A stretch of 37,342 nt of DNA from the NCBI RefSeq assembly GCF_020852195.1, contig NZ_JADZBI010000120.1, forward strand, positions 1-37,342, read 5' to 3'. This document shows, one piece after another, positions 1 through 37,342 of the stretch (positions are counted from its first letter, which is position 1; each line of letters begins with the position of its first letter). This stretch comes from Hyphomicrobium sp. GTDB taxonomy: Bacteria; Pseudomonadota; Alphaproteobacteria; Rhizobiales; Hyphomicrobiaceae. The position numbers were made by a program, and so were the translations under genes. The notes below the pieces were generated by a model that was not told the origin of the DNA, ran no database searches, and saw nothing but the letters and a program-made list of their open reading frames with translations.

Positions 1-480
1 AATGATCACGAGCGGCTCGCCGAACTCCACCGGCTGGCCGTTCTCGACCAGGACAGCTGCGATGATCCCCGCGCGCGGCGCGGGGATCTGGTTCATGGTC
101 TTCATCGCCTCGATGATCAGCAGCGTGTCACCCTGCTGCACGCGGGCGCCGACCTCGACAAACGGCGGAGCATTGGGATCGGGCGAGCGATAGGCTGTGC
201 CCACCATCGGCGACTTGACGGCCCCCGGATGCTTCGCGGGGTCGCTACCGGCCGAAGCCGCGCTCCCCGCGGGAGAGATGGCGGCAGCCTGGCCGGCCGA
301 CACGGGATGGGACGCGGCCGGCACGGCCGCCGCAATGGTGACGGACCGGGCAACGCGGACCTTGAGCCCGCTTTTCTCGATCTCGATCTCCGAGAGCCCC
401 GTGTCGTTCAAGAGCTGCGCCAGCTCCCGGATGAGCTGCTGCTCGCTACTCGGTTTTTCGGCTTCGTCTTTCGCCGTCAT
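1..480 (-). CDS. accB: Biotin carboxyl carrier protein of acetyl-CoA carboxylase (C-terminal end cut by window)
   Basis: Carries biotin for acetyl-CoA carboxylase, the first committed step of fatty acid synthesis in the cytoplasm. The N-terminus has the usual AccB helix ([22 protein letters not shown]), followed by an Ala/Pro-rich linker (about residues 60-85) and the biotinyl domain with the motif EAMKTMNQ, whose Lys127 is the biotinylation site. The frame is open to base 1 after EPLVII, so probably only one or two residues and the stop are missing. It lies 62 bp downstream of aroQ on the same strand, the common alphaproteobacterial aroQ-accB-accC order; accC would lie outside the window. 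An in-frame GTG overlapping the aroQ stop (GTGA) could add a Lys-rich N-terminus; the ATG at 480, preceded by AAAGGG, is preferred. Confidence 0.93.
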
Positions 481-542
481 GCGCGCTAGCCCTTTCCCTT
501 TCGGCTTCTTGTCGCTGTCTTTGGATTTGCGTTTCACGGGGA

Positions 543-980
543 TCACGCCACCAGTTTCGCCATCGCCTCGAGCGCAAGCTCGTAGCCCTGAACGCCGAGG
601 CCACAGATGACACCCTTGGCCCCAAGCGACACGTAGGAGTGATGGCGGAAGCTCTCGCGACGGAAGATGTTCGACAGATGAACCTCGATCACCGGCAGCT
701 CGGCGGCCGAAAGCGCATCCAGGATCCCGACCGACGTATGCGTCAGCGAGCCCGCGTTGAGGATGATGCCGGACGCCGCTTCGCGCGCCTCCTGGATCCA
801 CCCGATCAGCTCGCCCTCGTGGTTGGTCTGCCGGAACGCGACCGAAAGCCCGAGCTGGGCCGCACGTGCCTCCGCCCGCTTGCGCACGTCGTCAAGCGTA
901 TCCCGGCCGTAGATCTCGGGCTCGCGGGTGCCGAGCATGTTGAGGTTCGGGCCGTTGAGGACGAATACCGGTTTGGCCAT
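543..980 (-). CDS. aroQ: 3-dehydroquinate dehydratase, type II
   Basis: Converts 3-dehydroquinate to 3-dehydroshikimate in the shikimate pathway as a cytoplasmic dodecamer. The 145-residue length is normal for the family. Visible signatures are [17 protein letters not shown] near the N-terminus, with the flexible-loop Arg and the catalytic Tyr, then NAGSLTHTS, and [18 protein letters not shown], which holds the catalytic His and substrate-binding Arg. It is the first gene of a likely aroQ-accB operon. There is no clear Shine-Dalgarno before the ATG. Identity is very secure. Confidence 0.97.
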
Positions 981-1310
981 GAGCTAATCGGGCTGAGGAT
1001 GTCGGGAGCTTGGACCGGAGCATTTTCCGGCAAATGGATGCAGCGGTTTTCCGATAACAGACACGACAAATCAAGAAGCAGCCGCGCCTGAGCAATACAA
1101 CGAAAAAACGCAGAGAGACCTTGACCTTAAGGGCACGCGCCCCGCGGGCACGAGGACCGTGCGTCGCCGGGAGGCCCCGTAAGGTTCCCTAGCAGCTTTA
1201 CCGCAGCCGCGAAAGCGCGCCAAGGCAAAGGTTGCTGAAGCTCCTTTCGGACCACTGATCGAGGTCACGGTGGCCCGCTTTTGGGCCCGAACCCTGTGGA
1301 TCACAGGGGC
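981..1310. other. Intergenic region between aroQ and the DsbA-like gene
   Basis: About 330 bp between the start of aroQ and the stop of the DsbA-like gene, both on the minus strand. I see no convincing coding frame, RNA gene or canonical promoter. It should hold the aroQ promoter and the 3' end of the upstream transcript. GC-rich inverted patches occur near 1130-1180, but no clear intrinsic terminator was found. Confidence 0.4.
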
Positions 1311-2168
1311 TTAGCAGTAATTGCAGCCGGTCTTCCTCAGGTCCGTGACATGGGCCTCGAGCACCTCGTAAAGGTTCTCGGGCGCCCCCCCGATGGCCCG
1401 GTCGCCGACCAGGAAGTGGGGCGTACCGTTGATCGAGAGCTTCTGCGCCAGCTCCTTAACCCTGTCGATCTCCGCCTTGACCTCCGGAGAGGCCATGTCG
1501 GCCTTGAGCTTCTCCATGTCGAGGCCGTGCTTTTCCGCGATCTTGAGTCCGACCGCCTCGTTGACCAGTCCCTTGGTCGTGATCAGGTCGCTGTGCACTT
1601 CCCAGTACTTGCCCTGCATGCGGGCGGCGAGGGCGACATGGGCCGCCTGCTCCGACTCGTCGCGCAGGATGGGGAATTCCTTGAACACCACGCGCACGTT
1701 CTTGTCCTGCTCGACCAGCTTGGCGATCTCCGCGAAGCCGCGCTTGCAGTAGCCGCAGTTGTAGTCGAAGAACTCGACCACCGTGATGTCGCCGTCCGGG
1801 TTGCCGGCCACGGGGGCGTTGGGCGCGCGGTAGATCTCCTTGGCGTAGGACGCCACCAGCGCCTTGGTCCGCTCCGCTTCCTCCCTCGCCACCTTGGCCT
1901 CGAGCGCGCTCTGCACCTCGAGGAAGATCTCGGGGTTCTGCACCAGATAGTCCTTCACGATGCCTTCGATCGCGCGCCGCTGATCGGGCGAGAAGCTGGC
2001 ACTGCTGCTGTTGGCGCCGATCAACCCCGTCGCCGGCGACGCGCCGTTCTTGTCCTCTCCGCCGAGCACGAGCCAGAGGCCCGCAATCAGAAGCAGCGGA
2101 GCCGCGACGAGCGCGCCGATGCTGAGGCGCGAGGGCGTGGTCGGCTTGTCGAGATCCGATTGTGTCAT
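1311..2168 (-). CDS. DsbA-family thiol:disulfide oxidoreductase, membrane-anchored
   Basis: Likely a periplasmic DsbA/Com1-type protein that oxidises or isomerises disulfides. The 285-residue product has an N-terminal hydrophobic segment (about residues 15-36) that serves as anchor or signal, a helical linker (60-110), and a thioredoxin-like domain with active site CGYC (138-141) and the cis-Pro motif NGTP (Pro250). The last four residues are CNYC (282-285), an extra C-terminal CxxC. The start at 2168 has GGAG 7 bases upstream; longer frames lack a signal-like N-terminus. It lies 70 bp downstream of the M48 metalloprotease gene, suggesting an envelope quality-control operon. Family certain; whether oxidase or isomerase is not decidable here. 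Confidence 0.9.
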   Translation of the reverse strand: MTQSDLDKPTTPSRLSIGALVAAPLLLIAGLWLVLGGEDKNGASPATGLIGANSSSASFSPDQRRAIEGIVKDYLVQNPEIFLEVQSALEAKVAREEAERTKALVASYAKEIYRAPNAPVAGNPDGDITVVEFFDYNCGYCKRGFAEIAKLVEQDKNVRVVFKEFPILRDESEQAAHVALAARMQGKYWEVHSDLITTKGLVNEAVGLKIAEKHGLDMEKLKADMASPEVKAEIDRVKELAQKLSINGTPHFLVGDRAIGGAPENLYEVLEAHVTDLRKTGCNYC

Positions 2169-2238
2169 GAGCACTCCATGGGCGGAACGAGGGGCCGGCA
2201 AGCTATCGCGCTGCAACGAGGATGGAAGGCGGCCCGCA

Positions 2239-3639
2239 TCACGTCTGCGGCTTGTAGTTGATGATATCGTCGGCCTTGACCCAGTCCGGCGAGCCGGGCT
2301 TGAGGCCGGCCTGTGCGCGTTTGGCAAACTCCTGGGCCTGTTTCAGGGCGCCAAAATAGAAGAGCCCCTGCGCCCGCGCCAGCTCCGATTGCGGCAGGAG
2401 CCCCTTGTCGTAGTAGGCCTGCCCCAGCGTGTTGTAGGCCGTGGCGTTGTCCGGCTCGCGTTGCACGGCCTTGCGCAGGAGGCCGATCGCCTCGTCGGAG
2501 TACTGCGGGTTCTTGGTCTGCAGCAGCGCCTGGGCGAGTTGCACGCCGACCAGCGGCGCGTCGCCCTTGTGGAGTTGCAGCGCCTTCCGAAGCGGCGCGA
2601 CGGCCTCGTTCGGCCGGCCCGCCTTCTGCAGGAAGTCACCCTTCACCTCCCAGAAATAGGGATTGGTTGGATGCTCGCGGATGAGCGCCTCGACGCTGGC
2701 CAGCCCCTGTTCGAAGCCGCCTGCGCCCTGGCGGAACGAGGCAATCATGCGCGCATACCGCGCCGGAAGGCTGTTGTCTCCCGCCGGATAGCGATTGAAC
2801 ACGGCCGCGGGCTGCTCCATGTAGCCCGACAGCTTCGCACGCATCATGTCGTGGCGGAGCTGAAGCGCGGGCGAATCCTTGTTTCCGTAGTATGGGCTCG
2901 TCTCAACGAGCTGCCTCAGACGCGCCAGACGGTCGGTTGCCACCGGATGGGTGCGCGCGAAGGCGTCCTTGTGCGCGTCCGAAAACAGCTCCTGCCCGGC
3001 GAACCGCTCGAAAGTCGCCAGCATGCCGAGCCCGGACTGCTGCGTTGCATCGAGATACTTAAGGCCCGCCTGATCGGCCGCCGACTCCTGCGAGCGCCGC
3101 TCGGCCGTGAGGCCGCGCATGATGAGCTCGTTGCCGCCCATCATCACACCCTGTCCGGCGCTGCCGATCTCGCGCCCGGCGTCACCGCCCGACGCGGCAC
3201 CGCCGATCATGGCTCCGATGCCGAGGAGCTGAATGAGAAGTGCGCGCGTCTGGTCCTTGGCGATGCGCGCGCGCAGCGCTGCCATGTGCCCGCCGGCAAT
3301 GTGGCCGGCCTCGTGCGCGAGCACGCCGATCACCTCGTTCGGCGTGTTCGATTGCATCAGCGTGCCGGTGTGCATGAACACGTTGCGGCCGTCGATGACG
3401 AACGCGTTGAACCCTTCGTTGTTGACAATCCTGACCGTCACACGGCCGGTGCCCAGGCCCGCGGCCCTGAAGATGCCCTGCGAGTAGTCGTTGAGAAGCA
3501 GCTCGATCTCGGTATCGCGGATGAGCGGCAGCCCCTGCGCCCGCGCAGACGGGGCGGGAAGCAGCCCGACGAGCACCCCAGCCACGAGGGCGGCCATGAG
3601 GGTCGTCCGAATGACGGGGTTCAGATGCGATGTGATCAT
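2239..3639 (-). CDS. M48-family periplasmic metalloprotease with TPR repeats (BepA-like)
   Basis: A zinc metalloprotease/chaperone probably acting in outer-membrane protein quality control. The 466-residue product begins with a signal peptide (about residues 1-34, ending PSARAQ). The peptidase M48 domain carries HEAGH (109-113), with the third zinc ligand probably the Glu of ESAAD. The C-terminal half (about 310-440) consists of TPR-like helices, including NPYFWEVKGDFLQKAGRPNE and AYNTLGQAYYDKG. This architecture matches BepA/YfgC. The ATG at 3639 was chosen because it gives a clean signal peptide; its SD is weak. The gene is followed by the DsbA-like gene, and E. coli BepA likewise works with disulfide-bonded outer-membrane proteins such as LptD. 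Confidence 0.92.
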   Translation of the reverse strand: MITSHLNPVIRTTLMAALVAGVLVGLLPAPSARAQGLPLIRDTEIELLLNDYSQGIFRAAGLGTGRVTVRIVNNEGFNAFVIDGRNVFMHTGTLMQSNTPNEVIGVLAHEAGHIAGGHMAALRARIAKDQTRALLIQLLGIGAMIGGAASGGDAGREIGSAGQGVMMGGNELIMRGLTAERRSQESAADQAGLKYLDATQQSGLGMLATFERFAGQELFSDAHKDAFARTHPVATDRLARLRQLVETSPYYGNKDSPALQLRHDMMRAKLSGYMEQPAAVFNRYPAGDNSLPARYARMIASFRQGAGGFEQGLASVEALIREHPTNPYFWEVKGDFLQKAGRPNEAVAPLRKALQLHKGDAPLVGVQLAQALLQTKNPQYSDEAIGLLRKAVQREPDNATAYNTLGQAYYDKGLLPQSELARAQGLFYFGALKQAQEFAKRAQAGLKPGSPDWVKADDIINYKPQT

Positions 3640-3863
3640 GCTCGTCTGATCGCTCGATGATCGGGTTAGGGGGCTGCGAACACTCCATGCACGGGGGTAG
3701 ATGGGCATAGAGAGCCAGTCTGCGCAAGACCGTCGCGGCACTGGCCAGATACGAGACCGCCGCCTATAAGCCCAGCGGTCCGGAGACACGCATGGACCGG
3801 GTTCAATACGGCCAAAGGAAGGCATTTGCCGTCCGTGAGGCTTTGGCCGAGGGAAGACGAGCG

Positions 3864-5078
3864 ATGGCTGAGGACGAGACCGGCCCCAAGACCGCGAGAG
3901 CGCCCAAGCATCGGGCCGCCGCGGCGCGCAGCGACATCGCGAGCTTCATCGTCATGGACGTCATGGCGGCCGCCGCCGAGCTCGAATCCGAAGGGCGGAG
4001 CGTCATTCACATGGAGGTCGGCCAGCCGGGCACACCGGCTCCGGAGGCCGCCCTTTCCGCCGTCCGCGCCGCCCTCAACGCCGAGACGCTCGGCTACACC
4101 GCCGCCCTCGGCATCGACGCGTTGCGGCAGCGCATTGCACGGAGCTACCGCGACCGCTACGGCGTCGAGGTCGAGCCCAGCCGCATCGCAGTCTGCACGG
4201 GCTCCTCGGCGGCGTTCATCCTCGCCTTTCTGGCCCTCTTCGACACCGGCGCGCGCATCGCGCTCGCCTCGCCCGGCTATCCCTGCTACCGCCACATCCT
4301 GTCCGCGCTCGGCTGCCACTCGCCGCTGATCGAGACCGGCCCCGAGACACGATGGATGCCGACCCTCGACGCCGTGGCCGCGCTCCACCGCAACGTCGGC
4401 CTGGACGGGCTGCTGATCGCGAGCCCGGCCAATCCGACCGGAACGGTGATCGAGCCCGAGCGCCTTGCCGAGCTGGTCCGCTATTGCGACGAGAACGGCA
4501 TCTGGTTCATCTCCGACGAGATCTACCATGGCCTGACCTACGAGGCCCCTGCCCGGACGGCGCTCGAGTTTTCGGGCGACACCGTCGTCATCAACAGCTT
4601 CTCGAAGTATCACGCCATGACCGGCTGGCGAGTCGGCTGGCTGGTCGTGCCACCGTCGCTCGTGCGCGTCATCGAGCGGCTCGCGCAGAACCTGTTCATC
4701 TCCGCGCCGGCCGTCTCGCAGATCGCGGCCCTCGGCGCCTTCGACGGCACCGACGAGCTCGAGCGAAACCGGACGACCTACGCGCGAAACCGGGCGCTGC
4801 TTCTGGAGGCGCTGCCCGAGGCCGGCCTGACCGCGCTCGCACCCGCCGACGGCGCCTTCTACCTCTATACCGACGTCTCGGCCTTTACCGACGACGCACG
4901 CACCTTCGCGGCGGCCATGCTGCACGAGATCGGCGTGGCGGTGACGCCCGGCCTCGACTTCGACGAGCGCCGCGGCCAGCACTTCCTGCGCTTCTGCTAC
5001 GCCGGCACCGAGGCGGACATGGCCGAGGCCGCGCGCCGCCTCAAGGCTTGGCCGCGACTGAAGAACGCGCAGGCATAG
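3864..5078 (+). CDS. PLP-dependent aminotransferase, class I/II
   Basis: A fold-type I aminotransferase, 404 residues. Visible signatures are HMEVGQPGTPAP, ASPANPTGT (186-194), SDEIYHGLTYE, and the PLP-lysine motif INSFSKYHAMTGWRVGW with Lys248. It resembles aspartate/aromatic-type enzymes; the substrate cannot be fixed from sequence. An in-frame ATG at 3792 has a better SD (GGAG, 6 bases), but the 24 codons between 3792 and 3864 have far more A/T in third positions than the rest of the gene, so 3864 is preferred. It is divergent from the M48 gene and stands alone on this strand. Confidence 0.9.
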   Translation: MAEDETGPKTARAPKHRAAAARSDIASFIVMDVMAAAAELESEGRSVIHMEVGQPGTPAPEAALSAVRAALNAETLGYTAALGIDALRQRIARSYRDRYGVEVEPSRIAVCTGSSAAFILAFLALFDTGARIALASPGYPCYRHILSALGCHSPLIETGPETRWMPTLDAVAALHRNVGLDGLLIASPANPTGTVIEPERLAELVRYCDENGIWFISDEIYHGLTYEAPARTALEFSGDTVVINSFSKYHAMTGWRVGWLVVPPSLVRVIERLAQNLFISAPAVSQIAALGAFDGTDELERNRTTYARNRALLLEALPEAGLTALAPADGAFYLYTDVSAFTDDARTFAAAMLHEIGVAVTPGLDFDERRGQHFLRFCYAGTEADMAEAARRLKAWPRLKNAQA

Positions 5079-5143
5079 GGGCAGTGCGCCGTTAGAAGCT
5101 TCCCACGGACATGGAAGCGTAGCGTTACCGATCCGAGATGTAT

Positions 5144-5172
5144 CTGGATCTCGGCCTTCGCCGGGATGACGA
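5144..5172 (+). repeat. Interspersed palindromic-type repeat, copy 1
   Basis: The stretch ctggatctcggccttcgccg followed by ggatgacga matches the widespread proteobacterial intergenic motif 'CTGGATCCCGGCCTTCGCCGGGATGACG'-like by recognition. A second, inverted copy lies 34 bp downstream. It sits in the gene-free stretch between two genes that converge. Confidence 0.55.
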
Positions 5173-5205
5173 GAGGACATGGGCGGCCAGCTACGAGTTG
5201 AGTAG

Positions 5206-5233
5206 CGTCACTCCGGCGAAGGACGGAGTCCAG
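5206..5233 (-). repeat. Interspersed palindromic-type repeat, inverted copy 2
   Basis: Reverse complement reads cctggactccgtccttcgcc then ggagtgacg, aligning with the first copy over its whole length with a few mismatches. The two copies form a long imperfect inverted repeat. The remainder of 5079-5332 shows no gene. Confidence 0.55.
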
Positions 5234-5332
5234 GCGCGAGCGAGATATGCGCAGTGCTTTCCACGTCGTCCGCGGAGCAGAAAAACCAGCGTCGCCAACC
5301 TAGCGGCGAACGGTGCGGCGCTGGAGAACAAG

Positions 5333-5363
5333 AAAAAGGGACGCGCAGCATGCGCGTCCCTTT
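5333..5363 (-). terminator. Intrinsic terminator of the M15-type peptidase gene
   Basis: A perfect 12-bp stem (aaagggacgcgc / gcgcgtcccttt) with a 5-base loop lies 10 bp past the stop codon of the minus-strand gene. In the minus-strand direction the stem is followed by a T-rich tail (TTTTTCTTG). Confidence 0.88.
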
Positions 5364-5373
5364 CCGATCTAGG

Positions 5374-5997
5374 TCAGCTCCGGCGACGGCCGCCGCCCGC
5401 ACCGAGCGAGACGAAGCGCGGACCGATGTCCACGTGGATATGGCTCATGCGGGCATACGTCATGGTGCCGCCCGAGGTGTGGTTGGCCCTGAGCCAGTTG
5501 ACGATGGCCTGCTTGCGCGCGCCCGCGTCGAAATCGACGGCGAGGCCGTAGCGATGCTTGGACGGCTTGCCGCTGCCCGCGATCACCGCGCCGGGACGGC
5601 AGGTCGAGATCACCTTCACGGGGCCGAACTGCTGCTCGATGCGCGACAGTAGGGCCGCGGCCGGAGCCTGCAGGCAGCCGCGCGAGGCGCCGCCTCCGCC
5701 GCCCGAGCGACCCGCCGTGACGGCGCGTCCCGCGAGCCGGGCCTTGCGGCCGACGGCGGCACGGGCGGCCTTTTTACCACGGGACTTCGCCGCATACCTC
5801 GCGCTCTTGCGCGTGCCAGCACGCCGGGCCGAAGTGTGCTTCTTGGCGCGGTGCTTCTGAACCTTCTTCGGCAGCGCACGCCCGTCACGCTCGTAGAGCG
5901 AGCTGATCGGGCCGGTTTCGACGCGCGCTTCGGCCGGCGCCGCGAGGCAAACGGCAGCCCCCATGGCCAGGACGGCCGCATAAATCGACTTACTCAT
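5374..5997 (-). CDS. Secreted M15-type (D-Ala-D-Ala carboxypeptidase-like) protein with basic linker
   Basis: Predicted 207-residue exported peptidoglycan-active protein. It has a signal peptide (1-25, AAPAEA|R), a very basic Lys/Arg/Ala linker (about 40-100), a Gly run (98-104), and a C-terminal M15A-like domain. Zinc-ligand candidates are His148 and Asp155 in SKHRYGLAVDFD and His188 in SHIHVD. The basic linker may bind anionic wall polymers; that is inference. The ATG at 5997 has AAGGGAG 7 bases upstream. It is monocistronic, with its own terminator. Family assignment rests on the SKHxxGxAxD...HxHxD pattern. Confidence 0.85.
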   Translation of the reverse strand: MSKSIYAAVLAMGAAVCLAAPAEARVETGPISSLYERDGRALPKKVQKHRAKKHTSARRAGTRKSARYAAKSRGKKAARAAVGRKARLAGRAVTAGRSGGGGGASRGCLQAPAAALLSRIEQQFGPVKVISTCRPGAVIAGSGKPSKHRYGLAVDFDAGARKQAIVNWLRANHTSGGTMTYARMSHIHVDIGPRFVSLGAGGGRRRS

Positions 5998-6391
5998 GGA
6001 AAAACTCCCTTGATGTCCCACCGATTTCCGGACTTGATCAAGAAGAGCCAGGATCACCAGGCTCAATAATCCGGAAGTCTTCAAGTCATGCGGGGATGTT
6101 TTGTCCAGGCAGACAAAGTCCATCCACGTGACATCATGCGAGGATCGCGGTGTGAGCCAGCAGAACGCTGGAAAGACATGTCGCGACCCCCCGATCACTC
6201 GACATGACCGGCGGCACACATCAGCCGGGTATGGTCAAAATGAGACGAGCCCCATGGCGCGCCACGGCCCTCTAGCCGCCTCGGATACGTAGATGTACTG
6301 ATATCGCTTGAAAATCCGCCGTCGAAGGTACGGACATAGAAAAATTGTCGCGCCTGCAGCGAGTTGGATACGTAAGTGGAAATTCGATGTG
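5998..6391. other. Intergenic region between the M15-type gene and rne
   Basis: Roughly 390 bp without a credible gene. It is more A/T-rich than its surroundings, as expected for the promoter of the leftward M15-type gene. The word ggatacgta occurs twice, at about 6282 and 6366, about 83 bp apart. No confident promoter boxes could be chosen. Confidence 0.35.
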
Positions 6392-6418
6392 AAAAGGGCC
6401 GGAGCGAGGCCCCGGCCC
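6392..6418 (-). terminator. Intrinsic terminator of rne
   Basis: Perfect 7-bp GC stem gggccgg / ccggccc with a 9-base loop, 34 bp after the rne stop. In the minus-strand direction the stem is followed by TTTT. Confidence 0.8.
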
Positions 6419-6452
6419 ATCGATCTCAAGCCTTGAATAGCAAACCGCGCAG

Positions 6453-9437
6453 TCAGCCGCCGAGGCGACGCTGCCACCAGCCGCGCCGCACCGGCTCCTC
6501 TCCGCCTGTCTCAGCGGCTCTGGCCTCATCCGGCGAGACGACGACGCGCTCGAGCTTGGGCTCCGCCGAGGTCGCCTCGTGGCGCGCCCGCACCCGTGCC
6601 AACACCGCGTCCTGCGGCGCCGGCGCGTCCGGAGATGGCGATGCGCGCCCCGGCTCGGGCTCGGGTGCTGAGGGGACCTCCACGGGCTCCCGTTTCTCGG
6701 AGCGTTGCGTCCGCGTGCGCCGACCGTCGTCGTCCCGCGCCTGGGCCGGGCGGCGACGTGGCTCGCGTGCAGGCGCCTCCTCCGTTGCTTCCTCCGCTGC
6801 TTGCGCCTCGTCTACGCCGGAGGCGTTCTCACCGGCGTCGTACACATCCTCGGGCGAGGCAGGAGCCGCCGTCTCGGCCTCGCCTCCCGCATCGTCGTGG
6901 CCGCGCGCGCGGTCCCGGCCGCGCCGCCCACCACGGCGGCCACGCCGCCGGCGGCGGCCGTTTCCGTCCTCGTGGCGCTCGCGCGCGGCACCTTCTTCCG
7001 CATCCTGAGCCGCGTGCGGCGTGTCGCCCTCCTCGGACGCATCGTCCTCGACGAACCCATGCGCGCCTGTCTCAGGCCCCGCACCAGCCTCGATCGGCTC
7101 GTCGTGCTCCTCGACATCATCGTCGTCGTAGGGCTGGGGCGCACCGTCGTCGCGGCGGCCCTCGCCCCGCTGCTCTCCTCGACCCTCGCCGCCGCGGCGT
7201 CCGCGCCTGCGGCGCCGGCGCCGTCCACCGCTCTCGCCGCGGCCTTCGTCACGGCTCCGCGTCTCCGCGCCACCGCGCGCTGTCACGACCTCGTCTTCCT
7301 CCTGAGCTTCCCGGCCTTCGCCCTCGATGGCTTCGCCGGTAAAGCCCCAGTCCATGTTGACTGCGGCCCTGTCAGGGCGGCGCGTGGCGACGGGCGCGGC
7401 ATGCCCCTTCTCGATCAGGAAGTTCGCGCCCTGCAGCTTGTCGCTCGCCTGCACGGTGACGAACACGCCCTGGCGAGTTTCCATCTCGTTGATGAAATGC
7501 CGCTTGTTGTTGAGAATGTAGAGCGCGACAGCCGGCGTCGTCGTCGCCACCAGCGAGGTGCGCGCGCCGGCCATCAGCGCATCCTCAATCGCGCGCAGCA
7601 CAGCGAGCGCCACGCTCTCGGTGGAGCGGATGATGCCGGTGCCCTGGCAATGCGGGCACTGTGAGGTCGAGCCCTCGAGCACGCCCGAGCGCAGCCGCTG
7701 CCGGCTCATCTCCATGAGGCCGAAATGGCTGATGCGCCCGAGCTGGATGCGCGCGCGGTCGAAGCGCAGCGCGTCCTTGAGCCGACGCTCGACGGCGCGG
7801 TTGTTGCGCTTCTCCTCCATGTCGATGAAGTCGATGACGATCAGGCCCGCGAGGTCGCGCAGCTTGAGCTGGCGCGCGATCTCGTCCGCAGCCTCGAGAT
7901 TGGTGTTGAGCGCCGTCTCCTCGATCGAGAACTCGCGCGTCGCTTTGCCCGAGTTGACGTCGATGGCGACCAGCGCCTCCGTCTGGTTGATGACGAGATA
8001 GCCGCCGCTCTTGAGCGTCACGTAGGGGCTGAACATGGCATTGAGCTGCCGCTCGATGCCGTACTTGGTGAACAAGGGCTCCGGATCCTGGTGCGGGATC
8101 ACGTTCTTGGCATGGCTCGGCATGAGCATGCGCATGAAGTCCTTGGCGTCCTTGTGCGCATGATCGCCGGCAACGACGATCTCCTCCACGTCCTTGTTGT
8201 AAAGGTCGCGGATCGAGCGCTTGATCAGGTTGCCTTCCTCGTAGACGAGGCTCGGCGCGGTGCTCTCGAGCGTGAGATCGCGGACGCTCTCCCAGAGGCG
8301 CAGCAGGTACTCGAAGTCGCGCTTGATCTCCTGCTTGGTGCGCGAGGCGCCCGCCGTGCGAATGATGAGCCCCATGCCCTCCGGCACCTCGAGCTCCTGC
8401 GCGATGGCCTTGAGGCGCTTCCTGTCCTGCGGGTTGGTGATCTTGCGGCTGATGCCGCCGCCACGCGCCGTGTTGGGCATCAGCACGGTGTAGCGGCCGG
8501 CGAGCGAGAGATAGGTCGTGAGGGCCGCGCCTTTGTTGCCGCGCTCCTCCTTGACCACCTGCACCAGGATCACCTGGCGCCGCTTGATGACCTCCTGGAT
8601 CTTGTAGCTGCGCGGCCTGCGGCGTGGACGCGAGGGCAGCTCCTCGAGCGCATCCTCCGAGCCCACGCTCTCGACCGCCTCAGGCTCCACGGCGGCGCTG
8701 GCCACCACCTGTACACCGCCCGCCTCGCCGGCAGCTTCGGGCGCAGCGTCCGCGGCTTCGGCTTTCGCCTCCTGCGGCGCGGCATCTTCCGCTTCGGCAT
8801 CTTCGCCACCGTCGGCCGCTGGCTCGTCGGCGTCCACACCGGCTGAGGTCGCGACCTCCGTCACCTCCTCGACCAGCACCGCGTCGCGCTCGCTGGCTTC
8901 CGCGATCACCTGCGGACGGTCGTCGTCGGGATGATCGTCGTCCGCGGGCTCGTCCTCGTCGTGGACATCCTCGACGCCGTTTTCCTCGCTGCCGTCGTCG
9001 TCCGCATCGCCGTCCTCGTCGTCATCGGCGTGCGACGCATCGGCATCCTCGCCGGCCGCCTCCGAGCCACGGCTCGAGCTGTCCTGGCGTCTGCGCCGTG
9101 CAAGCCGCTCGGCTCGCGCGTCTGCGGCAGCCTCCTCCTCGGCCTCCGCGAGCGCCTCCTCCTCGATGAGCGCCTGACGGTCGGCCATCGGGATCTGATA
9201 GTAGTCGGGATGGATCTCGTTGAAAGCGAGGAAGCCGTGCCGGTTTCCGCCGTAGTCGACGAACGCCGCCTGCAACGACGGCTCAACGCGCGTCACCTTC
9301 GCCAGATAAATGTTTCCGCGGAGCAGCTTGCGGGCAGCGCTCTCGTAGTCGAACTCCTCTACACGTCCGTTGCGTAGAACCACCACCCGCGTCTCTTCGG
9401 GGTGGGTGGCATCGATAAGCATCTTGTTGGGTGCCAT
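6453..9437 (-). CDS. rne: Ribonuclease E
   Basis: Essential endoribonuclease that initiates mRNA decay and processes rRNA and tRNA; scaffold of the RNA degradosome. The 994-residue product begins MAPNKMLIDATHPEETRVVV. Its S1 domain (about 38-90 and 275-320) is split by a strongly acidic, low-complexity insert (about 95-265), as is common in alphaproteobacteria. The catalytic DNase-I-like region has AIDVNSG (Asp493) and IDFIDM (535-540), and the Zn-link is CPHC (594-597). The C-terminal tail (about 700-994) is a disordered mix of Arg-rich (RRRRRRGRRGG) and acidic segments, ending RRGWWQRRLGG, probably a partner-binding micro-domain. SD AAAGGA lies 9 bases before the ATG. Transcribed alone, with hairpins in its leader and a terminator. 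Confidence 0.97.
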   Translation of the reverse strand: MAPNKMLIDATHPEETRVVVLRNGRVEEFDYESAARKLLRGNIYLAKVTRVEPSLQAAFVDYGGNRHGFLAFNEIHPDYYQIPMADRQALIEEEALAEAEEEAAADARAERLARRRRQDSSSRGSEAAGEDADASHADDDEDGDADDDGSEENGVEDVHDEDEPADDDHPDDDRPQVIAEASERDAVLVEEVTEVATSAGVDADEPAADGGEDAEAEDAAPQEAKAEAADAAPEAAGEAGGVQVVASAAVEPEAVESVGSEDALEELPSRPRRRPRSYKIQEVIKRRQVILVQVVKEERGNKGAALTTYLSLAGRYTVLMPNTARGGGISRKITNPQDRKRLKAIAQELEVPEGMGLIIRTAGASRTKQEIKRDFEYLLRLWESVRDLTLESTAPSLVYEEGNLIKRSIRDLYNKDVEEIVVAGDHAHKDAKDFMRMLMPSHAKNVIPHQDPEPLFTKYGIERQLNAMFSPYVTLKSGGYLVINQTEALVAIDVNSGKATREFSIEETALNTNLEAADEIARQLKLRDLAGLIVIDFIDMEEKRNNRAVERRLKDALRFDRARIQLGRISHFGLMEMSRQRLRSGVLEGSTSQCPHCQGTGIIRSTESVALAVLRAIEDALMAGARTSLVATTTPAVALYILNNKRHFINEMETRQGVFVTVQASDKLQGANFLIEKGHAAPVATRRPDRAAVNMDWGFTGEAIEGEGREAQEEDEVVTARGGAETRSRDEGRGESGGRRRRRRRGRRGGEGRGEQRGEGRRDDGAPQPYDDDDVEEHDEPIEAGAGPETGAHGFVEDDASEEGDTPHAAQDAEEGAARERHEDGNGRRRRRGRRGGRRGRDRARGHDDAGGEAETAAPASPEDVYDAGENASGVDEAQAAEEATEEAPAREPRRRPAQARDDDGRRTRTQRSEKREPVEVPSAPEPEPGRASPSPDAPAPQDAVLARVRARHEATSAEPKLERVVVSPDEARAAETGGEEPVRRGWWQRRLGG

Positions 9438-9457
9438 GTGTTTTTATCCTTTGCGCG

Positions 9458-9495
9458 CCGGTGGGCCGGACCACCGGAACCGGCCCTGCGGCCGG
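9458..9495 (-). promoter_or_regulatory. Tandem hairpins in the rne leader
   Basis: Two perfect stems lie directly upstream of the rne SD: ccggtgg / ccaccgg with a 6-base loop (9458-9477) and ccggcc / ggccgg with a CTGC loop (9480-9495). In the mRNA they sit 20-60 nt before the start codon. E. coli rne autoregulates through hairpins in its 5' UTR; a similar role here is inference. Confidence 0.45.
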
Positions 9496-10151
9496 AGGCG
9501 ACTTGCGGCCGTGTCGAGGCGCGCGCCTTTGTTGTGATTGAAGGGAAGGGGGTTGAGGTAAAGGTACGGGCGCGCATCCCGAGCACAGCCGCTCTGGGCT
9601 CGGAGGCTGAAAGATGGAATGCGCGGTCGATCTGCATGAGTCTCGAACGAAAGATCCGGGCGCGCGTACGCGCGCTTCGGAAAGACGGAGCCAACGATCT
9701 GTGGCGCGTGCGCCCGATCAGGCAAGTTGCATCGCAACTGAGACCGCTCTCGGACCGGGACGTCGGGGGCGACGCGTTTCGGATGTATCGTTGCCCTGGG
9801 TTGCTTACGGAACCTGTGGTGGCAACGCTGCCGATTGCGAAGCACGCGCCGAACAGTCATCGGGCCGTGCGCATCGTCCGCTTCCGGGACCTTGGGCAAA
9901 TGCGACCTGGAAACCAACCCACAACCGGGCCGGGCATTCCATGGTCGACTGAAACTCTCGCGTGAAGAGGACGTACTCAAACACGATGCGGTTCAATTTT
10001 GTACGGGTTCCCCGGCAGCGTGGCAAGCACGTTTATCGGAAATGATGCGGTCGGAGCACGGGTTGGGCCGCACCCTTGCACAAACGCCACGAATATGAGC
10101 TAACTTGTAGCACCTACGTGATAATTTGCTCACGAACGCGATAGGGACCGC
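9496..10151. other. Divergent intergenic region, rne / amiC
   Basis: About 650 bp without a credible gene; short open frames have no recognisable domain and overlap each other on both strands. It must contain the rne promoter (leftward) and the amiC promoter (rightward). The A/T-rich stretch 10070-10140 next to amiC is the likeliest promoter site, but no box pair with good spacing stood out. A long rne 5' UTR is possible. Confidence 0.4.
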
Positions 10152-11423
10152 GTGCAGCCGGGGATGGGGATCAGGGCCGGGTCTGGTGGTCTGCGGACGC
10201 TGGCGACGGCCGTAGCAGTGCTGATGCACGTCTGGCTGTGGGCAGGCGCCGCGGCCGGCGAGACGGCGTCTGCAACGCGGGCCAGCCTGTCGGGAGACCA
10301 GCACCGCACCACCTTCCAGCTCGATCTCACGGTCGGCGTCCCGGCCGAGATCTACACGCTTGCCAACCCCTACCGCGTCATCGTCGACCTCCCGGACGTT
10401 GAGTTCCGCCTGCCCGACGGAACCGGACAGGACGGCGGCGGCTTGGTGCGCACCTTCCGCTACGGGCTCTTCGCCGAAGGCAAGGCACGCGTCGTGCTCG
10501 ACACGACCGGCCCCGTGCGCATCGAGCGGGCGGCCATGACCGCCGCGACGGGCGGCAAGGGCATCGTCTTCGCGTTCGACATGGTGACCACGGACCCTGC
10601 GAGCTTCGGCCTCGGCACCGGCGCCGATAAGGCGGCCGAGGACGCACCGGAAAAAGCACCCCCTGCCGGGCCTCCGGACGACAAGCCGAAACGGACCGGC
10701 AAGGCCGTGATCATGATCGATCCCGGCCATGGCGGCATCGACGGCGGCGCCGTCAGCGCCTCGAGCTTGCTCGAAAAGGACGTGGTGCTCGCGGTCGGCA
10801 AGGAGCTTGGGCGACAGCTCGCGGCCAGCGGGCGCTACGATGTGCACATGACGCGCTCGTCCGACGTGTTCGTTTCGCTGGATCAGCGCCTCAACCTCTC
10901 GGCCAAGCACGGCGTGGATCTCTTCATCTCCCTGCATGCCGACTCGCTCGCCGTCGAGGCCGAGGCGCAAGCCGTCCGTGGTGCCACCATCTACACCCTG
11001 TCCGAGCGCGCCTCCGACGAGCAGGCGCGCCGCATGGCGGAGAAGGAGAACGCCTCGGACCTCATCGCAGGCATCAACGTCGTCGACGGGCCGGACGATG
11101 ACGAGGTGAAGAGCATCCTCTTCGACCTCATGAAACGGGAAACGGCGAATTTCTCGGCCGACTTCTCGAACACGCTGGTGCACAAGCTGAAGTCCGCCAA
11201 GGCGCTGTCCCGCGTCCCGCAGCGCGCCGCAGCCTTCAAGGTCCTGAAGCAAACCCATGCCCCCTCCGTGCTGATCGAGCTCGGATACCTGAGCAACCCA
11301 GAGGACGAGAAGCTGCTCAACTCCACAGCCTGGAGAAAGAAGATCGCCGCCTCGATCACCACGGCCATCGACGACTATTTTTCCAAGCGGACCGCCAGCT
11401 CCCCGGGCCTTAGCCGGAAATAG
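10152..11423 (+). CDS. amiC: N-acetylmuramoyl-L-alanine amidase (AMIN + Amidase_3)
   Basis: Periplasmic zinc amidase that cleaves the MurNAc-L-Ala bond during cell separation. The 423-residue product has an N-terminal hydrophobic signal (about 16-36), an AMIN localisation domain (about 45-145), a Pro/Lys linker, and an Amidase_3 catalytic domain (about 186-412). Zinc/catalytic residues are His193 (DPGHGG), Glu208 (LLEKD), His262 (SLHAD) and Glu376 (IELGYLSN). An extra segment (about 265-345) probably corresponds to the autoinhibitory helix of the AmiA/B/C group. Start is GTG at 10152 (AGGGA just upstream), or ATG at 10164. The next gene encodes PBP1A on the same strand 201 bp later, a wall-synthesis neighbourhood. 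Confidence 0.93.
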   Translation: MQPGMGIRAGSGGLRTLATAVAVLMHVWLWAGAAAGETASATRASLSGDQHRTTFQLDLTVGVPAEIYTLANPYRVIVDLPDVEFRLPDGTGQDGGGLVRTFRYGLFAEGKARVVLDTTGPVRIERAAMTAATGGKGIVFAFDMVTTDPASFGLGTGADKAAEDAPEKAPPAGPPDDKPKRTGKAVIMIDPGHGGIDGGAVSASSLLEKDVVLAVGKELGRQLAASGRYDVHMTRSSDVFVSLDQRLNLSAKHGVDLFISLHADSLAVEAEAQAVRGATIYTLSERASDEQARRMAEKENASDLIAGINVVDGPDDDEVKSILFDLMKRETANFSADFSNTLVHKLKSAKALSRVPQRAAAFKVLKQTHAPSVLIELGYLSNPEDEKLLNSTAWRKKIAASITTAIDDYFSKRTASSPGLSRK

Positions 11424-11624
11424 ACGGAGACGCGGTGACGCACGCGCCTCGAACGCCTGTTCCCATTGGCAAATAACCGTTTAGGAAATCCGGGGTTTAT
11501 GGACGACGTGCTGCCACATTCCATGTTAATGTTCCGGCTTGATCCACGGGTTGCTGCAGTGCAATAGCAGTGCGCCGAGCTTACAGTTGGACCTGAGAAC
11601 ACTGGTCGAGCGGACCCAGGCGGA

Positions 11625-14180
11625 ATGCGAGCCCCTACCCTGCCACCACCACAGCCGGACTTCCGTAGGCGAGGCCGGAAGCGCAAGAGCCTGCTCCTGA
11701 GCTTCCTCGGCTGGAGCTTCGCGGCGTTCGTCGTCGTGTTCCTGGTGGGCTCGGCCGCGGCGGGCTATGTGCTGTGGCAGGCGTCCAAGGACCTCCCGGA
11801 CTACGAGAGCCTTGCGAGCTACGAGCCGCCCGTGATGACGCGCATTCACGCCCACGACGGCTCGCTGATCGCCGAGTACGCGCGCGAGCGGCGCATCTTC
11901 ATACCCATCAACACCATTCCGAAGCACGTCGTCGCGGCCTTCCTGTCCGCCGAGGATAGCCGTTTCTATGAGCACGGCGGCCTCGACATGCAGGGCATCG
12001 CGCGCGCCGTCTTCAAGTTCGTGGAGAGCAAGATCCAGGGCAGCGACCGGCGCACCGAGGGCGCGTCCACGATCACGCAGCAGGTCGCCAAGAACTTCCT
12101 TCTGACCAGCGACCGGACCATGGAGCGCAAGATCAAGGAGGCGATCCTCGCCATCCGCATCGAGCGTGCCTATTCAAAGGACAAGATCCTCGAACTCTAC
12201 CTCAACGAGATCTATCTCGGCATCGGCGCCTACGGCGTCGCCGCGGCCGGCCTCGCCTACTTCAACAAAGAGCTGAAGGATCTGACCGTGGAGGAGGTCG
12301 CCTACCTCGCGGCCCTTCCGAAGGCGCCGAACAACTACCACCCCTTCCGCCAGACGGCGCGCGCCACCGAGCGGCGCAACTGGATCCTCGGGCAGATGGC
12401 CGAGAACGGCTACATCACCGACGAGGAAGCGAAGGAGGCCAAGGCCAAGCCGCTCGCCGTCAACATCCGTCCCGGCGGCGCGCACCTCTTCGCCGCCGAA
12501 TACTTCGCCGAGGAGGTTCGCCGCTCGCTGTACAATGCCTACGGCGAGGCGAAGCTCTACGCCGGCGGTCTCTCAGTCCGCACGACGCTCGACCCGCGCC
12601 TGCAGAGGATCGGCCGCAAGGCGCTGATCGACGGCCTCGTCTCCTACGACCGCAAGCAGGGGTGGCGCGGCCCGGTGAGCAAGATCGACGTGTCGGGCGA
12701 CTGGGGCGTCCCGCTCGGCGCCATCGACATCCCGTCCGATATCGCACCCTGGCGGCTCGGCGTCGTGCTCTCGATGGAGAAGACGAAGGCCGTCGTCGGG
12801 CTGAGGCCCTCACGCAAGCAGGACGGAAAGCTGACCGACGAACGCCACGCCGTCGAGATCACGCTCGACGAGATCAAGTGGGCGAAGACGGCCAAGCGCA
12901 CCGAGCCGAAGCAGATCTCCGACCTGCTCGCAGCCGGCGACGTAATCTACGTTGCGCCGAAGGACGAGGCCAACCTCGCCGGCGCCTGGTCGCTGATGCA
13001 GATCCCCGAGGTCTCGGGCGGCCTCATTGCCATGGACCCGCACACCGGCCGCGTGCTCGCGGTCTCCGGCGGCTTCTCCTTCGCCATGAGCCAGTTCGAC
13101 CGCGCGCTGCAGGCCAAGCGCCAGCCGGGCTCGTCGTTCAAGCCGTTCGTCTACGCCGCCGCCATCGACAACGGCTACAAGCCGACGTCGATCATTCTCG
13201 ACGAGCCGATCGAGATCGAGCAGGGCCCCGGGCAGGACATCTGGAAGCCCCAGAACTACGAGAAGGATACCTCCCACGGCCCGACGACGCTGCGCGTCGG
13301 CATCGAGAAGTCGCGCAACCAGATGACTGTGCGCCTCGCCCAGGACATGGGCATGCCGATCATCACCGAATACGCGCGCCGCTTCGGCATCTACGACGAT
13401 CTCCTGCCCGTGCTCTCCATGTCGCTCGGCGCCGGCGAGACCACGCTTCTGCGTATGGCGACCGCCTACTGCATGATCGCCAACGGCGGCAAGCAGGTGC
13501 GCCCGACACTGATCGACCGCATTCAGGACCGCTGGGGCAAGTCCGTCTGGCGCCATGACGCGCGCGAGTGCACAGGCTGCATCGCCGACCAATGGGCGAA
13601 CCAGGAGGAGCCGGACATCCCCGACGATCGCAAGCAGATCGTCGACCCGCAGACCGCCTACCAGATGACCTCCATCATGGAGGGCGTCATCCAGCGCGGC
13701 ACGGCGACGTCCTTGAAGAAGCTGAACCGCCCGCTGGCCGGCAAGACCGGCACCACCAACGAGGAGAAGGACGCCTGGTTCATCGGCTACACGCCGGACC
13801 TCGTGGTCGGCGTGTTCGTCGGCTATGACACCCCCCGCGCGATGGGCAAGGGCAACACCGGTGGCGCGGTCGCGGCGCCGATCTTCGGCAGCTTCGTGGA
13901 GGCCGCCCTCGCCGACCAGCCTCCGGCGCCGTTCCGCATGCCGCCGGGCATCAAGCTCGTGCGCGTCAGCCTGCAGACGGGGCTTCGCGCCTCGCCGGAC
14001 GACACGACCGCGCTCATGGAGGCGTTCAAGACCGACGAGGAGCCGGACGACGCCTATTCCGTCATCGGCTTCACCGATCCCTATGCGCGCAGCTCCGACG
14101 CGGGCTCAACGGGCGGCGGCTGGCAGCCCGCGCCTTCGGCTTCGCCGGGCTACGGCGGCGGGCCCGGCGGCTTGTGGTGA
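11625..14180 (+). CDS. mrcA: Penicillin-binding protein 1A (bifunctional glycosyltransferase/transpeptidase)
   Basis: Class A PBP that polymerises and cross-links peptidoglycan at the inner membrane. The 851-residue product has a cytoplasmic Arg/Lys-rich start, one membrane segment (about 24-50), and a GT51 domain with catalytic Glu110 in EDSRFYEH and the STITQQ motif. An OB-like insert follows, then the transpeptidase domain with Ser503 in SSFK, SRN (563-565) and KTGTT (707-711). The C-terminus is Ser/Gly-rich and probably disordered. Length and motif order are typical of PBP1A. The SD before ATG 11625 is weak (AGGCGGA). Confidence 0.96.
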   Translation: MRAPTLPPPQPDFRRRGRKRKSLLLSFLGWSFAAFVVVFLVGSAAAGYVLWQASKDLPDYESLASYEPPVMTRIHAHDGSLIAEYARERRIFIPINTIPKHVVAAFLSAEDSRFYEHGGLDMQGIARAVFKFVESKIQGSDRRTEGASTITQQVAKNFLLTSDRTMERKIKEAILAIRIERAYSKDKILELYLNEIYLGIGAYGVAAAGLAYFNKELKDLTVEEVAYLAALPKAPNNYHPFRQTARATERRNWILGQMAENGYITDEEAKEAKAKPLAVNIRPGGAHLFAAEYFAEEVRRSLYNAYGEAKLYAGGLSVRTTLDPRLQRIGRKALIDGLVSYDRKQGWRGPVSKIDVSGDWGVPLGAIDIPSDIAPWRLGVVLSMEKTKAVVGLRPSRKQDGKLTDERHAVEITLDEIKWAKTAKRTEPKQISDLLAAGDVIYVAPKDEANLAGAWSLMQIPEVSGGLIAMDPHTGRVLAVSGGFSFAMSQFDRALQAKRQPGSSFKPFVYAAAIDNGYKPTSIILDEPIEIEQGPGQDIWKPQNYEKDTSHGPTTLRVGIEKSRNQMTVRLAQDMGMPIITEYARRFGIYDDLLPVLSMSLGAGETTLLRMATAYCMIANGGKQVRPTLIDRIQDRWGKSVWRHDARECTGCIADQWANQEEPDIPDDRKQIVDPQTAYQMTSIMEGVIQRGTATSLKKLNRPLAGKTGTTNEEKDAWFIGYTPDLVVGVFVGYDTPRAMGKGNTGGAVAAPIFGSFVEAALADQPPAPFRMPPGIKLVRVSLQTGLRASPDDTTALMEAFKTDEEPDDAYSVIGFTDPYARSSDAGSTGGGWQPAPSASPGYGGGPGGLW

Positions 14181-14245
14181 GAATTTCTCCCGTGTTCTGA
14201 GACCAATGGCCGGTGGACGGCCGCCCGATGCATCGCGACGCCGCG

Positions 14246-14274
14246 TTTACAGTCGTGCTCGCCCTCACTATATG
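14246..14274 (+). promoter_or_regulatory. Probable prfB promoter
   Basis: TTTACA (14246-14251) and TATATG (14269-14274) are separated by 17 bases. Read with the alphaproteobacterial pattern CTTGAC-N17-CTATAT, the fit is GTTTAC-N17-CTATAT. The start site would fall near 14281, giving a leader of about 36 nt before the prfB ATG. Called by eye. Confidence 0.55.
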
Positions 14275-14316
14275 TCGGGCACATCCCCCGAAATGACTGG
14301 ATTCTGGGAGGCTCCG

Positions 14317-15448
14317 ATGCGCGCTGAAGCGCAAAAAGTTGCGTCGTCGATCGAAGAGGCTCTGGTCCTCTTGAGGAGGTATCTTTGACCCGGAGCAGGC
14401 CGAGGCACGTCTAGCCGACCTCAACCGGCGCGCGGAGGATCCCGCGCTCTGGAACGATCCCGGTGAGGCGCAGAAGGTCATGCGCCAGCGTCAGCAGCTC
14501 GAGCGCTCCCTCACCGACTTCCGCCGCATCGAGCGCGAGTTCGAGGACAATCTGACCCTGATCGAGCTCGGCGAGGCCGAGGACGACGAGGCGACAGTCA
14601 CCGAGGGCGAAGGCGCGCTGAGGCGCCTCGACGAGGAGGTCCAGAGGAAGAGCATCGAGGCCATGCTGTCCGGCGAGGCCGACGGCATGGACGCCTACGT
14701 GGAGGTCCACGCCGGCGCCGGCGGCACCGAGAGCCAGGATTGGGCGCAGATGCTGACGCGCATGTACATGCGATGGGCGGAGCGGCGCGGCTTCAAGGTC
14801 AAGCTGGTGGACGAGAGCCCGGGCGAGGAAGCCGGCATCAAGTCGGCGACGCTCGAGATCCAGGGCGAGAATGCCTACGGCTGGCTCAAGACGGAGGCGG
14901 GCGTGCACCGCCTCGTGCGCATCTCGCCGTACGATTCAAACGCGCGCCGCCACACGAGCTTTGCCTCCGTCACCGTCTACCCGGTGATCGACGACTCGAT
15001 CGATATCGACATCAACCCCGCCGACGTCGACGTGAGCTTCGCCCGCTCGAGCGGTGCCGGCGGCCAGCACGTCAACCGCACGGAGTCGGCCGTCCGCCTC
15101 GTGCACAAGCCGACCGGCATCGTCATCTTCGCGCAGGAGCAGCGCTCCCAGCACCAGAACAAGGACATCGCCTTCAAGCGGCTCAAGGCGCGCCTCTACG
15201 AGCTCGAGCTCAAGCGCCGCGAGCAGAAGGCGTCCGCCGAGCAGGCGGCGAAGACCGACATCGGCTGGGGCCACCAGATCCGGTCCTACGTTCTGCAGCC
15301 CTATCAGCTCGTCAAGGATTTGCGCACCGGCACGCAGAGCTCGAGTCCCGATGAGGTCCTCGACGGCGACATCGATCCCTTCATAGAGGCGACGTTGGCA
15401 CAGCGCATGCGCGGCGGCAGCACCGCCGAGATCGTCGACCTCGACTAG
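14317..15448 (+). CDS. prfB: Peptide chain release factor 2, made by programmed +1 frameshift
   Basis: Terminates translation at UGA and UAA. The gene opens at ATG 14317 (SD GGGAGG) and reads 23 codons to an in-frame TGA at 14386-14388. The site aggaggtatctttgac places an internal SD (AGGAGG, 14374-14379) just ahead of CTT TGA C, matching the E. coli autoregulatory frameshift signal AGGGGGTATCTTTGAC. Slipping +1 on CTT joins the second frame at GAC 14387 and runs to 15448, giving 376 residues. Visible motifs are GGQ (248-250), for peptide release, and SPY (203-205), at the place of the stop-recognition SPF. Automated calling that starts at ATG 14480 would lose 54 residues. Low RF2 favours frameshifting, so the gene is self-regulated. 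Confidence 0.95.
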
Positions 15449-15456
15449 ACCATGAT

Positions 15457-15483
15457 CGCTTCGGACCCTATCAGTCCGAAGCG
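15457..15483 (+). terminator. Perfect hairpin just after prfB
   Basis: Ten-bp perfect stem cgcttcggac / gtccgaagcg with a 7-base loop, 8 bp after the prfB stop. No T-run follows (tagatcatcc), so it may be a weak terminator, an mRNA 3'-end stabiliser, or an interspersed repeat. Flanking atgatc / gatcat extend its symmetry. Confidence 0.5.
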
Positions 15484-15532
15484 TAGATCATCCGTCTCAT
15501 CAAAAAGGAGCGGCAGCGGTCATCGCGCAGAC

Positions 15533-15794
15533 GGCAACGGCTTCCTCCCAGCCCGTTGCCTCCTGACTGCTGCTTCTTCCTTCCGTGTTCCCTAGGGGAC
15601 AGCGGACCCCTCATAAAAGATTATGGTCCGATCCGTGGGAACCAAAGCGCCCTCCCCGCTGTTCCCACTACCCCGCCGGAGCCGCCCCCCACGCTCCGGT
15701 GAAACAGAGCGCCGCCGCGGTTCCCCCCAACCATGCTCGGGGGCGCTCTTGATACGGCCGGCCCCCCAGGTCCCCCGCTGGGGGGCCCATTTTT
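15533..15794 (+). ncRNA. Candidate structured small RNA with C-rich hairpin loops
   Basis: This gene-free stretch forms six successive hairpins. H1 15533-15560 has an 8-bp stem and loop cttcctcccagc. H2 15603-15630 is cggac-cataa / ttatg-gtccg. H3 15635-15668 is gtgggaac-agcg / cgct-gttcccac with loop ccctccc. H4 15674-15701 is built on ccggagc / gctccgg with loop cgccccccac. H5 15706-15749 is agagcgcc / ggcgctct with an inner ggtt-cccccc-aacc. H6 is the terminator, 15760-15787, with loop gtcccccg. Five of six loops present C5-C6 or CCTCCC. Alphaproteobacterial 'cuckoo'/CcsR and ar14-type sRNAs display CUCCUCCC (anti-SD) in loops; H1 matches 7 of 8 bases. No obvious promoter was found, so it could be its own gene or a prfB 3'-UTR product. 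Confidence 0.55.
15760..15794 (+). terminator. Strong intrinsic terminator
   Basis: Perfect 10-bp stem ggccccccag / ctggggggcc, loop gtcccccg, followed by CA and TTTTT (15790-15794). It lies 310 bp past prfB and 136 bp before the next start codon, and closes the hairpin array. Confidence 0.88.
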
Positions 15795-15930
15795 CTCAGG
15801 CCAGCTCAGGAAACCTCCGGATTGGCGAGCAACGCTCGCGCACCTATATGCCGGTCAGGATGAGCCCCGGGGGGCCTCGGCCGATCATCCGTCACGTCAG
15901 CCAGAAAGATCGCGAGAAGGAGGTGCCGCC

Positions 15931-16863
15931 ATGCAGACGCGCCGGAGTTTCTTGAGCTCGACATCGGCCGCGGCCGCCGTGCTGGCCATGGCTCCCTTCG
16001 GCAGTGCGGGAGCAGACACGGCGACCCCGGCCGAGGGCGCCCTGGCCACGCGCGCGATCCCCGCCACCGGCGAGAAGATACCCGTCATCGGAATGGGCAC
16101 CTCCGGCAGCTTCGAGGTCGGCGAGGGCACACCCGAATATGATGCCCTGCGCGAGGTCCTGAAGGTGTTCTTCGCCGGCGGCGGCACGGTGATCGACACC
16201 GCCCCCACCTACAGCAATGCCGAGGACGTGCTGGGCGCCCTCCTCGCCGAGCAGAACCTGCGCCCGAAGACCTGGCTCGCCACCAAGCTTTCGGGTGTGC
16301 GCGGACGCGACGCCGGGCTTGCCCAGTTCAACAACACCCTCGGCCGTCTCAAGACCGACAAGGTCGAGCTGCTGCAGGTGCACAACCTCGGCGATCTCAA
16401 GACGCAGCTCGCCCTCGCCCGCGAGCTCAAGGCCGAAGGCAAGACCCGCTACGTCGGCGTCACGCACTATCTGGAGTACGCCCACGACGAGCTGGCCGAC
16501 ATCGTCGCGGCCGAGAAGCCGGACTTCCTGCAGATCAACTATTCCGTGGTCACCCGCGGCGCGGAGAAGCGCCTCTTCCCGCTGGCCAAGGACCTCGGCG
16601 TGGCGGTGATGATCAACCGCGCCTTCGAGGACGGCAAGCTGTTCGGGCGCGTCAAGGACAAGCCGCTTCCCGACTGGACCGCGGCCGCCGGCATCACCTC
16701 CTGGGCGCAGGCGTTCCTGAAGTTCGCGCTGAGCAACCCCGCGGTGACGGTGGTGATCCCGGCCACCGGCAAGCCGCATCGCCAGGCGGACAATCTGAAG
16801 GCCGGCCTTGGGCCGAACCTGACGGAGGAGCAGCGCGCCTCCCTGATCGCGGCCTTGGCATAG
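15931..16863 (+). CDS. Aldo/keto reductase with twin-arginine signal
   Basis: NAD(P)H-type aldo/keto reductase fold, 310 residues, probably exported folded. The N-terminus MQTRRSFLSSTSAAAAVLAM is a Tat signal (RRSFL). The AKR tetrad is visible as Asp89 and Tyr94 (DTAPTY), Lys119 (ATK) and His151 (QVHN). Substrate is unknown; a periplasmic AKR raises the question of its electron donor. The start at 15931 is set by AAGGAGG 7 bases upstream. A transporter gene begins 6 bp after the stop, so the two are almost certainly co-transcribed. Confidence 0.9.
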   Translation: MQTRRSFLSSTSAAAAVLAMAPFGSAGADTATPAEGALATRAIPATGEKIPVIGMGTSGSFEVGEGTPEYDALREVLKVFFAGGGTVIDTAPTYSNAEDVLGALLAEQNLRPKTWLATKLSGVRGRDAGLAQFNNTLGRLKTDKVELLQVHNLGDLKTQLALARELKAEGKTRYVGVTHYLEYAHDELADIVAAEKPDFLQINYSVVTRGAEKRLFPLAKDLGVAVMINRAFEDGKLFGRVKDKPLPDWTAAAGITSWAQAFLKFALSNPAVTVVIPATGKPHRQADNLKAGLGPNLTEEQRASLIAALA

Positions 16864-16869
16864 CCGGAA

Positions 16870-18177
16870 ATGGACAGCGCAACCCCCAGGATCGAGCGCA
16901 CGCGTCTGACCGGCCTGCTCAAGGTCGAGCGTGAGGAAGCGCCGGTCGTCGCCGTCGGCGCGGCCATGTTCTTCCTCCTCTTCACCGGCTACTTCATGCT
17001 GCGCCCCGTGCGCGAGACCATGGGCATCGCGGGCGGCATCGAGAACCTGCAGTGGCTTTTCACCGGCACGTTCGTCGCCACGCTCGTTGCATTGCCCGTG
17101 TTCGGATGGATCGCCTCCAAGGTGCGCCGCCGGCACATCCTCGCCTGGACCTTCGCCTTCTTTGCGCTGAACCTCTTGGGCTTCGCCGCAGGATTTGTAC
17201 GTGATCCCGATAACGTCTGGATGGCGCGCACGTTCTATGTGTGGCTGTCGGTCTTCAACCTGCTCGCCATCTCGCTGGCCTGGAGCGTGCTGGCGGACCT
17301 TCTGGCCGCCTCGCAGGCCAAGCGCCTGTTCGCGATGATCGCCGGCGGCGCGAGCCTCGGCGGCCTCACGGGTCCGATCCTCGGCACGCTGCTCGTTGCG
17401 CCCATCGGCCATGCCGGGCTGCTCGTGCTGGCCGCCGCCCTGCTCACGCTCAGCGCCGCCGCCGCCATGTGGCTGCACCGCTGGCGCGACCGCAACCCGC
17501 TGCCCTCGGAGGAGATCGCCCCGCGCAGCGAGCCGCTCGGCGGCCATCCCCTTGCCGGCGCCACTGCCGTGCTGCGCTCCGGCTACCTGGCCGGCATCGC
17601 GCTGTTCGTGATCCTGCTCGCGATCGTCAGCACCTTCCTGTACTTCGAGCAGGCCCGCCTCGTGGCCGAGACCTTCCCCGACCGCACGCGCCAGACGCAG
17701 GTGTTCGGCATGATCGACACCTTCGTCCAGACGTGCACGATCCTCATTCAGATCTTCCTTACGGGCCGCATCGCCGACCGCTTCGGCATCGGAACACTGC
17801 TCGTCGCCGTGCCGCTGGTGATGGCCGCAGGCTTCCTGTGGCTCGCGTTCGCGCCCGTGTTCGCGGTGCTGGCGGTGGTCATGATCACGCGTCGCGTCGG
17901 CGAGTATGCGCTGGTGCGGCCGGGCCGCGAGATGCTCTACACGGTCGCCGAGCCCGAGGAGAAGTACAAGGCCAAGAACTTCATCGATACCGTCGTCTAC
18001 CGGGGCGGCGACGCCGTGGGCGGCTGGGTGAAACGCGGCCTCGACGTCCTCGCCGAGCATCCCGCCCTGGCCATGCTCATCGGCGCGGCGATCGCGCTCG
18101 GATGGGCGGCGACGGGCGCCTGGCTCGGCCGCCAGGAGCGGCAGCGGGAGGGCTTCTACCGACCGGTCGAGCACTAA
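16870..18177 (+). CDS. ATP/ADP carrier-like (NTP/NDP exchange family) membrane transporter
   Basis: Polytopic membrane protein of 435 residues with about 10-12 hydrophobic segments. Segments such as GYFMLRPVRETMG and WLFTGTFVATLVALPVFGW recall the bacterial homologues of the rickettsial/chlamydial nucleotide translocases within the MFS superfamily, abundant in free-living proteobacteria with unknown substrates. True ATP/ADP exchange is not implied. It follows the Tat-AKR gene by 6 bp with no separate promoter. Confidence 0.78.
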   Translation: MDSATPRIERTRLTGLLKVEREEAPVVAVGAAMFFLLFTGYFMLRPVRETMGIAGGIENLQWLFTGTFVATLVALPVFGWIASKVRRRHILAWTFAFFALNLLGFAAGFVRDPDNVWMARTFYVWLSVFNLLAISLAWSVLADLLAASQAKRLFAMIAGGASLGGLTGPILGTLLVAPIGHAGLLVLAAALLTLSAAAAMWLHRWRDRNPLPSEEIAPRSEPLGGHPLAGATAVLRSGYLAGIALFVILLAIVSTFLYFEQARLVAETFPDRTRQTQVFGMIDTFVQTCTILIQIFLTGRIADRFGIGTLLVAVPLVMAAGFLWLAFAPVFAVLAVVMITRRVGEYALVRPGREMLYTVAEPEEKYKAKNFIDTVVYRGGDAVGGWVKRGLDVLAEHPALAMLIGAAIALGWAATGAWLGRQERQREGFYRPVEH

Positions 18178-18340
18178 CAGTCTGCATTCAAAGAGATTTC
18201 CAGGAACTCATTGCGGCAGCCGAAAAATCTTCGAAAAATTCGTGACACTGCGCAGAATAAATTACCGACGATTCCGTTCTTCCCTGAGTGCGGTCCGAAT
18301 GCCCATGTCCCCGCGTTGGCAATCGAGCCGCATAACACGT

Positions 18341-18356
18341 CTCATCGCGAGATGAG
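18341..18356 (+). repeat. Small hairpin with GCGA tetraloop
   Basis: ctcatc-gcga-gatgag is a perfect 6-bp stem capped by a GNRA loop, 11 bp ahead of the terminator stem. Together they could be the 3' end of a small RNA or the structured end of the transporter mRNA. Confidence 0.4.
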
Positions 18357-18366
18357 GTCGTCAATG

Positions 18367-18409
18367 GACGGGACAGGCCCCGCACACCTGTCCCGTCTGT
18401 TGTTTTTTT
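18367..18409 (+). terminator. Strong intrinsic terminator
   Basis: Perfect 11-bp stem gacgggacagg / cctgtcccgtc, 9-base loop, then TGTTG and seven T (18403-18409). It is 190 bp beyond the transporter stop. The gene converging from the right ends 12 bp further on, so the stem may help stop both, but only the plus direction has a T-tract. Confidence 0.88.
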
Positions 18410-18420
18410 GCCGGGGCGAG

Positions 18421-18783
18421 CTAAGTCCGCAGCGCGGCGGCACAAATCTCCGGCTTGAAGCCCACCAGGAGCTTATTCCCGCCATACTCGAGCACCGGGC
18501 GCTTGATGAGCGACGGCTGCGCGAGCATCAGCGCCACAGCCTTCTTCTGGTCGATATTCTGCTTCTCCGCCTCGGTGAGCTTGCGGAACGTCGTGCCTGC
18601 GCGATTGAGCAGGACCTCCCAGCCGACCTCACGGCACCAGCGCTCGAGCCGCGCGCGATCGATGCCGTCCTTCTTGTAGTCGTGAAACGCCACATCGACG
18701 CCATGCGCCGCGAGCCATGCGCGCGCCTTCTTCATCGTATCGCAGTTCACGATGCCGTAGATCGTGACAGGGCCGGATTTCAT
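18421..18783 (-). CDS. ArsC-family reductase (YffB/Spx-like)
   Basis: Small 120-residue thioredoxin-fold protein of the ArsC/Spx family. It begins with a beta strand and the active-site region YGIVNCDTMKKA (Cys14), and contains LNRAGTTFRKL and a Pro-containing segment IKRPVLEYGGNKLLVGF. It has a single N-terminal Cys with no CxxC, as in YffB-type glutathione-dependent reductases; arsenate reduction itself is not established for this subgroup. It lies 13 bp downstream of the flavin reductase gene, likely in one operon. Confidence 0.88.
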   Translation of the reverse strand: MKSGPVTIYGIVNCDTMKKARAWLAAHGVDVAFHDYKKDGIDRARLERWCREVGWEVLLNRAGTTFRKLTEAEKQNIDQKKAVALMLAQPSLIKRPVLEYGGNKLLVGFKPEICAAALRT

Positions 18784-18796
18784 CTTGATGGGATCC

Positions 18797-19357
18797 TCAC
18801 AGCATCTCCGGCAGAAACTTTGACTGCCGACTGATGATCTTGCCCGAGACCATGAACACGCCGTCGCCCGTATAGTGGAGGGTCTCCGGATGCTTCGGCG
18901 ACGGCGCGACGTGCGCCTTCACCACCTCGAAGATGAAGAAGTTGTAGCGGGCGACGAGGCTCTCGTCGACGAGCCGGCACTCTAAGTTGGCATGGCACTC
19001 GCCGATCAAGGGTGCGCCCACGTGCTGCGCCTTCTGCGCCGTGAGCCCGAAGTGCGCGAACTTGTCGATCTCGCTCCCCGACGAGTTACCGATTCCGACC
19101 ACGATGTCCGTCAACGCCGTCGTCGGCAGGTTGATCACGCATTCTCCGCTCTCCCGCACCATCAGATGGGAATGATTTCCTGAGGCGATGATGCAGCCGA
19201 TCAGCGCCGGCGTGAACTCCATGCAGGTGTGCCAGCCCATGGTCATGATGTTTGTCTCGCCCCGCGCAGCCGACGACACGAGCACGATCGGCCCGGGCTC
19301 TAGGTAGCGCCGCACCTGAGAGACGGGAAAGTCGCGTTTCTTCGCCAGCCTGGCCAT
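18797..19357 (-). CDS. Flavin reductase family protein (FMN-binding split barrel)
   Basis: 186-residue flavoprotein of the flavin-reductase-like/DIM6-NTAB group, which reduce flavin with NAD(P)H or bind FMN. Typical segments are PGPIVLVSSA, NIMTMGWHTCMEFTPALIGC and ECVINLPTT. Start 19357 (GAGG about 7 bases upstream) is preferred over a longer frame whose extra residues look non-coding. The substrate or partner monooxygenase is unknown. Same strand as, and directly upstream of, the ArsC-like gene. Confidence 0.87.
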   Translation of the reverse strand: MARLAKKRDFPVSQVRRYLEPGPIVLVSSAARGETNIMTMGWHTCMEFTPALIGCIIASGNHSHLMVRESGECVINLPTTALTDIVVGIGNSSGSEIDKFAHFGLTAQKAQHVGAPLIGECHANLECRLVDESLVARYNFFIFEVVKAHVAPSPKHPETLHYTGDGVFMVSGKIISRQSKFLPEML

Positions 19358-19498
19358 GGTGATCCTCGCGCACTGATAAACACGTCGCCCACCGAAACGC
19401 AGACTGGCCCCGCCGTGTTCAAAAAGCAAAAATTGAGGAGTGGCGAAAGAGCCGCTGGCCAATCCGGTCGCAACGACGATCCCACCGCTTCGCGAGAG

Positions 19499-19963
19499 TC
19501 AACGAGGAATGGGGCCGACGCCGATATCGAAATGCATCACGTCCTCCCGCGTGCCGAGCTTCTCGTAAAGCGCGATGGCGGGCGCGTCGCCGTAGTCTGC
19601 CTGGACGTAGATGACCCAGACGTCGCGCCGGGCAGCAATCTCGCGCAGGTGCCCGATCAAGGACGTGGCAATGCCGCGGCGCCGATGCGTCTTGCTCACG
19701 GCCAAGTCGTAGATGTAGAGCTCGCGCCGAGCCTTCTCGAATTTGTCGAGCTCGTAGGCAACGAGCCCGCCAACGACCTCCTCACCCTCCAGCGCCACGA
19801 GGATCACCACGTGCTCCTTCGCGAGCAGGCTCTCGCAATAGGCGTCGCTTGGCGGCTCGGCCCCGTATGTCTCCGGCTCACCGAACACCCTCCCGAACAA
19901 CGTGTTGAGCTTGCGAAGGAGCGCAACGTCCGCAGGACCAAGTCGGCGGAGCGCTATTCCCAC
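19499..19963 (-). CDS. AAC(3)-I-type aminoglycoside N-acetyltransferase homologue (GNAT)
   Basis: 154-residue GNAT acetyltransferase. Sequence blocks IYIYDLAV-like ELYIYDLAVSKTHRRRGIAT, VIYVQADYGDAPAIALYEKL and EDVMHFDIG correspond closely, as recalled, to AAC(3)-Ia, which acetylates gentamicin, and the length is the same. RRRGIA is the acetyl-CoA pyrophosphate loop. The GTG start at 19963 gives the AAC(3)-I-like N-terminus (GIALRRLGPADVALL), with AGAGGG just upstream; a longer frame reaching 20056 has a non-conserved start. The gene stands in core DNA without integron or transposon features, so it is probably an intrinsic gene; whether it acts on drugs is not known. Confidence 0.85.
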   Translation of the reverse strand: MGIALRRLGPADVALLRKLNTLFGRVFGEPETYGAEPPSDAYCESLLAKEHVVILVALEGEEVVGGLVAYELDKFEKARRELYIYDLAVSKTHRRRGIATSLIGHLREIAARRDVWVIYVQADYGDAPAIALYEKLGTREDVMHFDIGVGPIPR

Positions 19964-20099
19964 AGGGCCCTCTCTTCTTGCAAGAACACTCTGATCCAAA
20001 CGTCTTCGATAACAGCCGTCGCGCAAGCCGTTCGAAGCCGGCAAGTCACGATGCATATCTTTCTCTCATTTTCCAAGATCGTGGCCACGGCCGCGCAGA

Positions 20100-20214
20100 C
20101 TGCCCTGCTTCGAGAGGACATGCCCATCGCCGCAAGCCCGATCAGGGGCGTAACCATGAACAAGGCGAGGAAACCGAACTGTCCGGCGATCTGGCCCGCA
20201 AGCGCCGCGGCCCC
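20100..20214 (-). pseudogene. Possible remnant of a membrane transporter C-terminus
   Basis: In one minus-strand frame, bounded upstream by a TAA at 20215-20217, a hydrophobic coding-like stretch is visible (AGQIAGQFGFLALFMVTPLI) with strong G/C third-position bias, like the last membrane helix of an MFS protein. No start or rest of the gene exists. The remainder of 19964-20315 holds nothing recognisable. Tentative. Confidence 0.25.
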
Positions 20215-20315
20215 TTACGGACGTAGCTTGGCGGCGACGCCAAACGGTGCCCCGCCCCATAAGTCCATTCTATATTTGATCACAGGCGACGGGCACGTCG
20301 GCCCGCCGTGCACTC

Positions 20316-21443
20316 TCACATCGATCCGGACTTCGCCGCCGCGATCATCGCCTTCACCTCCGCACGCATGGCGTCGGGCATCTGCTGCTGGTCGAGCTTG
20401 AGGAAACCCTGCAGAATGAGATCGCAGGCACGCTCCTCGCTCAAGCCCGTCGCCATCAGATAAGCCATCTTTTCGCGGCTGATCATGCCGATCGACGCCT
20501 CGTGCGAGAGCTGGGCCTCCGAGCTCTTGGCGTCGAGGCCGGGAATGGACACAATCTCGCCGTCCGCGCCGAGCTTCAACCCGTCGCAACCGAGGAAACC
20601 CTTGGTCCCCGGCGCCTCGCCGATCAGCATGTTGCGGTTCGTGATGCTACCACCCGCCGTCACCATGCGCGTAATGCTTTCGGAGCGCGCGCCGCGTCCC
20701 TTGAGGTGGATTTGGCTTTCCATGACGCGTGTCGTGCCCTGCGACGCGAAGATGACCGACTGGTCGTTCGAGGCACCGTCCTCTTCGATCTCGGTCCGGC
20801 TCTGCGAATAGTGGTATCGCAGCGGCGACATCATGATGTTGCTCGCGCTCGAGCGCGCCCCCTTGCCGATGCGGTTACGGGCGTAGCTGTGGACCTCCAT
20901 ATCGAGACCCCACTGCTCGATCGAGATCGAGCGACATGAGGCACCCTCGCGCAGGAAGCTCTCCGATAGCGAGACATGATGGCCGGCATGGACGCTCGCC
21001 GGGACCGCCGAGCCGGTGATCATCTCGACCTCGCCGCCTTTCTCGACGACGGTGATGTTGTGAATGAACTGACGCTGCTGCGGCGTCTCAAGCAGCGTGA
21101 AGAGCTGCACCGGCAGCCGCACCTTGGCGCCTTCCATGACGCGCACGAAATGCCCGAGCGGCGCATCGGTGGTCTCGGCCGCCTGCCGTACCGTCTCGTC
21201 CTCGTCGGGCCGGATCAGCGAGAACATCAGGTCCTGCACCCACGCGTAGCGCTTCAGCGCATCCGCAAGCGGCAGGATCTCGACCTGGTTGTCGTGCACC
21301 GAGATGTGCCGCATACCCTGGTCCGCAATGATGCATGTGCCGGCCCGCTCGGCGTCGTCCACGTAGCCGACCCGCGCCATCCGCTCCGTTTCTTGTGTGG
21401 TGAGCCCCGTGCGGGACTGCCTGCTCGCCAGTGCGGTTGCCAT
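20316..21443 (-). CDS. SufB/SufD-family Fe-S cluster scaffold (SmsB-like)
   Basis: 375-residue SufBD-fold protein that, with the SufC-type ATPase encoded directly upstream, should form an Fe-S cluster scaffold in the cytoplasm. The beta-helix core is seen in repeated strands (IMMSPLRYHYSQSRTEIEED, ESQIHLKGRGARSESITRMV). The counterpart of the E. coli SufB catalytic Cys is probably Cys286 (GFLGCDGLKL), and the His-Glu pair is at 314-315 (LSHEASIGMI). It is shorter than canonical SufB (about 495 residues) and lacks its N-terminal region, resembling the minimal two-gene SMS/SufBC type. The gene starts 10 bp after the SufC stop, whose TAG is part of its SD (TAGGAG). Confidence 0.88.
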   Translation of the reverse strand: MATALASRQSRTGLTTQETERMARVGYVDDAERAGTCIIADQGMRHISVHDNQVEILPLADALKRYAWVQDLMFSLIRPDEDETVRQAAETTDAPLGHFVRVMEGAKVRLPVQLFTLLETPQQRQFIHNITVVEKGGEVEMITGSAVPASVHAGHHVSLSESFLREGASCRSISIEQWGLDMEVHSYARNRIGKGARSSASNIMMSPLRYHYSQSRTEIEEDGASNDQSVIFASQGTTRVMESQIHLKGRGARSESITRMVTAGGSITNRNMLIGEAPGTKGFLGCDGLKLGADGEIVSIPGLDAKSSEAQLSHEASIGMISREKMAYLMATGLSEERACDLILQGFLKLDQQQMPDAMRAEVKAMIAAAKSGSM

Positions 21444-21453
21444 GTCGTCGCTC

Positions 21454-22194
21454 CTATGCCTGTGCGGCCGCCTGCGCCGGACCGATCGGCGCGGTGTAGC
21501 CGTTGCGCTGGATATGCCGGAACAATTGGCGCGGCTCGCCCGAGTGGATGATCCGGCCGTCGGCCATGATGTGCCCTGCGTCCGCCGCGATGTAGTCGAG
21601 GATGAAGCCCGTATGGGTGATGACGAGCCCGGAGCGCGGCTCGCGTCCGCCGCGCATGAGCTTGCCGATCGCCGCGCCTACGGAAGCAATGTGCTCGAGG
21701 TCAACGCCGCTTTCCGGCTCGTCGAACAGCAGCAGGGTCGGCTGCTGCAGAAAGAGCTTGAGGATCTCCCACCGCTTCACCTCGCCGCCGGAGAAACCTG
21801 CGTTGATGTCCCGGCCTGCGAACACGCCCAGGCCAAGGTCGAGAGCATCGGCCTCGCGTTTCAGGGCCTCGCTTGCGCCGAGCGCGTCGGCCAGGGCCTG
21901 CACCGTGACACCGTCGAGGGCCGGCGGGCGCTGGAACGCCATGCCGAGCCCGCGCTTGGCCCGCTCGTCGACCGGCAGGATGTCGATCCGCTCGCCACGG
22001 AGCAGAATCTCGCCGCGCGTGACCGCAAACGGCGGCAGCCCCATAATGGCAGCCAGAAGCGACGACTTGCCGGAGCCGTTGGCCCCGAACAGCACGTGCA
22101 TCTCGCCCGCTCGGATCTCGAGATCGATGCCGTGCAGAATACGGGTGTCGCCGGCCGACACGTCGACGTCATGGATGTGAAGCAGTGCAGTCAC
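21454..22194 (-). CDS. SufC-type Fe-S assembly ATPase (SmsC-like)
   Basis: 246-residue ABC ATPase. Walker A is GANGSGKS (37-44), signature FSGGEVKRWEIL, Walker B LLLFDEPESGVD, closely matching the SufC hallmark DEPDSGLD. The start is GTG at 22194, supported by GAGGAGG 7 bases upstream. It forms a two-gene operon with the SufB-like gene; no sufD, sufS or sufE is nearby, so either these are elsewhere or this is a separate minimal system. It is divergent from the DUF3016 gene; the 129-bp spacer has TTGCTT-N17-CAATAT (22249-22277 region) on the plus strand as a weak promoter candidate. Confidence 0.9.
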   Translation of the reverse strand: MTALLHIHDVDVSAGDTRILHGIDLEIRAGEMHVLFGANGSGKSSLLAAIMGLPPFAVTRGEILLRGERIDILPVDERAKRGLGMAFQRPPALDGVTVQALADALGASEALKREADALDLGLGVFAGRDINAGFSGGEVKRWEILKLFLQQPTLLLFDEPESGVDLEHIASVGAAIGKLMRGGREPRSGLVITHTGFILDYIAADAGHIMADGRIIHSGEPRQLFRHIQRNGYTAPIGPAQAAAQA

Positions 22195-22323
22195 GAACGT
22201 GCCTCCTCGCGGCATCCACTGCGCAAGAAATCCGGCCGCCGGCCACGGTCCGCATTGCTTTGGATCAAACTTGACGGCAATATTCCAAATTATGGATCGC
22301 GCAATCCGCAAGGAGTGGCGCGC

Positions 22324-22815
22324 ATGAGGCACTGGCAAGCATCGATCGTGGCGATGGTCTTCGCAGGACTTTTGCCGTCCGTGGGCGCAGCCGCGGCGGT
22401 CAACGTGACGTTCGTCGCCCCCGAGCGCTACCGGGACTTCCGCAGCTCTGGCTCTCGCAATGCGACCCTGAATCAGTTCCGCCGCATCTTCACACAGCTC
22501 GGAACCCGCTACCTGAAGCCGGGACAGTCGCTCAGCATCGACGTCCTCGACATCGATCTTGCCGGCGAGTACGAGCCTTGGAGCGGCCGGCTCAACGACG
22601 TACGGATCATGCGCGATATCACCCCACCGCGCATCCGAATGCGCTACGTGCTTCGCGAGAACGGGCGCGTGCTCGCGCGCGCGGAGGAAACCGTTTCCGA
22701 CATGAACTACCTGATGAACCCCTCGGCCCGGCGCTCGGGCGAGCAACTCGCCTACGAGAAGGACATGCTGCGCGACTGGTTCCGCTCGCGCTTCGGTTCG
22801 GCTCGGCCGCGCTAA
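22324..22815 (+). CDS. DUF3016 domain-containing exported protein
   Basis: 163-residue protein with an N-terminal signal peptide (about 1-24) and one DUF3016 domain of unknown function. Recognisable pieces are VNVTFVAPERYRDFR, LSIDVLDIDLAGEYEP, IRMRYVLRENGRVLARAEE, VSDMNYLMNP and YEKDMLRDWF. The ATG at 22324 has AAGGAG 8 bases upstream. It is monocistronic between the divergent SufC-like gene and the convergent guaA. Confidence 0.88.
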   Translation: MRHWQASIVAMVFAGLLPSVGAAAAVNVTFVAPERYRDFRSSGSRNATLNQFRRIFTQLGTRYLKPGQSLSIDVLDIDLAGEYEPWSGRLNDVRIMRDITPPRIRMRYVLRENGRVLARAEETVSDMNYLMNPSARRSGEQLAYEKDMLRDWFRSRFGSARPR

Positions 22816-22931
22816 ACGCGACGGCGGACGGAAGGGCTGCGGATCCGCCGATCACACGGAAAGCCACCGTCAAACGAATGCTGATCGATCACCGGCTGTC
22901 GCACCGAATCGACTACGGGCGATAGTCCCCG

Positions 22932-24479
22932 TCACTCCCACTCGATCGTACCCGGCGGCTTCGAGGTGACGTCGTAGACGACGCGGTTGATGCCGCGCAC
23001 TTCGTTGATGATGCGTGTCGCCGTCCGGCCGAGGAATCCCATGTCGAATGGAAAGAAGTCCGCCGTCATGCCGTCCACGCTCGTCACGGCGCGAAGCGCC
23101 AGCACGTGGTCGTAGGTGCGCCCGTCGCCCATGACTCCGACCGTGCGCACTGGCAAGAGCACCGCGAACGCCTGCCAGATCGCGTCGTAGAGCCCGGCCT
23201 TGCGGATCTCGTCGAGATAGATCGCATCCGCCTTGCGCAGGATGTCGAGCTTTTCCGCCGTGATCTCGCCCGGGATACGGATCGCGAGTCCAGGACCGGG
23301 AAACGGATGACGCCCAACGAACGCGTCCGGCAGCCCGAGCTCGCGCCCCAGCGCCCTGACCTCGTCCTTGAACAGCTCGCGCAGCGGCTCCACGAGCTTC
23401 ATGTTCATGCGCTCGGGCAGCCCACCGACGTTGTGGTGCGACTTGATGGTGACCGACGGCCCACCACTGAACGACACGCTCTCGATCACATCCGGATAGA
23501 GCGTGCCCTGCGCCAGGAATTCCGCCCCGCCGATCTTCTCCGCCTCGGCCTCGAACACGTCGATGAAATGCTTGCCGATAGCCTTGCGCTTGCCCTCGGG
23601 ATCGGTGACGCCTGCCAGAGCACCGAGAAACAGCTTCGACGCATCCACATGCACGAGCGGGATGTTGTAGTGGTCGCGGAACAGCCCGACCACCTGCTCC
23701 GCCTCGCCGAGCCGCATCAGACCGTGGTCGACGAACACACAGGTGAGTTGGTCGCCGACCGCCTCATGGATGAGCACCGCCGCCACCGCGCTGTCAACAC
23801 CGCCGGACAGCCCACAGATCACGCGCCCCTTTCCGACCTGGCGGCGGATGCGCTCCACCATCTCGCGCCGGTAGGCGGCCATGGTCCAGTCCGGCTTGAG
23901 ACCAGCGATGCGGTGCACGAAGTTGGAGATCAGCTTGTCGCCGTCCGGGGTGTGCACGACCTCCGGGTGGAACTGCACGGCATAGAAGCGCCGCGCCTCG
24001 TCCGCGACTGCTGCGAACGGGGCGTTCTCGCTCGTCGCGATGACGCGGAAGCCCTGAGGGAGCCGCGTCACGCGATCGCCGTGGCTCATCCAGACCTGAT
24101 GCCGCTCGCCTTCCGCCCACACACCCTCGAACAACGGGCTCCCGGTCTCGATCGACAGTACGGCGCGGCCGAACTCGCGGTGATGGCCGCTCTCGACCTT
24201 GCCGCCGAGTTGCTCGGCCATGGTCTGCTGTCCGTAGCAGATGCCGAGCACGGGTATCCCGGAGCTGAACACGGCGTCCGGCGCGCGCGGGCTTCCCTCC
24301 TCGGGCACGGACGACGGCCCTCCCGAGAGGATAACGGCAGCGGGCTTGAGCTTGGCGAAGGCCGCCTCGGCATTCTGGAAGGGATGGATCTCGCAGTAGA
24401 CGCCGGCCTCGCGCACACGCCGCGCGATGAGCTGCGTGACCTGGCTTCCGAAATCGATGATGAGGACGGTGGCGGACAT
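22932..24479 (-). CDS. guaA: GMP synthase (glutamine-hydrolysing)
   Basis: Amidates XMP to GMP in the cytoplasm. 515 residues. The class I glutamine amidotransferase domain (about 1-200) has nucleophile Cys81 (GICYGQQ) and the His-Glu pair in QFHPEV. The PP-loop ATP pyrophosphatase domain carries SGGVDSAV, and the C-terminal dimerisation domain ends in the conserved KPPGTIEWE. The start at 24479 is supported because the candidate promoter lies in the longer upstream extension. Works after GuaB, encoded 3 kb away on the same strand. Confidence 0.97.
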
Positions 24480-24535
24480 GAGGGTTCGGTCGCTCCCGGA
24501 GACTCGGGGCCTGGGGTCCCGGTCGGCAAAGAGGG

Positions 24536-24564
24536 GGTAGACCACCCCACGCCGCGAGCGTCAA
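24536..24564 (-). promoter_or_regulatory. Probable guaA promoter
   Basis: On the minus strand CTTGACG (-35, TTGACG at 24559-24564) and TCTACC (-10, 24536-24541) are separated by 17 bases. The -35 fits the alphaproteobacterial CTTGAC pattern; the -10 is modest. Transcription would begin near 24529, about 50 nt before the guaA ATG. Confidence 0.5.
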
Positions 24565-24730
24565 GCCGACCGCCCACAGCCCCGAAGCCGCAGGCTTTTA
24601 CCGCCCGTTAAGCGCGATATCGGGCGAGGCCGGCAATATCTATCGCCTATTAACGGCTGCGGCCTAGAGGATGGTTGAAGGATGAGGAGTCTGCCGGCTC
24701 GGCGGGCGGTTGCGGTTAGAGCGGGGCGCG

Positions 24731-25729
24731 ATGGGTACGGCGATTCTAATGGTAGGCGCACTTGCCGTGGCGGCTGGCGCGACCGTGGCCGGCATGCTTG
24801 CCTGGCGTGCGCGACGCGACGGGCCCTTCGCCGAGCAGCCAGTCTTCACCGTGCAGCGCTGGATCCTGGGCACGCTCTATGCGCTCCGTCCTGTGCGCAT
24901 CGGCGACCTCCCGTATCTTTTCTATTACGGCGCCCGCGACATGCTGCGCGGCGGCACCCACGTGCCCGATCCCGCGCGGACCGAGCCCCGACCCGATACC
25001 TTCGGCGGCATCTGCCGCGACATCTCTCCCGAAACTGTCCTCGCCGCGGCGCGGCAGGGCTTCTTTCCCTGGTGCCACTTCGGCCCGCTCAAGTGGTGGA
25101 CGCGCAACGAGCGCATGGTCCTGCTGACGTCGGATTTCCGCATGACCAAGAACCTCCGGCGCATCATGCGCAAGGCCCCGCACCGCGTGACCTTCGACCA
25201 GGCATTCGACGACGTGATCCGCTGCTGCGCGGGGCGGCGCAAGAACCGCCTCTACGGCCTGACCTGGATTACGCCGACCATCATGCGAATCTATTCGGAA
25301 CTGCACCGCTTGGGGCACGCGCACTCCTTCGAGGTGTGGAATGCCGAGGGCGTCCTCGTCGGCGGCGGCTACGGTCTGTCGGTCGGCAAGGTGTTCTATA
25401 CGGAATCGCAGTTCAGCCATGAATCGAACGCCTCGAAGATGGGCTTTGCTGCGCTCATGGCGCATCTCGCCAAGTGGGGCTACGTCGCCAACGACGGCAA
25501 GGCCCCGACGCCAACTCTTGAGGAGGCCGGCTTCAAGCTGATGCCCCGCAAGGCGTTCGAAGCGCTCCTCACCGAGCACGGAACGGCGGGCGACCATCCC
25601 GGCGCCTGGACCGTCACCACGACGCTGGCCGAGGTCGCGGAATGGGACCCGAGCGGCAAAGCAGCCGCTCCATCGCCCGCCAAGACGGCCAAGCCCCCGA
25701 AGCTTCCCAAGGTCAAGTCCGCGGCGTGA
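24731..25729 (+). CDS. aat: Aat-like (leucyl/phenylalanyl-tRNA-protein transferase family) protein with membrane anchor
   Basis: 332-residue relative of Aat, which tags N-end-rule substrates. Family motifs are GFFPWCHFGPLKWWTRNERM, LTWITPTIM, LGHAHSFEVWN, VGGGYGLSVGKVFYTESQFS and NASKMGFAALM. It is longer than canonical Aat (about 235 residues): an N-terminal hydrophobic segment (about 4-26) and a 50-residue region precede the domain, and a Lys/Pro/Ala-rich tail follows. The canonical FPWY/W is FPWC. It may therefore be a membrane-linked Aat paralogue with a different role. ATG 24731 is chosen over a TTG at 24710; the SD is weak. Confidence 0.75.
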   Translation: MGTAILMVGALAVAAGATVAGMLAWRARRDGPFAEQPVFTVQRWILGTLYALRPVRIGDLPYLFYYGARDMLRGGTHVPDPARTEPRPDTFGGICRDISPETVLAAARQGFFPWCHFGPLKWWTRNERMVLLTSDFRMTKNLRRIMRKAPHRVTFDQAFDDVIRCCAGRRKNRLYGLTWITPTIMRIYSELHRLGHAHSFEVWNAEGVLVGGGYGLSVGKVFYTESQFSHESNASKMGFAALMAHLAKWGYVANDGKAPTPTLEEAGFKLMPRKAFEALLTEHGTAGDHPGAWTVTTTLAEVAEWDPSGKAAAPSPAKTAKPPKLPKVKSAA

Positions 25730-25742
25730 CTGCGTGTCCGGC

Positions 25743-27038
25743 TTACGCCGTACGCTTTAGGCTCGCGACGAAAAAGCCGTCCGTCCCGTGCGAACCGGGC
25801 GTGAGCAGCAGCGTCTGGTCCGACCCATCGGCCGAGGCAGGAGCCTCGTCACCGATCGCGGAGCGCCAGACCTCCCTGAACGGCATCAGTGCGAATCCCG
25901 GGAACGTCTCGAGGAACCACGCCACCTGATCAGTATTCTCCTCAGGCAGCACCGAGCAGGTGACGTAGACGAGCCGTCCGCCCGGCTTGACCAGCCTCGA
26001 CGCGAGCGCAAGCACCTCGCGCTGCTCGGCCTGCCGATTGGCCAGCGCCTCAGGCTTGAGCCGCCACTTGGCATCGGGCTTGCGCCGCCACGTGCCGGAA
26101 CCCGAGCACGGCGCATCGACGAGCACCACGTCGAAACGCGCTCCTAAGGCTTCGAGCGCCTCCTGGTCGCCGCCTTGGAGCACCTGCACGTTCCGCACCC
26201 CGGCCCGCTGCAGGCGCGCGAAGATCGGACGCAACTGTCCCTTGTCGCTGTCGTAGGCGTAGATCTGGCCGGTGTTCTGCATGGCCGCCGCGAGCGCGAG
26301 CGTCTTGCCGCCGGCCCCTGCGCAGAGGTCGAGCACCTGCTGGCGAGGCCCGGCGCCCGAAAGCGCGGCCGCGAGCTGGCTGCCCTCGTCCTGCACCTCG
26401 AACCAGCCCTTGCCGTGCGCGGCCTCGGCCTCGACATGCGGGCTCTTCGCCGCCGCCTCGGGTGCCGGGATGCGGAGCCCGAAGGGCGCGAGGCGCGTCG
26501 GCGCCGCGCCAAGCTTGGCGAGGGCCGCCAGCACCTTGTCCCGCGTCGCCTTGAGCGTGTTCACGCGCAGGTCGATCGGCGCGCGCTCGGCCATCGCCCG
26601 GCCTTCCGCAACCGCGCGATCGCCGAACGCCCGCGTGAACGATCCCACCAGCCATTCTGGAACATCCGCCGCCACGTGCACCGGGGCGTCGGCCGGGAAC
26701 CCAGCCGCAAGGCGCGCACGCTCGTCGTCGGTGAGCGGTGCCGGCGCATGCGGGCTGCCGTCGCAGAAGCGACCCACATCCTCGGCGGAAAGACCAAGCG
26801 CCCTCGGCGCGGCTGCGACCGCAAGCAGCCGCGGGCCATCGCTTCCCATCTGCGCGCCGAGTGACAGGCGCCGTCTCAGAACGTCGTAGACCAGCGTGCC
26901 GATCGCGGCCCTGTCACCGGAGCCGGCGAAGCGATGGCGCTTGCCCCAGTCCTGAAGCGCGGTCGCGGCCGGCTGATGACGCTCGAAAACATCCTCGAGC
27001 ACCTCGGCCGCGGCTTGGATGCGCCCAGCAGGTTTCAC
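25743..27038 (-). CDS. RsmB/NOP-family rRNA (cytosine-5) methyltransferase
   Basis: 431-residue SAM-dependent RNA m5C methyltransferase. The N-terminal region (about 1-135) is a NusB-like helical domain. The Rossmann domain has VLDLCAGAGGKT (motif I), DAPCSGSG (motif IV Cys) and TCSVLPEEN (motif VI, catalytic Cys). GTG start at 27038 with AGGG about 9 bases upstream. It follows the MAPEG gene by 30 bp and probably belongs to a guaB-MAPEG-rsmB operon. The exact rRNA target is not proven. Confidence 0.92.
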   Translation of the reverse strand: MKPAGRIQAAAEVLEDVFERHQPAATALQDWGKRHRFAGSGDRAAIGTLVYDVLRRRLSLGAQMGSDGPRLLAVAAAPRALGLSAEDVGRFCDGSPHAPAPLTDDERARLAAGFPADAPVHVAADVPEWLVGSFTRAFGDRAVAEGRAMAERAPIDLRVNTLKATRDKVLAALAKLGAAPTRLAPFGLRIPAPEAAAKSPHVEAEAAHGKGWFEVQDEGSQLAAALSGAGPRQQVLDLCAGAGGKTLALAAAMQNTGQIYAYDSDKGQLRPIFARLQRAGVRNVQVLQGGDQEALEALGARFDVVLVDAPCSGSGTWRRKPDAKWRLKPEALANRQAEQREVLALASRLVKPGGRLVYVTCSVLPEENTDQVAWFLETFPGFALMPFREVWRSAIGDEAPASADGSDQTLLLTPGSHGTDGFFVASLKRTA

Positions 27039-27068
27039 GCGCTCAACCCTAGCTTGGAAGCGATCGGC

Positions 27069-27503
27069 TCAGGCCCCGGTCGCGGAAAAAAACAGAATGC
27101 GGATCGCAAACAGCACCCACATCACGAACAGCACGACCGAACTCGCGGCGTAGCCGTAGAAGCGGTAGGGCTGCTTGTTCGGACCCGTATGGATGTAGGC
27201 GTGATAGAGGCGCGCGACCACGAACAGCCAAGCGAGGATCACGAACACGATGCTAACCTGGCTCGTGATCATCAGGAACGCGACCACGGCATAGAACAGG
27301 ACCGGCGTCTCGAGCTGATTATGGAAGGCGTTCGAGATCTGCGCGGCGCGCGCCGGCCACTTCTGCTGCCGGAGCGACACGTCGCTGAACTGCACGTCCC
27401 CGCGCTTGTAAGCCCCCGCGCGCTCGATGCGCATCCAGCCCTGTAGGAAGAACGTCAACGCGACCTGCACGAATACGGGATAGAGAATGGCGGTCTGGTT
27501 CAT
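27069..27503 (-). CDS. MAPEG family membrane protein
   Basis: 144-residue integral membrane protein of the MAPEG family (eicosanoid/glutathione metabolism in eukaryotes, unknown in bacteria). Four hydrophobic segments lie at about 7-23, 60-80, 82-100 and 115-140. The family signature includes RAQISNAFHNQLETPVLFY-like text (seen here as AAQISNAFHNQLETPVLFY) and ARLYHAYIHTGPN. It lies 33 bp after guaB. Confidence 0.87.
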   Translation of the reverse strand: MNQTAILYPVFVQVALTFFLQGWMRIERAGAYKRGDVQFSDVSLRQQKWPARAAQISNAFHNQLETPVLFYAVVAFLMITSQVSIVFVILAWLFVVARLYHAYIHTGPNKQPYRFYGYAASSVVLFVMWVLFAIRILFFSATGA

Positions 27504-27536
27504 GGGGCTGCTCTCCCTGACGCGGTTCTACCGGCC

Positions 27537-29105
<1,569 letters not shown>

Positions 29106-29332
29106 CTATAGCACCCGAAGGGGAGGAGGGGAAGGGTCCCGGCCTGCGGCCGAGCAGACCTGTGAAATCGTCGAATCGAGCGCTTCCCGGTTCCAGCCCC
29201 GCCGATCCTCTCGCACATGCACATCAGTACCCCTGATGGGGTGCACTGAAAATTCAATTAGACCTCGGTCGTTTATCGCGTTAGGAAAGCCCGTTCTAAG
29301 GTGCTCTAGAGCATACGAAGGAGGAAACGAAA

Positions 29333-29422
29333 ATGAAGATTTGGACGAAGCCCGCCGTGCGCGAGCAGGAAGTCGGCCTTGAGGTGACGAGCTACCTCCC
29401 GGCGGAGATCGACATCATCTAA
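29333..29422 (+). CDS. pqqA: PqqA, PQQ precursor peptide (orphan)
   Basis: 29-residue peptide starting MKIWTKPA and containing GLEVTSYLPAEID. Glu17 and Tyr21 are spaced as in all PqqA peptides (E-x3-Y), the pair cross-linked by PqqE to make pyrroloquinoline quinone. GxEVTSY..AEID matches the Methylobacterium-type PqqA as I recall it. A strong SD (AAGGAGG) lies 8 bases before the ATG and an intrinsic terminator follows 43 bp downstream. No pqqB-E genes are in the window, so it is a stand-alone copy. Confidence 0.88.
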   Translation: MKIWTKPAVREQEVGLEVTSYLPAEIDII

Positions 29423-29464
29423 TTGGTGATGAAGATTGGCTCGTGCACTGGCGAGCCTAAAGGC

Positions 29465-29499
29465 ACGGCGGTCGAGCAAGCGGCCGCCGTTGCTGTTTT
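29465..29499 (+). terminator. Intrinsic terminator of pqqA
   Basis: Perfect 7-bp stem acggcgg / ccgccgt with a 12-base loop, followed by TGCTGTTTT. A further stem (ggctcg / cgagcc, 29438-29457) precedes it. It makes pqqA a one-gene transcript. Confidence 0.75.
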
Positions 29500-29567
29500 C
29501 TGGGATGCCATCCACGGCGGTATCCCTCGACGTTCAATGGGATAGGCCGGCAACGCGCCCGCCGGCT

Positions 29568-30311
29568 TCAGAGGCGGCCCTTGAAGCCTGTCGCCAATAC
29601 ATAGAGCTCGGCACTGTCCGAGCGGCTTGCCGGCGGCTTCACATGGCGCACCGTACCGAAGCGCTGCTTCAGGAAATCCAAGAGATCGCGCTCCGTGCCG
29701 CCCTGGAATACCTTGCAGAGAAAGGCCCCGCCCGGCGCCAGCACGTCGCCCGCGAAATGCGCCGCAGCCTCCGCCAGCATCATGATTCTGAGGTGATCGG
29801 TCTTGGCGTGGCCCACCGTGGGCGCCGCCATATCCGACAGAACCACGTCCGCGGCCCCGCCCCGAAGCTTGCCCTTGAGCCAGTCCTCCGCTCCCTCCTC
29901 CATGAAGTCGAGCTTTGCCGACTCCACACCCGCCAGCGGCTCCATGTCGAGGAGGTCGATCGCAATCACCTGCCCGACTCCGCCGACGGATTGCACGCGC
30001 TCGGCCGCGATCTGGCTCCAGCCGCCGGGCGCCGCGCCGAGATCCACGACGCGCGCACCGGGCTTCAGGAAGCGATGCTTGTCGTCGATCTCGATCAGCT
30101 TGTAGGCCGCGCGCGAGCGGTATCCCGCGCGCTTCGATGCCGTCACATAGGGATCGTTAAGCTGCCGCTCGAGCCACCGCTGCGACGACCCAGTGCGGCT
30201 GCGGGCGGTCTTGAGGCGCACGTTGAGATCGCGCTGGCCGCCGGATGCGCCGAGCGCGCTCCCGGAGCCCTTGGCCTTGGACCCCCGTCCCGATTTCCCC
30301 TTCATCCGCAT
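29568..30311 (-). CDS. rlmE: 23S rRNA (uridine-2552-2'-O) methyltransferase, RlmE/FtsJ
   Basis: 247 residues. A basic N-terminal tail (1-40, Gly/Lys/Arg-rich) precedes the methyltransferase domain with VVDLGAAPGGWSQ (SAM motif I). The K-D-K-E catalytic tetrad is visible in SRAAYKL, LSDMAAPTVGH, FLCKVFQG and SAELYVLATG. The family methylates U2552 of 23S rRNA on the assembled 50S subunit. It starts 5 bp after the stop of the ppx gene, suggesting a ppx-rlmE operon. Confidence 0.95.
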   Translation of the reverse strand: MRMKGKSGRGSKAKGSGSALGASGGQRDLNVRLKTARSRTGSSQRWLERQLNDPYVTASKRAGYRSRAAYKLIEIDDKHRFLKPGARVVDLGAAPGGWSQIAAERVQSVGGVGQVIAIDLLDMEPLAGVESAKLDFMEEGAEDWLKGKLRGGAADVVLSDMAAPTVGHAKTDHLRIMMLAEAAAHFAGDVLAPGGAFLCKVFQGGTERDLLDFLKQRFGTVRHVKPPASRSDSAELYVLATGFKGRL

Positions 30312-30316
30312 GGTAT

Positions 30317-31522
30317 CTATCCAGACCGCTGGCGGCGTCGGCGACGCCCCACGCGATAGACGCCGTCCTCACTCATGAGCGTCGCCAGTATACCCTCCCG
30401 CAGACCACGGTCTGCAACGCGCAGCCGTTCCGCCGGCCACATCCTGAGAATCGCCTCCAGGATCGCGCATCCGGCGAGCACCAAGTCCGCGCGCTCGTGC
30501 CCGATGCAGGGCTGCGCCACCCGATCCTCGTAGGAGCAGGAGATGAGCTCGGCCGTGACCGACTGGATCTCCTTGAGCGCCAGCCAGCAACCGTCAACGC
30601 GAGCCCGGTCATATCGCTTGAGGCCGAGATGAATGCCGGCAACCGTCGTCACCGTGCCGGACGTGCCGAGCAGATGCAGGTTGTCGCCGTTGGCTCGCGT
30701 CCGATACCCGTGCAAGGCCTCGAACGACCTCACGAAACCGGACACGTACGTCACCATCTCCTCGAAGCTCTCGGGCGTCACGTGATGCCCGCCGAAGCGC
30801 TCGGCGAGCGTCACCACGCCGACCGGCAGCGACGTCCAGGCGCCGATCCGCGGCTTGATGTTGAGCCGTCGCCCGCCGTCCGCGTCCGCCCCGTCCCGCC
30901 CGCTCCTGGAGAGCTCCAACCAGATCAGCTCCGACGACCCGCCGCCGATGTCGAACACGAGCACGTACTCGGCACGATAGTCGATCAGCGATGCGCACCC
31001 CGAAACGGCGAGGTTCGCCTCCGTCTCCCGGTCGAGCACCTCGAGTTTGAGCCCAACCTCGCTCTCGACGCGCCGCAGGAAATCGCGTCCGTTGCTGGCG
31101 ATACGGCACGCTTCTGTGGCCACGCAGCGCACGCGTGCCACATCGTGCCGCGCGAGCTTCGCCGCACAGACCTTGAGCGCGTCGATCGTGCGCCGCATGG
31201 CGGCGTCCGACAGGCGGCCAGTCTGCGATACCCCTTCGCCAAGCCGGATGATGCGCGAGAATGCGTCGACGACGCGGAATCCGCGCCGGGATGGCCGCGC
31301 AAGCAGCAAACGGCAGTTGTTGGTTCCAAGATCGAGAGCGCCGTAGATTCGGCCGCGATCGCCGTCGTCCCGGGCATGCCCTGATGAGGGTAGCCTCCCC
31401 GTGGGCGCCTTCGCCTCCCCGGCGCCAAGACCCGCTGTTCTCAGGTCACCCGCGGGAGGAGAGGCATGCCGCGGCTCATGAGAAGGAGCGCTCGCGCGCT
31501 CGTCATCCGTCAGTTCCCGCAC
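30317..31522 (-). CDS. Ppx/GppA-family phosphatase (exopolyphosphatase-type)
   Basis: Actin/Hsp70-fold phosphatase acting on polyphosphate or pppGpp. Signatures are the N-terminal ALDLGTNNCRLL, FDIGGGSSELIW, and the Gly-rich TSGTVTTVAG loop. From the start chosen here (GTG 31522) it is 401 residues; the roughly 50 residues before GALDLGTNN are Pro/Arg-rich and probably disordered. Frames reaching 31690 or 31753 are possible, but their extra codons lack the usual third-position G/C bias and overlap a likely promoter, so I regard them as untranslated. First gene before rlmE. Confidence 0.85.
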   Translation of the reverse strand: MRELTDDERASAPSHEPRHASPPAGDLRTAGLGAGEAKAPTGRLPSSGHARDDGDRGRIYGALDLGTNNCRLLLARPSRRGFRVVDAFSRIIRLGEGVSQTGRLSDAAMRRTIDALKVCAAKLARHDVARVRCVATEACRIASNGRDFLRRVESEVGLKLEVLDRETEANLAVSGCASLIDYRAEYVLVFDIGGGSSELIWLELSRSGRDGADADGGRRLNIKPRIGAWTSLPVGVVTLAERFGGHHVTPESFEEMVTYVSGFVRSFEALHGYRTRANGDNLHLLGTSGTVTTVAGIHLGLKRYDRARVDGCWLALKEIQSVTAELISCSYEDRVAQPCIGHERADLVLAGCAILEAILRMWPAERLRVADRGLREGILATLMSEDGVYRVGRRRRRQRSG

Positions 31523-31614
31523 GTCTTCGGTCCCCAGGGCCTGGGTCCGGGGAAGCGGCGTCGCGCGCCGGCTAACCCTCTCGTCAGGCCATTGTCTGGC
31601 TGCATCCAAAACCA

Positions 31615-31642
31615 ATGTAGCACCTGACCGCGCGCCGTAAAG
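31615..31642 (-). promoter_or_regulatory. Possible promoter of ppx-rlmE
   Basis: Minus strand CTTTAC (31637-31642) and CTACAT (31615-31620) separated by 16 bases, five of six matches each to the alphaproteobacterial CTTGAC / CTATAT boxes. It lies in an A/T-richer stretch between the ppx gene and the divergent M15 gene. Confidence 0.35.
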
Positions 31643-31826
31643 CAAAAGCACACAGATCGGTTTACACAGAGGAAAACTCGTCCGTGACATGGCGGCGAGG
31701 GTCGTGCCACATCGTGGCAAGGCCGCGTTCGAGTTCAACTGTCGGAGTCGCATTCAACGACAGGCAAACCGCGAATTCCATTCATCGACCTAACGGGCTC
31801 CAACCATCCTTGCGATCGTTCAACTG

Positions 31827-32696
31827 ATGCCTTTGTCGCCGATTCTGCGTGCTTGTCTCGTCCTTCTTCTGGTGTGCCCCGGCTCTGGCCCCACGCGCGC
31901 CGGAGCGGATGTCTTCGCACCCCCTGCAATCAAGCGCCTCGTCGCGGCCTACCCCGAGGCAATCGAGGAGATCGACGAGGGCTGGCTGGTCTGGCGCGAT
32001 GGCTCGCGCATGCAGATCGACGACGGAAAAGGAATCAAGTCGTTCCGAGCCTGGCTCGACGACCCGGACATCGAGGACATGCTGCGCCTTTCCTATCCGG
32101 CTGGAGCCGACGACGTCCCGCCGCCGCCCGAATACGATCCCGGCCGCGCCCGCAACGCGGCTTTCTTCGACAAGATGTACGGAGACTGCCGCAAGGGCGA
32201 GGTGAAGCCCAGGCTCACAACGGTCACTTGGCTGCCGCGCAAGACGCGCCAGCGGCTCGAGGTCACGACCGTCAACGGCGTGGCCGCGCGCCTAGCCGCC
32301 GTCTCGCAGGAGCTCGACCGGCTTCCACCAGAGTTCGACAAGTTTCTCTTGCCCGCGGGCGGCACCTACAATTGCCGCGTCATCGCCGGCACGAGCCGTG
32401 TCTCCGCGCACGGATACGGCATTGCCATCGACATCGCCGTGCGCCAGTCCGACTATTGGCGATGGGCACCCGATGCACTCTCTGGCAACATCGTCTACCG
32501 CAACCGCATCCCACTGGAGATCGTCCACATCTTCGAGCGTCATGGCTTCATCTGGGGCGGGCGCTGGCACCACTACGACACCATGCACTTCGAGTACCGC
32601 CCCGAGTTGCTGCCACCGATCGCCCCACTGGAACGGACGGCCCCCGGCCACAGTTTGGACAATGCGGCCCCCAACGGCGCACCTTTGAAGAAGTAG
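31827..32696 (+). CDS. Secreted M15-family metallopeptidase (VanY-like)
   Basis: 289-residue protein with an N-terminal signal peptide (about 1-26). The M15 zinc motif is SAHGYGIAIDIA (His and Asp ligands), and the last ligand is probably in the HHYDTMHFEYRPELL block. A conserved central region has DKMYGDC and TVTWLPRK. D-alanyl-D-alanine or L,D-type cleavage cannot be decided. The ATG 31827 has no clear SD. It is divergent from ppx and lies upstream of tRNA-Gln. Confidence 0.85.
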   Translation: MPLSPILRACLVLLLVCPGSGPTRAGADVFAPPAIKRLVAAYPEAIEEIDEGWLVWRDGSRMQIDDGKGIKSFRAWLDDPDIEDMLRLSYPAGADDVPPPPEYDPGRARNAAFFDKMYGDCRKGEVKPRLTTVTWLPRKTRQRLEVTTVNGVAARLAAVSQELDRLPPEFDKFLLPAGGTYNCRVIAGTSRVSAHGYGIAIDIAVRQSDYWRWAPDALSGNIVYRNRIPLEIVHIFERHGFIWGGRWHHYDTMHFEYRPELLPPIAPLERTAPGHSLDNAAPNGAPLKK

Positions 32697-32722
32697 GGTC
32701 AATTCACGCCGCTCAACCGTTC

Positions 32723-32751
32723 TTGCGCGACGGGGAACGAGCTGTTATACG
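32723..32751 (+). promoter_or_regulatory. Probable tRNA-Gln promoter
   Basis: TTGCGC (32723-32728) and TATACG (32746-32751) with exact 17-base spacing. The transcript would start near 32758, about 56 bases upstream of the mature tRNA. Confidence 0.45.
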
Positions 32752-32813
32752 GCCCCACTCGGCGCGCCAGGGACCCGATCCGGGACCGTATGAGCCCGCC
32801 GCGATCCCGGCTT

Positions 32814-32887
32814 TGGGGGATCGTCTAATGGTAGGACTGCAGACTCTGACTCTGCCTGTCTAGGTTCGAATCCTAGTCCCCCAGCCA
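32814..32887 (+). tRNA. tRNA-Gln (anticodon CTG)
   Basis: Full cloverleaf: acceptor arm tgggggA / tccccca with a U1-A72 pair, D arm with TAATGGTAG, anticodon stem gcaga / tctgc around loop ctctgac (anticodon CTG), T arm ctagg-ttcgaat-cctag, discriminator G and encoded CCA. The body is 71 bases plus CCA. The foreign-looking recombinase block begins directly downstream. Confidence 0.96.
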
Positions 32888-32999
32888 CACACCCCATTGA
32901 AATCGCTACATTTCTGAGACCTCGGCTCGCGCCAGAATTGTCGCGTGATTTCTGCGGCTTGTCTCGCCGGTCATCATAGCCCGTGCCACCAGAGACACT

Positions 33000-33052
33000 G
33001 AAAGCGGCCTCTCGGTAAGAAATCTCGCGCCGGGTCTCAGGAGGCCACTTTC
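33000..33052. repeat. Long inverted repeat between tRNA-Gln and the recombinase gene
   Basis: gaaagcggcctc and gaggccactttc form a 12-bp stem with one G-U type pair around a 29-base loop. The loop ends in ggtctcag, the inverse of ctgagacc at 32914-32921. It lies 42 bp past the recombinase stop, so it may terminate that transcript or be part of a recombination site. The rest of 32888-33093 holds no gene. Confidence 0.5.
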
Positions 33053-33093
33053 GAGACGGGGGATATGGATCGTTGCGCTCGGTTTCTGGGTCG

Positions 33094-34806
33094 TCAAACG
33101 ACGAAACCCAGGTGCGTTCTCTGCTCAGTCCAATCGAGCGGCAGATCCTTGCCGAGCTTGAGGAGACGCGTTGGGCTCAAGTCGATGGGCTGCCGCCCCT
33201 CGAGGCAGTCGCGCACGATGTCGGGAGCAAGATATGAGAGGCGCACCAGCGCACTAACATGCCCTTTGCCCGTGCCAAGTCGCTGAGTCATGGACTCGAT
33301 GCTGTCGTCCGAGCCTGCGAGAAGCGCGGTTCTGAACGAGAAGGCATCGCGTAACAAGCTGACAAGCCCGGCTTGAACCTCCGATCGGGCACCGGTCTCG
33401 ACGACAATGCGCATACCTTTTCCCGCCCGACGCAGGGAAGCCGCAAACGAGAGAGCGAGGGAATTCACATCTTGCCAACCCGCAGACCGACTGGCCCCGA
33501 GCCTTTCCGCCAGCATGCCGCGGTCGATGCGAACAATAATCCGATCCTCTGCGACGGCGACCTGCTGGACGACGGCCTTGATGAACTCCCTCAGGTCCAC
33601 AGGCGGATGGGTCAGCCAACTCTGCGCCAGCTCGGACGCTCTGCGCAGAACGAGGTTGAGCGACTGTGCATCGAATTCGAACGGCGCAATCGCGTCGCTT
33701 ACCTCGCATCTGGATGACAGGAAGGCTCGGAGTTGATCCATCACCAACCCCTCGACCTCACCTGCCGGGATGCGCATGCCACCCTGCGCTGCAGGCCGGG
33801 TGCCCTCCAAGAGCGATGTCGAGATGTAGTAACGATACCGCTTGCCGCGCTTGTTGGCATGCGTCGGTGTCATGCGACACCCGTGAGCATCGACTATCAG
33901 GCCCGCAAACAGGCTCGGCGCCTCGGCCCCAACACCCAAAGATCGCTCCTGACGATTGGCCGTGAGCTTATCCTGCACGAGCTGCCAAAGATCACGATCG
34001 ACGATAGCTTCATGCTGACCTGGATACACATTACCTTGATGGGCTATCTCTCCCCGGTAGATGCGGTTCTGGAGCAGCGTATAGAGCGCCCCTCTGGAGA
34101 ATGGCTGGCCGCCCGAGAGCCGTCCGCCAGCACCTTCGCGGCGCTTGCTCATGATGCCATTGCGATCCAGCTCCGCGCGAAGTAAGGCGACCGATCCCAG
34201 CTCCGCATAGCGTCGGAAGATCAAGCGAACGGTGTCTGCCTCTGTCCCGCTGACGATCAGCTTCCGATCCTTGACGTCATACCCCAGCGGAACGTTACCG
34301 CCCATCCACATGCCCTTTGCCTTGGAAGCGGCAATCTTGTCCCGGATCCGTTCACCAGCAATCTCGCGCTCGAACTGTGCGAAGGAGAGCAGCATGTTGA
34401 GCGTAAGCCGCCCCATAGACGTCGTCGTATTGAACTGCTGGGTTACCGAGACGAAGGACGCGTTGTGTCCATCCAGGACATCGACGATCTTGGCAAAATC
34501 TGCCAATGACCGCGTCAGTCGATCGACCTTGTAGACGACCACGATCTGGACCTTGCCGGCCTTGATATCGTTGAGCAGCCGCTGAAGGGCGGGCCGCTCC
34601 ATCGTACCGCCCGAGAGTCCCCCGTCATCGTACATGTCGGGCACAACCACCCAGCCGGCATGGCGCTGGCTGGTGACATAGGCTTCACAAGCCTCCCGTT
34701 GAGCATCGAGAGAGTTGAATTCCTGCTCGAGCCCCTCATCGGACGACTTTCGAGTGTAGATAGCACAATGAACAGTCGAGGAGGATCGATGGTCAGCTTT
34801 CCGCAT
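33094..34806 (-). CDS. Large serine recombinase
   Basis: 570-residue site-specific recombinase. The resolvase/invertase domain starts AIYTRKSSDEG, with nucleophile Ser21 and the flanking Arg, and includes YKVDRLTRS and the E-helix region AQFEREIAGERIRDKI. The Recombinase domain (about 165-265) follows (GGNVPLGYDV, SRGALYTLLQNRIYRGE). The zinc-ribbon region is degenerate: FAGLIVDAHGCRMTP has one Cys instead of CxxC. A long coiled C-terminal part and an extra domain (about 440-570, SYLAPDIVRDCLEGRQP) follow. ATG 34806 has GGAG 7 bases upstream. It overlaps the DUF2924 gene by 14 bp, hence is translationally coupled. Lower G/C than its surroundings by eye. Confidence 0.93.
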   Translation of the reverse strand: MRKADHRSSSTVHCAIYTRKSSDEGLEQEFNSLDAQREACEAYVTSQRHAGWVVVPDMYDDGGLSGGTMERPALQRLLNDIKAGKVQIVVVYKVDRLTRSLADFAKIVDVLDGHNASFVSVTQQFNTTTSMGRLTLNMLLSFAQFEREIAGERIRDKIAASKAKGMWMGGNVPLGYDVKDRKLIVSGTEADTVRLIFRRYAELGSVALLRAELDRNGIMSKRREGAGGRLSGGQPFSRGALYTLLQNRIYRGEIAHQGNVYPGQHEAIVDRDLWQLVQDKLTANRQERSLGVGAEAPSLFAGLIVDAHGCRMTPTHANKRGKRYRYYISTSLLEGTRPAAQGGMRIPAGEVEGLVMDQLRAFLSSRCEVSDAIAPFEFDAQSLNLVLRRASELAQSWLTHPPVDLREFIKAVVQQVAVAEDRIIVRIDRGMLAERLGASRSAGWQDVNSLALSFAASLRRAGKGMRIVVETGARSEVQAGLVSLLRDAFSFRTALLAGSDDSIESMTQRLGTGKGHVSALVRLSYLAPDIVRDCLEGRQPIDLSPTRLLKLGKDLPLDWTEQRTHLGFVV

Positions 34807-35266
34807 CACCGATCTCCGATACTGCCGATCGCGATCTCAGACCAAAGAAGCGCGGCCCGGACCAGTGCGCACCCGTGATCTCTCGCGCGACCACGGAAAG
34901 CGATTGGTAACGCCGTCCCTTCCACTCCACGCCATCGGCATAGACCAGAACCGTGTGCGTCACACCGTGCCACTCGCGCACCAAACGCGTACCGGGCTTC
35001 AAGGTGATCGGCGGCGCAGGTTTGCGAGCATGACCATCTTGAGGAGCAGCACCACGTGGCTCCAGCTTTCGCATGAGAGATTTGGAGAGGCCGCCGAGCG
35101 CCCTCTCCTGAAACTTGTATATGATCCCCCGGATTAGAAGATCACGCGACAGACGCATCGGCGGCTGCATTCGGTGCAGCCGCCGCCACTCCATGCGCAA
35201 CTCGAAGAGGGTTAGCGCACTGAGCCGCTCAATCTCCGCCGCGACATCGATCGCCGGTTTGGGCAT
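34793..35266 (-). CDS. DUF2924 domain-containing protein
   Basis: 157 residues, mostly the DUF2924 domain, which is recurrently found beside serine recombinases in alphaproteobacteria; function unknown. Recognisable are EIERLSALTLFELRMEWRRL, LIRGIIYKFQERALGGLSK and the C-terminal ITGAHWSGPRFFGL. It begins 1 base after the DUF3489 stop (TGATATG) and overlaps the recombinase start. A GTG at 35311 has a strong SD (AAGGAG) and would overlap DUF3489 by 44 bp; ATG 35266 better fits the family start. Confidence 0.85.
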   Translation of the reverse strand: MPKPAIDVAAEIERLSALTLFELRMEWRRLHRMQPPMRLSRDLLIRGIIYKFQERALGGLSKSLMRKLEPRGAAPQDGHARKPAPPITLKPGTRLVREWHGVTHTVLVYADGVEWKGRRYQSLSVVAREITGAHWSGPRFFGLRSRSAVSEIGDAES

Positions 35267-35267
35267 A

Positions 35268-35633
35268 TCAACGGCTGCGACGGGTCGCGATACGATAGCG
35301 GCGAGCCTCACCCGACTCCTTGGACGACGTCAGCGTGAAGCCGAGCTTCTTCTTCACCGTTCCGGCCAGAAAGCCGCGCACGCTGTGCTGCTGCCAGTCT
35401 GTCGCGTGCATGATCTCTTCGATGCTCGCCCCATCGGGTCGACTCAAGAGTGTGAGAACCTGCTCTTGCTTCGTGACCCGCGCCTGATTTTGCGGCGCCT
35501 CGAGCTCCGGTGATTTACCGGCCCCAATCCGAGGGCGGCGAAGGTTGGGGGCAGGTTTGGCTTTCGCCGCGACGTTCTTAGAACGCGAGGCTCGCGTCGA
35601 CCTGGAAGAGGCTTCGATTGCGACAGTTGACAT
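35268..35633 (-). CDS. DUF3489 domain-containing protein (winged-helix-like)
   Basis: 121 residues. A basic Ser/Arg/Lys-rich N-terminus (1-40) precedes the DUF3489 domain (about 52-118): TKQEQVLTLLSRPDGASIEE, IMHATDWQQHSVRGFLAGTV, KKKLGFTLTSSK. The pattern looks like a winged helix DNA-binding fold; by inference it could act as regulator or directionality factor. First gene of the three-gene unit, with GGAG 9 bases before the ATG. Confidence 0.85.
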   Translation of the reverse strand: MSTVAIEASSRSTRASRSKNVAAKAKPAPNLRRPRIGAGKSPELEAPQNQARVTKQEQVLTLLSRPDGASIEEIMHATDWQQHSVRGFLAGTVKKKLGFTLTSSKESGEARRYRIATRRSR

Positions 35634-35951
35634 AACTAGAGACTCCGATGGCTGGCGGCGTCGGGATTGGCGCTCGCACCACCCAAAGCCCCGCAGATCG
35701 CGAGGCGAGCCCCTGATTGGGCGGCTTCATCGGCGTGTCAGCCACCCCTAAAGCAATGCGTCCTTTGCACCGGAAGTCCAGCCACCTTCGCCAGGAAAAT
35801 GCGGAACAAGCGCCGTCTAGTTAACGACCTGCGTGCATAGCTTGACGAATTCTGCTTGGCCGAGAAAGCAGTCTCACTCCTCCCGCCGGCCGTACATGGG
35901 TGACGGCGGGGGTACCGAGACGGCTAATCCCTCGATAGCCGACATCAGGCT
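35634..35951. other. Intergenic region between recombinase operon and IS3 remnant
   Basis: About 318 bp with no credible gene. It must contain the promoter of the leftward DUF3489 operon and the left breakpoint of the transposase remnant. An inverted repeat cccgccg / cggcggg (35882-35888, 35904-35910) is present. No IS terminal repeat is recognisable here. Confidence 0.35.
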
Positions 35952-36831
35952 TTGTTCGAGATGACCGGAGCGTGGGGTGTATCGATCCGCCAGGCCTGCG
36001 GGCTCATGCAGATCGCGCCGAAGACGTACCGGTACCGATCGCGGCGCCCCGGACAGGGCGCGCTCGAAGCACGGATCAAGGAACTCTGCGCGACGCGGGT
36101 TCGCTGCGGCTACCGTCGCGTCCACGTGTTATTGCGTCGTGAGGGGTGGGCCATCAACGTGAAGCGTGTTCGTCGGATCTACAGCGGTTTGGGCCTGCAA
36201 TTGCGGAACAAGACGCCGCGCCGGCGGGTGAAGGCGAAGCTGCGTGACGATCGTGCGCCGGCGACCGGCACGCACGACGTGTGGGCGATGGACTTCGTGC
36301 ATGATCAGCTAGCGATGGGCGGCAAAGATCCGGATCCTGACGCTCCTTGACACCTACTCGCGCTACGCGCATTCGATCGATGCGCGTTCGCAATATCGCG
36401 CCGAGAATGTGGTCGCGACGCTGGAGGCTGTTTGCGGTAAGGTGGGCTATCCGAAGGTGATACGGGTGGACCAGGGCACAGAGTTCGTGTCGCGGGATCT
36501 CGACCTGTGGGCCTACGCCCACAACGTCATTCTGGACTTCTCGCGACCCGGCAAGCCGACGGACAACGCGTTCATCGAGGCGTTCAACGGTCGATTGCGA
36601 GCGGAGTGCCTCAACGCACACTGGTTCATGACTCTGGCCGATGCGAGGGAGAAGCTGGAGTGTTGGCGTAAAGACTACAACGAGGTGAGACCGCACGGAG
36701 CGATCGGAAACAAGGCCCCGATCGCGCTATTCAATCCCGCTGACGATACCAGTCCGTCAGTGGCGACGAAGGCCGAAACTCCGGCCTCGAATGAGGGCAC
36801 GTTGGGGCTCAGATCAAAACTCACCCTATGA
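35952..36831 (+). pseudogene. IS3-family transposase OrfB, frameshifted and 5'-truncated
   Basis: Two frames together encode the IS3 OrfB (rve) transposase. The first, to 36350, contains IKELCATRVRCGYRRVHVLL and DVWAMDFVHDQL, the first DDE Asp. The second, from about 36328, reads IRILTLLDTYSRYAHSID, IRVDQGTEFVSRDLDLWAYA (second Asp), and NAFIEAFNGRLRAECLNAHW (Glu), ending at 36831. The frames join at ggcaaagatccgg (36321-36333), where one extra base, probably an A in the A-run, breaks the gene. OrfA is missing. Inactive unless the shift is suppressed. Confidence 0.88.
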
Positions 36832-36856
36832 GCGAGTACCAATCGGGGGCAGGTCA
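35952..36856 (+). mobile_element. IS3-family insertion sequence remnant (left end missing)
   Basis: Includes the broken OrfB and a likely right terminal repeat: aatcgggggcaggtca (36841-36856), i.e. TGACCTGCCCCC inward, a recognised style of IS3/IS407-group end. No matching left end was seen upstream, so the left boundary given is only where coding similarity begins. Confidence 0.6.
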
Positions 36857-36953
36857 CGGCCGAGAGACGGTACGTGACAGCTTCAAGTCCGAGGGCGACC
36901 GATCACAAGCGCACCTCCGTCGGAGGCAGCGAAGCAGAGCAAGTCCTTGCTTT

Positions 36954-37342
36954 CTATTGCAGACGACGAACGAAAGGAAAGTCCTCGCCGCGCCCGCCAA
37001 ATCGCGCTGATTGCACTCCGCCGATGGCGCCACGACGTAGGACTTCGGCACGCGCTTCAGGATCTTTGATGAGCTTCGGAACGAGATCCTGTACATGCGC
37101 GACAAGCTCGGCAATCGATACGACACCATCACTATTGGCATCGCCGCGATAAAGCGAATCGATGAGGGCGGAGGTGAAGACGCCGTGGCCCAGTTCGGTA
37201 AGCTCAAGTGCAGACTGTCCCAAACCTGCAGCTGTCAGCACTGGCCGCCCTGTCGCTTCGAGAAGCCGGCCGATGGCCGCGTCCGACGTGGGGGTGTCGA
37301 AGCGAGATCGGCTGTGGCCGGCTGTCAGCGCACCCGACTCGC
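36954..37342 (-). CDS. Caspase-like (peptidase C14) protein, C-terminal part only
   Basis: The frame is open to the window edge; 128 residues are visible. The first residues (ESGALTAGHS) fit directly after the caspase-like DAC of 'DACxSG', so the catalytic Cys should lie just outside. Next come VLTAAGLGQSALELTELGHG and VFTSALIDSL, the typical C14 small-subunit region, and an EF-hand-like loop DANSDGVVSIAE (D1, N3, D5, G6, E12). The ORF ends FPFVRRLQ. Bacterial C14 proteases often act in signalling or defence; that role here is inference. It is adjacent to the IS3 remnant. Confidence 0.8.
   Translation of the reverse strand, partial: ESGALTAGHSRSRFDTPTSDAAIGRLLEATGRPVLTAAGLGQSALELTELGHGVFTSALIDSLYRGDANSDGVVSIAELVAHVQDLVPKLIKDPEARAEVLRRGAIGGVQSARFGGRGEDFPFVRRLQ

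Follow-up and report, generated by a model that had tools for sequence, protein, structure and literature searches.

What occupies the gene-free stretch that follows prfB in this Hyphomicrobium contig? The window (the whole stretch of DNA that was analysed, 37,342 nt) had been given a sequence-only reading that placed here a single RNA of up to 260 nt with six consecutive hairpins, C-runs in its loops and a terminator of its own, and that left the choice between a new sRNA family and a divergent member of the cuckoo/CcsR/ar14 group. The absence of genes was borne out, and a terminator search did find an intrinsic terminator at the end of the stretch (15760-15794). The answer that we favor, with a probability of roughly 0.7, is a free-standing gene for a trans-acting sRNA that would be controlled by Clr and cAMP and whose C-run loops would silence messages with G-rich sites; its transcript is probably about 160 nt rather than 260. 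The features on which this depends are the following.

14480-15448, plus strand: prfB (release factor 2; Pfam RF-1 and PCRF, PF00472/PF03462), not part of the RNA
15532-15560, plus strand: first hairpin of the sequence-only reading, loop cttcctccc; the tip of the spacer hairpin after prfB
15586-15601, no strand assigned: probable Clr-type (cAMP-CRP-like) operator TGTTCCCTAGGGGACA; second hairpin of the sequence-only reading
15622-15627, plus strand: -10-like hexamer TATGGT, picked from the sequence, implying a start near 15634
15634-15794, plus strand: the whole predicted sRNA, about 161 nt with an inferred 5' end; covariance model match 15630-15792
15635-15668, plus strand: hairpin A, loop CCCTCCC (15650-15656), anti-Shine-Dalgarno-like
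15674-15701, plus strand: hairpin B, loop C-run 15685-15690
15707-15748, plus strand: hairpin C, loop TTCCCCCC (15721-15728)
15760-15794, plus strand: hairpin D, the terminator, loop GTCCCCCG, T-run 15790-15794

That this interval is highly structured is readily apparent from its folding energy: positions 15520-15800 fold at -124.1 kcal/mol, against a mean of -101.8 kcal/mol for shuffled versions (z = -4.13), and none of 200 shuffles was as stable. The six stems do lie about where the sequence-only reading had put them, but only four (A-D) are part of one conserved RNA. These four span the distance from GTGGGAAC (15635) to the terminal T-run, each with a C-run in its loop, and in the window sequence the unpaired probabilities of these runs are 0.88, 0.99, 1.0 and 0.99 for loops A to D. 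The four loop C-runs recur in each of the eight homologues, and 31 of the 32 are unpaired at 0.83 or more, the lowest value (0.60) being that of loop A in genome G001. Unpaired C-runs in the apical loops of stable stems are the hallmark of the trans-acting sRNAs with C-rich loops, and they are what we find here; the earlier suggestion of an sRNA whose loops are able to meet G-rich ribosome-binding sites is well supported.

A covariance model (R1) built from the eight Hyphomicrobium sequences scores them at 134-166 bits; the match in the window (15630-15792) has 153.8 bits, the window sequence itself being among the model's eight. In this set of eight sequences from eight Hyphomicrobium genomes, with 45 base pairs, 96.0% of the cells are paired and 15 of the 45 pairs (27 cells) are doubly changed, and neither number was reached in any of 500 shuffles. 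A lack of compensatory change in the homologous regions had been named by the sequence-only reading as grounds for refutation, and the RNA passes this test. The covariation score points the same way (0.258 versus 0.143 in the shuffles, none of the 500 being as high), and in slid-strand controls the pairing falls to 43-52%; the measure of "further pair types" was not above the shuffles (265 of 500). It is hairpins B (8 of 11 pairs doubly changed) and C (6 of 13, in helices 5 and 6) that provide the support, with one pair of 10 in A and none in D, where 9 of the 11 pairs are invariant. On a prfB tree from FastTree, in which several nodes have weak support, parsimony over Watson-Crick types yields 21 inferred double-change events in the 15 pairs. 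With this evidence in hand, we regard a real sRNA at this locus as close to certain.

The two remaining stems have other explanations. In the eight-genome alignment conservation starts at about TGTTCCC (15586), and the first stem lies ahead of it in an unconserved spacer that runs from the prfB stop to the operator. This spacer measures 17-137 nt and differs in sequence among the seven genomes with that arrangement; in several of them it folds into a single long hairpin with a pyrimidine-rich stretch after it, and the hairpin may belong to the 3' end of prfB. The second stem, 15586-15601, was rejected as an RNA helix: compensatory change is absent from its six outer pairs, which a C-A or C-T mismatch interrupts in four of the eight genomes, and the six positions of the Clr core are invariant. 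The seventh pair, in the free center of the palindrome, is unpaired in four genomes, C-G in three and G-C in one. The stretch fits a DNA site better and is most likely a promoter operator, with the core GTNNCNNNNGNNAC in all eight genomes and the full consensus HGTYHCNNNNGRWACA on at least one strand in all eight, core and consensus being those given for Clr in the excerpted text of PMC10127613. According to part of another study, the CRP-like Clr of Sinorhizobium meliloti binds TGTTCCGCGGGAAACA at smc02178 (PMC4222275).

A stricter pattern, TGTYCC-N4-GGRACA, is present at 14 places in the window's genome, where the reversed pattern has none, and over the eight genomes the counts are 67 and 4; the sRNA operators of G001 and G003 match the core without conforming to this pattern. 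Some of the 14 sites (L074-L087) are near genes for surface or envelope proteins; two of them share contigs with cyclase genes (two of the three in the genome), one of this pair being close to a FecR-domain gene. It is possible that these sites mark a Clr regulon.

The distance from the operator to GGAAC, the first conserved motif of the RNA, is 36 nt in seven genomes and 35 in one, and the intervening bases vary. Inspection by eye finds TATGGT or TAAGGT 20 nt after the operator in five of the eight genomes; the box is poor in G003, G006 and G001. The start would accordingly be placed near 15634 and the operator center near -40.5, an arrangement that, to judge from the sequence, corresponds to a class II CRP promoter. 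An EcfG-type promoter (GGAAC-N16/17-CGTT) was set aside by eye, GGAAC being only partly kept. The predicted center of about -40.5, which comes from the -10-like box only, compares with sites at -42 to -76 in most Clr-activated promoters of S. meliloti, as reported in the excerpts of PMC10127613. All in all, we consider the operator very probably functional.

A plausible regulator is encoded in the same genome, which has 14 HTH_Crp_2 matches (11 of them over the cut-off) and three cyclase matches. One of the Crp-like genes is immediately followed by a MASE7-cyclase gene. The product of this Crp-like gene has a single PDB sequence match below 1e-30, 7pza (E 1.1e-46), and the two proteins share GASRPKVN in the helix-turn-helix region. 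The entries 7PZA and 7PZB are S. meliloti Clr, which responds to both cAMP and cGMP (PMC10127613, in part). A Clr-like gene adjoins a class III nucleotide cyclase gene in all eight genomes, the Clr-like assignment being made from the best PDB match of one of the Crp paralogues. Pfam does not separate adenylate from guanylate cyclases.

Could the RNA nevertheless belong to one of its neighbors? The sequence-only reading set it next to prfB, which is correct for seven of the eight genomes and fails in G003. Both prfB and an aldo-keto reductase gene flank it in six (for the window both names are Pfam-based), and this position, with a terminator upstream of the reductase, would suit a cis element, either an RNA derived from the prfB 3' UTR or a leader or attenuator of the reductase. 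The exceptions argue against this: in G003 the RNA lies between an opposite-strand cytochrome-c-like gene and an aldo-keto reductase gene, with prfB about 167 kb away, whereas in G005 prfB is upstream, a convergent ArsC-like gene is downstream and the loci examined hold no aldo-keto reductase (the cytochrome and ArsC-like names come from reading the translations). Since prfB is not adjacent in one genome nor the reductase in another, and the RNA has its own operator in all eight, the evidence argues for a free-standing gene and for neither a prfB 3' UTR product nor a reductase leader; a cis element seems to us quite improbable. The sign of the control is a separate matter. An operator overlapping the -35 region might block transcription at high cAMP, much as CRP represses Spot 42 in E. 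coli. Such repression would agree with the operator standing in place of a -35 box and with the failure to find any sigma-70-type promoter in 15000-16500, but the 20-nt distance to the -10-like box in five genomes fits class II activation, and most Clr-activated promoters of S. meliloti have their sites at -42 to -76 (PMC10127613, excerpts). We therefore consider repression unlikely and infer activation.

The way in which the RNA acts, and the family to which it belongs, could also be otherwise. Repeated loops of one kind would suit a sponge or protein-binding RNA whose C-runs capture a protein or G-rich sRNAs instead of mRNAs, and the mRNA targets presented below are candidates only; still, for sX13, a C-loop sRNA that has been characterised, the targets are mRNAs with G-rich motifs (PMC3771888, in the part available), and we hold a sponge to be about as unlikely as repression. 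Kinship with the alpha-r14/NfeR1/CcsR "cuckoo" sRNAs, one of the two options of the sequence-only reading, has in its favor an alphaproteobacterial host, several hairpins and C-rich, anti-Shine-Dalgarno-like loops. Rfam holds a covariance model of that family, but no such match is among the four that Rfam 15 gives for 15400-15900 at laxer limits (E up to 10), the best of which reaches 18.6 bits against a cut-off of 45. At gathering scores no Rfam 15 family matches the stretch, and a tRNA is the sole match in the window. The family is defined, in the excerpted text of PMC10746234, by CCUCCUCCC in an unpaired region of each of three hairpins, but CCUCCUCCC is absent from all eight RNAs and from 15533-15794 of the window; the number of hairpins (four) and the neighbors are different as well. 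A divergent cuckoo member is consequently the least credible explanation considered here, and a new sRNA family the better alternative.

On the reading that we prefer, a trans-acting sRNA activated by Clr, a rise in cAMP (or cGMP) would lead the Clr-type receptor, encoded beside a cyclase gene, to bind 15586-15601 and, some 40 bp before the start, to recruit RNA polymerase, as CRP does at class II promoters. The RNA would end at its own terminator, and its loops CCCUCCC, CCCCCC, UUCCCCCC and GUCCCCC would pair with G-runs at ribosome-binding sites and so block translation. We think it likely that the sRNA acts by such C-loop pairing, somewhat less so than that its operator is functional.

Which messages might be affected? 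Sites of the form GGGGGAAC-N2-11-ATG, in which GGGGGAAC is complementary to the form that loops C and D take in most homologues, make up a list of 79 rows over the eight genomes (76 distinct sites, 62 of them with a frame of at least 25 aa). The largest cluster of orthologs among them, with five genomes, is a flagellar regulator, and the seven other clusters have two members each. It encodes an OmpR-type response regulator (Trans_reg_C) directly before flgE, flgK and flgL, with flhA further on, and from this gene setting and remembered sequences we take it to be Rem/FtcR; none of the 25 NCBIfam matches listed for it is over the cut-off. Flagellar genes are found near FtcR-like genes in most of the species compared in the excerpts of PMC8639532. 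In the five genomes seen, the leader of the regulator gene has G-runs near -50, -30 and -13 in every case. Two 200-kb stretches each contain a single triple G-run of this kind ahead of an ATG, namely at the flagellar regulator, and by loop-pairing energy the regulator ranks 1 of 141 and 1 of 137 crudely called gene starts, ranks that are tied to the search that had picked out the gene, the stretches having been found by the same motif. In G001 rank 2 falls to flgK, where a G-run is present within the 60 nt upstream of the start in five of five genomes. Such runs are common before starts, being also present at flgE (2/5), flgL (2/5) and flhA (3/5).

The window's own genome, G002 and G004 together have 20 exact sites, none of them in front of the flagellar regulator, and the gene was not located in these three; nor was it found in 40 stretches of G051, G020 and G017, which represent genera without the sRNA. 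About 80-100 nt before the flagellar regulator of five genomes (L134, L149 and L127-L129) there is a conserved element, TCCTCAACAAATCGTTGAT, with one base different in G006; it is possibly an activator site.

The life cycle of Hyphomicrobium alternates between motile swarmers and sessile mother cells. Of the targets found, the Rem/FtcR-like regulator gene, with its three leader G-runs, is the most likely, and its silencing would link cAMP to a loss of motility. We rate it a tentative target, with the odds slightly against it, and are a little more doubtful still of the complete chain, in which a genus-specific family of sRNAs activated by Clr and cAMP would silence the flagellar master regulator by setting several C-loops against several G-runs of one leader, and in which cAMP would shut down motility indirectly. 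In S. meliloti, Clr lowers motility, and the flagellar genes repressed by it, which have no Clr box, are probably indirect targets (PMC5498481, in part). Were it true, the question of how cAMP lowers motility would have one of its answers in a Clr-driven sRNA that acts on the flagellar regulator.

A second conserved site was set aside as a target. The complement of loop A plus one base, GGGGAGGG, gave 139 sites, of which 10 were looked at, and it precedes a speD-type gene in seven of the eight genomes. However, 93 of the 112 aligned columns of the speD leader are identical in seven Hyphomicrobium genomes, and the leader has a CCCC run of its own that can pair with the site in cis. Because the leader is conserved as a whole and offers this cis pairing, the conservation of GGGGAGGG has another likely cause; leader conservation alone can give such target clusters. 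The leader itself (L120-L126; for example L123, about 1304-1410, minus strand) is about 105 nt long and precedes a gene for S-adenosylmethionine decarboxylase (TIGR03330 for L123). Its C-run could pair with a G-rich ribosome-binding site and it has no Rfam match; it looks like an undescribed cis-regulatory RNA. In G007 (L125, 313-657) the leader is followed by a 114-aa frame without the decarboxylase middle that is present in the other genomes.

As far as we have searched, the sRNA appears to be confined to the genus Hyphomicrobium. When 100 relatives were searched at the DNA level, six other genomes of the genus gave a match to the stretch; the RNA of G001 escaped this search and was recovered by reading the region downstream of its prfB, and then by R1. 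The model matches all eight of the Hyphomicrobium genomes searched and, at E 0.01 with strict filters, none of 95 other genomes of the same family. With laxer filters and E up to 1, the best further match in 40 relatives (L105, 1.7e-4) is in another family of the order, and a search of 397 genomes of the order with E up to 0.01 gave four in Hyphomicrobium and two in one other genus. The matches outside the genus (L105; L110, 9.8e-5; L111, 0.007) are all multi-hairpin RNAs with C-rich loops and with stems other than those of the Hyphomicrobium sRNA, and we regard them as analogues or as very distant kin. The first, L105 (1501-1642), is from a third family of the order and has loops with CCCCUC, CCCCCUCCCCUC and CUCCUCCC; L110 (1501-1635) and L111 (1501-1630), from a different family of the order, have a C-run in the terminator loop. 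The Clr core is absent from L110 and L111 between 200 nt upstream and the end of the match, while in L105 there are two matches to the core only, the first 33 nt upstream of the RNA match and the second within it; we estimate that a stretch of that length has one such match by chance about 1 time in 12. The matches L106-L109 (E 0.25-0.69) were taken as chance, and pattern matches in Rhizobium oryzicola and a Bacillota MAG were discarded, R1 giving no match there up to E 10. The DNA search also matched a dispersed palindromic repeat (window 15449-15507); the window's genome has at least five further copies of it, and in G002 and G005 there are copies close to one another.

What emerges is a conserved structured RNA without an Rfam match, together with a probable regulator, a probable promoter and a candidate target; the literature searched contained no paper on an sRNA of Hyphomicrobium. 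How does it compare with known systems? The 6C RNA of Actinobacteria has two hairpins whose loops contain runs of six or more C, and the Hyphomicrobium sRNA resembles it in its C-run hairpin loops and differs in phylum and in hairpin number; Rfam gives no match of that name in the window. With the alpha-r14/NfeR1/cuckoo RNAs, as portrayed in the excerpts of PMC10746234, it shares an alphaproteobacterial host, a multi-hairpin form, anti-Shine-Dalgarno-like loops and several seeds, but not the defining motif, the hairpin number or the neighbors, and NfeR1 is under the control of LsrB and NtrC where the Hyphomicrobium sRNA is probably under that of Clr. The sX13 RNA of Xanthomonas, which acts through C-rich loops on the G-rich motifs of mRNAs near their start codons (PMC3771888, in part), is similar in its stable stems with apical C-rich loops and in the kind of site addressed, here as candidate targets. 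It differs in having three loops instead of four, and a Clr-type operator is present in Hyphomicrobium; homology between the two is not shown, the sX13 model (RF02232) scoring 13.1 bits where its gathering score is 50. As judged from its sequence, then, our sRNA resembles the sX13-type RNAs in its working parts and is a member of no family tested. For its control the closest parallel, judged by its description, is SMelC181 of S. meliloti, a name that occurs in one paper of the literature searched and is absent from the main text of PMC2873474. According to the available text of PMC10127613, few studies report sRNAs under CRP control, and the gene of SMelC181, whose function is unknown, is directly activated by Clr with cAMP or cGMP, just as we propose for the sRNA gene of Hyphomicrobium.
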